DNA of 64,000 nt from Algibacter lectus (GTDB lineage Bacteria; Bacteroidota; Bacteroidia; Flavobacteriales; Flavobacteriaceae): the NCBI RefSeq assembly GCF_900112395.1, contig NZ_FOLN01000006.1:186001-250000 (forward strand). The letters run 5' to 3'. Both the position numbers and the translations under genes were made by a program. Within the stretch, counting starts at the first letter, position 1; every line of letters starts with the position of its first letter. The notes under the pieces were generated by a model. The model worked only from the letters and a program-made list of their open reading frames with translations, had not been told where the DNA came from and ran no database searches. Positions 1-64,000 of the stretch are shown piece by piece.

Positions 1-124
1 GCAAGAATGTTTTCTCTAAATATTCGGCGTGTTCTGCTTCGTGATCACAATCGAACAAAGAATAAAACACTTTTTTGGTAAAGGCTTTAACTGTGTCTTT
101 TAAACAAACATTATAACTTTTCAT
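1..124 (-). CDS. Partial CDS, probable serine O-acetyltransferase N-terminus
   Basis: Only the first 41 codons lie in the window; the gene runs off the left edge. The ATG at 124 is preceded in frame by TAG two codons upstream, so the start is well fixed. The visible protein begins MKSYNVCLKDTVKAFTKK and continues with a helical stretch containing FYSLFDCD. The pattern 'FT..LFY.LFD' followed by a charged helix resembles the N-terminal helical domain of Bacteroidota serine acetyltransferases, and the sulfur-assimilation neighbourhood fits such an assignment. No catalytic region is visible, so the call rests on context plus weak similarity. It lies 193 nt downstream of the reductase gene and may or may not share its transcript, since a 10-bp hairpin lies between them. 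Confidence 0.4.
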   Translation of the reverse strand, partial: MKSYNVCLKDTVKAFTKKVFYSLFDCDHEAEHAEYLEKTFL

Positions 125-224
125 TTGCTGCTATATGTGTAATACCATTGTGTTAAATGGTGTATTTAATCAGTTTATAAAAATAAAACTAATCCTTTTA
201 AAAAGCTTCTTTTTTAAACATTAA

Positions 225-255
225 ATCCTGCAAGATTTTAGAAACCTTGCAGGAT
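225..255. repeat. Palindromic hairpin repeat, family A copy 1 / possible terminator
   Basis: Perfect 10-bp inverted repeat, ATCCTGCAAG at 225-234 paired with CTTGCAGGAT at 246-255, around an 11-nt loop. It lies downstream of the sulfate operon and is followed on the minus strand by an AT-rich stretch, so it may act as a transcription terminator. A near copy occurs at 27384-27411. Confidence 0.65.
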
Positions 256-317
256 AGTCATGCCTTGTGTTTAGTTTAGACCTTTTTAATGAAAACACTA
301 AAAAGATTTATCGTTTA

Positions 318-1373
318 CTAGGTTATAGCTTGAACTACGGCCTTAGGAGCTTCTTTACGAGTACCATCAAAACCATCTACACCAGAAACTGTAGTATATT
401 TTAAAACATTTTTCTTTCCTGGATGTATAATTTGATATGCCGCTTGGCACATGATAGTTGCTTCATGGAAACCACAAAGTATTAATTTTAATTTACCAGG
501 ATAGAAATTACCATCACCAATAGCAAATATACCTGGGATATTAGTTTGATAATCTAAAGCATTATTAACTTTAATTGCATTTTTTTCAATCTCTAATCCC
601 CAATTTGCAATAGGTCCTAATTTAGGAGAAAGCCCAAATAAAGGAATAAAGTGATCGGTTTCTAAAGTAAAAGGCTCTTCGTCCTTTTTAGTTATTTCTA
701 TCGCTTCAACTTTACCGTCTCCTAAGATATCGGTAACTTCTGCTGGTGTAATAAGATTTATTTTTCCAGCATCTTTTAGTTCTTGAACTTTTTCAACTGA
801 ATCTAAATGGCCTCTAAATTCATTACGTCTATGTATTAAAGTAACACTTTCTGCTATATCGGCTAAAAATATAGACCAATCTAATGCAGAATCTCCACCA
901 CCAGCAATGATTACTTTTTTATCACGATACACTTCTGGTTCTTTAATCATATACTCAACACCTTTATCTTCAAACTTCGAAAGGTTTTCAAGTTGTGGTT
1001 TTCTAGGCTCAAAACTACCTAAACCACTAGCAATAGCAACCACTGGTGCTTGGTGTTTTGTTCCTTTATTTGTAGTTACTATAAACGTACCGTCTTCTTG
1101 CTTTTCAACAGTATCGGCGCGTTCTCCTAAAGTAAAACCAGGTTCAAATTGTTTTGCCTGTTCTAATAAATTTTTAGTTAAATCTCCAGCTAAAATCTCT
1201 GGAAATCCAGGGATATCATAAATTGGTTTTTTAGGATACAATTCTGAACATTGTCCACCAGGTTGTGGCAACGCGTCAATTAAATGACATTTTAACTTTA
1301 ATAATCCAGCTTCGAATACTGTAAATAAACCTGTTGGCCCCGCGCCAATTATTAGTATATCTGTTTTAATCAT
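318..1373 (-). CDS. Ferredoxin--NADP(+) reductase, thioredoxin-reductase-like
   Basis: This is a 351-residue FAD/NAD(P) flavoprotein. The N-terminal FAD-binding motif GAGPTGLFTVFEAG is at about residues 10-23. A second dinucleotide-binding motif, IIAGGGDSALDWS, lies near 155-167. The FAD-contacting GIFAIGDGN segment is near the C-terminus. There is no CxxC redox pair between the two domains, which separates it from true thioredoxin reductases and places it with the YumC/TrxR-like ferredoxin-NADP reductases. As the distal gene of the sulfate-reduction operon it probably supplies reduced ferredoxin to the sulfite reductase encoded upstream. The cytoplasmic role and cofactor are family knowledge; the sulfite-reductase link is inferred from gene order. 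Confidence 0.85.
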   Translation of the reverse strand: MIKTDILIIGAGPTGLFTVFEAGLLKLKCHLIDALPQPGGQCSELYPKKPIYDIPGFPEILAGDLTKNLLEQAKQFEPGFTLGERADTVEKQEDGTFIVTTNKGTKHQAPVVAIASGLGSFEPRKPQLENLSKFEDKGVEYMIKEPEVYRDKKVIIAGGGDSALDWSIFLADIAESVTLIHRRNEFRGHLDSVEKVQELKDAGKINLITPAEVTDILGDGKVEAIEITKKDEEPFTLETDHFIPLFGLSPKLGPIANWGLEIEKNAIKVNNALDYQTNIPGIFAIGDGNFYPGKLKLILCGFHEATIMCQAAYQIIHPGKKNVLKYTTVSGVDGFDGTRKEAPKAVVQAIT

Positions 1374-1394
1374 TTTACTATGCTTTATATATAA

Positions 1395-2021
1395 TTACTC
1401 TTTTTTTTCTATTAGTCCTTTTGTGAATTCGTTTAACGTTTCCACTTTTTGTTCAAAATCACCTTTAATAGTTTTTCTAAACTCGTTTAAATTTTTAACT
1501 AAATCGTCTACGTTTTCAGGAATAACATCCTCAAAAAATTGACGCAAACGTTTTGCTGTGGTAGGTGATTTTCCGTTAGTAGAAATCGCCACTTTCACAT
1601 TCCCTTTGGTTACAATACCACCCATATAAAAATCGCAATACGGCGGATTATCGGCAACGTTAACTAATTTAGATTCTGCTCTACAGTCTTTCCAAACTTG
1701 TACATTTACTTCTGGTATATCTGTCGTAGCAACCACCATATGCTTGCCAATAATATAGTTTTTTTTATAACTATCTTCAACTAATGTTACACAACCTGTT
1801 TTTGCAAGTTTTATAGTGCCTTCGCGAAACATTGGCGACACCACGGTAACATGAGCATCTGGACTCGATTTTAATAAGAAGGTTAATTTTTCTTCAGCAA
1901 CATGTCCGCCACCAACAATAAGTACATTTAAACTTTTTGTTTTTAAAAAAATAGGATATAAATTATTCCTTTCCTTTTCTACTAAACTCGACGTCTTTAT
2001 TTTATCCGCTTCATCTAGCAT
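1395..2021 (-). CDS. Precorrin-2 dehydrogenase / sirohydrochlorin ferrochelatase (CysG N-terminal type)
   Basis: This 208-residue protein matches the N-terminal half of CysG (Met8p-like). It has an NAD-binding GGGHVAEEKL motif near residues 37-46 and the downstream conserved NPPYCDFYMGG segment, followed by the chelatase/dimerisation part with KSPTTAKRLR. It oxidises precorrin-2 to sirohydrochlorin and inserts iron to give siroheme, the cofactor of the sulfite reductase encoded just upstream. The methyltransferase half of CysG is the separate preceding gene, whose stop lies one base from this start. The first ~20 residues are a non-conserved extension; a later start cannot be excluded. Confidence 0.88.
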   Translation of the reverse strand: MLDEADKIKTSSLVEKERNNLYPIFLKTKSLNVLIVGGGHVAEEKLTFLLKSSPDAHVTVVSPMFREGTIKLAKTGCVTLVEDSYKKNYIIGKHMVVATTDIPEVNVQVWKDCRAESKLVNVADNPPYCDFYMGGIVTKGNVKVAISTNGKSPTTAKRLRQFFEDVIPENVDDLVKNLNEFRKTIKGDFEQKVETLNEFTKGLIEKKE

Positions 2022-2022
2022 A

Positions 2023-2787
2023 TTACTTATTTTTATTAACCGTTTCTAAAACCGATGATAATACTGCGCGTTCCTTTACCACATCGCCAATAACAATAAT
2101 AGCAGGGTTTGCTAATTGTTTTTCTGCCACTATACTTTCAATAGAACTTATAGTACCAATCCCTACGTTTTCATTATCTCTGGTGCCATTTTGTATAATA
2201 GCTACGGCCACATCTTGTTTATTTTCTTCTGAAAAAATGCGAACAATTTCACTCAATTTCCCCATGCCCATTAAAATAACAACTGTTGCCGACGATTTTG
2301 CAGCCAATGCCACATCGCCAGATAACTGATGTTTTTTAGTAGTTCCGGTAATAACCCAAAAACTCTCTGAAGATCCTCGTTTTGTTAACGGAATACCTTG
2401 ATAAGCTGGCACGGCCATAGATGACGAAATACCAGGAACAACATAAGTTTCTAATCCAAATTGCCTCACATAATCAATCTCTTCTGCGCCTCGACCAAAA
2501 ATAAAAGGATCGCCGCCTTTTAAGCGTACCACATGCCCTTTCTCTTTAGCTTTAGATACAATAAGATCGTTTATTTGATCTTGTTGAAAAGCATAACACC
2601 CTCTACGTTTACCTACAAAAATAAGTTCGGCATCTGCCGCAGCATATTTTAGTAAAGCCTCATTAATAAGCGCATCGTAAAGGATAACATCTGCAGATTC
2701 AATAGCCTTAATAGCTTTAAGGGTAATTAAATCTACGTCTCCTGGACCTGCACCTACTATCGTTAATATTGGGGTTTTGAAACTCAT
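2023..2787 (-). CDS. cobA: Uroporphyrinogen-III C-methyltransferase (SUMT)
   Basis: This 254-residue enzyme carries the tetrapyrrole methylase signatures. VGAGPGDVDLITLKA is at residues 11-25, the VRLKGGDPFIFGRGAEE block is near 87-103, and VPGISS follows. It makes precorrin-2 from uroporphyrinogen III with two SAM molecules. It is the first siroheme step and feeds the dehydrogenase/chelatase encoded directly downstream. It sits 18 nt after the sulfite reductase in the operon, so cofactor and apoenzyme are co-transcribed. Family and pathway are secure. Confidence 0.93.
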   Translation of the reverse strand: MSFKTPILTIVGAGPGDVDLITLKAIKAIESADVILYDALINEALLKYAAADAELIFVGKRRGCYAFQQDQINDLIVSKAKEKGHVVRLKGGDPFIFGRGAEEIDYVRQFGLETYVVPGISSSMAVPAYQGIPLTKRGSSESFWVITGTTKKHQLSGDVALAAKSSATVVILMGMGKLSEIVRIFSEENKQDVAVAIIQNGTRDNENVGIGTISSIESIVAEKQLANPAIIVIGDVVKERAVLSSVLETVNKNK

Positions 2788-2805
2788 TGTTACTTTTTAG
2801 TATTC

Positions 2806-4896
2806 TTATGCTTTAGCTTGTTCAGCTTCTCTGTAAGCTCTAACTGCTGCTAAAAACTTATCGGCATTTGCGATATAACTTAATGCAAAATCTTTAGTTG
2901 GTGCATTTTTATTGATTTCGTAAATTAATTCTGAAAACGATGTTCCTAAATCAATTTTACCTCCTTCAATAAAAAACTCATCAAACTGAGAAACGATTCC
3001 AGCATGCGTATTAGTCTTTTTATTTTCAGCTAATAATAACGCTTTCGCGGAATTAACTAGCGATTGGTAAGCGTAATATATAGCACTAGAATACACCTCA
3101 TCTTCAAAAGAAGCTTTAGCATTATCTATTTTCTCTTCACTTTCAAAGAATAATGTTGCAATTAAATCGATAACAACACCAGCACATTCTCCAATTCCAA
3201 TTTCTTTAACGTATTTTTCTTCTTCACCCCAATCGATAAAATCTTCTTGAGTTAAGTTAGTGACGTCTTGTAAATCGTTTAATAAATCATAAAAATAACG
3301 TTCTCCTGTTACTTTATAGTAATCTACGAATGATTTTCCGTTAGCATTTGCTTCAAAATCGTTTAAAATTCTGCGTAATGCTTCCGGACCTCTTTTACTT
3401 GGTACTTTTACTACTTTATCAGCAAAAAGGGCGTTTCCATTTCCTAAATTCCCACCACCTAATAAAACTTGTAACGCAGGCGCTACTAATTTTTCAGGCG
3501 TTCTAACTGTCATCCCTTGGAAACCAATGTTTGCCATATTGTGCTGACCACAAGCATTCATACAACCACTAATTTTAATTACAAGATCTTCATTTTGTAA
3601 ATATTGTGGATACTCTGCCGTAATCATTCGTTCTAATTCTACCGAAATACCAGTACTACTTGCTATACCTAAGTTACAGGTATCTGTACCAGGACAAGCT
3701 GTAATATCTACGGCTTTATTATATCCCGCTTCTACAAAACCTAATTTCTCAAGTTCTTGATAGAAAAACGGTACTAAATCTTCCTTTACAAAAGGAATTA
3801 CAATGTTTTGACGTAATGTTAAACGTATTTCACCAGCAGCATAATTATCAATTAAATTGGCTAATAAACGTGCTTTATCAGTATAAAAATCGCCCAATAA
3901 AACTTTAACACCAATAGCCACATATCCATCTTGTTTTTGAGGGATAAGGTTAGTCGATTTCCATAAATCGAAAGCCGCTTGATCTTTAATTTCAACTTGT
4001 GGTGCTTCAACAGAAACCGGTTGTGATGCTACATAAGCATCAGCATCAATAGCTACAGTTTTAAATTCAATCGCTTTTTGTTCTTCAGCAATTAACCCTT
4101 TAAAAGCCTCTAATCCAATATCCTTTAAAAGGAATTTCATACGTGCTTTAGCTCTACTTTTACGTTCACCGTAACGATCGAAAACTCTCAAAACTCCTTC
4201 CATTACTGGAATAATTTTATCTGCAGGTAAAAAGCTGTAAAGCTCTTCTGCATGACGAGGTTGAGAACCTAATCCACCAGCAACCATCACTTTAAACCCA
4301 CGAACACCGTTTTCTACTTTAGCAATAAAACCAATATCATGTAAATACGATAATCCCGTATCTTCGTCTGTATTAGAGAAAGACACTTTAAATTTACGCC
4401 CCATTTCTTGACAAATTGGGTTACGTAAAAAGAATTTAAAAATCGCATCGGCATAAGGAGATACATCGAAAAGTTCGTTAACATCTACTCCTGCAGTTTC
4501 AGAAGCTGTTACGTTTCTTACTACGTTTCCGCAGGCCTCACGTACAGTAACCTCATCTTTCTCAAGTTCGGCCCAAAGTTCTGGCGTTCTTTGTAAATCC
4601 ACATAGTGAATTTGGATATCTTGACGGGTTGTAATGTGTAAACGACCACGAGAATATTCATCTGAAACATCAGCAATTCTACGTAATTGGTTACTTTTCA
4701 TTTTTCCGTAAGGAATCTTGATACGAATCATTTGAACCCCTTCTTGACGTTGGCCATAAACGCCACGAGCCAAACGAAGACTTCTAAATTTTTCTTCATC
4801 AATTTTACCATTGTTAAATAGCTCAATTTTATTGGCTAATTCAATGATATCCTTTTGTACTATTGGATTTTCTATTTCTGTTTCAAAACTTTGCAT
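2806..4896 (-). CDS. Siroheme sulfite (nitrite) reductase with C-terminal HEPN domain
   Basis: This 696-residue protein has the two ferredoxin-like half-domains and two siroheme domains of the sulfite/nitrite reductase family. The cysteines binding the [4Fe-4S]-siroheme centre are visible: C401 and C407 (CPGTDTC) and C445 and C449 (GCMNACG). Siroheme-contacting arginines occur in GRLHITTRQDIQ and LTLRQNIVI. After about residue 545 there is an extra ~140-residue helical region with SAIYYAYQSLVNSAKALLLA, resembling a HEPN domain and absent from standard sulfite reductases. Operon partners (cysNDH, cobA, ferredoxin reductase) indicate sulfite rather than nitrite as the substrate. The role of the HEPN part is unknown. 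Confidence 0.9.
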   Translation of the reverse strand: MQSFETEIENPIVQKDIIELANKIELFNNGKIDEEKFRSLRLARGVYGQRQEGVQMIRIKIPYGKMKSNQLRRIADVSDEYSRGRLHITTRQDIQIHYVDLQRTPELWAELEKDEVTVREACGNVVRNVTASETAGVDVNELFDVSPYADAIFKFFLRNPICQEMGRKFKVSFSNTDEDTGLSYLHDIGFIAKVENGVRGFKVMVAGGLGSQPRHAEELYSFLPADKIIPVMEGVLRVFDRYGERKSRAKARMKFLLKDIGLEAFKGLIAEEQKAIEFKTVAIDADAYVASQPVSVEAPQVEIKDQAAFDLWKSTNLIPQKQDGYVAIGVKVLLGDFYTDKARLLANLIDNYAAGEIRLTLRQNIVIPFVKEDLVPFFYQELEKLGFVEAGYNKAVDITACPGTDTCNLGIASSTGISVELERMITAEYPQYLQNEDLVIKISGCMNACGQHNMANIGFQGMTVRTPEKLVAPALQVLLGGGNLGNGNALFADKVVKVPSKRGPEALRRILNDFEANANGKSFVDYYKVTGERYFYDLLNDLQDVTNLTQEDFIDWGEEEKYVKEIGIGECAGVVIDLIATLFFESEEKIDNAKASFEDEVYSSAIYYAYQSLVNSAKALLLAENKKTNTHAGIVSQFDEFFIEGGKIDLGTSFSELIYEINKNAPTKDFALSYIANADKFLAAVRAYREAEQAKA

Positions 4897-4943
4897 GATA
4901 TACCTGACCTTTTTCTTATTAGAAAAATATTTTTTATTATTTG

Positions 4944-6191
4944 TTACTGGATAAAACCAGCTCCAACCGTGTTATTTGATTGTGGATCAATTAAAATAAA
5001 CGAACCGTTTGTTCTATGGTTTTTGAATTGATCAAAAAAGATAGGTTTGTTTAATTTAAATGAAACCGACGCAATATCATTAACACCTAATGATGTTGCT
5101 TCTTTATCTATTCCTGAATAATCAGGATTAATTTTGTGGTTAATTCTATCAACCTTAGCTAATACTTTATTAACACCGTGCTGCACAATGTATTTACCTC
5201 CAACAGTTAAGTTTTCAGAATCCATCCAACATACATTGGCTGTAAATTGTTTATCGATAGTAGGCAAATCGTTTTCTTTAACAATCATGTCTCCACGAGA
5301 TACGTTAATATCGTTTTCTAAAGTAATAGTTACAGAAGAACGTCTAGAAGCGGTTTCGTATTTCTCGTCGTAGAAATAAATATCTTTAATTTTAGATCTT
5401 GTTTTAGATGGTAAAACAATAATATCATCTCCAACGCTTAATTCACCACCGTAAACTTTTCCTGCATACCCTCTAAAATCATGAAAATCTTCAGTTTTAG
5501 GACGGATAACATACTGTACAGGGAAACGTGGTGTTCCCACATTGTAGATATCTTTTTTATCCAAATCTTCTAAGTGCTGTAATAAAGCATCACCTGTATA
5601 CCAAGGCATTTTATCAGATTTGTTTACAACATTATCACCTTGTAATGCACTTACAGGAATGAATGTTATTTTTTGATCTTGGTAATCTCTTTTGCTCATT
5701 AATTCAGAAAAATCGGCCTTAATTTTATTATAAGTCTCTTCTGAATAATCAACTAAATCCATTTTGTTAATAGCAACCACGACATCTTTAACTCTAAGTA
5801 AGTTGTTGATGAAAAAGTGACGATTAGTTTGCTCTATAACACCTTTACGTGCATCGATTAAAATAATAGACGCTTGAGATGTTGATGCTCCAGTAACCAT
5901 GTTACGCGTATATTCTACGTGGCCAGGAGTATCTGCTATAATGTAACTTTTCTTCTTAGTTGAAAAATATATATGTGCTACATCAATAGTAATACCTTGT
6001 TCTCTCTCGGCCATTAAACCATCTGTCGCTAATGAAAAATCTAGGTAATCATATCCTAATTGTTCACTTTTGTCTTCAATCGCTTTTAACTTATCTGAAG
6101 TTAATGATTTTGTATCGTAAAGGATGCGACCGATTAAGGTACTTTTACCGTCATCTACACTTCCTGCTGTTGCAATTTTTAATACTTCCAT
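4944..6191 (-). CDS. cysN: Sulfate adenylyltransferase subunit 1 (CysN)
   Basis: This 415-residue EF-Tu-like GTPase shows a P-loop GSVDDGKST at residues 10-18, DTPGHVEY for G3 and NKMDL for G4, then beta-barrel domains II and III. With CysD it couples GTP hydrolysis to formation of adenosine 5'-phosphosulfate from sulfate and ATP. There is no APS kinase (CysC) domain fused at the C-terminus; the chain ends at the length of a stand-alone CysN. It follows cysD in the operon after an 83-nt gap that holds a small palindromic hairpin. Confidence 0.95.
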   Translation of the reverse strand: MEVLKIATAGSVDDGKSTLIGRILYDTKSLTSDKLKAIEDKSEQLGYDYLDFSLATDGLMAEREQGITIDVAHIYFSTKKKSYIIADTPGHVEYTRNMVTGASTSQASIILIDARKGVIEQTNRHFFINNLLRVKDVVVAINKMDLVDYSEETYNKIKADFSELMSKRDYQDQKITFIPVSALQGDNVVNKSDKMPWYTGDALLQHLEDLDKKDIYNVGTPRFPVQYVIRPKTEDFHDFRGYAGKVYGGELSVGDDIIVLPSKTRSKIKDIYFYDEKYETASRRSSVTITLENDINVSRGDMIVKENDLPTIDKQFTANVCWMDSENLTVGGKYIVQHGVNKVLAKVDRINHKINPDYSGIDKEATSLGVNDIASVSFKLNKPIFFDQFKNHRTNGSFILIDPQSNNTVGAGFIQ

Positions 6192-6239
6192 TGTTATTAT
6201 AATGTTGGCTAAAAGCCTAATTTGTATTCATTTTAAAAG

Positions 6240-6259
6240 ATTTCCGTTTTCACGGAAAT
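6240..6259. repeat. Palindromic hairpin repeat, family B copy 1
   Basis: ATTTCCGT (6240-6247) and ACGGAAAT (6252-6259) form a perfect 8-bp stem around the tetraloop TTTC, between cysD and cysN inside the operon. A second copy at 23877-23896 has the same loop pattern with a compensatory T-A to C-G change at the stem top. Confidence 0.6.
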
Positions 6260-6274
6260 AACAAAACCGATATT

Positions 6275-7180
6275 CTAAAAATACCCTTGTTGTTTACGTT
6301 TTTCCATAGCACCTTCAGATCGTTTATCATCGATTCTAGCACCACGCTCAGAAATAGTAGAATCTCTAATTTCTTCTACGACTTTAGAAATTGAAACCGC
6401 ATCTGAATATACCGCTGCAGTACAACTCATATCTCCAACCGTTCTAAAACGAACCATTTTTTCTAATACCTCTTCATTTTCATCTCTGTAAACAACATCG
6501 TCTTCTGCAGACCAAATCATGCCATCTCTTAAGAATACTTTACGTTTGTGAGCAAAATATATTGAAGGGATTTCAATATTTTCTTGTTCTATATAAGACC
6601 ATACATCCAATTCTGTCCAGTTAGAAATAGGGAATACACGTACGTTTTGTCCGTGCTCAATATCACCATTCAACATATCGAATAATTCAGGACGTTGGTT
6701 TTTCTCATCCCATTGACCAAAATCGTCACGAACAGAAAAAATACGTTCTTTAGCTCTTGCTTTTTCTTCATCACGACGCGCACCACCAATACAAGCATCA
6801 AACTTAAATTCTTCGATAGCGTCAAGAAGCGTAGTAGTTTGCAACATATTTCTACTTGCATAACGACCAGACTCTTCTTTCACTTTACCTTCATCAATAG
6901 AATCTTGAACGTTACGTACAATTAGCTCTAAACCTAATTCTTTACATAAACGATCTCTAAATTCAATAGTTTCAGGGAAATTGTGTCCCGTGTCTATATG
7001 CATTAAAGGAAAAGGAATTTTTGCTGGATAAAAAGCTTTAACAGCCAATCTAACCAAAGTAATAGAATCTTTTCCTCCAGAAAACAACAACACAGGTTTT
7101 TCAAATTGCGCTGCCACTTCTCTCATAATGTATATAGCCTCGTTTTCTAACGAATTTATATTTGATGTGTCTTTATTCAT
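6275..7180 (-). CDS. cysD: Sulfate adenylyltransferase subunit 2 (CysD)
   Basis: This 301-residue PP-loop ATP pyrophosphatase has SGGKDS at residues 34-39, the HIDTGHNFPETIEFRD block, and GARRDEEKARAKERIFS. The C-terminus ends KRKQQGYF, typical of CysD. It forms the catalytic half of ATP sulfurylase with CysN, encoded downstream. It lies 63 nt downstream of cysH. Length and motifs match the family closely. Confidence 0.96.
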   Translation of the reverse strand: MNKDTSNINSLENEAIYIMREVAAQFEKPVLLFSGGKDSITLVRLAVKAFYPAKIPFPLMHIDTGHNFPETIEFRDRLCKELGLELIVRNVQDSIDEGKVKEESGRYASRNMLQTTTLLDAIEEFKFDACIGGARRDEEKARAKERIFSVRDDFGQWDEKNQRPELFDMLNGDIEHGQNVRVFPISNWTELDVWSYIEQENIEIPSIYFAHKRKVFLRDGMIWSAEDDVVYRDENEEVLEKMVRFRTVGDMSCTAAVYSDAVSISKVVEEIRDSTISERGARIDDKRSEGAMEKRKQQGYF

Positions 7181-7243
7181 AATCTTTATTATTGTTATTG
7201 GTTATTGGAAGTAAACACCAGTAACCATTTACTCTATTTTATT

Positions 7244-7864
7244 TTAAGCGTGTAAACCACACTCTCTATTCTCTAATGCTTTTGTTGGATCGAAATACTT
7301 AAATTCATTTGGTAAATTATTTTCTTCCAAATATTTATCTAATTTTTCATCACTCCAATAATAGAAAGGACTCACCTTTAACACTCCAGCTTTACTTACA
7401 CTAAAAATACCAATACTATCTCTAAAAGCTGTTTGCCCTTGACGTAAGTTTGTAAACCAAACTTTTGGATTATGCTCGTCCATAGCGCGTTTAAAAGGCT
7501 CTAACTTTACTTGTTCTGTAAACAAAGCATGTTCCGGAGCATCTACACTTGGTATACCCATAACCACATCTCTATGAGACGATGTTTGTTTTGGCACATA
7601 TAAAAACACGTTTAAATCTAAGTCTTTTATAACCTGCTCGGCATGCTTATAAGTTTGTGGTGTATTATAACCGGTATCACACCAAACTACAGGTGTTTTA
7701 GCTTTAACCGTATTTACAGCGTGCAAAATAGCAGCCTCATAAGGTCTAAAATTTGTAGTTACTACAGCTTCGTTACTTAACTCGAAAGCTTTAGCTATTA
7801 TTTCTGATGGTGAAGCATTTTTAAAAGCTTCATTTAATGTATTTAATTCTGATTGTTCTATCAT
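7244..7864 (-). CDS. cysH: Phosphoadenylyl/adenylyl sulfate reductase (CysH)
   Basis: I place the start at the ATG whose last base is 7862, giving about 206 residues. It overlaps the stop of the preceding gene as TAATG, whereas the longer reading frame up to 7891 begins with TTG inside that gene. The PP-loop-related TTNFRPYEAAILH region and WCDTGYNTPQTY are present. The C-terminus carries the catalytic ECGLH, with the Cys that forms the thiosulfonate intermediate. The Cys-Cys...CxxC set that holds the [4Fe-4S] cluster of APS reductases is absent: the only cysteines seen are in WCDTG and ECGLH. That suggests a PAPS-type enzyme, although no APS kinase gene is in this operon. Confidence 0.92.
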   Translation of the reverse strand: MIEQSELNTLNEAFKNASPSEIIAKAFELSNEAVVTTNFRPYEAAILHAVNTVKAKTPVVWCDTGYNTPQTYKHAEQVIKDLDLNVFLYVPKQTSSHRDVVMGIPSVDAPEHALFTEQVKLEPFKRAMDEHNPKVWFTNLRQGQTAFRDSIGIFSVSKAGVLKVSPFYYWSDEKLDKYLEENNLPNEFKYFDPTKALENRECGLHA

Positions 7865-8121
7865 TATTTCCCCCATTTTACTGAATTCCAAATACGCTCG
7901 TGAAAAAAGTACAATACCATTTTCGTGATAAAATCGACAGAAGCAATAGATGCTGCTACCGAAAGTTCACCTGTTAAAAAATAAGAAACTATTAAAGTAT
8001 CTAACGTTCCAATAAGTCTCCAGCTTAAAGCTTTTGCTACACTTCTAATTGGTTTTTCTCCAACTGCATCTTCTTGATAAGTAGACTTTTCTTTATTTTT
8101 TAATAACATTTGCGCTATCAT
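7864..8121 (-). CDS. DUF2061 family small membrane protein
   Basis: This 85-residue protein has the DUF2061 pattern: a short basic N-terminus, then SVAKALSWRLIGTLDTLIVSYFLTG and a second hydrophobic segment ending FFHERIWNSVKWGK. Two membrane helices are likely. It is the first gene of the sulfate-assimilation operon and overlaps cysH by one base (TAATG), so translation is probably coupled. Small DUF2061 proteins are often found with cys genes in Bacteroidota, but their biochemical role is not established. A second in-frame ATG four codons in could also serve as start. Confidence 0.85.
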   Translation of the reverse strand: MIAQMLLKNKEKSTYQEDAVGEKPIRSVAKALSWRLIGTLDTLIVSYFLTGELSVAASIASVDFITKMVLYFFHERIWNSVKWGK

Positions 8122-8137
8122 TTTCTTAATCTTATAT

Positions 8138-8162
8138 TAATCCTACCGTTTTAGTAGGGATT
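8138..8162. promoter_or_regulatory. Dyad at cys operon transcription start, candidate Rrf2 operator
   Basis: An imperfect inverted repeat, AATCCTAC (8139-8146) facing GTAGGGATT (8154-8162), lies just downstream of the predicted -7 box of the cys operon and 17 nt before the first gene. Its position would block transcription initiation or early elongation. The Rrf2 gene directly upstream makes it a plausible operator; binding is inferred. Confidence 0.45.
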
Positions 8163-8163
8163 A

Positions 8164-8192
8164 CAAATGTAATATATTTTTGTACATAACAA
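8164..8192 (-). promoter_or_regulatory. Bacteroidota sigma-A type promoter of the cys operon
   Basis: On the minus strand a TACATTTG box (8171-8164) matches TAnnTTTG exactly. A TTG (8192-8190) lies 18 nt upstream, the usual Bacteroidota -33/-7 spacing. Transcription would start about 40 nt before the DUF2061 gene, with the dyad at 8138-8162 in the initial transcribed region. Confidence 0.6.
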
Positions 8193-8282
8193 ATAGCTTT
8201 TATGAATTTTTTAGGATAATGAAATATTTTCGGGTTAAACTGAATAAAATTTATAGAAAACCGAAAATTTCTCATGATTTTA

Positions 8283-8702
8283 TCAAGATTTAGTATTTGA
8301 TAAATCGGCTAACGTATTGTTTCGGAGTACTTTTAGTGTATTGTCGCGTACCATAATCATGAGTTTATGCACACTACATGCATGCTCATCTGGGCAATCG
8401 TCACACTTTTCATAAAAGTTAAGACTCACACATGGCACCATGGCAATTGGCCCTTCTAGAACACGCATTACATCGGTCATTTTAATTTCCGAAGGATCTT
8501 GCCTTAAATAATAACCACCATGCTTTCCTTTTTTAGACCCAAGAATACCAGACTTCCTTAAGGTTAACAAAATTCCTTCTAAAAATTTCTGAGGAATATT
8601 TTCACTTTTAGCAATAGTACCAACTTGCACTGGCGCATCGCCTTCTGCTCTAGCAAGAAACGTTAGTGCTTTTAGTCCGTATTTAGTTTTTTTAGATAGC
8701 AT
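8283..8702 (-). CDS. Rrf2 family transcriptional regulator
   Basis: This 139-residue protein has the Rrf2 winged helix: MLSKKTKYGLKALTFLAR, IAKSENIPQKFLEGILLTLRKSGILGSKKGKHGGYYL. A C-terminal Cys cluster (VPCVSLN, KCDDC, HACSVH) resembles the IscR-type [2Fe-2S] site, so it may sense Fe-S or sulfur status. It is encoded directly upstream of and co-oriented with the sulfate operon, about 160 nt away. It is the natural candidate regulator of that operon, acting in the manner of IscR/CymR. The Fe-S ligation and the target genes are inferred. Confidence 0.9.
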   Translation of the reverse strand: MLSKKTKYGLKALTFLARAEGDAPVQVGTIAKSENIPQKFLEGILLTLRKSGILGSKKGKHGGYYLRQDPSEIKMTDVMRVLEGPIAMVPCVSLNFYEKCDDCPDEHACSVHKLMIMVRDNTLKVLRNNTLADLSNTKS

Positions 8703-8842
8703 GTGGTAAATATAGTTATTTAAAACACTTTGCTAATATAATTATTTTGAAGAAGTTTTATAATTAGTGGCATCTTGTTTTTGTAAAGTGCTAAAACAAA
8801 ATGCATCAATATTATATATGTAAAAATTACTATCCTTATTAT

Positions 8843-10135
8843 TTATCGCCTTAAAGCTTCTTTAAACTGATAGAAAAAACGTTCTATTAAACGTAAATCT
8901 TCGGTAATAATTTCAGCAGAACCACGCATTTCTTGTTTAAAATCAATGGTTTTCCCGTAAGAAGTCACTAGTACTTTAGGCAATTCTACATCTATAACAT
9001 ATAAGCCATTTACATCAGGCACTATTGAAATGTTTTTAACAACTCCGTTAAGCACACCAAACTCTGTATCAGGATAATTTTCTATTTTTAAATTCACTTT
9101 TTGACCAATTTTAATTTTTCCAGAATTTTGACCGGGTGCTTTTAACTTAGCTATAAACGAGGAATTTCCGCTAGGAATAATTGTAAAAACCAAATCGCCT
9201 TGATTAACGGTTTGATTAGAATTCCAAAAATTTAAAAATGATACTTTACCATTAATATTAGATTGCAAAACATACTGATATTCCCAATCTCTAATTGCTT
9301 TTTTTAATTGATTAAAAGATTGAATAACATTTTTAAGCAATACCATTTCCTCTTTCACCCTATTAATTTCAGTGCCTTTAGAGGTTTGCTTTGCATTACT
9401 TATTCCTTCTCTAATTTGAGATATTGAAGATTCGAAATTCTTATAATTACGTTCTGCCTGAGCCGCTTCTAGTTGTTTATTCTCGAAGTCTTGAGCAGAA
9501 ATAATACCTTTATCAAACAATAATACATGCCGTTGTAAATCCTTCTTTTTAAAGTCTAATTCCGTTTTATTAATTTCTTTTTGAGACTGAAGACTTCGTA
9601 ATCTTCTATTTAATTCTGAAATGGAATATCTATTTGCCACAGCCTCATTAGAATAAGGTTTTAATTCTTTGTTTAATTGATATTGTATATAGCTATTTTC
9701 AAATAAAGCATATTGAGATTCAATATTCCCTAAAAATAAAAGAGGTAAACTATCTATTGGAAACTTAAAATATTGTCTATTTAAAGTTATAGTATCTATA
9801 ATCGATTTAAGCTTAAATACATCTTTATAATTAGCCGTATTTTCTAATATAGCCAAACGCTGCCCACCACTAACCTCTTGATTGTCTTTTATTAAAATCG
9901 CTTCTAACTTACCTGTAATTTTAGCATATTCTTTTTGTGGCGGAATTTTAGTCGTTATTAAAGCTTCTGATGCAATTATATCTGGATATTTTACTAACCA
10001 AGACAAAAACAACAACAATATTATTAATACAAGAAATAATACATTCCCCCAACGTATCATCCAATGTGGTACTTTGCTAAGTATTTCTTGCACCTCTTCG
10101 CTCCTTAAATCTATGTCTTCTAGTTTGTCTGGCAT
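8843..10135 (-). CDS. HlyD-family secretion adaptor for the RiPP exporter
   Basis: This 430-residue periplasmic adaptor has a cytoplasmic N-terminus and one membrane helix at about residues 30-48. A biotinyl-lipoyl-like piece (ITGKLEAILIKDNQEVSGGQRLAIL) is followed by a long coiled-coil hairpin at about 150-280 and then a beta domain. It bridges an inner-membrane ABC exporter to an outer-membrane channel. It starts one base after the stop of the C39-peptidase ABC transporter, so the pair is transcribed and probably translated together. No TolC-like gene is in the cluster, so the outer-membrane partner must be encoded elsewhere. Confidence 0.9.
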   Translation of the reverse strand: MPDKLEDIDLRSEEVQEILSKVPHWMIRWGNVLFLVLIILLLFLSWLVKYPDIIASEALITTKIPPQKEYAKITGKLEAILIKDNQEVSGGQRLAILENTANYKDVFKLKSIIDTITLNRQYFKFPIDSLPLLFLGNIESQYALFENSYIQYQLNKELKPYSNEAVANRYSISELNRRLRSLQSQKEINKTELDFKKKDLQRHVLLFDKGIISAQDFENKQLEAAQAERNYKNFESSISQIREGISNAKQTSKGTEINRVKEEMVLLKNVIQSFNQLKKAIRDWEYQYVLQSNINGKVSFLNFWNSNQTVNQGDLVFTIIPSGNSSFIAKLKAPGQNSGKIKIGQKVNLKIENYPDTEFGVLNGVVKNISIVPDVNGLYVIDVELPKVLVTSYGKTIDFKQEMRGSAEIITEDLRLIERFFYQFKEALRR

Positions 10136-10136
10136 A

Positions 10137-12335
10137 CTATTTCCCTAATTCTAATTGGTTTTTAACCAAATTATAATAATTCCCTTTTTGCTTTACTAAA
10201 GCTTCATGATTCCCAATTTCCACAATTTTGCCTTGATCTAAGACAACAATTTGATCTGCATTTTTTACAGTACTCAATCTGTGCGCAATAACCACTACCG
10301 TTTTATTTTCAAAAAAAGTATTCAGCTTCTCCATAATCACTTTTTCATTGTTTGCATCTAAAGCTGAGGTTGCTTCATCAAAAAACAAGAAATCAGGGTT
10401 TTTATAAACCGCTCTTGCAATAAGAAGACGTTGCTTTTGCCCAGTACTTAAACCCACACCTTCCATGCCTATTTTAGTGTTGTACGATAATGGTAAAACT
10501 TCTATAAAGTCTTTAATGTTAGCAACATCTACCGCATGCGCCAATTTATCTTTATCTATATAATCTTCGCCAACTGCAATATTGTTAGCAATGGTATCGC
10601 TAAAAATATAGCCTTCCTGCATCACTACACCACATTGGTTTCTCCAAGCTTTTTGAGATACATGTTGTAAATCGTAATTACCAAGTTTTATAGTTCCAGC
10701 ATTAGGTTCGTAAAATTTTAAGAGCAATTTCATTAAGGTGGTTTTACCACTACCACTAGTGCCGACAATAGCCGTGATTTTATTTGAAGGAATAGTTAAA
10801 TCGAGATTTTTTAAAACCATTTGATCTGACCCTGTATAACTAAAGTAAACCTTTTCGAGGCTTAAATCTGCATCTAGAGAAAGGTCTGTTATTTTATTAG
10901 CACCTTGCTGCTCTTCATCTTCTTTATTATGAATTTCTGCCAAGCGCTCTAACGATATTTTAGCATCTTGCACTTCTCTAATAAAGCCAATAAGTTGTGC
11001 TATTGGTGAGTTTAACTGCCCTACTATATATGTAATAGCCAACATCATCCCTAAGGTAATATCACCATCAATTACTAATTTAGCAGAGAGTACGGTAATT
11101 AAAATATTTTTTACTTCATTTATAAAACCAGAACCCACAGTTTGGTATTGCTCGAGTGCTAACCCCTCTATGGATACTTTAAATAGTTTAGCTTGTAAAA
11201 ACTCCCAACCCCATCGCTTTTGTTTTTCAGCATTATGTAATTTTATTTCCTGCATCCCATTTATAAGCTCAATAACTTTACTTTGCTCCTGACTTACTTG
11301 AGAAAAACGCTTGTAATCTAAATCTCTACGCTTTTTTAAGAAAATAATAATCCATAAGAAATAAAGAAAACTCCCTATAAAAAACACACCAAAAACCTGT
11401 AAGCTATAGTATGCCAAAACAATACTAAAAATAACAAGATTCACCATGGAAAAGAGCACGTTTAACGACGATGTGGTTAAAATACTTTCTATACGCTTAT
11501 GGTCGTTTATACGTTGTAGAATATCTCCCGTCATTCTCGTGTCGAAAAAGGCTATTGGCAAATTCATGAGTTTTACAAAAAAATCTGAAACCAGCGATAT
11601 ATTTATTCTTGCACTTAAGTGTAATAGAATCCAGCTTCTAATAACCTCAATAGCTGTGCGCCCAATAAACAAAGCTAATTGGGCAAATAAAATAAGGTAT
11701 ATAAAGTGTACATCTTGATTTTTTATACCAACATCAACAACACTTTGCGTTAGAAAAGGAAAAACAAGATGAAGTAAACTAGCCGCAATTAGCCCGATAA
11801 CTAATTGCCATAAAAACTGCTTATATTTTAATACATATTTTGATATAAACGAAAAACTAAAATCCTTATCGGCCTCATTAGTTGTTGTAGCATACTCCTT
11901 TAAATTAGGTGTTGTTTCTAATAATAAAACAATACCTTCTTCGGTTTCTGAGCTCGCGTTATTACCAATCCAATGTTCTAAAAGGTCGGGTAGGTTATAT
12001 TTAAGCAATCCATGAGCTGGATCTGAAATGTGATATATGCCATTTTTTATTTCATATAAAACAACATAATGGTTTTTATTCCAATGCAAAATACAAGGTA
12101 GCGGTGCTTCTTCTAATTGCTTCGAAGTAATTTTTACACCAAGTGTTCTAAACCCAATACTTTCTGCCGCATCGCTTAATCCTGCCAAACTACTTCCTGA
12201 TCTCGTAGTTTCACTTAAGGTACGTAACTCTTGTAAAGGGATTATTTTATTATAGTGCTTTGCTATTATTTTTAAACAGGTGGCACCACAATCTTTAAAA
12301 TCGAGCTGTTTATAAAAAGGAAACTTTTTAATCAT
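10137..12335 (-). CDS. Peptidase-containing ABC exporter (PCAT, C39 peptidase)
   Basis: This 732-residue exporter begins with a C39 peptidase domain. The catalytic Cys16 lies in KDCGATCL, the His in NHYVVLYE and the Asp in SDPAHG. About six membrane helices (roughly 165-450) follow. The nucleotide-binding domain has Walker A GTSGSGKTTL (~524), signature LSTGQKQRL (~628) and Walker B FLFFDEATSALD. PCATs cut leader peptides after Gly-Gly and export the mature peptide. All six small genes of this cluster carry a Gly-Gly leader end, which makes them the likely substrates. It is separated from the last precursor gene by a hairpin at 12450-12475. Confidence 0.94.
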   Translation of the reverse strand: MIKKFPFYKQLDFKDCGATCLKIIAKHYNKIIPLQELRTLSETTRSGSSLAGLSDAAESIGFRTLGVKITSKQLEEAPLPCILHWNKNHYVVLYEIKNGIYHISDPAHGLLKYNLPDLLEHWIGNNASSETEEGIVLLLETTPNLKEYATTTNEADKDFSFSFISKYVLKYKQFLWQLVIGLIAASLLHLVFPFLTQSVVDVGIKNQDVHFIYLILFAQLALFIGRTAIEVIRSWILLHLSARINISLVSDFFVKLMNLPIAFFDTRMTGDILQRINDHKRIESILTTSSLNVLFSMVNLVIFSIVLAYYSLQVFGVFFIGSFLYFLWIIIFLKKRRDLDYKRFSQVSQEQSKVIELINGMQEIKLHNAEKQKRWGWEFLQAKLFKVSIEGLALEQYQTVGSGFINEVKNILITVLSAKLVIDGDITLGMMLAITYIVGQLNSPIAQLIGFIREVQDAKISLERLAEIHNKEDEEQQGANKITDLSLDADLSLEKVYFSYTGSDQMVLKNLDLTIPSNKITAIVGTSGSGKTTLMKLLLKFYEPNAGTIKLGNYDLQHVSQKAWRNQCGVVMQEGYIFSDTIANNIAVGEDYIDKDKLAHAVDVANIKDFIEVLPLSYNTKIGMEGVGLSTGQKQRLLIARAVYKNPDFLFFDEATSALDANNEKVIMEKLNTFFENKTVVVIAHRLSTVKNADQIVVLDQGKIVEIGNHEALVKQKGNYYNLVKNQLELGK

Positions 12336-12449
12336 TTATATTGATAAGATAGAATATTCTATAGTTTTTTTACTTCTGCATTTACAGAGTTTTTGCTCTA
12401 ACTCTCACTTTTCTGGTATAGTATGAAATTCTCTGTTTTTTAATTAAAC

Positions 12450-12475
12450 AACCCAATTCTAGCAAGAATTGGGTT
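12450..12475. terminator. Hairpin terminator/attenuator between precursor F and exporter genes
   Basis: A perfect 11-bp stem, AACCCAATTCT / AGAATTGGGTT, surrounds the loop AGCA, about 100 nt after the stop of precursor F. On the minus strand it is followed by a short T-rich stretch only. It may partially terminate, keeping precursor RNA abundant relative to the exporter message. Confidence 0.55.
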
Positions 12476-12574
12476 ATTTAATTACTTTAATTTAAAGTTA
12501 TTGAAATTAATAACCATCAGTAGTTTTCTCTTAGATGACCATAGCGTATATTATCTATTCATGGCAAATACCAA

Positions 12575-12760
12575 CTACTGACATCCACATACTTCTATTG
12601 AACTTGGATAATCATAACGACCATCTTCTACCCAATTACCTGGAGTACTTGCTCCTCCTGGAGCATGCCATACTAGATAATATGATGAAGGCGAAACTTT
12701 CCCGCCTTGGATTTGTTCTAAATCTATCTTATTATCTTTAAAATTCGATAATTTTTTCAT
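12575..12760 (-). CDS. RiPP precursor F, Gly-Gly leader, PGGAST core
   Basis: This 61-residue peptide has a 20-residue leader (MKKLSNFKDNKIDLEQIQGG) ending in Gly-Gly. The core contains PGGASTPGN and ends in VCGCQ, the only pair of Cys in the precursor set. The leader is nearly the same as those of precursors A, C and D, 2.7-3.7 kb upstream, and resembles the GG-leader natural product precursors of Bacteroidota. It lies downstream of the SPASM maturase and upstream of the exporter. A copy of the 39-nt cluster repeat lies 20 nt before the start. Maturation by the neighbouring ATP-grasp and SPASM proteins and cleavage by the C39 exporter are inferred. Confidence 0.85.
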   Translation of the reverse strand: MKKLSNFKDNKIDLEQIQGGKVSPSSYYLVWHAPGGASTPGNWVEDGRYDYPSSIEVCGCQ

Positions 12761-12780
12761 AATCTAAAATTTAATAAAAT

Positions 12781-12820
12781 ACCTACTCTATTATTAATAA
12801 GCTTTTCGGTTTACGCTTTT
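12781..12820 (-). repeat. Cluster repeat R, imperfect copy upstream of precursor F
   Basis: This 40-nt copy matches the 39-nt repeat at 15972-16010 except for a few changes and one inserted base. The shared + strand blocks are ACCTACTCTATT and AAGCTTTTCGG. It lies 20 nt upstream of the precursor start, the position of a promoter or leader element. Confidence 0.7.
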
Positions 12821-13207
12821 ACTTGTTATGAGTTTAACTTTTTTTATGTATTCCACGAATTAGTTACACTATTATCTTCAATACAACCTTTAACTATATT
12901 TTTCACTTTAACTAAAAATTAAAAACTAGTGTAATCATTTCAAAATATTAAACTTATTAAAACATTCATGTCTGCTTGTATTATATTAACCTTGTGGTTA
13001 CTTCTGCTTTTAAAAGCTAATGTCAAAACAAAATTTACTTTACAACATGGCTTTCTATATACTTAGATACCTTTAAAAAAAATAATAACACATTTTCTTT
13101 AAAATTTTAGTAATTATAAAAAATTCGCACTTCAAATCGTAGCATCCTTTCCTCCTTTTACAATAAGAAATAAATTACAACTATTTAATAGCAAGAAAAG
13201 TTGTTCT
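12821..13207. other. Intergenic region between SPASM maturase and precursor F
   Basis: 387 nt of very AT-rich DNA with no open frame or recognisable RNA. One purine-rich AGGAGG run on the minus strand near 13151 precedes only a 12-codon frame and is not called. The region probably holds the 3' end of the maturase transcript and the promoter of precursor F. Confidence 0.5.
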
Positions 13208-14266
13208 TTATTTAATATTAAGATAAGACATAGCATAATGCTCTATTGCTTTTACTTTTAATGGGTTTGTACTCCAATCTTCCCACTCGTTTGTATAAGG
13301 ACTATAACCACATTTTAAAGGCTTTGAGAAATCGTTATCCGGGTCTTCTTTATAAGCTCTACAATCTGTACAGATATATCTGAATTCGCAGTCTTTACAA
13401 ACCTCGATTTCGTCTTTAGAAACATTCCAATATTTTTTAAAATCTTTAACCTTTAAAGCTTGTTGAAAAGATGTATTTTCTATATTTCCAAAACTTTTAG
13501 ACATACTTGGGCAGTTTTTAATATCCCCATTAACATCGATCGAAATTTTCTTATTTAGACAGGTATTATGATTTTGAGCTTCTGTAAAAACAGCTATTGT
13601 AGACACAAAATAACCTTGATTAATTACACCACAACAGGTATTATCTAGAATTACCGCTTTAGTTTGTTTTATAAAATCGTCTTCATAATCGTTTGGAGCA
13701 CTATGCAAAAGAACGCGACCTATTAAAGGAGAATTTAATACTAAAGTTTTAACCTGCTCTACATAATTTTTTTCATTAGAATACTGAGCTATAAAATCAA
13801 CATTTTTAAAGTAGCCTTTAGAACAATACTCTAAAATACCCTCCATTTTCTCTAAGCATAAAGTAGTGTAAGCTCGAACTTCTAAATATTTACATTGAAC
13901 ATCTGTAAGATTATTAATTACTTTTTTAATATCATAATCCGATTTTTCATCTAAATCGATTATAGCATTATTAATAACTTCTGATGTATCATATTCTAAA
14001 GGAAAATCTGGAAAACTATCAGGAGAGCTTGTATAAAAACCTATACCCTCGTCTATAAAATAGTTTATGTATTCCATAAGCGTTTCTTGGGTCTCTAGAT
14101 CTAATTTATTTTTAACCTGAATTAGAGGTGTGTTTTTTAGCTCAATTAGAATATCATATAATTCATTGGGTATAAAAAAAAGTTTGTTTTCTTGTAAATC
14201 ACTTATCACGGTTCTAGTTGCACCTATAGTTAGCGTGCAGTTCGAAAAAATTAAGAAATATTTCAT
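13208..14266 (-). CDS. gwsS: SPASM-domain peptide maturase, grasp-with-spasm system
   Basis: This 352-residue protein's C-terminal third is a SPASM domain: C236, G x4 C252, then C290-x2-C293-x5-C299-x2-C302 and C319, suited to hold auxiliary Fe-S clusters. The radical SAM CxxxCxxC motif is not present anywhere in the N-terminal two thirds, so it may be a barrel that lost the SAM cluster. Its start overlaps the stop of precursor E (ATGA), which itself overlaps the ATP-grasp gene. The pairing of this architecture with an ATP-grasp protein is the hallmark of the grasp-with-spasm RiPP system. Its reaction, or a purely leader-binding role, is not known to me. Confidence 0.85.
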   Translation of the reverse strand: MKYFLIFSNCTLTIGATRTVISDLQENKLFFIPNELYDILIELKNTPLIQVKNKLDLETQETLMEYINYFIDEGIGFYTSSPDSFPDFPLEYDTSEVINNAIIDLDEKSDYDIKKVINNLTDVQCKYLEVRAYTTLCLEKMEGILEYCSKGYFKNVDFIAQYSNEKNYVEQVKTLVLNSPLIGRVLLHSAPNDYEDDFIKQTKAVILDNTCCGVINQGYFVSTIAVFTEAQNHNTCLNKKISIDVNGDIKNCPSMSKSFGNIENTSFQQALKVKDFKKYWNVSKDEIEVCKDCEFRYICTDCRAYKEDPDNDFSKPLKCGYSPYTNEWEDWSTNPLKVKAIEHYAMSYLNIK

Positions 14267-14472
14267 TTAAAAAAATTAAAGCTTTTAGTTACGGGTTTAG
14301 GAGCTCCACCTGTAGGTGTTTTAACAGATTCGTAAACCTCCATTTTTATCACTCGGTTTGGACGCCTTGAAACGACTGGTTGGATAGGTTCACCGCCACC
14401 AATTTCTTCGACTTCAGAAAGCTGATATAATAAAGGCAAATTTTCTACCCCTTGTTTAATGTTTTTTTTCAT
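14263..14472 (-). CDS. Small Gly-Gly leader peptide E between the two maturases
   Basis: This 69-residue peptide begins MKKNIKQGVENLPLLYQL and reaches a leader end SEVEEIGGG at residues 19-27. The basic C-terminal part contains SRRPNR and VKTPTGGAPKP. Its start lies 17 nt inside the ATP-grasp gene and its stop overlaps the SPASM gene, so all three are translationally coupled. Its leader differs from that of the PGGAST precursors. It could be a second type of substrate or an accessory leader-like protein. The Gly-Gly end suggests C39 processing. Function is inferred from position and the motif. Confidence 0.75.
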   Translation of the reverse strand: MKKNIKQGVENLPLLYQLSEVEEIGGGEPIQPVVSRRPNRVIKMEVYESVKTPTGGAPKPVTKSFNFFK

Positions 14473-15370
14473 GTAATGTTTTTAAGTGTAACGCTATCTT
14501 TTTCTCTAAAAAGTAATTACAAGGTTCTGATACCATAGAAAATTGACCAATAGGATTAACTTCTAGAAAATAGATAAGATTATCTTGCCCTAACATAAAA
14601 TCTAGAGAGCCCGTTTCTAAATTTAAGGTTTCCATTAAAAAGTGAATTTTATCTTCAACTTCCTTTGTAAGTTGATATGGTACCTTCCGTAAATCTTTAC
14701 TATATTTTCTATGATCCACCTCTGAATTGGGCGTCATTATAGCCATAGAAAAAATTTCCTTATTGAAATAAAATGTTCTAATTTCGAGTGTTTTGGGTAT
14801 AAATTTTTGAATAAATGAACTTGGAAATGTAGAAGAAACAGCCTCTATATTAGTAACTTCTTTTGTATAAAACATAGTAAAGCACTCTCTACTAGATAAA
14901 GGAAATGTATTCCCCAAGCTTTTTGTTATTACTCTACCGTGTTCTTCTTTGAAATTTTGAAGTTGCTTTTTACTATTTATAATTTTATATTCAGGAATAT
15001 TAAACCCCACAGCTTTTGCTTCATCTAAAACAATTAATTTATTAACATCAATAGAACTGGGATGAGATAGCCAATTTTTAGATTTAAGCAAATACATAAA
15101 ATATTGAGATAGCATTTTATTTTCATCTCTAATATTATCATTTAAGGTAATTATATTTTTTTCATTATCAACAACGGTGGCTTGAGGAAGCCCTTTAACG
15201 AAACCCCATCTCCAAAACCAAACGGTACTCACTTTTTTTATATTTTTAAGATCCCAATTAGAATAATTTTCTGCATGAAGCCTTTTAAAGTCCTGTTTAT
15301 AATATGACAACCAATCCATTACACTTTCTGGTGTGGTATCATGTTGGCTATTTGTTAGTAGTAAAACCAT
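14456..15370 (-). CDS. gwsG: ATP-grasp peptide maturase, grasp-with-spasm system
   Basis: About 304 residues from the ATG at 15370; an upstream in-frame TTG at 15388 gives six extra hydrophobic residues and is less likely. N-terminal VLLLTNSQHDTTPESVMDWL and C-terminal SLDFMLGQDNLIYFLEVNP, with the Glu/Asn metal-ATP residues, match ATP-grasp ligases of the graspetide (microviridin-like) type. Such enzymes link Ser/Thr/Lys side chains to Asp/Glu side chains of a precursor core as esters or amides. It lies downstream of precursors A-D and overlaps gene E. Substrate assignment is by gene order. A hairpin at 15383-15406 sits across its 5' region. Confidence 0.88.
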   Translation of the reverse strand: MVLLLTNSQHDTTPESVMDWLSYYKQDFKRLHAENYSNWDLKNIKKVSTVWFWRWGFVKGLPQATVVDNEKNIITLNDNIRDENKMLSQYFMYLLKSKNWLSHPSSIDVNKLIVLDEAKAVGFNIPEYKIINSKKQLQNFKEEHGRVITKSLGNTFPLSSRECFTMFYTKEVTNIEAVSSTFPSSFIQKFIPKTLEIRTFYFNKEIFSMAIMTPNSEVDHRKYSKDLRKVPYQLTKEVEDKIHFLMETLNLETGSLDFMLGQDNLIYFLEVNPIGQFSMVSEPCNYFLEKKIALHLKTLHEKKH

Positions 15371-15382
15371 AAGTAGAAATAT

Positions 15383-15406
15383 GCCCAACCTTGTTAAGGG
15401 TTGAGC
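15383..15406 (-). terminator. Hairpin between precursor D and ATP-grasp gene (attenuator?)
   Basis: GCCCAACC (15383-15390) pairs with GGTTGAGC (15399-15406); seven of eight positions are Watson-Crick and one is a wobble on the minus strand. It sits between the abundant-type precursor gene and the maturase start, 12 nt before the ATG. No strong T-run follows, so it may be an attenuator or mRNA-processing hairpin rather than a full terminator. Confidence 0.4.
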
Positions 15407-15427
15407 ATTTTTAATATTAACTAATTA

Positions 15428-15613
15428 TTAATAAAATGACCCCTCACTAATATCGCCATGAACCAATGATTGAGTATTCCCTGCTGTAGAAGCTCCTCCA
15501 GGCATCTCCCAAACTACCCATCCTGATATTTTTGGAGAAGGATTACCATAAGAACCACCTTGAATTTCTTCTAAATCTATATTGCTGCTTTTAAAATCTG
15601 ATAATTTTTTCAT
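15428..15613 (-). CDS. RiPP precursor D, Gly-Gly leader, PGGAST core
   Basis: This 61-residue peptide has the 20-residue leader MKKLSDFKSSNIDLEEIQGG followed by a 41-residue core with VVWEMPGGASTAGN. The core tail has acidic residues and Ser/Thr that an ATP-grasp ligase could cross-link. It is the precursor closest to the ATP-grasp gene (about 58 nt). The ATG at 15613 is preceded by A/T-rich sequence and, 28 nt further, by a shortened copy of the cluster repeat R. Homology of the leader to precursors A, C and F is visible along its whole length. Confidence 0.87.
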   Translation of the reverse strand: MKKLSDFKSSNIDLEEIQGGSYGNPSPKISGWVVWEMPGGASTAGNTQSLVHGDISEGSFY

Positions 15614-15641
15614 TATTTCTTATTTTATTATTTTATTAAAT

Positions 15642-15673
15642 ACATACTTTATTTTTATCGGCTTACAAGTGCT
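15642..15673 (-). repeat. Cluster repeat R, shortened copy upstream of precursor D
   Basis: This degenerate copy keeps ACATACTTTATT...TCGGCTTAC but lacks about nine bases of the middle compared with the 39-nt copies. The position relative to the start (28 nt) is similar. Recognised by alignment by eye; weaker than the other three copies. Confidence 0.5.
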
Positions 15674-15686
15674 AATAAAACCTCTA

Positions 15687-15711
15687 AAAAGTATTCTATT
15701 AAAATACTTTT
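15687..15711 (-). terminator. Hairpin with T-run after precursor C
   Basis: AAAAGTATT (15687-15695) pairs with AATACTTTT (15703-15711) around a 7-nt loop. On the minus strand the stem ends in CTTTTTAG, a short T tract. It lies 19 nt after the stop of precursor C and could end a short precursor transcript. Confidence 0.5.
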
Positions 15712-15729
15712 AATAAACAATTTGCGAGT

Positions 15730-15948
15730 TTATGGTCTAGGAGCTGGAGCAAAATCGTTTGGTCCATAATCAGTCCAAACCCAATTTCCGTTTATATCAG
15801 TACCAATAGTGGCTATGTAGTTTCCCGGAGTAGATGCGCCTCCTGGATATTCATTTATAGCAGATAAAGACATACTTGGAAAACTTCTACCTCCATTAAC
15901 ATCATTTAACTCTACCTTGTTTTCTTTAAAATCTGATAATTTTTTCAT
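15730..15948 (-). CDS. RiPP precursor C, Gly-Gly leader, PGGAST core
   Basis: This 72-residue peptide has the leader MKKLSDFKENKVELNDVNGG and a 52-residue core. The core contains PGGASTPGNYIA, then TDINGNWVWTDYGPND and a Pro-rich end (APAPRP). The segment after the PGGAST motif is also recognisable in precursor A (NYIAS...DVNGVW), so A and C are duplicates that have diverged. Asp and Thr/Ser in that segment are candidates for ATP-grasp cross-links. An intact 39-nt repeat R starts 24 nt upstream of the ATG. Confidence 0.87.
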   Translation of the reverse strand: MKKLSDFKENKVELNDVNGGRSFPSMSLSAINEYPGGASTPGNYIATIGTDINGNWVWTDYGPNDFAPAPRP

Positions 15949-15971
15949 GTTTTTAGATATTTAATTATTAA

Positions 15972-16010
15972 ACCTACTCTATTTGTATAAGCTTTTCGGC
16001 TACCGCTTTT
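15972..16010 (-). repeat. Cluster repeat R, 39-nt copy upstream of precursor C
   Basis: 39 nt identical to 16476-16514. It starts 24 nt upstream of the precursor C ATG. On the minus strand it holds GCGGTAGCCG followed by CTTATACAAAT and AGAGTAGG. Its position and perfect conservation against poorly conserved flanks suggest a promoter or 5' leader element. Confidence 0.8.
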
Positions 16011-16015
16011 AAATA

Positions 16016-16165
16016 TTATAATCCTAATTTCTTTCTTATTTCATCACCTATAGGATCTGGTGTACAATTCCCATTCATTATTCCGTTATCTCCAGTTCCT
16101 CCAAAAACGGTTTTTGTTGCTTTAGTTTGCAATTGAAAATCACGGTAATCATTTAAATTTTTCAT
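16016..16165 (-). CDS. RiPP precursor-like peptide B, 49 codons, FGG leader end
   Basis: A short frame of 49 codons starts at the ATG ending at 16163 and stops at TAA. The peptide begins MKNLNDYRDFQLQTKATKTV and then FGG (residues 21-23). The 26-residue tail contains NGNCTPDPIGDE and ends RKKLGL. It has the length, charge profile and Gly-Gly end expected of a C39-exporter substrate. It lies in tandem between precursors A and C with the same strand. Its leader differs from theirs and it lacks the 39-nt repeat upstream. It may be a distinct peptide class carried by the same exporter, for example a signal or bacteriocin-like peptide. Confidence 0.65.
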   Translation of the reverse strand: MKNLNDYRDFQLQTKATKTVFGGTGDNGIMNGNCTPDPIGDEIRKKLGL

Positions 16166-16241
16166 TTTTTAATATGTTTTAAAGTTTATTTATTCATCTA
16201 AAAGAAGCCTGAATAAAATATTATTATCTAGTAACAATTTA

Positions 16242-16457
16242 CTACCCTAAATATCTCGGTGTTATTGAAGAATCAAGTGGTGCCATTTCAAGGTGAGACC
16301 AAACCCCATTGACATCATGACTTGCACTAGCAATATAGTTTCCTGGGTCAGATAGTGGTCCTGGGTGAGCCTTTATAAAGCGAGAAGAAAATGTTGTTCC
16401 CCCTTTTACATTTTTTAACTCTACTTTGTTTTCTTGAAAATCTGATAATTTTTTCAT
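16242..16457 (-). CDS. RiPP precursor A, Gly-Gly leader, variant core
   Basis: This 71-residue peptide has the leader MKKLSDFQENKVELKNVKGG. In the core the family motif is altered to PGPLSDPGN, followed by YIASASHDVNGVWSHLEMAP, related to precursor C. It is the first gene of the minus-strand cluster and faces the divergent sigma factor gene. An intact copy of repeat R lies 18 nt before the ATG. The changed core motif may mean a differently modified product. Leader conservation and the tandem setting leave little doubt that it is a precursor. Confidence 0.85.
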   Translation of the reverse strand: MKKLSDFQENKVELKNVKGGTTFSSRFIKAHPGPLSDPGNYIASASHDVNGVWSHLEMAPLDSSITPRYLG

Positions 16458-16475
16458 TTTAAAATTTATTTAAAC

Positions 16476-16514
16476 ACCTACTCTATTTGTATAAGCTTTT
16501 CGGCTACCGCTTTT
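16476..16514 (-). repeat. Cluster repeat R, 39-nt copy upstream of precursor A
   Basis: 39 nt identical to 15972-16010, 18 nt upstream of the precursor A start and inside the divergent intergenic region shared with the sigma factor gene. See the copy at 15972 for internal features. Confidence 0.8.
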
Positions 16515-16695
16515 TTTGAGAAACTATTTTATAGTTCCAAGTTTTTATTAAAAAGAAGAAAAGGCTATTACCATGGCTTCCCACGTATATGATGTAGATT
16601 AAAAAAATAATAACAAGTTTTTTTTATTTCCCCTCAGAACTGAAAGAAATTCAGAAAGGCAGATATCTTTATTTTTAGTATCATTGTGGTTCCCT

Positions 16696-17298
16696 ATGAC
16701 AGAAATTAATATCAAAAAAATAATTGATAGCGCCGTTAATGGAAATGAATTTCCTTTTAATAGATTTTTTGAAGATACTTTCAAAAAATTATTACCCAAA
16801 CTAACCGCTCTCACGAACTCAAAGGACGATGCACAAGACGTTTTTATAACATCTATGCATAAATTTTGGGAACGCTTTGTTATTAAACAAGAAGAACCGC
16901 CTCTTAATAGTATAGCCTATATTTATATGATGTGCCGAAATGCATGGCTACATAAAAAAAGACAGCCATGGAACTCTGTTATTTTAGTAGATAATAATGC
17001 GTACAGTCTTAATAAAGCTAAGAATGATGTTTTAATAACAGAGCAGGAAAAAACAGATATAGAAAACGATATTTCACTAAAGCACAAAGCTTTATCTATT
17101 GCCATTAATGAGTTATGTGATAAATGCAAAAAACTTATTGAAGCAGAGCTAGATAACAATATAAAATTAAAAGATTTACAGCAAGAAATGGGGTATAATA
17201 ATTACCAAGCTTTAGTACAAGCAAAATATAATTGTAAAAAAAGACTAGTTAAAAAAGTTACTGAAGCTTTAATTAACTTGAAAAAAAATAATTCTTAA
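16696..17298 (+). CDS. ECF-type RNA polymerase sigma factor
   Basis: About 200 residues from the ATG at 16696; the frame extends four codons further to a TTG at 16684, judged less likely. The region-2-like part is AQDVFITSMHKFWERF with SIAYIYMMCRNAWLHKKR. The region-4 helix-turn-helix-like part is NNIKLKDLQQEMGYNNYQALVQAKYNCKKRLVKK. The protein is divergent from well-known ECF groups, but the two-domain layout and length fit. It starts a three-gene plus-strand operon (2-nt gap to the next gene) and diverges from the RiPP cluster. The downstream single-pass membrane protein probably controls it. Confidence 0.8.
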   Translation: MTEINIKKIIDSAVNGNEFPFNRFFEDTFKKLLPKLTALTNSKDDAQDVFITSMHKFWERFVIKQEEPPLNSIAYIYMMCRNAWLHKKRQPWNSVILVDNNAYSLNKAKNDVLITEQEKTDIENDISLKHKALSIAINELCDKCKKLIEAELDNNIKLKDLQQEMGYNNYQALVQAKYNCKKRLVKKVTEALINLKKNNS

Positions 17299-17300
17299 TA

Positions 17301-18041
17301 ATGATTCCAGAAAAAGATTTAGACTTAATTACACGTTTTTTCGACTTAGACCTTTCTTATGAAGAATTAAAGGAATTTGAAAAAAGAATATTACTCGACA
17401 TAAAATTTCGCGAAAGATGCGAAGCTTATAAGGCAGCCAACGATATAGTAAACACTACTTATCCAGATAAAGATAAACTGGTACGAGCAGAAAAATGGAA
17501 GACCTTATTGAAGGATAAGGAAACAACAATAGCTACAAAAAAAACGCCGTGGAAATGGGTTGGTGCTATTGCAGCAGGTTTTATTATAACATTTTTTATT
17601 TGGCAACTTAATTCCACATTTCAAGAACCAGACTTAAATAAATTAATTGCTAGTTCTTGGAATAAAAAAATTGGTTTAGATTTTAACACCATTCGTAGTA
17701 CTAAAAAAGATTCTTTAAAAAGCCTCGTTAGCAGTGCGTACAGCACTTATAGCGACATGAATTACCAATCTACCATTAACTTACTTAGTGATTATAAAGC
17801 AGACACTATTTATTATGAAGATGTTTTACTGCTTAGAGCCTTATCTTTCTATAAAAAAGAGGATTCGGATACTGCTTTAAAAACATTAGACACGCTTTCT
17901 AAATACCATACAGGTAAAAAATCTAAAGTAGCAAATTGGTATAAAGGCCTTATTTATCTTGAACAAGGCGATATAAAAACTGCCGAAAAATTTATAGAAC
18001 TACCTAAACATAAAACTAAAGAATTGAAACTAAGAGAGTGA
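17301..18041 (+). CDS. Single-pass membrane TPR protein, anti-sigma-like
   Basis: This 246-residue protein has a charged cytoplasmic N-terminal ~80 residues, one membrane helix at about 83-104 (WVGAIAAGFIITFFIW) and a periplasmic helical C-terminus resembling TPR units (SVLLRALSFYKK-like spacing, LDTLSKYHTG, AKNWYKGLIYLEQGD-like). There is no zinc-binding HxxxCxxC motif. The position two bases after an ECF sigma gene and the in-out topology fit an anti-sigma factor that senses an envelope signal. The anti-sigma role is inferred from architecture and gene order only. Confidence 0.7.
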   Translation: MIPEKDLDLITRFFDLDLSYEELKEFEKRILLDIKFRERCEAYKAANDIVNTTYPDKDKLVRAEKWKTLLKDKETTIATKKTPWKWVGAIAAGFIITFFIWQLNSTFQEPDLNKLIASSWNKKIGLDFNTIRSTKKDSLKSLVSSAYSTYSDMNYQSTINLLSDYKADTIYYEDVLLLRALSFYKKEDSDTALKTLDTLSKYHTGKKSKVANWYKGLIYLEQGDIKTAEKFIELPKHKTKELKLRE

Positions 18042-18088
18042 AATGTTATAATATCTATTAACAAATACTTTCAACGTTTTCAATACTC

Positions 18089-21000
18089 ATGATAATGAAT
18101 AAACATCTATTTTTCTTTTGGATCTTAGTTAGTTTTCTTTTTATACCTAGCTTGTATGCTCAAAAAAAAGCTGACACTTTAGCTGCTTCAATAAATTACA
18201 AAACTGCAGATTCACTTTTAAAAAAAAGAGATTTTAATACATCTGTTCTTTTATTTAATGAAGCCCTTAATGTATATGAAAAAACAAGTGCTTTCAAAAA
18301 AATAGCAGATTGCTATTATAAATTAGGCAAATGCTACGAGGAATCTTTAGATTATAATAAAGCACAAAAATTTTACGAGAAAAGTTTAAAGCTAAAAAAA
18401 GAAAAGCTACCATCAAACCATGAGAGTATCTCGATATCGCTCTCCAGTTTAGGACGTTTAAATTTTATTCAATCTAACTACAAAACGGCTTTAAGTTTTT
18501 TTGAAGAAGCCTTAAAGGTTTCATTGAAGGCACATAAAGAGACCGATCAAGTTATAGGAAATAGGTACAATAATATAGGCCTCTGTTATTATAATTTAGG
18601 AGACTTACACACCTCATTAAAATACCTAGAGAAAAGCTTAAATATTGATATAAAATCGCTAGAAGAAAACCATATCAATATTGGCTTTAGCTACATTAAC
18701 ATCGGGCTTATTTATTTTGATCTTATGCAGGATGAAAAGGCCATGATGTATTACCAAAAATCTTTACCTTATTTTGTTAAAAACGACTATAACAAAGGCC
18801 TTTTAGGTGTTTACAACAACACAGGAAACATATTGAAATCTCAAGGAGAATTAAATAAAGCTTTAAATTACTATCAAAAAAGCTTGGCCATAACCCTTGA
18901 GTACTTTAAAGAAGATGTTTCTTTACTGTCATTAATTTACATGAATATTGGCAATACTTACGGCATGTTGGGAGCTTATGATGACGCTCTAATATATTTA
19001 AACAAATCTTTAGAGTATTACAAAACCATTTTGGATAAAAACCATGATAAAATAGCAAAACTATATGACAATATTGGATCGCTATATTCATCTAAAGGAG
19101 ATTACAATACAGCTCTCAAATATTCTAAAAAAGGATTAACTATTCAAGAAAAACTAGGTAATCATCTTGAAACAGCATATTCACTAAAGCTATTAGGAGA
19201 ACTCAAGTATAAATATGAGTTTTATGATGAAGCCTTATTTTACAATAAAAAAGGATTAAAATTAACTCAAAAAATATATGGAGCTACGCATTTATTAACT
19301 TCAAATCTCCACTACAATATGGGTATTACCCATTATAAAAAAGAAAACTACAAAACTGCCTTAAAATATTTAGATAGCGCCATTATTTCCAATTCTAAAA
19401 ATGCAGCTGCAAATAAAAGTAAAGCGCTTAACCTTAATAATTATTTTGATCACCAATTATTATTAAAAACGATACATAAAAAGGCACAAACATTACAGCT
19501 ACAATCTATTCAAAATAAAGACAATAAGCAGCTAGAACAAAGTGCAACGCTATATTATCAAGCAGATTATATTATAGATTATATTCGCGAATCTATAAAC
19601 AATCATCAAGATAAATTAGTTTTAGCAGAACAAGCTAAAGCAATTTATGCAGATGCTATTACAACACATTTACTACAATATAAAAATACAACAGAGAAAA
19701 AACATCTAATAAACGCATGGCACTTTACTGAAAAAAGCAGATCTAATACTTTAAAAGATTTACTCAATGATACTAATGCTAAAAACTTCTCAAACCTACC
19801 AAGTGAACTCCTAGATTTTGAAAAAAGCATCAAATCAGACATAGCCTACTATCAATCACAAATTGTTGCAGAACAATCTGAAAACACTTTAGATACAGAT
19901 AAAATTAAAAGCTTTGAAAACGAATTATTTACTATTAATCAAAAGAAAGATTCTTTAATAAAAGTACTTAAAAAGGAATATCCCAAATATTATCAATTAA
20001 AGCATAAAACAGAGTCCTTTTCTGTTAAGGATATTCAAGATAAAATAAATAATAGAACGACAGTATTAGAGTTTTTCTCTACTGAAAGTAAAATCTACGC
20101 CTTTACAATTTCAAAAAATGATATTTCAATAAAAGAATTAACAATTTCTGAATTAGATAAAAAAATAGAACGCTTTAATACATCAATTACTTCGGAAAAT
20201 TTAAATGATTATAAAAAAATAGCATCCGTTTTATATCAAGAACTTATTAAACCCTTAGATAAAAAACTGATAGGAGATGAATTAATAATTATTCCAGATG
20301 ACATATTATGGTATTTAAATTTTGATTTATTACTCACAAATAACAACAATAAAAACAGTAGAGAACTTCCCTATTTATTAAAAAAGCACGCTATTTCTTA
20401 TTCCAATTCAGCAGATTTATTATTCAATCCTATAATAAAAAACACTTCAGAATCTAAAACCTTAAAAAAGTGTCTCGCCTTTTCATATTCAAACGCACCA
20501 AGTACTAAAAAACCGAATAAAAACAGCGTTTCTCGTGCTAATGATATTAAAGAAGATTTACCAGGTGCGAGAAAAGAAATTGACATGATATCTAAAATTA
20601 TAGATGGTCAATATTATTATGGAGTTAACGCCATAGAATCTACCTTTAAACAAAATGTAGAAAAATATAACATTTTACATTTAGCCTTACATGGAGAGGT
20701 TGATAATGAAAATCCAGAAAACTCAAAATTGTTCTTCACAAAAAGCAAAGACACTATAGAGGATGATATTTTATACAATCATGAACTTTTTGCTTTAAAT
20801 ATTCCCGCAGATCTTGTTGTACTAAGTGCTTGTAATACTGGTATAGGTGAAATTGCTAACGGGGAAGGTATAATGAGTTTAGGAAACGCTTTTCAATATG
20901 CAGGAGCCAAAAGCTTACTATTAAGCAAATGGGAAGTACATGACAAAAGCACCCCCGAATTAATGAAATGTTTTTATTCAAACCTAAAAAAAGGCATGAA

Positions 21001-21217
21001 TAAGCCTAAAGCGCTACAGCAAGCTAAATTAAAATATCTAGCAAATACAGAAGCCTTTTACACCAACCCATTTTATTGGGGAAGTTTTTATATTATAGGG
21101 AATACAGATGCTATAAGTTTAAAAAACAATTCAAATAACACCTATTATTGGATTGCTGGAGTTCTTTTTATCTTATCTCTAGTATACTTATTAAAAAAAT
21201 ATAAGTCTAAAAATTAA
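18089..21217 (+). CDS. TPR-CHAT domain peptidase, predicted periplasmic and membrane-anchored
   Basis: This 1042-residue protein has a signal peptide ending near SLYAQ (residues ~1-25) and roughly nine or more TPR units from 30 to 430. A helical linker follows, then a C-terminal CHAT domain. The caspase-like dyad is visible: H868 in LALHGE and C915 in LSACNTG, followed by GEGIMSLGNAFQYAGA. A final hydrophobic helix (~1015-1035) is followed by a short basic tail KKYKSKN, so the peptidase should face the periplasm and be anchored in the inner membrane. CHAT proteins are caspase-like proteases activated through their TPRs. It is the last gene of the sigma/anti-sigma-like operon. Its substrate is unknown; the neighbouring anti-sigma-like protein or secreted RiPPs are possibilities. 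Confidence 0.88.
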   Translation: MIMNKHLFFFWILVSFLFIPSLYAQKKADTLAASINYKTADSLLKKRDFNTSVLLFNEALNVYEKTSAFKKIADCYYKLGKCYEESLDYNKAQKFYEKSLKLKKEKLPSNHESISISLSSLGRLNFIQSNYKTALSFFEEALKVSLKAHKETDQVIGNRYNNIGLCYYNLGDLHTSLKYLEKSLNIDIKSLEENHINIGFSYINIGLIYFDLMQDEKAMMYYQKSLPYFVKNDYNKGLLGVYNNTGNILKSQGELNKALNYYQKSLAITLEYFKEDVSLLSLIYMNIGNTYGMLGAYDDALIYLNKSLEYYKTILDKNHDKIAKLYDNIGSLYSSKGDYNTALKYSKKGLTIQEKLGNHLETAYSLKLLGELKYKYEFYDEALFYNKKGLKLTQKIYGATHLLTSNLHYNMGITHYKKENYKTALKYLDSAIISNSKNAAANKSKALNLNNYFDHQLLLKTIHKKAQTLQLQSIQNKDNKQLEQSATLYYQADYIIDYIRESINNHQDKLVLAEQAKAIYADAITTHLLQYKNTTEKKHLINAWHFTEKSRSNTLKDLLNDTNAKNFSNLPSELLDFEKSIKSDIAYYQSQIVAEQSENTLDTDKIKSFENELFTINQKKDSLIKVLKKEYPKYYQLKHKTESFSVKDIQDKINNRTTVLEFFSTESKIYAFTISKNDISIKELTISELDKKIERFNTSITSENLNDYKKIASVLYQELIKPLDKKLIGDELIIIPDDILWYLNFDLLLTNNNNKNSRELPYLLKKHAISYSNSADLLFNPIIKNTSESKTLKKCLAFSYSNAPSTKKPNKNSVSRANDIKEDLPGARKEIDMISKIIDGQYYYGVNAIESTFKQNVEKYNILHLALHGEVDNENPENSKLFFTKSKDTIEDDILYNHELFALNIPADLVVLSACNTGIGEIANGEGIMSLGNAFQYAGAKSLLLSKWEVHDKSTPELMKCFYSNLKKGMNKPKALQQAKLKYLANTEAFYTNPFYWGSFYIIGNTDAISLKNNSNNTYYWIAGVLFILSLVYLLKKYKSKN

Positions 21218-22419
21218 TTATTTGTATGACTTTTTTCAAGTGAATAAAAAGTAGCTTGAACATAATCATCAGCATCACCAGTATTATTCTGGTTGTAAAC
21301 ACCAGCCTTAAAATACATGTATTGTCCGCCTTTATCGTAACCACTGTTCACCATATCAATAGTTTTTATAATATCGGCTTTACCTTCTCTAGAAATAGTA
21401 ACGGTTAAAGTATTACCAACCACTTTAATTTTATACGAAAACTTTTCACCTAAAGCAATACCATCTTCTGGGTTAGAAGCAGAACTACTTCTAGAACCAA
21501 TTAAATCGTACCATTGCTCACTACCAAAACCATCCATAGGTTCGTGCGCAAAATAAATACCACCTAAAGCATTATCTTTCAGTTTTCTGTAATAAAGGCG
21601 AATAGGTTCATCATCATTGGCATGTATTTGTCCAACAATAACACGGCCAACTTGGCTATCATCTCCAGTTGTAGTTACATAGTTTACAGCCAAAGTAGCA
21701 CTCATTTCTCCATCGAAACCAGCTGCAGCATTTTTATCTGCAGTAGGTGCCGATCCAAAAACCCAATTGTTTTTATTCACACCTTGCGTTTTAATACTTG
21801 TATTAGTACCACGCAGCATTTCGCGTAATTCAACTCTAGTATAACTTGTATTTAGAGAGGTTTTAAAACCAGCCACAGGGCATTTAAAAACCATACCACC
21901 ATCGGTATTCGTATAAAAATATTTACTGTTTTGATAATCTGCATTTATTTGAGCAACCGTTACGGTAACAGATGTACCATCACCCTCATCTTCTGGTATA
22001 CTTAAATTCCAAGTCGATAAATCGAAATTTTTAGAAGGCGCTAAATTAGCGTCTAAAACTCCTGTACTTTCAGCTTTTGCTGCCTGTGTAATTGTTATAT
22101 TTTTTGAAATATCACCTCCAATAACGTTTACAGAACCTGTACGCACGGTAGTGTTTGGGTTTGCTGTTACAGAGATATTTATAGAACCATTATTAGTTCC
22201 ATTTGTAGGAGACAAAGTAATCCAATCATTATTATTAGCTGTGTACCAATACAAATTAGCCGTTACTGTTATTAATTTAGTTTCTTCACTTGCTGAAAAC
22301 TCAGAAACTGTAGATACATCTAAGATATCAACCTGCTCTTCCTCTCCAGAATCACTAGAATTACAGCTAAACCCAACAGTTAAAAACAAAACCGCACAAA
22401 CAATATTTAATAATTTCAT
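21214..22419 (-). CDS. Alginate lyase family lipoprotein (PL7) with BACON domain
   Basis: This 401-residue lipoprotein has a lipobox around Cys19 (VGFSC) and an acidic linker. A BACON-like domain (about 30-115: LYWYTANNNDWITLSPTNG, ITITQAA) is followed by a PL7 catalytic domain. The domain carries the three PL7 signatures: YTRVELREM, QIHA and YFKAGVYNQ. It cleaves alginate or a related uronate polymer by beta-elimination, probably at the cell surface. It stands alone, without SusCD genes. Its stop overlaps the stop of the convergent CHAT gene in the sequence TTAA. Confidence 0.9.
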   Translation of the reverse strand: MKLLNIVCAVLFLTVGFSCNSSDSGEEEQVDILDVSTVSEFSASEETKLITVTANLYWYTANNNDWITLSPTNGTNNGSINISVTANPNTTVRTGSVNVIGGDISKNITITQAAKAESTGVLDANLAPSKNFDLSTWNLSIPEDEGDGTSVTVTVAQINADYQNSKYFYTNTDGGMVFKCPVAGFKTSLNTSYTRVELREMLRGTNTSIKTQGVNKNNWVFGSAPTADKNAAAGFDGEMSATLAVNYVTTTGDDSQVGRVIVGQIHANDDEPIRLYYRKLKDNALGGIYFAHEPMDGFGSEQWYDLIGSRSSSASNPEDGIALGEKFSYKIKVVGNTLTVTISREGKADIIKTIDMVNSGYDKGGQYMYFKAGVYNQNNTGDADDYVQATFYSLEKSHTNN

Positions 22420-22503
22420 GATGTAAATAATTTTTATAAAAATAGCATGTTAAATCATGAGAAACTAAAAAACAATGGCTATTCAGTAAACTAAATGTAA
22501 AAT

Positions 22504-23676
22504 TTAAGCAAGTGCTTGCTCTATATCGGCAATAATATCATCAATATGTTCCAACCCTAAAGAACAACGCACCATACCATCTGTAATACCAGCAGCTGCT
22601 TTTACCGATGCTTCAACTTTGGCATGTGTAGTACTTGCTGGGTGGGTTACAATAGTTCTGGTATCTCCTAAATTGGCCGATAGCGAACACATTTTTATAC
22701 TATCAAAAAACGCCTTTCCGCCTGCTATACCGCCTTCAACTTCAAAAGCCACAATGCTTCCTCCCATTTTCATTTGCCTTTTAGCAATCTCATGTTTAGG
22801 ATGCGATTTTAAAAACGGATATTTTACCCATGTCACCTTAGGATGTGCCTCTAAAAATGTAGCCAATTTTAAGGCATTTTCACAATGTCTTTCAACTCTA
22901 ATCGCTAGAGTTTCTAAAGATTTAGACAATACCCAAGCATTAAACGGACTCATAGACGGCCCCGTTAATCTCGAAAATAAGTAAATTTCTCTAATCAATT
23001 CTTTCTTACCAACCGTTACGCCACCTAGCACACGCCCTTGGCCATCCATTAATTTAGTAGCAGAATGAATTACCAAATCTGCACCAAATTTTATAGGTTG
23101 CTGTAAATACGGCGTTGCAAAGCAGTTATCAATAACAAGCAATAAATTATGCTTTTTACAAATAGCACTTAAAAACTCCAAATCCAACACATCAACACCT
23201 GGGTTTGTAGGCGTTTCAGCATAAATAAATTTCGTGTTTGGTTGTATTAAACTTTCTATAGTTTCAACTTCATTAATATTGAAATACGAACATTCAATAT
23301 TCCATTTCGGAAAATACTTAGTAAACAAACCATGCGTAGCGCCAAAAACAGAACTACAAGACACCACATGGTCTCCCGCATCCAACAACGTTGCAAATGT
23401 AGAAAACACAGCAGCCATACCACTTGCAAAAGCAAAACCAGCCTCTGCACCTTCCATTTTACAAACCTTATCTACAAATTCGTTTACATTAGGATTGCTA
23501 TATCTACTATATAAATCACGTTGTTTCTCTTCGGCAAAAGACGCGCGCATCTCCTCAGAATCTTCAAACACAAATCCGGACGTTAAGTACAAAGGTACCG
23601 AATGCTCCGAAAATTGTGTGTTTTCACTCTGTGTGCGTATCGCTTCTGTTTCAAAATTTTTTTTATTCTCGCTCAT
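22504..23676 (-). CDS. metZ: O-succinylhomoserine sulfhydrylase / cystathionine gamma-synthase family
   Basis: About 390 residues from the ATG at 23676 (MSENKKNFETEAIRTQ); the 12 extra upstream codons are not family-like. This is a Cys/Met metabolism PLP enzyme. The PLP lysine is in SATKLMDGQGRVLGG and the SGMAAV and PGVDVLDL motifs are present. It converts an activated homoserine plus sulfide or cysteine into homocysteine or cystathionine. It is the last gene of the SAM-riboswitch operon. Substrate choice between O-succinyl- and O-acetylhomoserine cannot be read from sequence; the MetX domain upstream suggests acetyl. Confidence 0.85.
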   Translation of the reverse strand: MSENKKNFETEAIRTQSENTQFSEHSVPLYLTSGFVFEDSEEMRASFAEEKQRDLYSRYSNPNVNEFVDKVCKMEGAEAGFAFASGMAAVFSTFATLLDAGDHVVSCSSVFGATHGLFTKYFPKWNIECSYFNINEVETIESLIQPNTKFIYAETPTNPGVDVLDLEFLSAICKKHNLLLVIDNCFATPYLQQPIKFGADLVIHSATKLMDGQGRVLGGVTVGKKELIREIYLFSRLTGPSMSPFNAWVLSKSLETLAIRVERHCENALKLATFLEAHPKVTWVKYPFLKSHPKHEIAKRQMKMGGSIVAFEVEGGIAGGKAFFDSIKMCSLSANLGDTRTIVTHPASTTHAKVEASVKAAAGITDGMVRCSLGLEHIDDIIADIEQALA

Positions 23677-23737
23677 TTTATTTTCACTATTCAATAAAGG
23701 TAAAACCCTCAAAGATTTATTTTTAATATTTTTATTT

Positions 23738-23820
23738 GGGCATTCCCCTATCGGGTCGGGCTTTCCGCTATATCTTTTTTGAGAAAAACAAAAAAGGATG
23801 CCGCATCAATCCCTAATGCA
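23738..23820 (+). repeat. Structured intergenic repeat, family C copy 1
   Basis: This ~83-nt element begins GGGCATTCCCC, contains GGGTCGGGCTTTC and ATGCCGC, and ends TCAATCCCTAATGC. Its ends pair (GCATT with AATGC) and an inner hairpin forms around 23773-23799. It is homologous to the element at 31735-31836 on the other strand. Confidence 0.65.
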
Positions 23821-23876
23821 CTTATCTACTATGGTTTGTTTTAAACCAAAGCTTTTTTTTGTGTGCCAGATTTTAG

Positions 23877-23896
23877 ATTTCCGCCTTCGCGGAAAT
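23877..23896. repeat. Palindromic hairpin repeat, family B copy 2
   Basis: ATTTCCGC (23877-23884) and GCGGAAAT (23889-23896) around the tetraloop CTTC. Same structure as 6240-6259, with a compensating base-pair change next to the loop. Confidence 0.6.
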
Positions 23897-23908
23897 GAAA
23901 AAACAAAC

Positions 23909-26900
23909 CTAATTAATATGCTTAGACAATCGTAAAATATCACCAAATACACCACGCGCTGTAACCTCTGCTCCAGCTCCTGCACCTTGAATCACGATAG
24001 GTTGCTCACCATAACTCTCAGTAAATATTTCAAAAATAGCATCCGAACCTTTTATTTGTCCTAACGTACTATCATTTGGTATAGATACGAGTTTCACTTC
24101 CAAAACGCCTTTATCTTGAGATAAATCTCCCGATAAATCACCAATATAACGCAATACATGCCCGGGTTCCTGCTTATCTTTTATAGCTTGGTATTGTTCA
24201 TTTAAAACATCCAACTGTTCTAAAAACGATTCCACCGATATATTTTGATACGCTTCCGGTATTAAATTCTGTACCTCAACATCTTCAAACTCATTATACA
24301 AATCTAATTCTCTAGCTAAAATTAATAACTTTCTAGCCACATCATTTCCAGAGAAATCTTCTCTCGGATCAGGTTCTGTAAAGCCTTTGTCGATAGTTTC
24401 CTGAATAATTTCACTAAACGGTTTATTTTCAACAGAAAAATTATTGAATAAATAACTTAACGTTCCAGAGAATACTCCACGGATTCTAGTAATATTCTCT
24501 CCCGATTCGTGTAACAGTTTAATAGTATCAATTAACGGTAAACCTGCGCCAACCGTAGTTTCATATAAATATTGTTTCTTATTCTCTTTTAACTGAACAC
24601 GTAAATCTTTATAAAACTCGTGCGAAATGGTGTTTGCTATTTTATTAGAAGATACCAAATCGAAACCAGCCTCTATTAAAGGGATGTAGTTTTCATAAAA
24701 ATTAGGACTTGCCGTATTATCCACAGCAATTAAATTTTCTAAATGGTTTTCTTTTGCAAAAGCAATAATATCTTCAATAGAACTTGCTGTGTCTACCGTT
24801 TTAATAGCATCTTCCCAATTAGCATCAACACCATTTTTACTTAAAAGTTGCTTTTTAGAATTCGCAATAGCAAATACATTTAAGTTAATGGCTTTACGTT
24901 TTTCAATATCGCTTCTAGATTTCAAAATCTGATTAATCAATGCGCCTCCAACACCTCCGTGTCCGAAAATGGCAATGTTTATCTTTTTAGAAATCCCAAA
25001 AATCTCACCATGAATCACGTTCATAGCTTTATGTAATTGCGATTTTTTAAGCACTAAACTTATATTTCTTCCGGTAACGGTATTGTTAAATAACAACGGC
25101 GTAATTTGGTTTTTTATAAGCGCATTAAATGGTTTGTGGAACGAACTTAACTCGATACCAATAATTGAGATTACAGACACATCATCCACAACATCAATTT
25201 TATTTACATCCTGAGAATAGAAATCATTTTCAAACTCACGCTCTAAAGCAATAACCGCTTGTGTGGCTTCGCTTGCATTAATAATTAAACCAATACCACG
25301 CTCTGACGAGCCTTGCGAAATAATACTAACACTAATATCATGAATACTTAACGCTCTAAAAATTCGAGCATCTACTCCACTTTTTCCTAACAAACCACGA
25401 CCTTCAAGATTTAAAAGCGCCACGTTATCTAAAACAGAAAGCGATGTCACTTCTTTAGCACTTGGTTTTGCTGTAATTAAAGTTCCTTCATCCTCTGGAT
25501 TAAAGGTATTTAAAATACGTAAGTTGATGTTTTTTTCAACTAAAGGAATTATAGTTTTTGCATGTAAAATAGTAGTTCCAAAGTTCGCCAACTCATTTGC
25601 TTCACTAAACGATAATTCTCTAATTTTTTGAGCATCGGCAACCAAATCTGGGTTTGCTGTATATATACCGTTTACGTGTGTATAATTTTGTAACTCTTCA
25701 GCATCTAAATAATTTGCAATTAAGGCTGCGGTATAATTACTTCCATTTCTACCTAAAGTCGTGGTTTCATCTTTTAAGTTAGACGCAATAAAACCTGTAA
25801 TTACATTTACAGCATCTTTATGTGCTTTGAAAAAAGCAGTGACATTATCTTTAGATAATTTAGCAATAGGAATTGCATTTCCGAAGTTCTCATCTGTTTT
25901 TATTAGCATTCTAGAATCTACCGCATTGGCTTTTATTTGCTTCTGGTTAAGTAATTCTGAAACCATTTTAATAGCCAACAATTCGCCTTGTGCTAAAATA
26001 GTATCCTTAATCTTTCCGCTGTAATCACCAAGCAGACTAACACCTTCAAATAATTTATCAAGCAGTGTAAACTCTTCAGTAAAATCAATAGTTTTTAAAG
26101 GTTCTTTTTGATAACTTTTAAAAGCTTCTAATTGCGACTTATACTCTTCGCCTTTTGCCGCAAGATTTAAAACAAATTCTAGTTCGTCGGTAGCATTACC
26201 ACGTGCCGATACTACAATCGAGATTTTATCGCCATTATTAACTTTATTTTCAATAATGGTAATTACATTATTCAATCCTTCGCCATTGCCTAAAGATTTG
26301 CCTCCAAACTTTAATACTTTCATTCTTTTCTTTTTTGAATCTGGCACAAAAATGCCTTCTATAATTTTTTCTAACTGCTCATATTCCATTAAAAACGCAT
26401 CGTGACCGTGTACCGAGTGAATTTCGTTGTACGTAACATTCGGGTTCGTTAATGCTAATTGTTTGTGCGTTTCTCTATTCTCTTCTGCTGTGAAAAACAA
26501 ATCGGAATCGACACCTACAATATGGATATTCGCTTCTATATTTTCTAAGACATTAAAGTCTTCTGGTCTATTTTTGGTAACATCAATCGTTCTAAGCAAC
26601 TGATTCATTAACTTATAAGCTGAAAGCTGAAAACGTTCTTGCAACTTCTTACCGTGATGCAACAACCAACTTTCTACATTAAAAATCTCTAAATCTACAT
26701 TTTTAGAACGATGAAAACGTTCTTTAAAAGATTCTGGAGTTCGGTAACACAGCATGGCGTGCATTCGCGCATCGTGCACCGGATTTTTTGAATTTATTAA
26801 AAACTGTTCTTGAATCTGGCAGTTTGCTATAAGCCAATCTGTAGATTTCCAATCGGTTGCGATAACCACCAAATTTTCGGTAAAATCGGGTTGTAAAACC

Positions 26901-27307
26901 GCCATTTCCCAAGCAATTCCGCCACCTAAAGAACCTCCAACGGCTGCAAACAGTTTTCCTGTTTTTAATTCTTTTAAACCTAGTAAAAATATTTTTGCGA
27001 CATCGCGTGCAATAAAATCCTTGTAATTTTCAACAACAAAGCCGTCATAACTATTTCCAGGGATATTGAATGCTAAAACGCTGTATAGTTTTGTGTCGAT
27101 TACTTTATCATCGCCAACTAAATCTAACCACCAGCCATTTTCGCCAGCAACATCACTATTTCCGGTTAAGGCATGATTTATTAAAACAATAGGTGCGCTA
27201 CCCAGTGGTTTTCCAAACACTTGATAACTTAAATTAAGTTCAGCATTAAGCACATCGCTTTCCGTGCGATAATTTTTAATGGTAATATGTTGCAATGGGT
27301 GCTTCAA
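23909..27307 (-). CDS. thrA: Fusion of homoserine O-acyltransferase, aspartokinase and homoserine dehydrogenase
   Basis: A 1132-residue chain with three enzymes. Residues 1-~325 are an alpha/beta hydrolase of the MetX type with Ser126 in GGSLGGG, Asp267/269 in GVDSDL and His302 in GHDAFL. Residues 329-~640 are aspartokinase (KVLKFGGKSL, TLGRNGSNYTA), then a regulatory ACT pair. Residues from ~790 are homoserine dehydrogenase with NAD motif IFGHGGVGGAL, TTVGAGLPLIDT, FSGTLSYLF and EPDPREDFSGNDVARK. The chain covers aspartate phosphorylation, homoserine formation and homoserine acylation. It sits between metY and metZ under one SAM-I riboswitch. The kinase motif is KFGGKS rather than the usual KFGGTS. 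Confidence 0.92.
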   Translation of the reverse strand: MKHPLQHITIKNYRTESDVLNAELNLSYQVFGKPLGSAPIVLINHALTGNSDVAGENGWWLDLVGDDKVIDTKLYSVLAFNIPGNSYDGFVVENYKDFIARDVAKIFLLGLKELKTGKLFAAVGGSLGGGIAWEMAVLQPDFTENLVVIATDWKSTDWLIANCQIQEQFLINSKNPVHDARMHAMLCYRTPESFKERFHRSKNVDLEIFNVESWLLHHGKKLQERFQLSAYKLMNQLLRTIDVTKNRPEDFNVLENIEANIHIVGVDSDLFFTAEENRETHKQLALTNPNVTYNEIHSVHGHDAFLMEYEQLEKIIEGIFVPDSKKKRMKVLKFGGKSLGNGEGLNNVITIIENKVNNGDKISIVVSARGNATDELEFVLNLAAKGEEYKSQLEAFKSYQKEPLKTIDFTEEFTLLDKLFEGVSLLGDYSGKIKDTILAQGELLAIKMVSELLNQKQIKANAVDSRMLIKTDENFGNAIPIAKLSKDNVTAFFKAHKDAVNVITGFIASNLKDETTTLGRNGSNYTAALIANYLDAEELQNYTHVNGIYTANPDLVADAQKIRELSFSEANELANFGTTILHAKTIIPLVEKNINLRILNTFNPEDEGTLITAKPSAKEVTSLSVLDNVALLNLEGRGLLGKSGVDARIFRALSIHDISVSIISQGSSERGIGLIINASEATQAVIALEREFENDFYSQDVNKIDVVDDVSVISIIGIELSSFHKPFNALIKNQITPLLFNNTVTGRNISLVLKKSQLHKAMNVIHGEIFGISKKINIAIFGHGGVGGALINQILKSRSDIEKRKAINLNVFAIANSKKQLLSKNGVDANWEDAIKTVDTASSIEDIIAFAKENHLENLIAVDNTASPNFYENYIPLIEAGFDLVSSNKIANTISHEFYKDLRVQLKENKKQYLYETTVGAGLPLIDTIKLLHESGENITRIRGVFSGTLSYLFNNFSVENKPFSEIIQETIDKGFTEPDPREDFSGNDVARKLLILARELDLYNEFEDVEVQNLIPEAYQNISVESFLEQLDVLNEQYQAIKDKQEPGHVLRYIGDLSGDLSQDKGVLEVKLVSIPNDSTLGQIKGSDAIFEIFTESYGEQPIVIQGAGAGAEVTARGVFGDILRLSKHIN

Positions 27308-27343
27308 TTCTTTATGTTTTTAAAACCGACTAAGTTTTTATTT

Positions 27344-27374
27344 AACCGACACCATTTTTAAAATCGTGTCGGTT
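27344..27374 (-). other. Hairpin in metY-thrA intergenic gap
   Basis: AACCGACAC (27344-27352) pairs perfectly with GTGTCGGTT (27366-27374), loop 13 nt. It lies inside the operon after metY and may process or attenuate the transcript before the long fusion gene. There is no clear T-run on the minus strand. Confidence 0.45.
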
Positions 27375-27383
27375 TATTTTGTT

Positions 27384-27411
27384 TCCTGCAAGATCGCAAA
27401 ACCTTACAGGA
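27384..27411. repeat. Palindromic hairpin repeat, family A copy 2
   Basis: TCCTGCAAG (27384-27392) faces CTTACAGGA (27403-27411). One position is a G-U wobble on the minus strand. Nearly the same sequence as the hairpin at 225-255, here 20 nt after the stop of metY. Confidence 0.6.
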
Positions 27412-27430
27412 TGTTGTATTATTTTACTAA

Positions 27431-28705
27431 TTATATCGTTGCAAAAGCCGCTGTTAAATCTGCTTTTAAATCTTCAATATCTTCAAGACCAATAGATAAA
27501 CGCACTAAATCGCTAGACACTCCTGCAGCTTCTTGCGCTGTTTCATCTAATTGTTGATGCGTTGTACTCGCTGGGTGAATAATTAAAGATTTTGTATCTC
27601 CAATATTAGCAAGTAAAGAAAACAACTTGGTATTATCTGCAATTTTCTTAGCCGCTTCAAAACCACCTTTATGTCCAAAAGTCACTAAACCACTTTGTCC
27701 CTTAGGTAAATATTTATCTGCTAAAGTTTTGTATTTACTACTTTCTAAACCAGGATAGTTTACCCATGCAATCTCTTCTTGAGCCTCTAACCATTTAGCA
27801 ATCTCTAATGCATTTGCACTGTGTTGTTTTATTCTTACTGGTAAAGTCTCTAAACCTTGAATAATCTGGAAGGCGTTAAATGGACTTAAAGCACCACCAA
27901 AATCACGTAAACCTTCTAATATTAATTTAAAAACATAAGAAGCCGCACCTAAAGTTTCGTAGTATTTTAATCCGTGGTAACCTGCAGAAGGCTCCGTAAA
28001 TTCAGGGAATTTTCCGTTAGCCCAATTAAACGTTCCACCGTCTACAATAGCACCACCTAAAGATGTTCCTTGTCCTCCAATATATTTTGTTAAAGAATGG
28101 ATCACGATATCTGCACCGTGTTTTAGCGGATTTAATAATACCGGCGTAGCCACTGTATTATCTACAATAAAAGGAACTCCTGCCGCTTTAGACTGTACTG
28201 AAATAGCTTCTAAATCTAAAACATCTAATTTCGGGTTCCCTAAAGATTCTACAAAAAATGCTCTTGTATTATCTTGCACTGCTGCTTTAAAATTCTCTGG
28301 GTTAGAAGCATCTACAAACGTAGTTGTAATACCAAAACGAGGTAAAGTTACACTCAACAAATTGTAAGTACCACCATATAAACTACTAGACGCTACAATA
28401 TGGTCGCCAGCTTTTAAAAGCGTTAATAACCCTGTAGAAATAGCCGCAGTTCCCGATGCGAAAACAACAGCACCAACACCACCTTCTACAGCCGCTAAAC
28501 GATCTTGTAAAATTTGATTGGTTGGGTTGTTTAAACGTGTATAAATAAAACCTAGTTCTTTTAATGAAAAAAGGTTTGCCGCATGATCTGAATCGTTAAA
28601 AACATACGATGATGTTTGGTAAATTGGCACGGCTTGCGTTCCTCCGTTTGCTTTAACGTCGTGTCCGGCGTGTAATGCGTTTGTTGATAATTTGTGATCG
28701 CTCAT
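27431..28705 (-). CDS. metY: O-acetylhomoserine sulfhydrylase (MetY)
   Basis: About 424 residues from the ATG at 28705 (MSDHKLSTNALHAGHD); the longer frame has 21 non-conserved leading residues. This is a PLP enzyme with the lysine in SLTKYIGGQGTSLGG and the long insertion typical of O-acetylhomoserine aminocarboxypropyltransferases (GKFPEFTEPSAGYHGLKY). It makes homocysteine from O-acetylhomoserine and sulfide. It is the first gene after the SAM-I riboswitch terminator, about 97 nt downstream, and is followed by the MetX-AK-HSD fusion, which makes its substrate. Confidence 0.93.
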   Translation of the reverse strand: MSDHKLSTNALHAGHDVKANGGTQAVPIYQTSSYVFNDSDHAANLFSLKELGFIYTRLNNPTNQILQDRLAAVEGGVGAVVFASGTAAISTGLLTLLKAGDHIVASSSLYGGTYNLLSVTLPRFGITTTFVDASNPENFKAAVQDNTRAFFVESLGNPKLDVLDLEAISVQSKAAGVPFIVDNTVATPVLLNPLKHGADIVIHSLTKYIGGQGTSLGGAIVDGGTFNWANGKFPEFTEPSAGYHGLKYYETLGAASYVFKLILEGLRDFGGALSPFNAFQIIQGLETLPVRIKQHSANALEIAKWLEAQEEIAWVNYPGLESSKYKTLADKYLPKGQSGLVTFGHKGGFEAAKKIADNTKLFSLLANIGDTKSLIIHPASTTHQQLDETAQEAAGVSSDLVRLSIGLEDIEDLKADLTAAFATI

Positions 28706-28801
28706 TTTTCTTATTTTTTTAGTTAATTGGTTGCCGCTTTTTGCTATTAAATAAAAAGTCAAATTCACTTTAAAAAAGTGTACTTAATAGAAAAATGTTA
28801 T

Positions 28802-28831
28802 AAGAAAAATTAAAATTGCAGAAAGCAATTC
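28802..28831 (-). terminator. Intrinsic terminator of the SAM-I riboswitch
   Basis: Minus-strand hairpin AATTGC-loop-GCAATT (stem arms 28814-28819 and 28825-28830) followed by a T-rich tract. It lies just after the 3' strand of the riboswitch P1 helix, the standard place for the expression platform. Confidence 0.75.
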
Positions 28832-28837
28832 TTGTTA

Positions 28838-28958
28838 GTTATCTATCCAAACACCAATAAATGAATTGGTAATTTAAGTAGAATTTAGCACCTTCATTAC
28901 TAAGTGTAAAGGGTTGCTAAGGCTTCAGCGGGTCTATCCCTCCACCTTTCTTGATAAC
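28838..28958 (-). promoter_or_regulatory. SAM-I (S-box) riboswitch
   Basis: The minus strand carries the S-box core: GTTATCAAGAAAGGTGGAGG, then GGGA..GACCC, CTGAAGCC, TAGCAACC, and the 3' part AAGGTGCTAAATTC. P1 closes with GTTATC (28958-28953) against GATAAC (28843-28838). An ACCAAT/ATTGGT stem lies between the core and P1. A terminator follows at once, so SAM binding should stop transcription of metY-thrA-metZ. The match to the S-box consensus is strong and in the right genetic position. Confidence 0.95.
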
Positions 28959-28989
28959 ATTTCAGTAAGTTTATTGAACTTTGTGAATG

Positions 28990-29021
28990 CAAATATTCAA
29001 TTAATAAACGCTAATATCCAA
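28990..29021 (-). promoter_or_regulatory. Putative promoter of the methionine operon
   Basis: Minus-strand AATATTTG (28997-28990) matches TAnnTTTG at seven of eight positions, with TTG (29021-29019) 21 nt upstream. The implied start lies about 25 nt before the riboswitch P1 helix, as expected. Confidence 0.4.
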
Positions 29022-29237
29022 ATTTTTAACAGAAATTTTTAAAGATTTACCAATATCGCAATGTTTTGTTGTTTTAAGGCCTAGCTTCTTTGAAATATTG
29101 AATATTATGAGATTTGTGGGATTTTTACATTAAAACTTACTTGGTATTTCGTAAAAAAGAATAACTTCGTTTTTAGGTCTGATAATCAACTGCTCAAACC
29201 TCATTCAAGCAACAAACCCAACAAATTAAGATAGATT
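29022..29237. other. Divergent intergenic region upstream of nuclease-like gene
   Basis: AT-rich spacer between the methionine operon promoter and the 614-residue gene. A plausible plus-strand promoter is TTG at 29141-29143 with TAACTTCG at 29162-29169 (spacer 18 nt, one mismatch to TAnnTTTG). Nothing else is recognised. Confidence 0.4.
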
Positions 29238-31082
29238 ATGAAATTAGAAAAGATATTAGATAAACTTGGCTCCCTAGAAAAAAACTCATTTATAAAAGCT
29301 ATTGATAATATCATTTCGAAAAACCCCAAAAACATTAAAGAAATAAACACGATTTTAAGCTCATCTAACAAAGGATTAAAATCTGTTGACAATCAAAATA
29401 TCTCTAAAGTTTTCGCCTTAACTTCTAACGAATTTCAACAAAACGTAAAATGTGAATTTCAAGAAATCACTTCGCAACTTGATATTTTAATTGATATTAT
29501 AATTCGTGACGGTAACTGTATAATGAAACAAGATTGGTTTTCAAGGTTATACGAAATTGAAATAAAGCAGATAAAAAATAAAATAAAAACATTAAACGCC
29601 AATTTTGAAAACGATAAATCAGATTTAAGTGAATCTCGAAAAAGAGATTACAAAATATATAAATCTTGCTTGCACACAGCATATTATAACGACCAAGATA
29701 ATAATCGTGAAGCAAAAATATCTTCGGATGAACTATCAATAATGCTTACACTTTCAAAACAACTTGGTCTTTCTCAAGAAGAAATTAAGCTCATAAATTA
29801 TTCTATATTACCCGTCATAAAGCTAGACATTCAAGACGTTATAAAAAGCCTTAAAAACATCGGTGTAATATTTTATTCAAACAAAGAAAACACAATTTAT
29901 ATTGCAGATGAAATGGTTCGACTTTTACGCAAAATTCGCGAAAAAGAAATAGCCGAAAAATTCTATCGAAGAACTTTAAAGCTTTTACGAGAACCAATAA
30001 TTAATCAGATTTCAAAAGACCATAATATCGATAGAAAACTATCATATTCACAGAAAATAGAGGAAATAATAAAAGAAGGCGTTTCGTTTACTGATTTATT
30101 ACTATCGGATATATATAAGCCAGGAAGTACACTAACAGACAAAAAGAAAACGTTAAATGAACTTTGTGAAAAAGGACTTAATATTAGTAACTTAAAAGGA
30201 AGTACGCTAGATGATAAAATTAGTAGTCTAATTGAATATTTTGAAAATATTGAACGAGATGAAAAAGTAGGCATCTCCCTTGATGGATTTGATAAGCTCT
30301 TAACCGAATTAAACCTCTCTCTTCCCGACTTAAACAAACAGATAAGAGTTCAATTTGAACTTCAAGATGAATTTGTTTTAAAGGCAGATTTCCTACTTGA
30401 TTATAATATTAAACCTAGAGATATATTAGACTTAATAACTAAGGAGGATAGAACTAAGTTTATTAAAGACAATTCTATAAAGCAAAGAGGAGATGATATT
30501 TTAAATATCCTTGAACACTACAAGGATGTAGAAAACCTATATCTCGAAAACTATGAAAACGTAGGATATAGAAATTTAAACTTACTTAAAGAAAATGGTA
30601 TTATTATAAAAGAAAGCGAACTCGGTTTAAAATTTGAAGAACTTACAGGTATCATTTTAAAAGGAATAGGTTTTAACGTAGATGATGTATTAAAAAGTCA
30701 ACTAAACACAAAGAAGGATATGATGGATATTCTTTTAAACTTAGGTAATCAAGAAATTATTATTGTAGAATGTAAAACAAGTAAGGAAAGAGGTTATAAT
30801 AAGTTTAGCTCTGTTTCAAGGCAATTAAAATCTTACCAAAACTTAGCTCTAAAAAACAATTTAAGAATTGTAAAAATATTGCTTGTGGCACCGGAATTTA
30901 GTGATGATTTTGTAACAGATTGCGAAATGGATACTGAAATGAATTTATCCCTTATAACATCTTCTACCCTATCTAATATTTATGATGCATTTAAATCGTC
31001 TAAATACACCGAATTTCCTCATGTATTATTTAGAGATATTGTTATAAACGAGGAAAGAATACTTAAAGCCTTAAGTAAATAA
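29238..31082 (+). CDS. Uncharacterised protein with C-terminal PD-(D/E)XK nuclease-like domain
   Basis: 614 residues, no signal peptide or membrane segment. The first ~430 residues are predicted helical and highly charged. They include two related SAP-like turns (GSTLTDKKKTLNELCEKGL and KGSTLDDKISSLIEYF). The C-terminal ~130 residues carry the restriction-endonuclease-fold pattern: FEELTGIILKGIGF, then DMMDILLNLGNQEIIIVECK with the D...ExK catalytic arrangement, followed by QLKSYQNLA and LLVAPEF. This resembles Mrr-like or recombination-associated nucleases. No methyltransferase or helicase is adjacent, so it is a solitary gene of unknown role, possibly DNA repair or defence. Confidence 0.7.
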   Translation: MKLEKILDKLGSLEKNSFIKAIDNIISKNPKNIKEINTILSSSNKGLKSVDNQNISKVFALTSNEFQQNVKCEFQEITSQLDILIDIIIRDGNCIMKQDWFSRLYEIEIKQIKNKIKTLNANFENDKSDLSESRKRDYKIYKSCLHTAYYNDQDNNREAKISSDELSIMLTLSKQLGLSQEEIKLINYSILPVIKLDIQDVIKSLKNIGVIFYSNKENTIYIADEMVRLLRKIREKEIAEKFYRRTLKLLREPIINQISKDHNIDRKLSYSQKIEEIIKEGVSFTDLLLSDIYKPGSTLTDKKKTLNELCEKGLNISNLKGSTLDDKISSLIEYFENIERDEKVGISLDGFDKLLTELNLSLPDLNKQIRVQFELQDEFVLKADFLLDYNIKPRDILDLITKEDRTKFIKDNSIKQRGDDILNILEHYKDVENLYLENYENVGYRNLNLLKENGIIIKESELGLKFEELTGIILKGIGFNVDDVLKSQLNTKKDMMDILLNLGNQEIIIVECKTSKERGYNKFSSVSRQLKSYQNLALKNNLRIVKILLVAPEFSDDFVTDCEMDTEMNLSLITSSTLSNIYDAFKSSKYTEFPHVLFRDIVINEERILKALSK

Positions 31083-31130
31083 GAAAAACTAATAGCTAAC
31101 AACAATAAATCCTTTGCCCAATAGCATAAA

Positions 31131-31667
31131 ATGAAAAACACTATAATTACACTTTTACTTTTATTTCCAATATTTTCATGGGCTGATGCCTGGGATAATT
31201 TAACCTTGCAACAAGCTGAACAAGTCTGTGAATTTTTAAATACAGATCCATATATTTTGGATTATTGCGATTGTTGTGACTATGAAGGTGAATACGCTAC
31301 AAAAATCTACTTAATGAAAGTAAAATCTACAGAAATTATTAGTTGCGACTGGAATTCGGAATACTATAGCGTAAGAGCAGATGTTGATGTTTTAGCTGAA
31401 ATTCCATATATAAAAGAAGGACCCGACATTAATTATGCTCACCGATACAAATCGAAAGAAGCGCTAGTAATAACTATGAATTATACATGGGCATATAACG
31501 AACAAAAGAAAAAGGCTGCACCTATATACACAATTATTCCTTACAATATCTATGGAGAAACTAACCCAAATTTGGGTTCTTGCAAAGCGTTTACAAGCTT
31601 CCCTAATCCAAAACAGATAAAGAATAGAAAATATAAAAAGTGGTATAATAAAAAATTTCAAATCTAA
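31131..31667 (+). CDS. Secreted Cys-rich hypothetical protein
   Basis: 178 residues with a signal peptide (MKNTIITLLLLFPIFSWADA, cleavage near 18-20). The mature part has a cluster of cysteines (VCEF, YCDCCDYEGEY, SCDW, GSCKAF), suggesting disulfides or metal binding, and a basic C-terminus (KNRKYKKWYNKKFQI). I do not recognise the family. It starts 48 nt after the nuclease-like gene and may share its transcript, but the two look functionally unrelated. It is followed by the structured repeat at 31735. Confidence 0.65.
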   Translation: MKNTIITLLLLFPIFSWADAWDNLTLQQAEQVCEFLNTDPYILDYCDCCDYEGEYATKIYLMKVKSTEIISCDWNSEYYSVRADVDVLAEIPYIKEGPDINYAHRYKSKEALVITMNYTWAYNEQKKKAAPIYTIIPYNIYGETNPNLGSCKAFTSFPNPKQIKNRKYKKWYNKKFQI

Positions 31668-31734
31668 AAAACGCGATTACTACCCTACTTAAAAAACTAA
31701 CCATAAACGAACCCCCTTAAACCAAGCAATAGCT

Positions 31735-31836
31735 CGCGTTAGGGATTGAACGGCATGTTTGAAATCCTGTTTGTTTTTCCTTAAAAAAAACAAACAGATT
31801 GAGTAGTGAAAGCCCGACCTTTTTCGGGTAACGCCC
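31735..31836 (-). repeat. Structured intergenic repeat, family C copy 2
   Basis: This ~102-nt element, read on the minus strand, begins GGGCGTTACCCG, contains GGTCGGGCTTTC and ATGCCG, and ends TCAATCCCTAACGC. The ends pair (GCGTTA with TAACGC) and an internal 12-bp perfect hairpin (CTGTTTGTTTTT, 31767-31778 / 31786-31797) replaces the different but equally placed hairpin of copy 1. It lies between convergent genes and may also terminate them. Confidence 0.65.
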
Positions 31837-31841
31837 ATATT

Positions 31842-34046
31842 TTAGTTGGCTACTTCGCTAATAAATTTTATACGGTATAATCGAAGTTCTTCATCGTCGT
31901 AATCACCATCAAATTCTTCAATAGCATCAGAGATACTATCAGTGCTAGACTCCATGAAATAATCGTGAATTTCTTCTTGTTGATCTTCATCGAGAATATC
32001 GTCTACCCAGTACGTAATATTTAATTTAGTACCAGAATACACAATGGCTTCCATTTCTTTTATAAAATCGCTCATAGACATTCCTTTCGACGATGCAATA
32101 TCGTCTAGAGGAAGTTTACGGTCTACGTTTTGAATAATGTATAGCTTGTTTGCTGAGTTGCTTCCGGTAGATTTTACAACTAAATCGTCAGGACGCGTAA
32201 TATCATTATCTTCTACATATTGCGCTATAAGTGCCACGAAATCTTTACCGTACTTCTTAGCTTTTCCGTCTCCTACACCGTGTACATTACCAAGTTCAAC
32301 AATGGTTACAGGGTATTTAAGCGCCATATCTTCTAAAGATGGATCTTGAAAAACCACAAATGGTGGTACGCCTAATTTTTTAGCATTCTTTTTACGTAAA
32401 TCTTTTAGCATACGCATTAAAGTAGCATCGGCAACGGCATTTGCTCCTTTTGCTGCTGTAACTACAGAGCCATCTTCTTGTGCACCATCAAAAATATGAT
32501 CTTCCGTCATCATGAAAGATTCTGGATTTGCTATAAAATCACGACCGGCGTCTTTTAATTTTATAACACCATAGGTTTCAATATCTTTTTTAAGAAACCC
32601 GGATACTAATACTTGGCGCAAAAGTGCCATCCAGTATTTATTATCTCTAACTTTTCCTTTTCCAAAAAAGTCTTGCTCGTTGGTTTTATGAGAATTTATG
32701 AGTGCGTTTTCTTTACCTATAATAACGTTTACCAAATCTTTAGATTTGTACTTTTCATTTGTTTTAGAAATGGTTTCCAGTAGAATTTTAACTTCGTCTT
32801 TGGCTTCCACTTTCTTTTTAGGATGCCTAACGTTGTCGTCCATATCGCCACCTTCTCCAGTTTCGGTATCAAATTCCTCACCAAAATAATGAAGAATAAA
32901 TTTACGTCGCGAAATAGAAGTTTCTGCGAAAGCAACAACTTCTTGTAGTAAGGCGTGCCCAATTTCTTGCTCGGCCACAGGCTTACCAGACATGAATTTT
33001 TCTAATTTCTCTATGTCTTTATACGCATAATAAGCTAAGCAATGCCCCTCACCGCCATCGCGACCTGCACGACCGGTTTCTTGGTAATAACTTTCTATAC
33101 TTTTTGGAATATCGTGATGGATTACAAAGCGTACATCGGGTTTATCGATTCCCATACCAAAGGCTATGGTTGCTACAATAACATCGCAATCTTCCATTAA
33201 GAATTTATCTTGGTGGCTCGATCTTGTTTTTGCATCTAAACCGGCATGGTAAGGTAGTGCGTTTATACCGTTTACTTGTAAAACTTGCGCCAACTCTTCT
33301 ACCCGCTTACGACTTAAACAATAGATAATACCCGATTTACCATCGTTTTGCTTTACAAAGCGAATAATATCGGCATCTACATTTTTAGTTTTTGAGCGTA
33401 CTTCGTAATATAAATTGGGTCTATTAAAAGAAGCCTTAAAAGTTGTAGCTCCCGAAATACCTAAGTTTTTAATAATATCTTCTTGTACTTTAGGTGTTGC
33501 CGTTGCGGTTAAACCAATAATTGGAATATTATCGCCTATACGTCCGATAATATGTCTTAAATTTCTATATTCTGGTCTAAAATCGTGTCCCCATTCACTA
33601 ATACAGTGCGCCTCATCGACGGCCATGAATGATATTTTTACAGTACGTAAAAACTCAACATTTTCCTCTTTTGTTAACGACTCCGGAGCCACATAAAGTA
33701 ATTTGGTTACCCCATTTACAATATCTTCCTTTACCCGCTTAACTTCGGTTTTGTTTAGAGATGAATTTAATACATGCGCAACGCCTTCTTCATTCGAAAT
33801 CCCTCGAATAGCATCAACTTGATTTTTCATTAAAGCAATTAGTGGCGATACCACAATTGCTGTACCTTCTTGCATTAACGCAGGTAGTTGGTAACATAGC
33901 GATTTACCACCACCTGTAGGCATGATCACGAATGTGTGATTGCCCGAAATAATACTTGTTACTACATCTTCTTGCAGTCCTTTGAATTGATTGAATCCAA
34001 AATATTTTTTTAAGGCACTGTGTATTTCTTTTTTAACTGTCAACAT
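31842..34046 (-). CDS. recQ: ATP-dependent DNA helicase RecQ
   Basis: This 734-residue SF2 helicase has Walker [12 protein letters not shown] (~43), [17 protein letters not shown] (~140), [10 protein letters not shown], and the helicase C-terminal block [12 protein letters not shown]. It then has an RQC region and an HRDC domain ([32 protein letters not shown]). A further acidic C-terminal tail of ~130 residues is typical of Bacteroidota RecQ. It unwinds DNA 3' to 5' in repair and recombination. The zinc-binding cysteines of the RQC are not evident, as in many Bacteroidota members. Confidence 0.95.
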
Positions 34047-34140
34047 GAATTGTATAAATTATTTCTTACTTGCAAATTGTAAACACACAAAAGCCTATTA
34101 ATTGCTTTCAATTTCATTGCGTATTTAGAGAGTCTCAATC

Positions 34141-34170
34141 TTTTTTTCGTTAGTTTTGCAACGAAAAAAA
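34141..34170 (+). promoter_or_regulatory. Palindrome overlapping a TAGTTTTG box upstream of kdsD
   Basis: A perfect 11-bp inverted repeat (TTTTTTTCGTT / AACGAAAAAAA) has the loop AGTTTTGC, so a TAGTTTTG sequence (34151-34158) matching TAnnTTTG sits at its centre. It lies between divergent recQ and kdsD. No well-spaced TTG is seen upstream. It could be an operator or simply a cruciform-prone A/T tract. Confidence 0.35.
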
Positions 34171-34252
34171 CAAGTTAAAATAAAATTAATTTGGTTATCA
34201 AGTTTAAAGATAATAAAATCTTTAATGCTTCAACTATAAAAAATAATAAATT

Positions 34253-35218
34253 TTGAGTACAGAAAATTCTATTATTGAAACTGCTAAGCAAACAATTGAA
34301 ATGGAAAGTAAAGCCATTTTAAACTTATCTAGCTTAGTAACAGAAGATTTTGCAGCTGCTGTAAATCTTATATATAACTCCAAAGGTCGCGTTATTATTA
34401 CAGGTATTGGCAAAAGCGCCATTATTGGTAATAAAATAGTAGCCACTTTAAACTCTACCGGAACGCCTGCCATTTTTATGCATGCAGCCGATGCCATACA
34501 TGGTGATTTGGGTTTAATTTTAAACGATGATGTGGTAATCTGTTTATCGAAAAGTGGTAACACGCCAGAAATAAAAGTTATAATTCCGTTGATAAAACGC
34601 GCAAACAATAAAATGATTGCTATTACCGGAAATACAAATTCATTTTTAGCGCAACATGCTGATTATGTTTTAAATGCTTACGTAGAAAAAGAGGCTTGCC
34701 CAAACAATTTAGCACCAACAACAAGCACAACGGCACAACTAGTAATTGGTGATGCTCTTGCCGTTTGTTTGTTAAATTTACGTGGTTTTTCGAGTACAGA
34801 TTTTGCTAAATACCATCCTGGTGGCGCATTAGGTAAAAAACTATATTTAAGGGTTGAAGATATCTCTTCTACCAACGAAAAACCTGCAGTTAATGGTGAC
34901 GCGAGTATTAAAGAAGTTATTGTTGAAATTACGGCTAAAATGCTAGGTGTTACTGCTGTTGTAGATAACAACGAAATTATAGGCATAATTACCGATGGTG
35001 ATTTACGTAGAATGCTTACCAAAGTAGACGATTTTTCTAACCTTACCGCTAAAGATATTATGGGTGCCAACCCTAAACGTATTCAAGCAAACGCAATGGC
35101 TATTGAGGCTTTAGAAATCATGGAAGCCAACGATATTTCGCAACTTTTAGTTGAGCATGAAGGTAAATATGCAGGTGTTGTACACTTACACGATTTAATA
35201 AAAGAAGGTATTATATAA
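34253..35218 (+). CDS. kdsD: Arabinose-5-phosphate isomerase (KpsF/GutQ/KdsD)
   Basis: 321 residues with an N-terminal SIS domain (TGIGKSAIIGNKI, SKSGNTPEI, APTTSTTAQ) and two CBS motifs at about 200-321. It interconverts ribulose 5-phosphate and arabinose 5-phosphate, the first step to KDO for lipopolysaccharide. The only start consistent with the conserved N-terminus (SIIETAKQTIEMESKAIL) is a TTG at 34253, because a TAA lies two codons upstream and the next ATG would remove conserved sequence. Its stop overlaps the tatC start (TAATG). Confidence 0.9.
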   Translation: MSTENSIIETAKQTIEMESKAILNLSSLVTEDFAAAVNLIYNSKGRVIITGIGKSAIIGNKIVATLNSTGTPAIFMHAADAIHGDLGLILNDDVVICLSKSGNTPEIKVIIPLIKRANNKMIAITGNTNSFLAQHADYVLNAYVEKEACPNNLAPTTSTTAQLVIGDALAVCLLNLRGFSSTDFAKYHPGGALGKKLYLRVEDISSTNEKPAVNGDASIKEVIVEITAKMLGVTAVVDNNEIIGIITDGDLRRMLTKVDDFSNLTAKDIMGANPKRIQANAMAIEALEIMEANDISQLLVEHEGKYAGVVHLHDLIKEGII

Positions 35219-36051
35219 TGGCAAAAAAGGATATTAATGAGATGTCTTTTTTAGACCATCTCGAAGATTTACGCTGGCACCTAATTAGAATTTGCTCGGC
35301 TGTAATGATTGTGGCCACGTTAGCATATATTTTTAGTCGTTTTATTTTCGACGAAATTATTTTTGCGCCACTACATATGGATTTCCCAACGTACGATTTC
35401 CTATGTAAAGCGGCTCAATTTCTTGATGTTACCACCACGTTTTGTGCCGACAAAATTCCGTTAATTTTACAAAACCGAACCATGGCAGGGCAATTTTCTG
35501 CCGATATTTGGACAGCTATTTTGGGCGGTTTCATTATCTCATTTCCTTACGTAATTTACCAATTATGGAGTTTTATTAGTCCGGGTTTACATAAAGAAGA
35601 ACGTAAGCATTCGCGTGGTTTTATTATTATTTGCTCACTCCTATTCTTTATAGGTGTCCTTTTTGGTTACTATATCATCACACCGCTATCTATTAATTTC
35701 TTGGCAAACTATAGCATATCGTCTATGGTAGATAACCAAATAGATATTAGCTCTTATATTGCCTTAGTTCGTGCTTCAGCATTAGCTTCGGGATTAATTT
35801 TCGAGTTACCAATCATTATTTATTTTCTAACAAAAATAGGTTTGGTTACGCCAGAGTTCTTAAAAACTTATCGAAAATACGCTATGGTAATTGTATTAAT
35901 TTTATCTGCAATTATTACGCCTCCAGATATTGCCAGTCAGGTTATTGTGGCAATTCCTATTATAATTTTGTACCAAGTAAGTATCACTATTTCTAAAATA
36001 GTGATTAGAAATCAAAAACGAAAAGAGAAAAAAAATGTCAGAGTCAGTTAA
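35218..36051 (+). CDS. tatC: Sec-independent protein translocase TatC
   Basis: 277 residues with the TatC N-terminal signature MSFLDHLEDLRWHLIR and about six membrane helices. The first periplasmic loop is enlarged with two cysteines (CKAAQFLDVTTTFC), as often in Bacteroidota. The conserved YQLWSFISPGLHKEER block follows the second helix. It is the twin-arginine signal receptor in the inner membrane. It overlaps kdsD by one base upstream and the AhpD-like gene by 17 bases downstream. Confidence 0.95.
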   Translation: MAKKDINEMSFLDHLEDLRWHLIRICSAVMIVATLAYIFSRFIFDEIIFAPLHMDFPTYDFLCKAAQFLDVTTTFCADKIPLILQNRTMAGQFSADIWTAILGGFIISFPYVIYQLWSFISPGLHKEERKHSRGFIIICSLLFFIGVLFGYYIITPLSINFLANYSISSMVDNQIDISSYIALVRASALASGLIFELPIIIYFLTKIGLVTPEFLKTYRKYAMVIVLILSAIITPPDIASQVIVAIPIIILYQVSITISKIVIRNQKRKEKKNVRVS

Positions 36052-36391
36052 AGAATTCAACGATTACCGTTCTAAAATGAACGATAAAATTTTAGGTGAT
36101 AACAATAAAATTATAAAACGTATTTTTAATTTAGACACTAACGCTTTCGCGGAAGGAGCTCTAGATGTAAAAACTAAAGAGTTACTTGGTTTGGTAGCTT
36201 CTACTGTTTTACGCTGCGACGATTGTGTAAAATACCACTTAGAAACCAGTTATAAAATTGGACTAAAAAAAGAAGAAGTTGTAGAAGCTTTAGGTATTGC
36301 AACCCTAGTAGGCGGAACTATTGTAATTCCACATTTACGTCGTGCTTATGAGTTTTGGGATGCCTTGGAAGAAGATAGCAAAACCCAATAA
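36035..36391 (+). CDS. Carboxymuconolactone decarboxylase family protein (AhpD-like)
   Basis: 118 residues. The CMD/AhpD fold is shown by LRCDDCVKYHLE, with the CxxC thiols and the nearby His of the alkylhydroperoxidase active site, plus VVEALGIATLVGG. It is probably a thiol-disulfide or peroxidase-type enzyme; the exact substrate is unknown. It starts inside the tatC end, so translation is coupled to tatC, and it precedes lptB by 71 nt. Confidence 0.88.
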   Translation: MSESVKEFNDYRSKMNDKILGDNNKIIKRIFNLDTNAFAEGALDVKTKELLGLVASTVLRCDDCVKYHLETSYKIGLKKEEVVEALGIATLVGGTIVIPHLRRAYEFWDALEEDSKTQ

Positions 36392-36462
36392 AAACATAAA
36401 AAACCAACAACTGTTAAAGAAGTGTATATGATTTCACTATTTTTAACGTTCATTATAAAGAT

Positions 36463-37203
36463 ATGATTTTAAAAGCCGAAAATTTAATGAAGTCCTATAG
36501 CGGACGAAAAGTTGTAAAAGATATTTCTCTTGAAGTTAACCAAGGCGAAATTGTTGGACTTTTAGGCCCTAATGGTGCCGGAAAAACAACATCTTTTTAC
36601 ATGATTGTTGGTTTAGTAAAACCTAACGGTGGACATATCTTTCTTGATAATAAAGAGATTACCAACTACCCAATGTACAAGCGTGCACAAAACGGTATTG
36701 GTTACTTAGCTCAAGAAGCTTCGGTATTTAGAAAACTAAGTATTGAAGATAATATTTTAAGTGTATTACAACTTACCAAATTAAGCAAGAAAGAACAAGT
36801 CCATAAAATGGAATCTCTTATTGATGAGTTTGGTTTAGGACATATTAGAAAATCTCGTGGCGATTTATTGTCTGGTGGTGAGCGTCGTAGAACAGAAATT
36901 GCTCGCGCCCTTGCAACCGACCCTAGTTTTATTCTACTCGATGAACCTTTTGCAGGTGTAGATCCTGTGGCTGTAGAAGATATTCAGCGTATTGTGGCAC
37001 AACTTACTAAAAAGAATATTGGTATCTTAATTACCGATCATAACGTGCAAGAAACACTAGCCATTACCGATAGAACATACTTAATGTTTGAAGGTAGTAT
37101 TTTAAAAGCTGGTGAACCAGAAGAACTTGCTAGTGATGAAATGGTACGTAAAGTATATTTAGGTCAGAACTTTGAATTGCGTAGAAAAAAGATTAGAGAA
37201 TAG
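36463..37203 (+). CDS. lptB: LPS export ABC transporter ATP-binding protein LptB
   Basis: 246 residues. Walker A LLGPNGAGKTTSFYM (~34), Q-loop YLAQEASVFRKLS, signature LSGGERRRTEIARAL, Walker B FILLDEPFAGVDP and switch His in ITDHNV all match LptB. The LptB-typical LTKLSKKEQ and C-terminal AGEPEELASDEMVRKVYLG are present. It energises lipopolysaccharide transport from the inner membrane with LptFG. It ends a plus-strand run that includes kdsD, which fits an LPS function, and a strong terminator follows. Confidence 0.95.
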   Translation: MILKAENLMKSYSGRKVVKDISLEVNQGEIVGLLGPNGAGKTTSFYMIVGLVKPNGGHIFLDNKEITNYPMYKRAQNGIGYLAQEASVFRKLSIEDNILSVLQLTKLSKKEQVHKMESLIDEFGLGHIRKSRGDLLSGGERRRTEIARALATDPSFILLDEPFAGVDPVAVEDIQRIVAQLTKKNIGILITDHNVQETLAITDRTYLMFEGSILKAGEPEELASDEMVRKVYLGQNFELRRKKIRE

Positions 37204-37228
37204 AACATTACCTCACACAATACTATAA

Positions 37229-37266
37229 AAAAGCCGTTAGTAATAAACTTATTACTAACGGCTTTT
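37229..37266. terminator. Bidirectional intrinsic terminator after lptB
   Basis: A near-perfect long stem, AAAAGCCGTTAGTAATAA facing TTATTACTAACGGCTTTT, has A-runs on one side and T-runs on the other. It terminates lptB on the plus strand and the convergent minus-strand gene. Confidence 0.9.
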
Positions 37267-37341
37267 ATTATTTCTAGTTATTCTTAAAGGAATCGAAAAG
37301 CCAAACACCTCTCCAAAATTAAAAACAACATAGTAAATTAA

Positions 37342-37938
37342 TTATCCTTTTCTTCTTTCTAACAATACCATCATCATTAAACCCAAAAGAATACGGTATT
37401 CATCGTCATTATCAATTTCTTGTAATTTAGAAACACTAAACTTTCTTCCAAAAAAAGATCCCTCTTTTTTAAGCTTAACCACAGCTTTATTATTCAAATC
37501 GATTACACTATAACTCGGATTGAAAAAATATCCTGTAAACATCCCTAAAATTGGTATTTCACCAAACATGGAGTCGAATACTTTTACCCAAGCATTATCT
37601 TCACGAATATGATATTGTAATTTTTGATTTTGATCAATAAGTTCATATTGCGCTTTCCAAATGGATCTCCACCCTTTTCTTGCAATTTTACCAAGCTCAT
37701 TACCTTCTTTATCTTTAAAACTGTAGGCCGCAGAAAAATCGATCCATCTATCTGCTTGTATTCTATAATTTACTTCAGTCTTGTTTTCATTATTATAGAT
37801 AAGAATATCTTCTTTAAGCTTAAACATTTTTTGCCTAACATATGCAACGGTAGCTCCAGAAGCATCGGTTGCAACAAAATCGTTAGCAAAAGTCGAAATG
37901 TTAAACTTAAAATTTAATGGAAATGAAATATTTTGCAT
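37342..37938 (-). CDS. LURP-one-related / scramblase-like protein
   Basis: 198 residues with the tubby-like beta-barrel pattern of LURP-one/phospholipid scramblase relatives: FNISTFANDFVATDASG at the N-terminus, VAYVRQKMFKLKEDILIYNNE, IDFSAAYSFKDKEGNELGKI and GWRSIWKAQYELID. No membrane helix except a weak hydrophobic C-terminus (LLGLMMMVLLERRKG). Function in bacteria is not established. It lies 10 nt after terC on the same strand. Confidence 0.75.
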   Translation of the reverse strand: MQNISFPLNFKFNISTFANDFVATDASGATVAYVRQKMFKLKEDILIYNNENKTEVNYRIQADRWIDFSAAYSFKDKEGNELGKIARKGWRSIWKAQYELIDQNQKLQYHIREDNAWVKVFDSMFGEIPILGMFTGYFFNPSYSVIDLNNKAVVKLKKEGSFFGRKFSVSKLQEIDNDDEYRILLGLMMMVLLERRKG

Positions 37939-37947
37939 ATCGATAAA

Positions 37948-38757
37948 CTATTTATTTTTAGCAGCTTGTTCTTTTAATAATTTCTTTTGGTAACGCCCTT
38001 GCACCACATCTACAATAACTAAAACCGCTAATACAAAATAGAACGTTGTTTTACTCATTGGCACAATATTTTCACCAAATATATTGATATGCGCTAAGTG
38101 ACCACCTTCGGTAACTAACATAATACCAACTATAAAAAGAATGAATAAACCAAGCACTTCGTACATTCTATTTTTTGCTAAGAATGAAGAAATTTTATCG
38201 GCTAATACCAACATTAATAATCCACTTGCAACAATAGCAATGGCCATAATTATAAACGCTGCAGTTGTATTTTCTAAATGACTAGTAAGTCCAATTGCGG
38301 CCAGAATAGAATCGAAAGAGAATACTAAATTCATAATTACAATACTCGTAATTACAGCATTAGCAGACTTTAAACGCTTGCCATCACCACCTTCTACATT
38401 ATGCTCTAAATCATGATTAGAAATCATGTGCCAAATTTCCTTAATAGCTGTGTAAATTATAAATCCGCCACCAACTAACACAATAATACTATGCCCATTG
38501 AAAGCAAAATGAAGAATATCACCAATACCACCTGTTAAGAATGAAAACGGTTCTTTAAAAAACCCAATAATGGAAACTAAAACAAATAGAAGTACTATTC
38601 TTAAAACAATGGCGATTAAAATACCAACCTTACGTACGCGTTTTTGCTCGCTTTCCGGAGCTTTTTTACTTTCTAATGAAATGTATAATAAGTTATCGAA
38701 TCCTAAAACAGCTTGTAAAAGAACTAGCATTAATAGCGTGAAAATGTTTTCTAACAT
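37948..38757 (-). CDS. TerC family integral membrane protein
   Basis: 269 residues with about seven membrane helices and the TerC acidic motifs: LGFDNLLYISLESKKAPESEQKR and MNLVFSFDSILAAIGLT. The acidic residues within helices are thought to handle metal ions. Family members are linked to tellurium resistance and to metal (manganese) export. It follows pssA by 7 nt. Substrate cannot be told from sequence. Confidence 0.9.
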   Translation of the reverse strand: MLENIFTLLMLVLLQAVLGFDNLLYISLESKKAPESEQKRVRKVGILIAIVLRIVLLFVLVSIIGFFKEPFSFLTGGIGDILHFAFNGHSIIVLVGGGFIIYTAIKEIWHMISNHDLEHNVEGGDGKRLKSANAVITSIVIMNLVFSFDSILAAIGLTSHLENTTAAFIIMAIAIVASGLLMLVLADKISSFLAKNRMYEVLGLFILFIVGIMLVTEGGHLAHINIFGENIVPMSKTTFYFVLAVLVIVDVVQGRYQKKLLKEQAAKNK

Positions 38758-38764
38758 TGGTAAA

Positions 38765-39517
38765 TTATTTGGAGTTTAGATTATCTATAACAGATAAAAA
38801 TATATAAAGAATTATTATTAAAGGTATGGCTGCAAACTGTAAAACAATTAAAAGTACAACGCACAAAATTAGAAAAATATAGCGCATTACATTATCCTTA
38901 AAACCATAATTTTTAAATTTTAAGGCGAATAATTTTATATTGGCATTTAATATGTAGCAACTAAGTAACGTAAGGCCTATTAAAAACCACTTATTCAAAA
39001 TAATAGAGTTTATAAGGTCACTATTTTGAAATTCTAGAATAAGAGGTAACGATAGTATTAAAAGTGCATTTGCAGGTGTTGGCAAGCCTTTAAAGTAGGT
39101 TTGTTGATCTTCATCAATATTAAATTTTGCTAATCGATATGCCGATCCTAAAGTGACCAACAATCCCATTAATGGCAAAATTTGCAATTCAGCACCAATC
39201 CAACTAGAATGCTCTTGCCAATGCGAAGCTTCAGAATAATCTACAAAACCACCCGTAGCTAACATTAATAGTTTATACATTATAATTCCAGGAACCAAAC
39301 CACTGGTTACCATATCTGCCAGAGAATCTAACTGTAATCCCAATGGGCTAGATACATTTAGTTTTCTTGCTGCAAGACCATCAAAGAAATCGAAAAATAT
39401 GCCTAAAAACACAAATAATGCTGCTGCAACAAAATCATCATTTACCGCTAAAATAACAGCAATACATCCGCTTAACAAATTTAAAAGCGTAATGGCATTA
39501 GGTATGTGTTTCTTCAT
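38765..39517 (-). CDS. pssA: CDP-diacylglycerol--serine O-phosphatidyltransferase
   Basis: 250 residues, about seven to eight membrane helices. The CDP-alcohol phosphotransferase motif DG-x2-AR-x8-G-x3-D-x3-D is visible in DGLAARKLNVSSPLGLQLDS. It makes phosphatidylserine, the precursor of phosphatidylethanolamine. It is the first gene of a three-gene minus-strand group with terC and the LURP-one-like protein. The N-terminal KKHIPNAITLLNLLSGC is typical of the family. Confidence 0.93.
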   Translation of the reverse strand: MKKHIPNAITLLNLLSGCIAVILAVNDDFVAAALFVFLGIFFDFFDGLAARKLNVSSPLGLQLDSLADMVTSGLVPGIIMYKLLMLATGGFVDYSEASHWQEHSSWIGAELQILPLMGLLVTLGSAYRLAKFNIDEDQQTYFKGLPTPANALLILSLPLILEFQNSDLINSIILNKWFLIGLTLLSCYILNANIKLFALKFKNYGFKDNVMRYIFLILCVVLLIVLQFAAIPLIIILYIFLSVIDNLNSK

Positions 39518-39667
39518 ATTTAGTCTTTTAAGTTTGTAAAAATAGCAAACAAATTTCGTCTAAAACAATATCTATCGTAAATTCAAGTTTATAGACTTAA
39601 ATATTACGCCATTAGACAGCAAATAAGTTGAAGTTTCAATTTGAAATTTTATGATTAAATAGGTATT

Positions 39668-40765
39668 ATGTGCATCTTTGTAAAAAATTTACGATTGAAA
39701 CTTAACCTGACCACCTTATTCTTTATATTATCTATTTCGGTATTTAGCCAAACGGTTAGAAAATACTCGAACGAATTTATGAATATTGGTGTAGATGCGG
39801 CGGCATTAGGTATGAGTAACGCCGTAACTTCGCATTCTGCCGATGTTAATTCTGGTTATTGGAATCCGGCAGGGCTTTTAAAATTAGAAGACAATCAGCT
39901 TTCATTGATGCACTCGAGCTACTTTGCAAATATTGCGAATTATGATTATGCGGCTTATGCCATGCCTTTAGACGATAGAAGTGCCATTGGAATCTCGTTA
40001 ATACGATTTGCTGTTGACGATATTTTGAACACCACACAATTAATTGACGATCAAGGCAATATTAACTACGACAGAATTAGCCTATTTTCTACAGCAGATT
40101 ATGGATTAACCTTTTCTTATGCAAGAGCATTGCCTGTACAAGGCTTAAATTATGGTATAAATGCTAAAGTGATCCGCCGTGTTATTGGTGATTTTGCATC
40201 TTCATGGGGGTTTGGTTTCGATTTAGGTGTTCAGTTTGAAACCGAAAACGATTGGAAATTTGGTGTTATGGCTCGAGATATTACCACAACTTTTAATGCT
40301 TGGGCCATTGATGAAGAAGAATTTGCAACCGTGCAAGATGCTGTTGAAGGACAAAACCAAGAGTTACCTGAAACTACCGAAATTACTATTCCTAAATTAC
40401 AAATAGGAATTTCTAAACTTGTAGATTTTAATTATGATTATACCTTATTAACAGCTGTAAACCTGAATGTGAGATTTGAAGAAAATAATGATATTATTTC
40501 GTCTTCCGTAGCCAGTATCAATCCTGCCTTAGGTTTTGAATTTGGCTATATCGATATGGTTTATTTACGTGCCGGAATGGGGAATTTTCAGAATGAATTA
40601 CAGCTCGATAATACAGAGCAACTTAGTTTTCAACCAAGTTTTGGTGTTGGTTTTAAATACAACGGCATTCAGGTAGATTATGCTTTTACCGATATTGGCG
40701 ACCAAAGTGTTGCGCTCTACTCTAATGTGTTTTCGTTAAAAATTGACTTAAGCGTTTTTAGATAA
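39668..40765 (+). CDS. PorV/PorQ-family outer membrane protein
   Basis: 365 residues. After a signal peptide ending near VFSQ it shows the PorV/Q pattern: KYSNEFMNIGVDAAALGMSNA, GYWNPAGL and many amphipathic strands, consistent with a FadL-like outer-membrane barrel. PorV takes part in type IX secretion; this paralog is not near other T9SS genes, so its exact role is open. The ATG at 39668 gives a slightly long n-region; a later start is possible. It is followed by the DUF4105 gene after 12 nt. Confidence 0.8.
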   Translation: MCIFVKNLRLKLNLTTLFFILSISVFSQTVRKYSNEFMNIGVDAAALGMSNAVTSHSADVNSGYWNPAGLLKLEDNQLSLMHSSYFANIANYDYAAYAMPLDDRSAIGISLIRFAVDDILNTTQLIDDQGNINYDRISLFSTADYGLTFSYARALPVQGLNYGINAKVIRRVIGDFASSWGFGFDLGVQFETENDWKFGVMARDITTTFNAWAIDEEEFATVQDAVEGQNQELPETTEITIPKLQIGISKLVDFNYDYTLLTAVNLNVRFEENNDIISSSVASINPALGFEFGYIDMVYLRAGMGNFQNELQLDNTEQLSFQPSFGVGFKYNGIQVDYAFTDIGDQSVALYSNVFSLKIDLSVFR

Positions 40766-40777
40766 TTTCTACTATTT

Positions 40778-41950
40778 ATGAAAAAAATATATTTTCTACT
40801 TATACTTTTATTTTCGTTTGAAGCTATACAAGCACAAGACCATTTACTATCTGAAAACGCAGAAATAAGCGTACTTACCGTTGGCCCAGGAAACGAATTA
40901 AATGATGCTTTTGGACATAGTGCTTTTAGAATAAAAGATACTTCTCGCGGCTTAGATGTGGTTTATGGTTATGGTCAATACGATTTTGACTCACCTAATT
41001 TTTATTTAAAATTTGCTCAGGGAAAATTGGATTACCTGATAAACAAATCGGAATTCAATAAATTTTATCAATACTATATTTATTTTAACAGAAGTATAAA
41101 AGCACAGGTTTTAAATTTATCTCAAGTTGAAAAGCAAAAACTTTACGATTTTCTAATTAATAACTACAAACCAGAAAACCGTAGATATCTCTATGAGTTC
41201 TTCTTTGATAATTGTGCTACCAAAATAAAAGAAGTCACTAATACCTCAGTAAACAATAGCATAATTTTTAATAAGCCAAAAGATTTTGAAGATGCTACTT
41301 TTAGAACATTAATTTACCAAAATGTCAAGAAAAATTCATGGGGAAGTTTTGGTATAGATTTAGCCTTAGGTTCTGTAATTGATAGACAAGCCACTCCTGA
41401 AGAACACATGTTTTTACCAGAAAACATCTATCGCTTTTTTGAAGTTGCAACTATTGGAGATGGAAACAAACCTTTAGTATCTCAAAACCATATTCTATTT
41501 AATAAGAAGGAAAAATATCTATCGACTTCATTTTTAACGAGTCCGTTATTTATAATTAGCCTTATTGGATGTTTTATAATTTTTATCACTTATAAAGATT
41601 ATAAAAAAGGAAAACGAAGTAATTGGTTAGATGTTAATTTATTTTCTATCACAGGTATTATTGGTATCGTTATTTTACTACTTTGGTTTGCGACCGACCA
41701 CACAGGAACACATCAAAACTACAACCTACTTTGGGCATTTGTTTTAAACATTTTTGTAATCGGACAACTTTTTAGAAAAACACCAAGCGCTTGGTTTTCA
41801 AAATATTTAAAATTCTTAATGATTATGCTGTGCCTACTCACCTTACATTGGTGTATTGGCGTACAAGTATTTGCTATTGGATTAATCCCGCTATTAGTAG
41901 CCTTATTTATTCGCTACCTATACCTAATACAACACTTTAACAGAAAGTAA
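40778..41950 (+). CDS. DUF4105 domain-containing membrane protein
   Basis: 390 residues. Signal peptide (MKKIYFLLILLFSFEAIQAQ), then a DUF4105-type extracytoplasmic domain with GPGNELNDAFGHSAFRI, GYGQYDF and FFDNCATKIKE. Four or so membrane helices fill the C-terminal third. The conserved His and Asn-Cys could form a papain-like active site, but enzymatic activity is not established. It probably forms an operon with the PorV/Q-like gene. Confidence 0.85.
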   Translation: MKKIYFLLILLFSFEAIQAQDHLLSENAEISVLTVGPGNELNDAFGHSAFRIKDTSRGLDVVYGYGQYDFDSPNFYLKFAQGKLDYLINKSEFNKFYQYYIYFNRSIKAQVLNLSQVEKQKLYDFLINNYKPENRRYLYEFFFDNCATKIKEVTNTSVNNSIIFNKPKDFEDATFRTLIYQNVKKNSWGSFGIDLALGSVIDRQATPEEHMFLPENIYRFFEVATIGDGNKPLVSQNHILFNKKEKYLSTSFLTSPLFIISLIGCFIIFITYKDYKKGKRSNWLDVNLFSITGIIGIVILLLWFATDHTGTHQNYNLLWAFVLNIFVIGQLFRKTPSAWFSKYLKFLMIMLCLLTLHWCIGVQVFAIGLIPLLVALFIRYLYLIQHFNRK

Positions 41951-42038
41951 AGACCGGTGTTTTGAGCTGAATTAAAAGCTTCGTTCTAAGATTGATTAAG
42001 GAATGTTAGGTTGTTCAGAATATCGAGTTAAAATCAGC

Positions 42039-43430
42039 TTATTGCCCTCTAAAGAATATCATAGTGCTTATTGTTTTTACTAGTATATTTATATCTAAGA
42101 AAAAACTACGGTGCTTGATATAATAAAGATCGTATTGAAGTTTAAGCAAACTATCGTCTACCGAACTCCCATATCTCGTTTTCACTTGTGCCCAACCTGT
42201 AAGTCCGGGTTTAACAATATGTCGAGTTTCATAAAACGGCAATACGCTAGACAGCTCAGACACAAAACGTGGTCGTTCGGGCCTAGGCCCAATTAAACTC
42301 ATGTCTCCTTTTAAAATATTGATAAACTGAGGGATTTCGTCTAATCTAGAATGCCTTAGAAATTTACCAAACGGTGTTATTCTGGTGTCGTTTTTTTGAG
42401 CCCAAACTGCACCATTCTTTTCAGCATCTTCTACCATACTTCTGTATTTTATAATCTGAAAAGGTACTCCATTTTTCCCAATACGTTCTTGTGTGTAAAA
42501 AAGTGAACCTCTGTTTCCTATTAAATTCCCAATAAAAATTAAAGGCAGAAAAACCAAACTAACCACCAAACCAATTACTGAAATTGAAACATCAAAAATT
42601 CTTCTAAAAAACAAATACAACTTGTTATGATTGCTTCGGCTAAAAGGGAAATACTTATAAAAATCCTTACCTACAAATTGAACTGGAACACGCTGAGTCA
42701 TTTCCTCGTAAGCTTGTGTATATTCCTTTATAGGAAAACCACTTTCTAACAAGGTAATTAAATCACGATAGATCTCAGGGGTTATAGAATCTGAATCATA
42801 ACTTGCAATTACAATTTCCGATATATTTTCATCCTTAATAACCTGATGAATTTCAGTTGGACTAAATTCCCTTGCTCCTGTAAATTTTATATTATCAACT
42901 TGTTTTGTTTCACAATTAATAAAACCAACGATTTTGTAATTAGGATCGGAATTTTTAAAAGCTTCAACTATAGATTGAATACTTGAGATTTCGCCAACAA
43001 TTAAAGCTTTTTTATGAAACCTAGGCGATGTTATAAAAGTAACATAAAACCACCTCCAAACAAACAAGGCCGACACAATAGAAAAATAAAAATATAAAAT
43101 CTGTAACCTATTATCTGGTAAAACGGGTGTAAAAAGTGGTGTTAGAAAATAAAATAACACGGTGGTCGATGCCGTAAAAACAATATTAGCGAATGTTTTA
43201 TCTAGCTTGCTAGACTTTTGTAAATCGTAGAGTTCGAAAATTGTTCCGAATATAGACATGTATAACACAAGCACAAATACCCATTTCCAATTTTCTTTAT
43301 TGATGATAAAATAATTAAAATCGAAAAAATTACTAACCGCGTATAAAATGGTAAGCACCGCAAAAACGTCTATAATCCGTAATAAAACTTTACGTTCTGA
43401 AATATTAAAATGAATGCTACTTTTAAACAT
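42039..43430 (-). CDS. Undecaprenyl-phosphate sugar phosphotransferase (WcaJ/WbaP-like)
   Basis: 463 residues. Four or five N-terminal helices and a CoA-binding-like middle domain (KALIVGEISSIQSIVEAFK) are followed by the catalytic bacterial sugar transferase domain. That domain shows FFRRIFDVSISVIGLVVSLV, KYRSMVEDAEKNGAVWA, LDEIPQFINILKGDMSLIGPRPE and KPGLTGWAQV. It starts the repeat unit by placing a sugar-1-phosphate on undecaprenyl phosphate. It is the last gene of the long exopolysaccharide operon. The sugar cannot be read from sequence. Confidence 0.93.
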   Translation of the reverse strand: MFKSSIHFNISERKVLLRIIDVFAVLTILYAVSNFFDFNYFIINKENWKWVFVLVLYMSIFGTIFELYDLQKSSKLDKTFANIVFTASTTVLFYFLTPLFTPVLPDNRLQILYFYFSIVSALFVWRWFYVTFITSPRFHKKALIVGEISSIQSIVEAFKNSDPNYKIVGFINCETKQVDNIKFTGAREFSPTEIHQVIKDENISEIVIASYDSDSITPEIYRDLITLLESGFPIKEYTQAYEEMTQRVPVQFVGKDFYKYFPFSRSNHNKLYLFFRRIFDVSISVIGLVVSLVFLPLIFIGNLIGNRGSLFYTQERIGKNGVPFQIIKYRSMVEDAEKNGAVWAQKNDTRITPFGKFLRHSRLDEIPQFINILKGDMSLIGPRPERPRFVSELSSVLPFYETRHIVKPGLTGWAQVKTRYGSSVDDSLLKLQYDLYYIKHRSFFLDINILVKTISTMIFFRGQ

Positions 43431-43484
43431 TTTGCACTAGTTAGAGAGTTGTAAAGATATAAAAGTTAACTAGACTGCCCTTAT

Positions 43485-44495
43485 TTAACTTAAGAGATTA
43501 TACCATTGCTGTTTAACTTTATTCCAAGCATAACCTTCTACTTTTTGTCTTGCTCGGTTTGCCATTTCTTGCGTTTTGTTAACGTCGGAAATTAATACTT
43601 TTATAGCAGATACAAAAGCCTCAATATCATTAGATGCCACAAGCACTCCGTCTTTATTATTCTCTATTAAAAATGGCATTCCTCCTACGTTTGTAGAAAC
43701 TACAGGCAAGCCCAAAGCCATAGCTTCGATAACACTTACCGGTGTATTATCAATGGTGGTTGTGTTTATAAAAACATTAAAACCATCAGCTTTTTTATGC
43801 CAATCATTTTTAGACAATAAGCCTGTAAACTCAACTTCTACATTCAAACTTTTTGCTAATGATTTAGTCGATTCTAAACTTCCATCTTTCTCAGGACCAA
43901 TCATGCACAACTCAGTGTCTATATTTTCATTTTTTAGAGCTTTTAAAATATGAATTGCTAACCACGGATTATATATTTCTGAAAAAGAACGTACCCACAA
44001 TAATTTTATTGATTCATAGGTTTTCTTTTGAAATTTATAATCTTCTATTTTTATTGAGTTCGGGATGTAAACTATATTATTGAAATTATTGGCCTCAAAA
44101 TGAGATTTTAAGTATAATGATGGCGCCACATTTTTAAATGCATGTTTAAATACTGCTTTCGATAATTTAGGTGATTTCAATAATCGTTTAGGCAATTCGC
44201 CTCCGTGCAATATGGGAATATAATTTAGTTTAAAAAATCTGCAAAGCTGACTAACAAAGTAGGCATAATAAAAATTTAAGGTACTATAAGTATCGATTAA
44301 TACATAATCGACTGTTTTCCTATGTTTAAAAACAGTCCAAAGCATATCTAGAAAACGAAATATTATTGACTTATAGCTTGAAACAGAATTAACCTGAAAT
44401 CCCAAACTTTTTAGACCAGTCTCTAAGGTATCAATTGTAGATTCTGTTTTACCTTTTTTCGATAACTTGTTTCCTATGTAGAGGATTTTTTTCAA
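43485..44495 (-). CDS. Glycosyltransferase family 4 protein
   Basis: 336 residues, GT-B fold. The C-terminal domain has LLWVRSFSEIYNPWLAI, CMIGPEKDG, VFINTTTIDNTPVSVIEAMALGLPVVSTNVGGMPFLI with the GT4 E-x7-E type motif. It transfers a sugar from a nucleotide donor to the growing unit; donor and acceptor are unknown. It lies 5 nt after the preceding membrane-protein gene. Confidence 0.88.
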   Translation of the reverse strand: MKKILYIGNKLSKKGKTESTIDTLETGLKSLGFQVNSVSSYKSIIFRFLDMLWTVFKHRKTVDYVLIDTYSTLNFYYAYFVSQLCRFFKLNYIPILHGGELPKRLLKSPKLSKAVFKHAFKNVAPSLYLKSHFEANNFNNIVYIPNSIKIEDYKFQKKTYESIKLLWVRSFSEIYNPWLAIHILKALKNENIDTELCMIGPEKDGSLESTKSLAKSLNVEVEFTGLLSKNDWHKKADGFNVFINTTTIDNTPVSVIEAMALGLPVVSTNVGGMPFLIENNKDGVLVASNDIEAFVSAIKVLISDVNKTQEMANRARQKVEGYAWNKVKQQWYNLLS

Positions 44496-44500
44496 ACCAC

Positions 44501-46099
44501 TTACAGTTTATATAAATTAATAGAACCTTCAGTATGAATTAGCTCACCTGGCACTCCTTTATTTCTAGTCACAAAGTAATCAACATTAAACTTTTTTAAA
44601 TAAGTAACAACTTCTTGCATTGTTTCGAACTCATTAATAGTTTGCTGTCTATTATGCCAAGTAATAAACTGCTCAGGATTCCCCTCAATCAACATAGAAG
44701 CACCTTTACCATCAAAAACAACTGAACGTTGTGTAGAACCTCTATACAGATGACTTGCGCAGATTAAATCATCCATTTCGGTATGCTTCTTAATATAATT
44801 AGCCATTTTATCAACACTCAACATATTATCTCTTTCTGTTGAAAAAGCACTTAAATTATGAGGTAAAATAGTTTTTGTAATATCGTCTCCAATAAAAGGT
44901 ATCGTTTTAAACCAAATACTTTGACTAAATATTATTAGCACCAAATAGACTCCAACAAGATATGGCAAAACCTCAGCTCTAATTTTTTTTGTTTCAAAAA
45001 AAGATTTCAAAAATAACGCAAGCGCAAAAAACCCAGGAACAACAGCTACTTTTTGAACACGTATTAACTGAAAGGACAATCTTAAATTAAGACCTAATAG
45101 TCTGTTTACTAATTGTTCTACCGGCACACTAATGGTCGGGATTAGTACTAAAACTAATGTCATCAAAATTAACAGTTTGGCCTTCTGAAATTCAACTCTA
45201 TTTTTTATAGAAGATATTAAAAACCAAACTAAAGGTAAAATAAAAAATAATGTTTTAAAATGAATCCATTGTTTTAAAAATTGAAGCGGCTCATTAAAAT
45301 AAGAAGGAATTCTTGTTGTAAAAGCAGCATTAAAATCATCTATACTATAAGTAACTTCCGAAGATGTTTTTCCAAAATACGTTAAAACAAAAGGCAACAT
45401 ACCTAGTAAGACACTTAATATTACAATAATAAACTTAGGCCATGTAAACCATTTTTCCTTTGGAAAATAAACAGGGATTAATACTATAAAAGTAATAAAT
45501 AACAAAATCCCTCCAAGCCCCGTAATAGGATGAAAATTAAAAATAAACCCCATTACAAACCCTGACATCACAATCCTTAAATATGATGATGATGATGATG
45601 ATAGTAGTAAAAATGGCAGAGGCAATAAGCTTATATAGACTGTTCTAGGCATAATAGTCCAAAGATCTGATATACCCCAAATCTCGAGCCCAGGCAACCA
45701 AATAACACCGCGAATTACAATCGACACCAAGAAGGCTATCCAAAAATTATTCACGAATTTAAAAAACAGAAAAAACCACAATATACCAAATAGTAAATGG
45801 CAAATTAATCCTAAAACGTTAATTGCTTGAACATAATCGTGATTGGTAAAACCTGCAATAAAACGTAACGATTGCACGTAAAACGGTGTATAGTATTTTA
45901 CATTTTCGATGTTATCTAAAAACAAATCACTTTTAAATAATTTTGGATTATCAAACTTCTGAGCAACCGGAATAATATTCTGAATATCGGAAGATAGTTC
46001 GCTATAGCTAGCGTTTAAATTATCTAAATAATAAGCTAGAGCAATTACAATATTAAATACAATAACTAAGTGCAATTTAAACCTACCTAACCCCATCAT
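44501..46099 (-). CDS. Multi-pass membrane protein, GT-C-like
   Basis: 532 residues with about ten to twelve membrane helices and a soluble C-terminal part (DKMANYIKKHTEMDDLICASHLYRGS, FNVDYFVTRNKG). The first loop contains acidic residues (YSELSSDIQNIIP), as in GT-C fold transferases that use polyprenyl-phosphate sugars. The family is not one I can name with certainty. A run of six Ser is encoded by a perfect GAT (minus: ATC) triplet repeat at 45585-45602. It sits between two glycosyltransferases in the EPS operon, so sugar transfer or export is likely. Confidence 0.65.
   Translation of the reverse strand: MMGLGRFKLHLVIVFNIVIALAYYLDNLNASYSELSSDIQNIIPVAQKFDNPKLFKSDLFLDNIENVKYYTPFYVQSLRFIAGFTNHDYVQAINVLGLICHLLFGILWFFLFFKFVNNFWIAFLVSIVIRGVIWLPGLEIWGISDLWTIMPRTVYISLLPLPFLLLSSSSSSYLRIVMSGFVMGFIFNFHPITGLGGILLFITFIVLIPVYFPKEKWFTWPKFIIVILSVLLGMLPFVLTYFGKTSSEVTYSIDDFNAAFTTRIPSYFNEPLQFLKQWIHFKTLFFILPLVWFLISSIKNRVEFQKAKLLILMTLVLVLIPTISVPVEQLVNRLLGLNLRLSFQLIRVQKVAVVPGFFALALFLKSFFETKKIRAEVLPYLVGVYLVLIIFSQSIWFKTIPFIGDDITKTILPHNLSAFSTERDNMLSVDKMANYIKKHTEMDDLICASHLYRGSTQRSVVFDGKGASMLIEGNPEQFITWHNRQQTINEFETMQEVVTYLKKFNVDYFVTRNKGVPGELIHTEGSINLYKL
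45585..45602. repeat. Trinucleotide microsatellite (GAT)6 in coding sequence
   Basis: Six perfect GAT units on the plus strand, read as serine codons on the minus strand in the 532-residue membrane protein. Unit gain or loss would change the Ser run without a frameshift. Confidence 0.8.
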
Positions 46100-47038
46100 T
46101 TAATTAGATTTTGGTGCTTTCGTAATATCATAATGAATGGCCTGTAATAATAACTGAAAGCCTATGATAATTGTTAACGTCACCAACATAATCGTGCCAG
46201 TTGGAGCGAAAATAGATTGACTAGTATAAAACCACCAATTGTACACCCCGTAAATCAAACCAAACAAGAACAAAGGAACACCAAACAAGATATAAATGGA
46301 TGACATATTAAAATCGTAAATAAAATAAGACTTAGTAATACGCTTAACAAAAGTTTTAAACAGCTTTGGCAGAAATACAAAAGGCATTTTCCAAACACTC
46401 ATGCTCGATTTTTCGGTTCCATAAATTGCTGGCATAGCAATATCTTTAATCCTAGCATCCTGAAAATACAGTTCAGCAATTAAAGATGTTTCAAAATAAT
46501 ACCGATCGGCAATATTATCATAATCTAACTTAGCTAAGGTTTCTGTTTTTACTGCAAAAAAACCGTTTGTTGGATCGAAGTTATTCCAATACCCGGTGGC
46601 TGCTTTTGTTAAAAAAGATAAAACTAAATTTCCTATTTTACGAACCAAAGGCATTGACTTTAAAGCTTTAAAATCTCTAAAACGATTACCCTTAGCATAT
46701 TCAGCATTATTATTTATCAACGGATTAATTAGAGCTTCAATATAGCTCGTATCCATTTGATCATCGGCATCTACTTTAACAACAATATCTATATTATCAA
46801 CAATAGCCGCTTTAAAACCTGCTTTAGTAGCCCCACCAACACCAATATTAACTTCATTAGTTAGGTAAACTAAATTTTTAAACACACTTAACTCTTCTTT
46901 TGGTAAAGTTTCATCTCCACAATCATCAACAATATAAATGTTATCTATAAAATCTGGTAATTCACGGACAACATCAACTATATGGTTAGATGCATTATAG
47001 TAAGGTATAACAACGGCTATTTTATTTTGATTTAGCAT
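46100..47038 (-). CDS. Glycosyltransferase family 2, polyprenyl-phosphate sugar synthase type
   Basis: 312 residues. The N-terminal GT-A domain has VVIPYYNASNHIVDVVREL, VDDCGDE and the DxD-like VKVDADDQMD. Two C-terminal membrane helices follow. It resembles dolichol/undecaprenyl-phosphate sugar synthases such as ArnC/DPM1. It would supply a lipid-linked sugar to GT-C type enzymes, and the next gene encodes a GT-C-like membrane protein. It overlaps the preceding polymerase gene by 17 nt. Confidence 0.85.
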   Translation of the reverse strand: MLNQNKIAVVIPYYNASNHIVDVVRELPDFIDNIYIVDDCGDETLPKEELSVFKNLVYLTNEVNIGVGGATKAGFKAAIVDNIDIVVKVDADDQMDTSYIEALINPLINNNAEYAKGNRFRDFKALKSMPLVRKIGNLVLSFLTKAATGYWNNFDPTNGFFAVKTETLAKLDYDNIADRYYFETSLIAELYFQDARIKDIAMPAIYGTEKSSMSVWKMPFVFLPKLFKTFVKRITKSYFIYDFNMSSIYILFGVPLFLFGLIYGVYNWWFYTSQSIFAPTGTIMLVTLTIIIGFQLLLQAIHYDITKAPKSN

Positions 47039-48353
47039 TAATAAAATAATAACGTGGTGCTATTAGCATAACCACAATTAACAAAAAGTACCCTAAAATA
47101 GTAAATAATGAACGGTATATATATAAATGTTCTCCAAAAAATAAAGTAACCATCATGGCTAAAACAAGCCCTTGTAATACTGTTCTTAAAGAATTAGCTT
47201 TTCCAAATTTTAAAAACAAGTAATTTGACAACCATTTAAAATACAAAAACAGTCCCACTAATCCTAATTCATTTATTAAACTTAAATAGATATTATGCGC
47301 GGAAAACTGAATTAACAACCTATTATTCAAACCTATACCAAAAGGCATTATTAAAGGGTTTTCTATCAAATAATAAAAATACCTAACAGATAATTGTTTT
47401 CGCCCTGCTCCTAAATCCTCATACAAATCACCAACATCTAAACTCTCTCCCGTAAAAACACCAGGATTAGAAACCTTATTAACCACACGGTTTTCAATAG
47501 TTGTAGTTATATTTTCAATTAAGTCGAGGTTCAAGAAAAAAGCAACAATAACTCCAACTGAAATAAGAATTGATAATCCAATAAACTTTTTAGTATTCAC
47601 TACAAATAAATAGCAAACAAAGATGATTAAAGCTAGATAAGTTGTCCGAGATCCAGAAACTCCAATTGTCGCCAAACTAGTTAATAAAGCACTTATAACT
47701 AATATTTTATTTACTTTTAATTGACTCTGGAGTAGTAAACCTGTAGCAAATATGAAGGAAAAAAACATATTCATACCTAAGTTAATTTTATTAGGTCCCA
47801 AAGCACCTGATAAAAAACCTCCGTAAGATTCTAAATAAATATCATTCCATAGAAACGGGACCAATCCAGCGTGTTGAGAAAACACTAAAATAGCTTCTGC
47901 TATTGCTAATATCAATATTAAACTTGCAGCATACTTATAATTAGAACGCTTTCTGAGGTACATAGACATTAAAACTGCTGTATAAAAAAAAGCTAACAAG
48001 TGATAATAATATAGACATGTTTGCACGAACCATAATGGACGACCTTTATATATACTGAAAGCGGCATTTAGAATTAAAGAAAAACCAGCCCATAAAACAA
48101 AAATTTTTAAATATTTAAAATACGTTTTTGAGTTTATATATACAGCAAATAACTTCAGGTTATTGTATACAATGAATAAAATAACAAAACCAACGAGGTC
48201 ATGTAGTCTTAACTCGTTACCTCCTGTTAAATTGTATTTAAGCGCTGGCAAATTATAAAAATAGGAAATCACCATAAGTAGTAAAGCAACCTTAACATAG
48301 ATTGATTTAAACAAGTGTTCTATTTTATTATTAACTCGTTCGCTTGTAGTCAT
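47022..48353 (-). CDS. O-antigen ligase/polymerase-like membrane protein (Wzy)
   Basis: About 443 residues from the ATG at 48353; the frame opens two codons earlier at a TTG next to the preceding stop. It has ten to twelve membrane helices and a large loop with the Wzy_C-type pattern (SGSRTTYLALIIFVC and, later, FGIGLNNRLLIQFSAHNIYLSLINELG with the catalytic-type His). It polymerises or ligates lipid-linked repeat units in the periplasm. As the only Wzy candidate in the cluster it is the probable polymerase. Confidence 0.85.
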   Translation of the reverse strand: MTTSERVNNKIEHLFKSIYVKVALLLMVISYFYNLPALKYNLTGGNELRLHDLVGFVILFIVYNNLKLFAVYINSKTYFKYLKIFVLWAGFSLILNAAFSIYKGRPLWFVQTCLYYYHLLAFFYTAVLMSMYLRKRSNYKYAASLILILAIAEAILVFSQHAGLVPFLWNDIYLESYGGFLSGALGPNKINLGMNMFFSFIFATGLLLQSQLKVNKILVISALLTSLATIGVSGSRTTYLALIIFVCYLFVVNTKKFIGLSILISVGVIVAFFLNLDLIENITTTIENRVVNKVSNPGVFTGESLDVGDLYEDLGAGRKQLSVRYFYYLIENPLIMPFGIGLNNRLLIQFSAHNIYLSLINELGLVGLFLYFKWLSNYLFLKFGKANSLRTVLQGLVLAMMVTLFFGEHLYIYRSLFTILGYFLLIVVMLIAPRYYFINAKSK

Positions 48354-48359
48354 TACCAA

Positions 48360-49430
48360 CTAAATAGTTTTGTAAACAGTTTTTACTTTAATTAAGGTTG
48401 TATCTTCTGAAAATTGCATCTCAATTTTTTCTTTGAGACATACAGCCGCTAATTTAGACTTTTCGATATTGTTAATATATTCTATTAAAGCTTTTTTTAA
48501 AAGAATGCTGTTTTGAGCTTCTATCAATTGTCCTTCATTAGCATGAGACATTACCAAACTACAATCTCCTACATTGGTACAAATAACAGGTAGTCCTGCT
48601 AATCCATACTCTAACAATGCCAAAGGTAAGCCTTCAGATTTTGAGGACAAAACACCAATCGTGCATTGCTGTAAAATAGCAGAAGTATCTGCACAACTAC
48701 CATAAATAAAGACCGACGTTTCTAATTTATTTAAATTAATAAACTCAAAAATAGATTTAGAATACGCATCATTAAAATCCTGACCTACTAAATGCAAAGT
48801 CCACATTGGTTCAGTTTTTAAAACCGCTTTAAAAGCTTTCAGTAAATTTAAATGATCTTTTTGTGGTCTTAAATTTGCTAAACATACAATGCGCTTCCCT
48901 TCTACTCCTTTTAATTTTGTAGTTAGCGCATTATTATTTTTTACTGCATAGTTAGGTAAATAACTAACTGATTTCACTTTAAGTGTTGTTTTTGCCCAAG
49001 TTTCTAATTTAGAATTTACACTAAATATATGATTAAAAAAACGTGAACAAAGTTTTAACATCTGCTTTGGTCGTTGCTTTAAAAATTCGCTTTTACCATA
49101 GTGATCATGCCAAACCAATTTTAATTTGGGCTGTAACAACTTAATTAAAGTTGCTAAAAAAAAAGACGAACCATGCGCATGGATAATGTCTATATCTTCA
49201 TTTTTAATAAACTGATGTAATCGTTTAATAGCTTTTACATCTATGGTTTTCTTTTTATTTAAAAATAAATAGCCAACGCCTTTATTTAATTCGCCTTTCA
49301 AAAGTCCTTCTGCTCTGGTAGTACACAAATAACTTGCGTCAATCATGTGCACTAAGCCATTGGCGTAGTTTACTGCAACACGCTCTGCGCCTCCTGCTTC
49401 CAAGCTATCAATTAATTGTAGTACTTTCAT
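48360..49430 (-). CDS. Glycosyltransferase family 4 protein
   Basis: 356 residues, GT-B fold: N-terminal IDSLEAGGAERVAVNYANGL, C-terminal GKRIVCLANLRPQKDHLNLLKAF, LVGQDF, LSSKSEGLPLALLEYGLAGLPVICTNVGD. The Glu of SEGLPLALLE fits the GT4 motif. It starts at the ATG that overlaps the stop of the previous glycosyltransferase (TAATG). Donor and linkage unknown. Confidence 0.9.
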   Translation of the reverse strand: MKVLQLIDSLEAGGAERVAVNYANGLVHMIDASYLCTTRAEGLLKGELNKGVGYLFLNKKKTIDVKAIKRLHQFIKNEDIDIIHAHGSSFFLATLIKLLQPKLKLVWHDHYGKSEFLKQRPKQMLKLCSRFFNHIFSVNSKLETWAKTTLKVKSVSYLPNYAVKNNNALTTKLKGVEGKRIVCLANLRPQKDHLNLLKAFKAVLKTEPMWTLHLVGQDFNDAYSKSIFEFINLNKLETSVFIYGSCADTSAILQQCTIGVLSSKSEGLPLALLEYGLAGLPVICTNVGDCSLVMSHANEGQLIEAQNSILLKKALIEYINNIEKSKLAAVCLKEKIEMQFSEDTTLIKVKTVYKTI

Positions 49431-50551
49431 TAGTTAGAGGTTAATAAACGTTTTATTTCTGTTTCAAAAACATCTAAAGTGTACTGTTGTGACCATTCAG
49501 AAGCATTTATGGATTGTTCGCGTAACAAGGCTTTATCCAACAAACAACTTTCAATTTTGTTAACTGCAGACTCTAAATCAGGTGCTATCAAAAGGCCTCT
49601 TTTTCCATGATCTAACATATTTGGCACACAAGATATTGACGTAGCAATAGGTATGACGCCATAAAACATAGCTTCCGCTAGTGCTTTGGGCCAACCTTCG
49701 GACTTTGATGCTAATATTGAAAAATGTGATTGTTTTAATGCAGCTTTTATGGTTTCACTGGTTTGATTTCCGTGTAAAACGATATAATTCCCCAAATTAT
49801 TTTGGTCTATGTACTGCTGTAATTCTGATTTTAAAATACCATCGCCATATATTGATAAGTAACTTGGCGTGCCTCTGTTAATTAAAGCTTCAACAATTTG
49901 TATAGCCAACAATGGACGTTTCCCTTCAACCAAACTGCCTACAAAAATAAAATGTAAATCAGCAGAATAATCTCTTAAACGAATCGCTTCTCGATCTACA
50001 TTTTTAAAGGTGGCTGTAAAGAATGACTTGATATTTTTAGCCTGATTGTACCACTCACCATAAACTAAAGCAGTCATATTTTTAGTCCAAGTGGTATTTG
50101 AAAGTATTTTTTTTTGAAGTTTGTAACTTAAGGGTTGCTTCGCATTTGGATCCCAATTACCTGCATATTTTGCGGTTTTTAATTTCTTCGGAAAAAAAAC
50201 CTGAACCATACAACCTAGTAAACCTATATTTCCTGGACATCTTAAATGAATATGGTCTGCACGTTTACAAACCTGAAATAACTTATAGAGAATAAATGGT
50301 ATCGCTAATAATGATTTTAAACCATGACTAAAATTAATAAATGCTAGAGATGGTATTGGTGTAAATTTAATTTTGTTATGCTGATAAGCTATATCTATTT
50401 CAGAAATGGGTGTATCTGTTGTTGGAGCTACAATTTCAACCTCATCTACATAGTTTAACCACAAATTCATCTCACGCACATAAGGTGCATAGGCAAACCA
50501 TTGCTGTGCTTTTGGTTTATGAAAAACATGTGTGATAATTAAAAAACGCAT
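49430..50551 (-). CDS. Glycosyltransferase (GT4-like)
   Basis: 373 residues. The N-terminus is RFLIITHVFHKP and the C-terminal nucleotide-binding half has FVGSLVEGKRPLLAIQIVEAL, YGDGILKSELQQYI and ILASKSEGWPKALAEAMFYGVIPIAT. Both ends overlap neighbours as TAATG, so it is tightly coupled with the GT genes on either side. Donor and acceptor are unknown. Confidence 0.88.
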   Translation of the reverse strand: MRFLIITHVFHKPKAQQWFAYAPYVREMNLWLNYVDEVEIVAPTTDTPISEIDIAYQHNKIKFTPIPSLAFINFSHGLKSLLAIPFILYKLFQVCKRADHIHLRCPGNIGLLGCMVQVFFPKKLKTAKYAGNWDPNAKQPLSYKLQKKILSNTTWTKNMTALVYGEWYNQAKNIKSFFTATFKNVDREAIRLRDYSADLHFIFVGSLVEGKRPLLAIQIVEALINRGTPSYLSIYGDGILKSELQQYIDQNNLGNYIVLHGNQTSETIKAALKQSHFSILASKSEGWPKALAEAMFYGVIPIATSISCVPNMLDHGKRGLLIAPDLESAVNKIESCLLDKALLREQSINASEWSQQYTLDVFETEIKRLLTSN

Positions 50552-51549
50552 TATTGAATTTTAGGTTTGTTAAATATAAGCGAAATCCAACCAATGTTAC
50601 GACCTAAGGTTTCGGTTAATGCTTTTAATTTCTCTTTAGAAGTGATGATATTTGTAGCTCTAATGGTCATTAATAATAACTCGGTCGCATGAAATTTAAA
50701 GCTAGCTTTTAAAGTAGGATTTGGATATTTGACGCGCCACACATACCAACTGTTTCTAACTACCATTTTTCCATATTTATACTGGTTTGGTCGTCCAGAA
50801 CCATCATGAAAATGAGCCAGTTTAGCATTGGTATTAATATATAATGGTCCTAATTTAGCTAATCGTATTGAAAAATCGGCATCTTCATACAAGCCATAAC
50901 CCTCAAAATAAGTTGAAAATGATAACTGCTTAAAGACTTCTTTTTTATAACTAGAAACGCCACCCATTAGTTGTTCTACTTCATAAACTTTACCAGAAGG
51001 TGGTAAAAAACTAACCGAACGTCCATGTGCAAATGTTGGTAAAAATCCAGGATTTGTATCAGGTTGTAAACCAAAAATGGCTCTGATTTTAAATCTAGAG
51101 GGCTCATTGCGCATCCAGTTATCAAAATAGAATTTGGATGATTTATTGGCTTTATCTGATACTTCCCATTTTACTTCGTTAGTGATATAACCTCCTACAG
51201 CTAGCGCTTGTGGATGCGTTTGATAGGTAGTAATTAATTGCTCAAAATAATCTTTTTCTAAAACAACATCATCATCCAAAAAGCAAACAACCTCATTGGA
51301 TTTATCGACTTTACTAATTCCAAAATTACGTTGTTTGGTCAAGCCTCTATTAGCCTCATCAACCTTAAAATATTTAAGGTTTTTAAAAGTTTTTTTATTT
51401 AAAACTGTTTCAGTTTCAGAATTTGAAGAGCCATCTATTACAAGTATTTCATTAGGATACAATGACTGCAAGGCAACGGACTTTAAAAGCTTAAGGATAG
51501 CTTCTGGTCGCATATAGGTGCAAATGACTAATGAAACAGAAAAATTCAT
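50551..51549 (-). CDS. Glycosyltransferase family 2 protein
   Basis: 332 residues, GT-A fold: SLVICTYMRPEAILKLLKSV, ILVIDGSSN, VVCFLDDDVVLEKDYFEQL with the DDD metal site and the later FEGYGLYEDADFSIRLAKLG acceptor-site block. It transfers a sugar in the EPS repeat unit; specificity cannot be assigned. No membrane helix seen. Confidence 0.9.
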   Translation of the reverse strand: MNFSVSLVICTYMRPEAILKLLKSVALQSLYPNEILVIDGSSNSETETVLNKKTFKNLKYFKVDEANRGLTKQRNFGISKVDKSNEVVCFLDDDVVLEKDYFEQLITTYQTHPQALAVGGYITNEVKWEVSDKANKSSKFYFDNWMRNEPSRFKIRAIFGLQPDTNPGFLPTFAHGRSVSFLPPSGKVYEVEQLMGGVSSYKKEVFKQLSFSTYFEGYGLYEDADFSIRLAKLGPLYINTNAKLAHFHDGSGRPNQYKYGKMVVRNSWYVWRVKYPNPTLKASFKFHATELLLMTIRATNIITSKEKLKALTETLGRNIGWISLIFNKPKIQ

Positions 51550-51555
51550 AAATTA

Positions 51556-52581
51556 CTATGTAGTTTTAAACTGTTTATAAATTTCTAAAAAATAAGCGTC
51601 GCGTTGCAACGTATTAAGCCATAAGTTGCGATTAGAACGTTGGATATTCTCAAATTCTGATGCCGATAACCCTTTATGAAATTCTAAAATTTGATCTGCT
51701 ATTTTAATGTGACTTGATGTATCTAAAACTAAACAATGTTTAGCCCAATCAATGTGCGTGTTTAAGGGTAATCTACAATCTGTGTTTAACAAAATAGGAA
51801 TACGACCTACTGCTAGGGTTTCGTAAAATCTAACCGAAAAATTACCAACACCTCTAATGCAAAAAGTATAAGCATTGTTAAATAGATTATTATAAAATTG
51901 CTGAGTAGTTTTTTGTTGTGTTTTAGGAGAATGCGAGCCTGCTCTATATTTAGTTCTAAGAATAAAATTGGTTTCTAAACCTTCATTTATAGCTAGTGTT
52001 TGTAAATAGTTGGCACGCTTAACACTGGATGGATAAAACCTCTGTTTATCTGCCAATATTTTATTAGACTTTCGTTTAAATTGATATTTTAAATGATTGG
52101 AATAGTCTTTTAAATATTTTAAAACGCCAGATTGTGCATGACCAACAAATCCAATATTTGGTTTATTTGTTTTTTTTAAAACAGTAAAACCTTGCGTCAA
52201 CACTGAAGTATAAGGATCGTTTATAAATGAAGGCAAAACATAAGTGTTTGCATCCATTTTACTATCAAAACCACCTAATCTAAAGGTGTAACTATTAGGT
52301 ATAAAATTGGTAAAACCATAATCTCCAGCAGTATAAATCCATATAGGAAGTTTTGCTGTGTTAGCAGCTTTTAAAAGCGCTAAAAAAGGCTCCCTTTGCT
52401 TTAAAAACACTGCATAATCTAATGGTAAAACAACAATATTTGCATCATTAACATTAGAAACGATACTATACTTTTCAAGTAACTTTTGGTGTTGCTTAAA
52501 TACCAAATCAAATAACAACGGAAAGACTTGACGTCGATACGCTTCGGTTAAAAAATTAGTATTTGTGTATAGTTTAAGCAT
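51556..52581 (-). CDS. Exostosin-like glycosyltransferase (GT47-like)
   Basis: 341 residues. The C-terminal region CIRGVGNFSVRFYETLAVGRIPILLNTDCRLPL matches the exostosin/GT47 nucleotide-sugar binding part. The N-terminal part has ANIVVLPLDYAVFLKQ. It overlaps the FkbM gene by 8 nt. The family adds sugars such as glucuronate, xylose or galactose in eukaryotes; bacterial specificity is unknown. Confidence 0.8.
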   Translation of the reverse strand: MLKLYTNTNFLTEAYRRQVFPLLFDLVFKQHQKLLEKYSIVSNVNDANIVVLPLDYAVFLKQREPFLALLKAANTAKLPIWIYTAGDYGFTNFIPNSYTFRLGGFDSKMDANTYVLPSFINDPYTSVLTQGFTVLKKTNKPNIGFVGHAQSGVLKYLKDYSNHLKYQFKRKSNKILADKQRFYPSSVKRANYLQTLAINEGLETNFILRTKYRAGSHSPKTQQKTTQQFYNNLFNNAYTFCIRGVGNFSVRFYETLAVGRIPILLNTDCRLPLNTHIDWAKHCLVLDTSSHIKIADQILEFHKGLSASEFENIQRSNRNLWLNTLQRDAYFLEIYKQFKTT

Positions 52582-53434
52582 TTGGGTTAATATCGTTTTT
52601 AATAAAAAGTGTATTAAATTTATCTCTATTAAACGTTTTAACCTTTGTTATTTGCTTACTTCTGGGTTCATAAAGGGCAGGTATAAAGTTATGTTTCGTT
52701 ATTAAATCAAAAACTGCTTGATCCTCAAAATTAAATTTAGAACCTGAGTTATTAAACTCAACTAACAAATACTTTAAACTAGGGTTAGACAATGTATAAT
52801 GTGCTCCTTTTAACACCTTATACTCATAACCTTCAACATCAATTTTTATAAAAACTGGATTTTCATTTTTAAGTATTTGGTCTAAAGTTTTTACTTCCAC
52901 TTTAACAGTATTACTATTTTCTTCTAGCGACACACTATTCATTACTGTATTATTAGTTGTAAAACTAAGCGTCTCACTTTTATCTCCAATACCAATATTT
53001 AATAAAGTTATGTATGAGGTTAAATTATTTAATTTAATATTTCTATTCAGTTTATCCATTGTCGATTTTATTGGCTCTATAGCTATAGATTTTGCTTTAC
53101 AAATTCCGCTTGCTAATAAACTAAAGTGTCCCAAATTTGCTCCTACGTCTACAAATAATTCATCTTTTTTAAGGCTATCTATCAAAAACATAGAATCTTC
53201 ATAATCCATTAATTTATAATAGATATTTCCAACTAGACCAGCATCGCCTTTTTCTACATAAAACTTTAAACCATATATCCAATTATACACTCTTGGTTTT
53301 TTAAATATAAATTGTGTGATATTAAATGAAAAATAACGCATTAATGCAGCTAAAGTGGTATCTTTAGTTAAAGGATGTTTTTTTATGGTATTATATCTTA
53401 ATAAAATTCTTTTTATAGATTTACTTACATTCAT
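52574..53434 (-). CDS. FkbM family methyltransferase
   Basis: About 286 residues from the ATG at 53434, one base after the stop of the preceding gene; the frame runs on 31 codons inside that gene but is not conserved-looking there. SAM-binding pattern: DELFVDVGANLGHFSLLASG, AIEPIKSTMDKLNRNI, GIGDKSETLSF, NPVFIKIDVEGYEYKVLKGA. It probably O-methylates a sugar of the polysaccharide. Confidence 0.88.
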   Translation of the reverse strand: MNVSKSIKRILLRYNTIKKHPLTKDTTLAALMRYFSFNITQFIFKKPRVYNWIYGLKFYVEKGDAGLVGNIYYKLMDYEDSMFLIDSLKKDELFVDVGANLGHFSLLASGICKAKSIAIEPIKSTMDKLNRNIKLNNLTSYITLLNIGIGDKSETLSFTTNNTVMNSVSLEENSNTVKVEVKTLDQILKNENPVFIKIDVEGYEYKVLKGAHYTLSNPSLKYLLVEFNNSGSKFNFEDQAVFDLITKHNFIPALYEPRSKQITKVKTFNRDKFNTLFIKNDINPNA

Positions 53435-53435
53435 C

Positions 53436-54983
53436 TTAAAGATTTGGTAATTTAGCAGACCAAAATTGACTACGTTTCCATTGTTTTTTATAATAGATAA
53501 TATAGGTCCATGGGTTTTTAATATCACTATTTTTATAGTTGCGTAAACCTAATAATAATTTATAACCTAATAATTGTTCTGGTGTAAAATAAGTTTGATA
53601 TAATAACTGTATGGTTGGTGACGGTTTAGGCTGAATAGCATCGTCAGCCCAGCGTTGTTTAACTTTAGTACGATAACCGCCAATTGGTGCTTTTAAATGC
53701 GTGATTTTTATATGCGGCACAAAAATAACCTCATATCCTTTGTTTCTTAATTGCATTCCAAAATCACTATCCTCGCCAAAACCAAACTCAAATGCACTAT
53801 TAAAGAGTATACCTTTTAAAGCTTCACTTTTCACAAGACTACAACCCGAGCCAAAAATACTGGTTTGTTGCAATCTAAAAAAAAGCTGCTTTTGATTTGG
53901 TAATAAGCATAAATAATTTAGAATAGAAATCCCATATTGATTAATAGTTTTAAAAGAATGTTCTAATAAATATTTATCAAATCTAATATCATCATCTGCA
54001 AAAAACACCCATTCACTTTGCACTTCAGACAACGCTATATTTCGAGCATTAACTACACCAGGTTGATTTGTAAAGGTATGTTTTATAGTAAATGGCCAAT
54101 CTTCAGTCTTTAAATAATATAATTCTGATACGGATTCCTTTAAAGGATTTTGCTCAACAATAATAACATTATTAGGCAACAGCGTTTGTTCAGCTAAATC
54201 TTTTAAAACATCATATAAATATTGTTTTCTACCAATGGTTGGGATGATAACATCAATCTCGTGTTTAATAATTACAGTTTTGCTGGACCGTATTGGTATT
54301 GCTTTTAAATTAAATGTTGTACTAAGTTGTTTAAAAAACAGACTTTTAATTAATGGTAATAGTGTTATTTTTTTTTCATAAACAAGATAGGATAAGCTTA
54401 GAAAAAACACCCAAACCCATTTGTAATGCTGCTTAACAAATTTAAATAAAATATAGATTGACGCTTGCTTTTCATTGACCTCTGCTATATAACCAGATTT
54501 TAGCAATCTAGGTTCTGAATAACAAAATAGACCTTGTGAAACAGTCAATTTGGCTAGTGAGTTTAAAAAATAATCTGCATTAAGATCAAAATTTAAATGC
54601 TTTTCTAGCTGAACAAGTACTGCTGTATTCATTCCTCCAATTTGACTACTCATTATCCACGTTGGAAAAGTTGTTGCTTTATTAAATTTGAGTACAAAAG
54701 AACGCTCTATATATCCTATTTGTTTAGGAAAATAATCTGTCTCTGATGGGTTAAAACTTGCTAAAACACCATTATGATGAAATATATCTTTTAAAGCCTC
54801 AATATTCAAGTATTTCAAAAGAAATTGATGACACCATACTACTAATTGGTTATCAAATTGCAATGCTATTAATTGCAAAGTTTTAGGCACAGTTTTACCC
54901 AACTCAAAATCAGATAAAGGCTTAAAATTATCATCTAAAATTGATATTACTTTATTCTTGTTATGAACTATAATCAATGCCAT
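53436..54983 (-). CDS. Two-part glycosyltransferase family 2 protein
   Basis: 515 residues. The first ~200 residues have no clear domain (a degenerate GT-like or accessory region with IGYIERSFVL and GGMNTAVLVQLE). A GT-A domain follows: VIIPTIGRKQYLYDVLKDLAEQ, NVIIVEQN, WVFFADDDIRFDKYLLEH, GFGEDSDFGMQLRNKGYEV. The length is unusual for a GT2, and the N-terminal extension may bind acceptor. It starts 7 nt after the next upstream gene ends. Confidence 0.82.
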   Translation of the reverse strand: MALIIVHNKNKVISILDDNFKPLSDFELGKTVPKTLQLIALQFDNQLVVWCHQFLLKYLNIEALKDIFHHNGVLASFNPSETDYFPKQIGYIERSFVLKFNKATTFPTWIMSSQIGGMNTAVLVQLEKHLNFDLNADYFLNSLAKLTVSQGLFCYSEPRLLKSGYIAEVNEKQASIYILFKFVKQHYKWVWVFFLSLSYLVYEKKITLLPLIKSLFFKQLSTTFNLKAIPIRSSKTVIIKHEIDVIIPTIGRKQYLYDVLKDLAEQTLLPNNVIIVEQNPLKESVSELYYLKTEDWPFTIKHTFTNQPGVVNARNIALSEVQSEWVFFADDDIRFDKYLLEHSFKTINQYGISILNYLCLLPNQKQLFFRLQQTSIFGSGCSLVKSEALKGILFNSAFEFGFGEDSDFGMQLRNKGYEVIFVPHIKITHLKAPIGGYRTKVKQRWADDAIQPKPSPTIQLLYQTYFTPEQLLGYKLLLGLRNYKNSDIKNPWTYIIYYKKQWKRSQFWSAKLPNL

Positions 54984-54990
54984 TAATATC

Positions 54991-56145
54991 TTAATCTCTT
55001 TTTAAAATTACATCATTATAAAATGCAATATTTTTATCTGCAATACTATTAATATCAAAAGATAATTCAGTTTTTTTTCTAGCAGCACGACCTATAGTTG
55101 CCGATAACTCAACATCTTTAAATAATCTTAATATAGCTTTATCATAACCTTCAATGTCAGAAGGGTGCACCAAAAATCCATTGACACCATCATCAATCAA
55201 CTCTTGTGCCCAACCAATGCTAGTATTAACAATCGGTTTTTCTAAAGCCATACTCTCTATAGTAACCATACCTAAAGTTTCAGCAAAACTAGGAAAAGTA
55301 CAAACATGGGCTTTTTTAATATGTGCTTTAACATCACTGTAAGGTATTTTACCTAAATACTCTACATTTTGTTTAGCTTGATCTGAAAAGATAGATTGCA
55401 TTAAAGCATAAGTAGACCTGTGTCCAGTCTTTATGTCAGGAGCATCACCACCTATCAATTTTAATTTAGCGTTTGGTTCTGTTTCTAAAATTGTATTAAA
55501 AATTTCAGCTAGCTTTAAAACACCTTTTTTTCTGATAATTGTACCGATGTATAAAATGGTTTTTTCTTCGTAATCTTTTGGTGTTAGATTCTCAAAGTAA
55601 GTTAATTGCACCCCATTATGTATGGTTTTGATTTTTTTTCGGTTTAAACCAAAAATCTTAGCGGTCTCTTCTCCTGCAAAAGTGGTTGGTGCTATGTAAG
55701 CAGAAGCTGATTGTAATGCTAATTTTTCAAAAACAAAATTTTTAAATTTTTGACGTCTTTTCTCTAGCTTGCAAAAGTAGGCATCACTACCATGTAGTCT
55801 AATAACTAAAGGTGCTTTTAGCTTCATAAAAGCTGTAATACCAGTCCAATCTGGTGCTTCTATCACATCTATCTTCTGTATTTCTACAACAGAATTAATA
55901 TAATTTTGGAGGCGCTTTCTATAAAAATACCAGGTAAATAATAGTGATGTCTTTTTAGGAATCAAATGAATTGTTACACCTTGATCTTCTATAATTTCTG
56001 AGGTATACTGATGATACACAAAAACAGTAACTTGCTCACCTTTATTAACTAAAGCATCTGCCAGATTTTTTATACTAGTACCTATTCCTGCAGCGTGAGT
56101 CACTTTAGGATGTGGATACTCTGATGTTAAAAAAGCGATGTGCAT
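54991..56145 (-). CDS. Glycosyltransferase family 4 protein
   Basis: 384 residues: IAFLTSEYPHPKVTHAAGIGTSIKNLADAL at the N-terminus, then RLHGSDAYFCKLEKRR, ILYIGTIIRKKGVLKLAEIF, LGKIPYSDVKAHIKKAHVCTFPSFAETLGMVTIESMALEKPIV with the GT4 E-x7-E. Typical full-length GT4 retaining transferase. It lies 5 nt after the SGNH-like gene. Confidence 0.92.
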   Translation of the reverse strand: MHIAFLTSEYPHPKVTHAAGIGTSIKNLADALVNKGEQVTVFVYHQYTSEIIEDQGVTIHLIPKKTSLLFTWYFYRKRLQNYINSVVEIQKIDVIEAPDWTGITAFMKLKAPLVIRLHGSDAYFCKLEKRRQKFKNFVFEKLALQSASAYIAPTTFAGEETAKIFGLNRKKIKTIHNGVQLTYFENLTPKDYEEKTILYIGTIIRKKGVLKLAEIFNTILETEPNAKLKLIGGDAPDIKTGHRSTYALMQSIFSDQAKQNVEYLGKIPYSDVKAHIKKAHVCTFPSFAETLGMVTIESMALEKPIVNTSIGWAQELIDDGVNGFLVHPSDIEGYDKAILRLFKDVELSATIGRAARKKTELSFDINSIADKNIAFYNDVILKRD

Positions 56146-56150
56146 AATGA

Positions 56151-57110
56151 TTAAAAAGAGGTGTTATTTTTAATATAATTGGCTATTTGCAAAGAAAACT
56201 CAGAAGCTCCTTTATAATTTAGATGTGAGTGATTATAAAAATTTGACTTATCGTTTACTAAGTTATTGGTAGAAAAATTTAAATAATCTAACTTGTATTT
56301 GTTTGCTACGTCAGTAATCAGACTATCAACATATCGTCTTTGATTTTCTTTAAACTTTTGCACCTTTATGTATTGTGGAGACCATACTAAAATAACTTTT
56401 ATATTCTTTTCTTTACTAAAATCTAAAATCGACAAAAGTTTAGAAAAACCATCTTCATACAAATCATGAAACTTTTTAGAGTCTGCTGTTTCATATAATC
56501 GATGCTTTTCAAATAAAAACCAATCTATATCATTCCAACTATTATTGTTAATTGAGTACCCATTTATAAAATTATCACAATTTTGACTAAAAGTCGAACT
56601 AATTTTAGCAGTAATAGCTGTCGCTTGACCTCTAAATTTAAAACAAGGTACAAATTGATCTAAAACCAAGTCATTATCAATCTTACTTGCAACTATCTCA
56701 TACTCTCTCTCATTAACATAAGGAATATATTGATGCTTTTCGTATATACCCTTTGCACTTCCTAAAAAATTATAATCAACATCTATGACTAATATAACTG
56801 GTAACTTATTACGATTTACAAAAGCCTTCCATCTTATATCAAAAATATTTATGGGTGTCCCGCTTAAACCCAAATTATAGCAGGTCAAACCTGTGGTCTC
56901 ACTAATAATACTGGGATTGTATTGAAATTGAGCTCTAGAATTTCCGATTATAACAATGTCCGATTCTATCTCTCCTTCAAATACTTTAGACCATGTAGGA
57001 TCACATACCAATGAACTTTTCAAAAAAGTATCTACAGAAAATTGAATAGCATATAAAAATATGGTAATTATTATAAAAAACTTTAATGCTTTAAATAGGA
57101 AATACTTCAA
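56151..57110 (-). CDS. SGNH-like membrane-anchored protein, paralog 1
   Basis: 319 residues. One N-terminal membrane helix (KALKFFIIITIFLYAIQF) precedes a periplasmic domain with IVIIGNSRAQFQYNP (candidate Ser nucleophile), CYNLGLSGTP, and a C-terminal YNHSHLNYKGA carrying His. This layout matches SGNH/AlgJ-AlgX-like acyl carriers used with MBOAT proteins. It is clearly homologous to the protein at 60673-61575. A role in O-acylation of the polysaccharide is inferred. Confidence 0.7.
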   Translation of the reverse strand: MKYFLFKALKFFIIITIFLYAIQFSVDTFLKSSLVCDPTWSKVFEGEIESDIVIIGNSRAQFQYNPSIISETTGLTCYNLGLSGTPINIFDIRWKAFVNRNKLPVILVIDVDYNFLGSAKGIYEKHQYIPYVNEREYEIVASKIDNDLVLDQFVPCFKFRGQATAITAKISSTFSQNCDNFINGYSINNNSWNDIDWFLFEKHRLYETADSKKFHDLYEDGFSKLLSILDFSKEKNIKVILVWSPQYIKVQKFKENQRRYVDSLITDVANKYKLDYLNFSTNNLVNDKSNFYNHSHLNYKGASEFSLQIANYIKNNTSF

Positions 57111-57123
57111 TTTTTTGGGTATA

Positions 57124-58524
57124 TTATCTAATATTTAAAATAATCTTTAAAGCCTTCCAAATATTTTCTGAGGCTTTAGTGGGTGTGGTACCAACGATAA
57201 TCTCGTACCATCTTTTTCCTTCTGCCACATTTGATAATTGACCATCTAAAATTTGTTTTACCAAATGGTCCAAATCGTTTTTATCGGTACAAAACACTGC
57301 TGCTTGATGGCTTGGCATACTTCTAAAATGCACGTAGTTATAGTTTTGACCTATATCTCTAATCCCTTTTTTAAGTTGGGGTTGCTCATAATTATAATAA
57401 ATGCATGCTTTATCATGCGCAACAAAATCAAAAACTGTTGATGAACAAACGTTTGTTACAAACTCTGAATGTTCGCAAACATTATACAACATTTTAAAAT
57501 CTTCCTTTGCTGGTAATACCTGGTTCCATTGGTCACCTATTGGCTTCCAAATGGGATCTAAAACCTCAATAATATCTTTATTAGCATGGATTACAGCATC
57601 GTATCTGGTTGTAAAATCCACGGGACACTTCCTGTAAATAATACCTAAATTTTCGCCTTTAGCATTTAAACGCCTTACCGTATTTGCTAAATCTTCTAAA
57701 TAATATTGATCTAAAGGTGACGTCGTTTCGTCATCACCAGAATAACAAATATATTTTTTATTTACGTCTAAATTGTATTGCTTAAAAAAGTCTGCTCGAC
57801 TTTGTTTTAAGCTAGTATCATAATGTGGTTCAAACTGTGGTGTCCCTGTTACAAACACTTGTTCTGCTTTCACAAATGGATAATATTGTAAGACTTCGCG
57901 CTTCATGTGGTCACTCCAAACGCAATAATAATCGGTTTCCACCACTTGCATCGCTTTGGGTACATTATCCCATGAGTAAACAAAAGCAACCGTAGGAATG
58001 CCTAAATCTTTAGCAGCTAATAACGCACTTATAGATTGTGTGGCACGTTGTGTTGTACAAAATATTAAATCTGGTTTATGTTGTTGTAATTGCGCTTTAC
58101 AGTAGGCGTATTTAGGATTTTGACGCTCTAATGTATTTATTTTTTGTCTGATTTTTTCAATACCTTTTTCTGAAGAATATAGCCCTATGAGTAACTTGGT
58201 ATATAAACTTTTAAGCGTGTTTTTTACACCTTTATAATTAAAAGGAAACTTATAAGTTGGATACACGTCATCATTAAATTTATCCTGAGACACATTCAAT
58301 TCGGCTCGCTTTCTAGCACGAGAATAAATTGGTGTTAATGGATGGATTTGATGGTTATCTATCTTAACTTCATTAAAACCTAAGTGGTCTTTTAACGAAA
58401 AAACAGTATTATTCCAATATGTGATATCAAAACCATGCTGTTCTCCAATAGATTTAAAGTCAGTAAAGGCAAAGTTGCGCAAACCAACACCATCAGGAAA
58501 AAAGACAAATACTTTTTTTTTCAT
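57124..58524 (-). CDS. GT-B-like transferase of the CDP-glycerol glycerophosphotransferase type
   Basis: 466 residues, no membrane helix. Two Rossmann-like halves: the first with RKINTLERQN...KPDLIFCTTQRATQSISALLAAKDLGIPTVAFVYSWDN, the second with KKYICYSGDDETTSPLD, GIIYRKCPVDF and NVCSSTVFDFVAHDKACIYYNYEQP. The last block resembles the donor-binding end of CDP-glycerol glycerophosphotransferases or UDP-sugar GT-B enzymes. It lies next to the nonulosonate genes, so it might handle that sugar. Assignment is tentative. Confidence 0.6.
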   Translation of the reverse strand: MKKKVFVFFPDGVGLRNFAFTDFKSIGEQHGFDITYWNNTVFSLKDHLGFNEVKIDNHQIHPLTPIYSRARKRAELNVSQDKFNDDVYPTYKFPFNYKGVKNTLKSLYTKLLIGLYSSEKGIEKIRQKINTLERQNPKYAYCKAQLQQHKPDLIFCTTQRATQSISALLAAKDLGIPTVAFVYSWDNVPKAMQVVETDYYCVWSDHMKREVLQYYPFVKAEQVFVTGTPQFEPHYDTSLKQSRADFFKQYNLDVNKKYICYSGDDETTSPLDQYYLEDLANTVRRLNAKGENLGIIYRKCPVDFTTRYDAVIHANKDIIEVLDPIWKPIGDQWNQVLPAKEDFKMLYNVCEHSEFVTNVCSSTVFDFVAHDKACIYYNYEQPQLKKGIRDIGQNYNYVHFRSMPSHQAAVFCTDKNDLDHLVKQILDGQLSNVAEGKRWYEIIVGTTPTKASENIWKALKIILNIR

Positions 58525-58539
58525 TATAATAAAAACAGA

Positions 58540-59415
58540 TTATCCTTTTTGATTTTTTAATTTATCTCGTTGTACTTGCTCTATGGGTAAAATGTCTTGA
58601 CTTTTAAATGTTAATGCTTTATGCACTGCATTTAAATCTCTTGATAATTTACGTAAACCCATAGGCTCCAATGACGCAGCATGATCCGTTCCTTTCCAAG
58701 TACGATCTAAGGTATAATGACGCTCAATAATTGGTGCACCTAAGGTGTAAGCTGCAATATCTACTGCAATGCCTAAATGGTGTCCAGAAAAACCAATATG
58801 CTTGACTTGGTTACCGTATTTTTCAATTAATAAATTAATATCTAATAAACAAACATCTTCAAAGGGTACTGGATAGCCAGAAGTACAGTTATATAACACT
58901 AAGTCTTTGGCTCTGTTATGTTTACTAAACAATTGTACTAAATCTTCAATTTCAGACTTGGTAGTCATTCCTGTAGAAATATGAAGTTCGCCTTTGTAAT
59001 GTTCACATAACCATTCTAACATGGTCGCATTATTATTACAAGCCGAAGGAATTTTGATAAACTTTGGCTGTAATGAAGCTATCTCTTTTGCTGATGTTAA
59101 ATCCCAAACCGATGTTGAATAATCTATATCGATAGATTCACAAAATGATTTAAGTTCCTTATGTTGCGTTACGCTGAACTCTAAATATTCTCTATGCTCA
59201 CCATAAGTATCTCCATAAGAGTTTGAAGGGTTTGGGTGCGGATTATTATATTGTTCTTCCGTTAACAACTCAATGTTATGACGCTTTTGAAACTTTACAG
59301 CGTCTACATTACAAAAGATTTTAGCCATTTGAATTAATTCTTTGGCTATTTGCATATCACCTTTATGATTACAACCTATTTCGGCAATGATGTATGGTTT
59401 ATGATAGTTAGTCAT
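58540..59415 (-). CDS. neuB: NeuB-family nonulosonate (sialic-acid-like) synthase
   Basis: 291 residues. The NeuB barrel is shown by AEIGCNHKGDMQIAKELIQMA, VDAVKFQKR, SVWDLTSAKEIA, KIPSACNNNATML, STGMTT, LYNCTSGYPVPFEDVCLLDI and IERHYTLDRTWKGTDHAASLEP. It condenses phosphoenolpyruvate with a hexosamine to a nine-carbon acid. The C-terminal antifreeze-like SAF domain of usual NeuB (total ~345) is missing; the chain stops at PIEQVQRDKLKN. It is 8 nt from the NeuA-HAD gene. Product could be Neu5Ac, a KDN-type 9-phosphate or another nonulosonate. Confidence 0.85.
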   Translation of the reverse strand: MTNYHKPYIIAEIGCNHKGDMQIAKELIQMAKIFCNVDAVKFQKRHNIELLTEEQYNNPHPNPSNSYGDTYGEHREYLEFSVTQHKELKSFCESIDIDYSTSVWDLTSAKEIASLQPKFIKIPSACNNNATMLEWLCEHYKGELHISTGMTTKSEIEDLVQLFSKHNRAKDLVLYNCTSGYPVPFEDVCLLDINLLIEKYGNQVKHIGFSGHHLGIAVDIAAYTLGAPIIERHYTLDRTWKGTDHAASLEPMGLRKLSRDLNAVHKALTFKSQDILPIEQVQRDKLKNQKG

Positions 59416-59423
59416 TCTATATT

Positions 59424-60578
59424 CTAATATCTTTTGTTATAATTTTTTATAAAATGGCAAGCCTCTCTAATGGCTCCTGCTCCCGATGGTTTAGACAAAA
59501 CAACATCTGCAATGTTTTTAATTTCTGTCATGGCATTCTGAGGTGTTAATGACCAACCAACGCTACAAATATTAGACATATCGTTTACATCATCTCCTAA
59601 GTAAGCCACATTATTTAATGAAAAGCCTTGTTGTTTTGATAAGGTTTTAAGTAAAGTATATTTATCTTTTACGCCTAAAAACACTTGCTTAATTTGAAGC
59701 TTCTGCATGCGTTTTGCTACCAACTCGGATTGCTCACTTGTCATGATCATAACTTCAACGCCAAATTGCCTTAAAATCTCTAATCCCATACCATCACGCA
59801 TGTCAAAGCTTTTGGTATGTTCGCCATCCTTGGTATAGGTTATAGTTCCGTCCGTAAAAACACCATCTACATCTAGGACTAAATGTGTAATTTTTTCGGC
59901 TTTTTTTAATTGTTGTTGACGTGCTATTAATAGGTTTTCTACTATGATCCAATCGGATTCCGTATCAATTTCGTGTAAGCTATCCTCTGGCATTTTAACA
60001 ATACCTATGTTATTTCCTAGTCTATTTTTATGATCTTGTAACACCTGCTTAGTACAAGTGTAAACTGCGCCATTCTCAATTAACAAGCCTTCAAAATCTT
60101 GACGTCTTGGACGCTTGTTGGGATTGTAGTTTATAGCAGTACCATCTGCTTTCCATAAAAAACGATGGGTATTTACAACGGTTAAGGCGGAATCTTTTCC
60201 GTTATCCAAAGCGGTCAAACAATTGTTAATGTCTTGTGCTGTAGTAAAAGGTGACGTGACTTGCAACAAACAAAATACATCAAAATCGTAGTGTATTTTT
60301 TCTGCAAATTCTAGCATAGCACTTTCTGTGGATGCAGTATCAGTCGCACTACTGTCACTTCTTAATAACCCTTTAATTTTATCTGTATAGTGGTATTCTT
60401 TTGTAATAAAATCTAATATGGATTGGTCGTCTGTATACACATAAACAACTTCTAAATCAGAATGTAATGCTTCACCCAAAACCCATGTATACAAAGGTCT
60501 TCCAACCATTTTACGTTTGTTTTTACCAGGAATACCTTTTGAGCCTTTACGTAAAGGAATAAAACCTATTGCTTTCAT
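59424..60578 (-). CDS. neuA: CMP-nonulosonate synthetase fused to KdsC/HAD phosphatase
   Basis: About 384 residues from the ATG at 60578 (MKAIGFIPLRKGSKGIPGKN); the ten codons before it are not conserved. Residues 1-~225 are a CMP-acylneuraminate cytidylyltransferase (KGIPGKNKR, LLQVTSPFT, ENGAVYTC). Residues ~230-384 are a KdsC-like HAD phosphatase with DVDGVFTDG, MTSEQSE, KDKYTLL, YLGDDVNDM. This is the domain order of vertebrate CMAS. The phosphatase half could remove a 9-phosphate made by the adjacent NeuB-like synthase before CMP activation. Confidence 0.88.
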   Translation of the reverse strand: MKAIGFIPLRKGSKGIPGKNKRKMVGRPLYTWVLGEALHSDLEVVYVYTDDQSILDFITKEYHYTDKIKGLLRSDSSATDTASTESAMLEFAEKIHYDFDVFCLLQVTSPFTTAQDINNCLTALDNGKDSALTVVNTHRFLWKADGTAINYNPNKRPRRQDFEGLLIENGAVYTCTKQVLQDHKNRLGNNIGIVKMPEDSLHEIDTESDWIIVENLLIARQQQLKKAEKITHLVLDVDGVFTDGTITYTKDGEHTKSFDMRDGMGLEILRQFGVEVMIMTSEQSELVAKRMQKLQIKQVFLGVKDKYTLLKTLSKQQGFSLNNVAYLGDDVNDMSNICSVGWSLTPQNAMTEIKNIADVVLSKPSGAGAIREACHFIKNYNKRY

Positions 60579-60672
60579 ATATTGGGTGACTTTAAATCTT
60601 TGTAACAAGTGCTAAAATACATAATTTAACAGCGAAAATCTTTCAAAACGTTAATAAAATAAAGCAATCTTA

Positions 60673-61575
60673 TTATTTATTTGAATTTATAAATTCACTG
60701 ATTTCTGAGGTGAAAATTTCTGCACCATTAGAAAACATATGTGTGTGATCCCTGTAGATGTTTTTTTCTTTATATCTCTTATTAAGAGTATCATAAACTA
60801 TGATTTTCTCATCAGCATTCACTAACTCCTTAAATCTTGTAAGAAAATCATTATCGAATGACATCAAACCAGGTGTAAATACAAAATAAAGATTGATATC
60901 GTTCTTGCTACACATTTCTTGAATTGCCTTGAAAGAATTTAATTTATGCAATTCTTCATCATTGATGTCATAGCTTTTTATTTCACTTTTATAATCTAAC
61001 TTTTCATTATTTTTTCCTGATAGTAACTTAGAACCATGTGAAGTCATTACATTTACTTCATATACTCTTTTGGGTTTTAACGAAAAATCTTCTCGATTTA
61101 TTTTAACTGAATACAAAAAATTAGATATATAGCTTTTTTTATTATTTTCAATTAATTTATCATTTATATAGCTATAATTTTTTAAGGGAAATAACCTGTC
61201 AAATCTAAAATGTAATGAATGATTTTTAAGAAATTGATAACCATTATCAATTACCAATAAAACTTTTTTGGGTTTATTATTATGTAGTATTAGTGTTTTT
61301 AAAATAAACTCATGAAAGACAACGCTAGATCCTCTGTAAGATAAATTGTAGCAACTCATCCCTGTTTCATCCTCTAGTTGTTTAGCAGAGATATTATTGG
61401 CTCCTCTTGAGGAACCAATAATAACAATGTCTTTTTTCATTTTACCTTCAAGAATTAATTCAAGTCTTTTGTCATGTTCTTTTTGAGGTGCATTTTGAAT
61501 AAAAAAGTACAATCCCTTTTCTACAACAAAAAATAATACTCCAAAAAGTAATATATGCCTTAAAAATAATTTCAT
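60673..61575 (-). CDS. SGNH-like membrane-anchored protein, paralog 2
   Basis: 300 residues: one N-terminal helix (RHILLFGVLFFVVEKGLYFF), IVIIGSSRGANNIS with candidate Ser, CYNLSYRGSS, KVLLVIDNGYQF and YRDHTHMFSNGA with His near the end. Same family as 56151-57110. The MBOAT gene lies 2 nt upstream, so it is probably the periplasmic partner of that acyltransferase. Substrate not known. Confidence 0.75.
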   Translation of the reverse strand: MKLFLRHILLFGVLFFVVEKGLYFFIQNAPQKEHDKRLELILEGKMKKDIVIIGSSRGANNISAKQLEDETGMSCYNLSYRGSSVVFHEFILKTLILHNNKPKKVLLVIDNGYQFLKNHSLHFRFDRLFPLKNYSYINDKLIENNKKSYISNFLYSVKINREDFSLKPKRVYEVNVMTSHGSKLLSGKNNEKLDYKSEIKSYDINDEELHKLNSFKAIQEMCSKNDINLYFVFTPGLMSFDNDFLTRFKELVNADEKIIVYDTLNKRYKEKNIYRDHTHMFSNGAEIFTSEISEFINSNK

Positions 61576-61577
61576 GC

Positions 61578-63017
61578 TTAAAATTGAAAATATATAAACT
61601 CTTGCTGAGTATCACTGCTAAAAACAAAAATTATAGCGATTATAATCATATAAAAAGCCCATCTAATAACCCTAGATTGCTTAAGCAATAACACTTCAAT
61701 TGCATAGTGTTGACGTCTTCCAATCCATTCTATTCCTATAAAAAGAAGAATGAGCACTAGTAAATTAGTTGGTCTAATAGTTGGTAAGGATAATAAACTA
61801 GAACTAAATAGACCTTTTAAATAGGTTACTGCATGTGTAACGCTTTCTGACCTAAAAAAGACCCAAGCAATAACAGTTAATCCAAAAGTAAGTCCCATTT
61901 GCACTAGCTCTGTAATGCTTGGTAATTTTGAATCTTGAGCGACCACATTTAAATGTGTCCGATTACGTTTGGCCAATAATAATGGCAAAAAGTAAAGTGC
62001 ATTTAAAAATCCCCAAATAATAAACGTCCAATTGGCACCATGCCAAAATCCACTGACTAAAAATATTATAAACGTGTTACGTACTTTCATCCAAGTGCCT
62101 CCTTGACTGCCTCCTAAAGGAATGTATAAATAATCCCGAAACCATGTGGATAAGGATATGTGCCAGCGTCGCCAAAATTCGGCTATATCTCTTGAAAAAT
62201 AGGGAAAGGCAAAGTTTTGCTTTAAGTCAAAACCAAATAATCTTGAAGTACCAATGGCTATATCAGAATACCCAGAAAAATCACCATAAATCTGAAAAGT
62301 AAAAAACAACGCCCCCATTAACAATGTGCTTCCCGAATGCTCTGCCGAATTATTAAAGATTTGATTGGCATACTCGGCACAATTGTCTGCAATAACCACT
62401 TTTTTAAAAAAGCCCCAAAGTATTTGTCTACATCCATCCACAGCTTGACTGTAATGAAATTGGCGCTTTTTATAAAATTGTGGTAATAAATGAGTCGCAC
62501 GCTCTATAGGACCTGCCACTAATTGTGGAAAAAAACTAACAAAGGCTAAAAACGAAACGATATCTCTTGTAGGTTCTAGTTTTCGTTTATAAACATCTAT
62601 AGTGTAACTTAAGGTTTGAAAGGTGTAAAAGCTAATACCAACAGGCAAAATAATATCTAAAGTATTAGGCTGAATTGGACTCCCAAAAAACGAGAAGGCG
62701 TCAACAAAACTATCAACAAAAAAATTGTAATATTTAAAAAAACCTAAAAACCCTAAGTTAACAAGGATACTGGTCCACAACAACAACTTTCTTTTAGAGG
62801 GTTGTGCTGTTTGGTTTAATTGGAATCCAATAGTGTAATCCACAAGAGAACTAAAAACAATTAAAGATAAAAAACGCCAATCCCACCAACCATAAAACAC
62901 ATAACTAGCAACAACTAATAACGCATTTTGAAGTTTTAAATTTTTATTAGTTATAAACCAATAAAGTATAAAAACTATTGGTAAAAATAGGGCGAAGTCT
63001 AGGGAGTTAAAATACAT
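61578..63017 (-). CDS. MBOAT family O-acyltransferase (AlgI-like)
   Basis: 479 residues with about ten membrane helices. MBOAT signatures: FLPIVFILYWF at the N-terminus, PQLVAGPIERATHLLPQF, WRRWHISLSTWFRDYLYIPLGGSQGG and the catalytic His in SGFWHGANWTFIIWG. It moves an acyl (usually acetyl) group across the membrane for O-acetylation of a polysaccharide, probably with the SGNH-like protein encoded next. It starts the local group after a GT2 gene. Confidence 0.95.
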   Translation of the reverse strand: MYFNSLDFALFLPIVFILYWFITNKNLKLQNALLVVASYVFYGWWDWRFLSLIVFSSLVDYTIGFQLNQTAQPSKRKLLLWTSILVNLGFLGFFKYYNFFVDSFVDAFSFFGSPIQPNTLDIILPVGISFYTFQTLSYTIDVYKRKLEPTRDIVSFLAFVSFFPQLVAGPIERATHLLPQFYKKRQFHYSQAVDGCRQILWGFFKKVVIADNCAEYANQIFNNSAEHSGSTLLMGALFFTFQIYGDFSGYSDIAIGTSRLFGFDLKQNFAFPYFSRDIAEFWRRWHISLSTWFRDYLYIPLGGSQGGTWMKVRNTFIIFLVSGFWHGANWTFIIWGFLNALYFLPLLLAKRNRTHLNVVAQDSKLPSITELVQMGLTFGLTVIAWVFFRSESVTHAVTYLKGLFSSSLLSLPTIRPTNLLVLILLFIGIEWIGRRQHYAIEVLLLKQSRVIRWAFYMIIIAIIFVFSSDTQQEFIYFQF

Positions 63018-63902
63018 TTATCCAGAATAATTTAGTCCTTTTAGTTTTTTTATAATGTGTAACGTACTAGCTTTAACAGGACGTCTATATCTTAAAATCG
63101 TGGGCAACTTTAAAAGTGTCGATAAGCAAACATATACAAAAGCTTTAAAATACTTAAAGTCTTTTAAAGCATACTTTTTAAAATTATGCAATAACAATTT
63201 AGCTATTTTTATTAAAGGCGACTTATAATACACAAGATACAAACGTATTGTATTTTTTAATTGATGTTCAAATCTAAAATAATTTTTACCTTGTAATTTC
63301 CTTTTTATAATATCCACACGATGGTTTACTATTATTTTAGAATTGTAGACTATTTGATAGCCTAAATCTAAAACCTCTAAAGCCAAAGCTGGTTCTTCAC
63401 CATAAATATCAATCCAAACAGGAAAACCTCTTGAGGCATCATACGCTTCCTTCTTAATAGCAAATCCACAACCAATAAAATCATTTGTATAATACGATTC
63501 AGTATATTTTGCAAAACTTAAAGCCTCATTATCGGATTTGTATAACCCTCTTATTTCTTGAAAAGCGATTATACCAAGGTTGGGATTGGCACTAAAATCT
63601 TCTTCAATAGATTTTATAAAGGCTTCACTTATTGGGTGTGCATCATCATCTAAGCCAATAAGAATTTGTCCTTTCGCTTTATTATATAAGCTATTTCTGG
63701 CTGGTGAAGCACCAATGTTTTTTTTAGATACTGTCCAATTAACCCAGTCAAAATCATTAATAATGGTTTCGGTTTTGGAACAACCATCTATAAAAACCAA
63801 CACTTCATGAATAGAAAAATCTATTAAAGATTTCAACTTCTTTAATGTATAAGCTAAATCTTCTGGTCTATTTTTTGTGACTATTAAAAAAGAAATTTGC
63901 AT
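63018..63902 (-). CDS. Glycosyltransferase family 2 protein
   Basis: 294 residues, GT-A: SFLIVTKNRPEDLAYTLKKL, EVLVFIDGCSK, GQILIGLDDDAHPISEAFI and GFPVWIDIYGEEPALALEVLDLG. A C-terminal basic helical part (KNTIRLYLVYYKSPLIKIAKLLL) may touch the membrane. Its stop is adjacent to the MBOAT start. Donor unknown. Confidence 0.9.
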   Translation of the reverse strand: MQISFLIVTKNRPEDLAYTLKKLKSLIDFSIHEVLVFIDGCSKTETIINDFDWVNWTVSKKNIGASPARNSLYNKAKGQILIGLDDDAHPISEAFIKSIEEDFSANPNLGIIAFQEIRGLYKSDNEALSFAKYTESYYTNDFIGCGFAIKKEAYDASRGFPVWIDIYGEEPALALEVLDLGYQIVYNSKIIVNHRVDIIKRKLQGKNYFRFEHQLKNTIRLYLVYYKSPLIKIAKLLLHNFKKYALKDFKYFKAFVYVCLSTLLKLPTILRYRRPVKASTLHIIKKLKGLNYSG

Positions 63903-64000
63903 TTATTGGTTTGCGGAATAAACGGTTTGGTATAGGGTTTCTATTTTGGATTGCAAGGTAACACGATTATAATTTTCTTGGATGAAATCGATATTAAAAT
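63903..64000 (-). CDS. Partial CDS, C-terminus of a probable glycosyltransferase
   Basis: The minus-strand frame is open to the right edge and ends with TAA at 63905-63903, directly before the GT2 start at 63902. The visible 31 or so residues read FIQENYNRVTLQSKIETLYQ and end YSANQ, like the last helix of a GT4 glycosyltransferase. It shows that the EPS operon continues upstream. Confidence 0.6.
   Translation of the reverse strand, partial: FNIDFIQENYNRVTLQSKIETLYQTVYSANQ

Follow-up and report, generated by a model that had tools for sequence, protein, structure and literature searches.

A grasp-with-spasm graspetide cluster with predicted RNA control and core turnover on a 12-kb island of Algibacter lectus

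Introduction

How a single set of modifying enzymes could handle several peptides of diverged sequence is the question raised by a gene cluster contained in the window, the entire stretch of 64,000 nucleotides from Algibacter lectus that was analysed in this study. The initial annotation of this stretch described six small genes with Gly-Gly (GG) leaders, which accompany one ATP-grasp and one SPASM maturase and lead into a dedicated exporter, and it considered such sets to be undescribed. For the arrangement as such, this does not hold, since many unrelated precursors per ATP-grasp locus with MKKL leaders were described in Bacteroidetes (PMC8939145, 2022), where an LPL gene and a SPASM gene also form part of the arrangement and where strict conservation of one Ser/Thr and one Asp/Glu, probably joined to each other, characterises the precursors of 'branch 5'. 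A cluster-23 lipoprotein is present in almost all grasp-with-spasm (branch 5) loci, but the island contains no obvious candidate for it. With respect to the products, the claim stands, as no characterisation was found in the literature searched.

Results

Organisation of the cluster

Open reading frames and family models place all genes of the cluster on the minus strand, where they are transcribed in the order p5, p4, p3, p2, ATP-grasp, a gene of 69 codons, SPASM, p1, PCAT and HlyD. The small open reading frames, the ATP-grasp gene, the SPASM gene and the PCAT/HlyD exporter reside where they had initially been located.

8843..10135, minus strand: HlyD-type membrane fusion protein of the exporter, resembling the HlyD of most related grasp-with-spasm loci
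10137..12335, minus strand: PCAT, C39 peptidase/ABC exporter, matched by peptide cleavage/export and NHLP exporter models
13208..14266, minus strand: putative partner protein with RRE, half-barrel and SPASM parts, TIGR04193 (348 bits), without CX3CX2C
14263..14472, minus strand: predicted LPL-family accessory gene, 69 aa, from its conserved slot and motifs
14456..15370, minus strand: predicted graspetide synthetase, ATP-grasp, TIGR04192-like, 304 aa, ATG start (228.8 bits)

With 228.8 bits, the ligase stays 1.2 bits short of the TIGR04192 cut-off of 230; this family is by far its best match, its LEVNPxGQ motif is readable in the sequence and its gene adjoins that of the TIGR04193 protein. Equally readable are the Cys and His/Asp motifs of the C39 domain in PCAT, for which cleavage behind the GG leader is expected. 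The locus is a grasp-with-spasm cluster (graspetide branch 5) that consists of ATP-grasp ligase, SPASM protein, C39-PCAT and HlyD. The earlier view of a RiPP locus of graspetide type, in which several cores of diverged sequence are combined with a single ATP-grasp and a dedicated C39 exporter, is supported. Its gene content also agrees with graspetide group 14 of a RODEO survey (PMC13097080), whose members all occur with a SPASM protein and often with an NHLM-type exporter, and by this shared content alone the locus probably belongs to that group, of which no member was characterised in the survey.

Precursor peptides with a common leader and core motif

12575..12760, minus strand: precursor p1, 61 aa, leader and PGGASTPGN core; absent from the sister species
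15428..15613, minus strand: precursor p2, 61 aa, leader and core motif; core 95% identical in the sister species
15730..15948, minus strand: precursor p3, 72 aa, leader and core motif; absent from the sister species
16016..16165, minus strand: peptide p4, 49 aa, GG leader unrelated to the others; no DUF805b element
16242..16457, minus strand: precursor p5, 71 aa, leader and core motif; hypervariable core

The leader common to p1, p2, p3 and p5 (MKKLSxF...GG) had been recognised initially, whereas a second similarity of these peptides, the motif PGGxSxPGN in their cores, had been overlooked. In these four peptides and two copies from the sister species, Ser38 and Asp50 (p1 numbering) are invariant, which fits the rule for branch 5 precursors (PMC8939145). 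When compared with the precursor models of NCBIfam and Pfam, all of the small open reading frames stayed without a significant match. A profile built from the six peptides, when searched within the genus, matched the window genome and the sister species only, and among 397 genomes of the family it found the window genome and one marginal match (E 0.0075) whose reading frame is interrupted by stops. Because the matches are so restricted, the resemblance in leader and core exceeds what would be expected by chance, and the PGGxSxPGN cores appear confined to two species of one genus. In p5, the conserved Ser is not followed by Thr, so ring patterns may vary among the precursors.

A separate observation concerns 44 grasp-with-spasm precursor cores collected from several genera, 13 of which contain an EF-hand/dockerin-like loop (D-x-[DNS]-x-[DNS]-[GD]-x5-[DE]; loci L028, L043, L045, L047, L051, L055, L058 and L064; also L141), compared to 0.2 expected in shuffled cores, a comparison that involves partly homologous peptides. 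The acids of this loop might act as acceptors in ring formation, as ligands of a metal or in both roles, and the DxNGxW sequence found in the window may be a shortened relative.

The fifth peptide, p4, has no match elsewhere among 299 genomes of the family, and the proposal that it leaves the cell unmodified, as a signal or bacteriocin that uses the same exporter without being a substrate of the ligase, has a probability that we place only slightly below even. Its leader differs, it lacks a DUF805b element and it is nearly invariant between two species whose neighbouring cores diverge; against this, p4 is flanked by p3 and p5 as part of one series of genes and its core contains Thr, Asp and Glu.

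RNA elements upstream of the precursors

12780..12819, minus strand: DUF805b RNA (RF02914), 5' region of p1, 43.1 bits
15971..16009, minus strand: DUF805b RNA upstream of p3, 41.7 bits
16475..16513, minus strand: DUF805b RNA upstream of p5, 43.5 bits
15638..15680, minus strand: degenerate DUF805b copy upstream of p2, identified by eye, GTAAGCCGATAAAAATAAAGTATGTATT; below the Rfam threshold

In sequence and hairpin, the elements preceding p1, p3 and p5 match the DUF805b RNA family above its gathering score of 35.6 bits, although the family is named after another downstream gene whereas the element here precedes RiPP precursors. Upstream of p3 and p5, 31 nucleotides are identical, and the same pattern precedes precursors in other genera. 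The degenerate element before p2, which was not reported by the Rfam scans, may be non-working. The hairpin is reflected in the covariation of 58 distinct elements, picked by a regular expression on loop and tail that left the stem unselected and was independent of the Rfam fit: the four-pair stem shows 91% paired cells compared to 64% after shuffling, with C-G, G-C, T-A and A-T all found at one position.

The Rfam model detects four DUF805b sites in the window genome. In five of the six other genomes with a grasp-with-spasm locus that were scanned, an element is found at a distance of up to 8 kb from the SPASM gene, and these linked sites amount to 7 where 0.1 would be expected (Poisson P about 1e-11), a rough figure as the positions of both the sites and the loci were taken from lists. 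At least one element is contained in 91 of 149 genomes of the family. Open reading frames were found within 80 nucleotides of 48 of 50 such elements, almost all of them 16-27 nucleotides downstream, and a crude classification assigns a hydrophobic N-terminus of Sec type to about 35 of them and a GG-leader peptide to 7-9. It thus appears that DUF805b marks exported products in general, with RiPPs constituting one part. In the literature searched we found no description of its role, to which this position is a possible clue. The family-wide DUF805b sites on which this observation is based are L098-L167.

Two other interpretations of the upstream sequence were abandoned. The exact 31-mer does not define a genome-wide regulon, as only two copies were found when up to 3 mismatches were allowed, and it is superseded by the Rfam model. 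Similarly, the element is unlikely to be a sigma-factor promoter, since the hairpin covaries and since the element has a much wider distribution (91/149 genomes) than the TPR gene of the sigma operon (4/299).

The fourth site of the genome (L127, 1559-2223, on contig C25) is found before a Cys-containing peptide of 35 residues (MKTKESMISEILANKAKQPSGSTHCSNCGHCSSTL) and a protein of 159 residues, latter of which resembles, by eye, a protein beside the ATP-grasp of locus L031; the region is a possible second peptide system. Other RNAs above gathering score in the window are a SAM riboswitch (28836-28960) and a Flavo-1 RNA (23750-23821).

An island with stable enzymes and changing cores

In two congeners (G001 and G003), the flanks located at 8.7-8.8 kb and 21.2 kb of the window are joined at an empty site, and in a third (G004) the SPASM and sigma genes are also absent. 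The region from about 8789 to 21214, a 12-kb island that includes a divergent sigma/TPR/CHAT operon, is one unit of presence and absence. In the sister species (G002, locus L022), the enzymes are about 96-99% identical to those of the window, and the copy of p4 is identical at 149 of 150 nucleotides (98% identical). In contrast, the core of p5 has retained 71% nucleotide and 55% amino acid identity to its positional orthologue, with a 5' region that is 98.6% identical. In the sister locus, p1 is missing between SPASM and PCAT, p3 is absent from the species, and the sister p2 carries the upstream region of the window p3 (95.7%). Together with the pattern in p5, this combination is as expected if recombination takes place at the 5' regions and leaders that the precursors have in common.

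The absence of p1 and p3 from the sister species and the conservation of p2 and p4 would also agree with a decaying set in which only some members, such as p2 and p4, are functional and the assumed peptide library is a product of neutral paralogue turnover. We consider this unlikely in light of frames that are all intact, the presence of leader, GG, Ser and Asp in every copy, and a good DUF805b element at three of them. Moreover, several precursors are also found at many related loci, including those described in PMC8939145.

A SPASM protein that lacks the radical-SAM motif

The protein assigned to TIGR04193 (348 bits, cut-off 175) had initially been viewed as a maturase acting next to the ATP-grasp enzyme. 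Both genes are present, but a catalytic role in the radical-SAM sense is not supported, given the absence of the motif CX3CX2C from 36 of 36 aligned proteins, the window protein and 35 homologues, and by its sequence the protein is not a canonical radical-SAM enzyme. What is conserved in the SPASM region are eight cysteines (C212, C236, C252, C290, C293, C299, C302 and C319). They conform to the pattern CX9-15GX4C...CX2CX5CX3C...C, with C236-X10-G-X4-C252 followed by C290, C293, C299, C302 and C319, except that the last spacing is X2 rather than X3, and the region matches PF13186 above gathering (2.2e-06).

An AlphaFold2 model based on a 22-row alignment (mean pLDDT 72, pTM 0.39) is well predicted in residues 1-80 and of low confidence in the SPASM part, leaving the RRE part as the only firm region. 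Residues 1-85, with pLDDT values mostly between 80 and 96, adopt in this model a PqqD-like winged-helix RRE fold, whose best match is the RRE of a lasso-peptide system (6jx3, Z 10.2, 2.0 A), with further RREs ranking next (8t19, 9.5; 5v1v, 9.3; 5v1u, 9.2). The following part, residues 91-220, has a similarity of intermediate score to one half of a TIM barrel, and for residues 220-352 the fold matches are not firm. The best long matches of the model in Foldseek are sactipeptide and SuiB maturases. We infer that the protein descended from an RRE-bearing radical-SAM maturase that has lost the site of its SAM cluster, and that it probably binds the leaders on behalf of the ligase as its partner.

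The eight conserved cysteines, the presence of Cys in the cores of p1 and p4, and the radical-SAM chemistry assumed in PMC8939145 could alternatively point towards a second catalytic maturase that employs its auxiliary Fe-S centres for redox chemistry, for example on these cysteines, before or after ester formation. Given that the motif is missing in all aligned proteins, that the cores of p2, p3 and p5 do not contain Cys, and that the modelled barrel is merely half a TIM barrel, we regard such activity as quite improbable.

The divergent sigma/TPR/CHAT operon

16696..17298, plus strand: divergent ECF-type sigma factor in the island, from sub-threshold sigma-70 matches
17301..18041, plus strand: predicted membrane protein with C-terminal TPR, possible anti-sigma factor, from weak TPR matches and its position after sigma
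18089..21217, plus strand: TPR-CHAT protein, caspase-like protease fold family, a certain assignment (PF12770, 1.4e-56)

The second of these proteins contains a hydrophobic segment that was read from its sequence. The operon recalls type III-E CRISPR systems, where sigma factors are controlled by CHAT proteolysis. In its narrow form, the sigma/TPR/CHAT triad is found in 4 of 299 genomes. Since it is part of the same presence/absence unit as the peptide genes, it could be that the peptides act on the operon or are controlled by it, for instance by inhibiting the CHAT protein, by serving as its substrates or by being targets of the sigma factor. A TPR-CHAT gene is also located about 2.8 kb upstream of PCAT in the distant grasp-with-spasm locus of genome G213, with a sigma gene just past it, and TIGR04193 occurs in 2 of the 3 other narrow-triad genomes, although away from the triad. 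Despite this suggestive link, a functional relationship is very doubtful, as the triad is located away from any grasp-with-spasm gene in G055, G195 and G197 and the sigma gene has no copy of the precursor element in front of it. The apparent CHAT neighbours of loci L026 and L043 are in fact TPR histidine kinase and TPR-AraC proteins. In G197, two GG-leader peptide genes of another type are found directly 3' of the triad (L097, 13712-14481).

The small gene between ligase and SPASM protein

The gene at 14263-14472 overlaps the ends of both flanking enzyme genes, and its product contains the LPL motif (NLPLLY) and ends in a KPVTKSFNF motif at the C-terminus. Of 37 loci with adjacent ATP-grasp and SPASM genes, 36 harbour in the same slot an open reading frame of 45-90 residues, with an LPL-like motif in 22 and a KPISK-like end in 25, whereas GG is found in the window and its sister only. 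The location directly upstream of the SPASM gene corresponds to the LPL family, which is always immediately 5' of SPASM and has no conserved GG (PMC8939145). Because slot and motifs match this family and GG is not retained, the gene is, on sequence grounds, an LPL accessory gene and no precursor, which reduces the six GG-leader peptides of the initial annotation to five and, of its two unrelated leaders, leaves that of p4. That it would be a sixth precursor, for which its GGG and its location within the cluster could be invoked, is hardly credible in view of the position and motifs shared across 36 of 37 loci.

Discussion

The properties of the locus suggest that it is a grasp-with-spasm graspetide cluster on a 12-kb island with predicted modification, export, RNA control and core turnover, a reading to which we assign a probability of about 0.72. 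As such, it is one more example of a published kind of peptide system. With the branch 5 loci (PMC8939145) it shares ATP-grasp, LPL, SPASM, PCAT, HlyD and several GG precursors with MKKL leaders, in which Ser/Thr and Asp/Glu are conserved. It differs in its PGGxSxPGN cores, found in two species of one genus, and in its DUF805b elements and the missing SAM motif of the SPASM protein, of which we found no mention in the accessible part of that work.

In the proposed mechanism, the island would be gained or lost as a unit. With its RRE domain, the SPASM protein would bind the common leader of p1, p2, p3 and p5, and together with the small LPL protein it would act as partner of the ligase. Latter would activate the conserved Asp and link it to the conserved Ser of the core, and a second ring could connect the neighbouring Thr to a second acid, so that one or two macrolactones would be accompanied by a loss of 18 or 36 Da. 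As known from its family, PCAT would cleave after GG and the product would leave via HlyD. The elements that precede p1, p3 and p5, at 20-30 nucleotides from their start codons, may set precursor synthesis gene by gene, and the pattern found in the sister species suggests that duplication and recombination in the shared 5' region and leader could cause a rapid turnover of cores while leader and enzymes stay constant.

The idea of a leader-binding partner has a precedent in rosaritide (MirA/B/C; PMC13097080), since its ligase needs a partner, MirC, whose N-domain weakly resembles an RRE. However, this partner is PpiC-like instead of a SPASM protein and the system is actinobacterial. Chryseoviridin equally originates from Flavobacteriia, with several precursors per locus that undergo duplication and exchange, but contains a microviridin-like core and a different ligase family. 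The more general proposal that TIGR04193 is a radical-SAM fold which, after losing its SAM chemistry, turned into an RRE/Fe-S partner that offers fast-evolving cores to a single ATP-grasp, combined with a DUF805b-based dose control of each precursor, is tentative, and we consider it possible rather than probable. In the literature searched, we did not find the helper protein, the control elements of RNA type and the rapid divergence of the peptides in combination.

Collectively, our analysis provides a candidate answer to the question of how one ligase could handle unrelated cores, which would be explained if the constant 'second maturase' were a leader-binding partner devoid of SAM chemistry. 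The two sister species offer a natural comparison of core turnover, and DUF805b shows a strong association with these precursors and, in a wider sense, with genes of exported products in this bacterial family.
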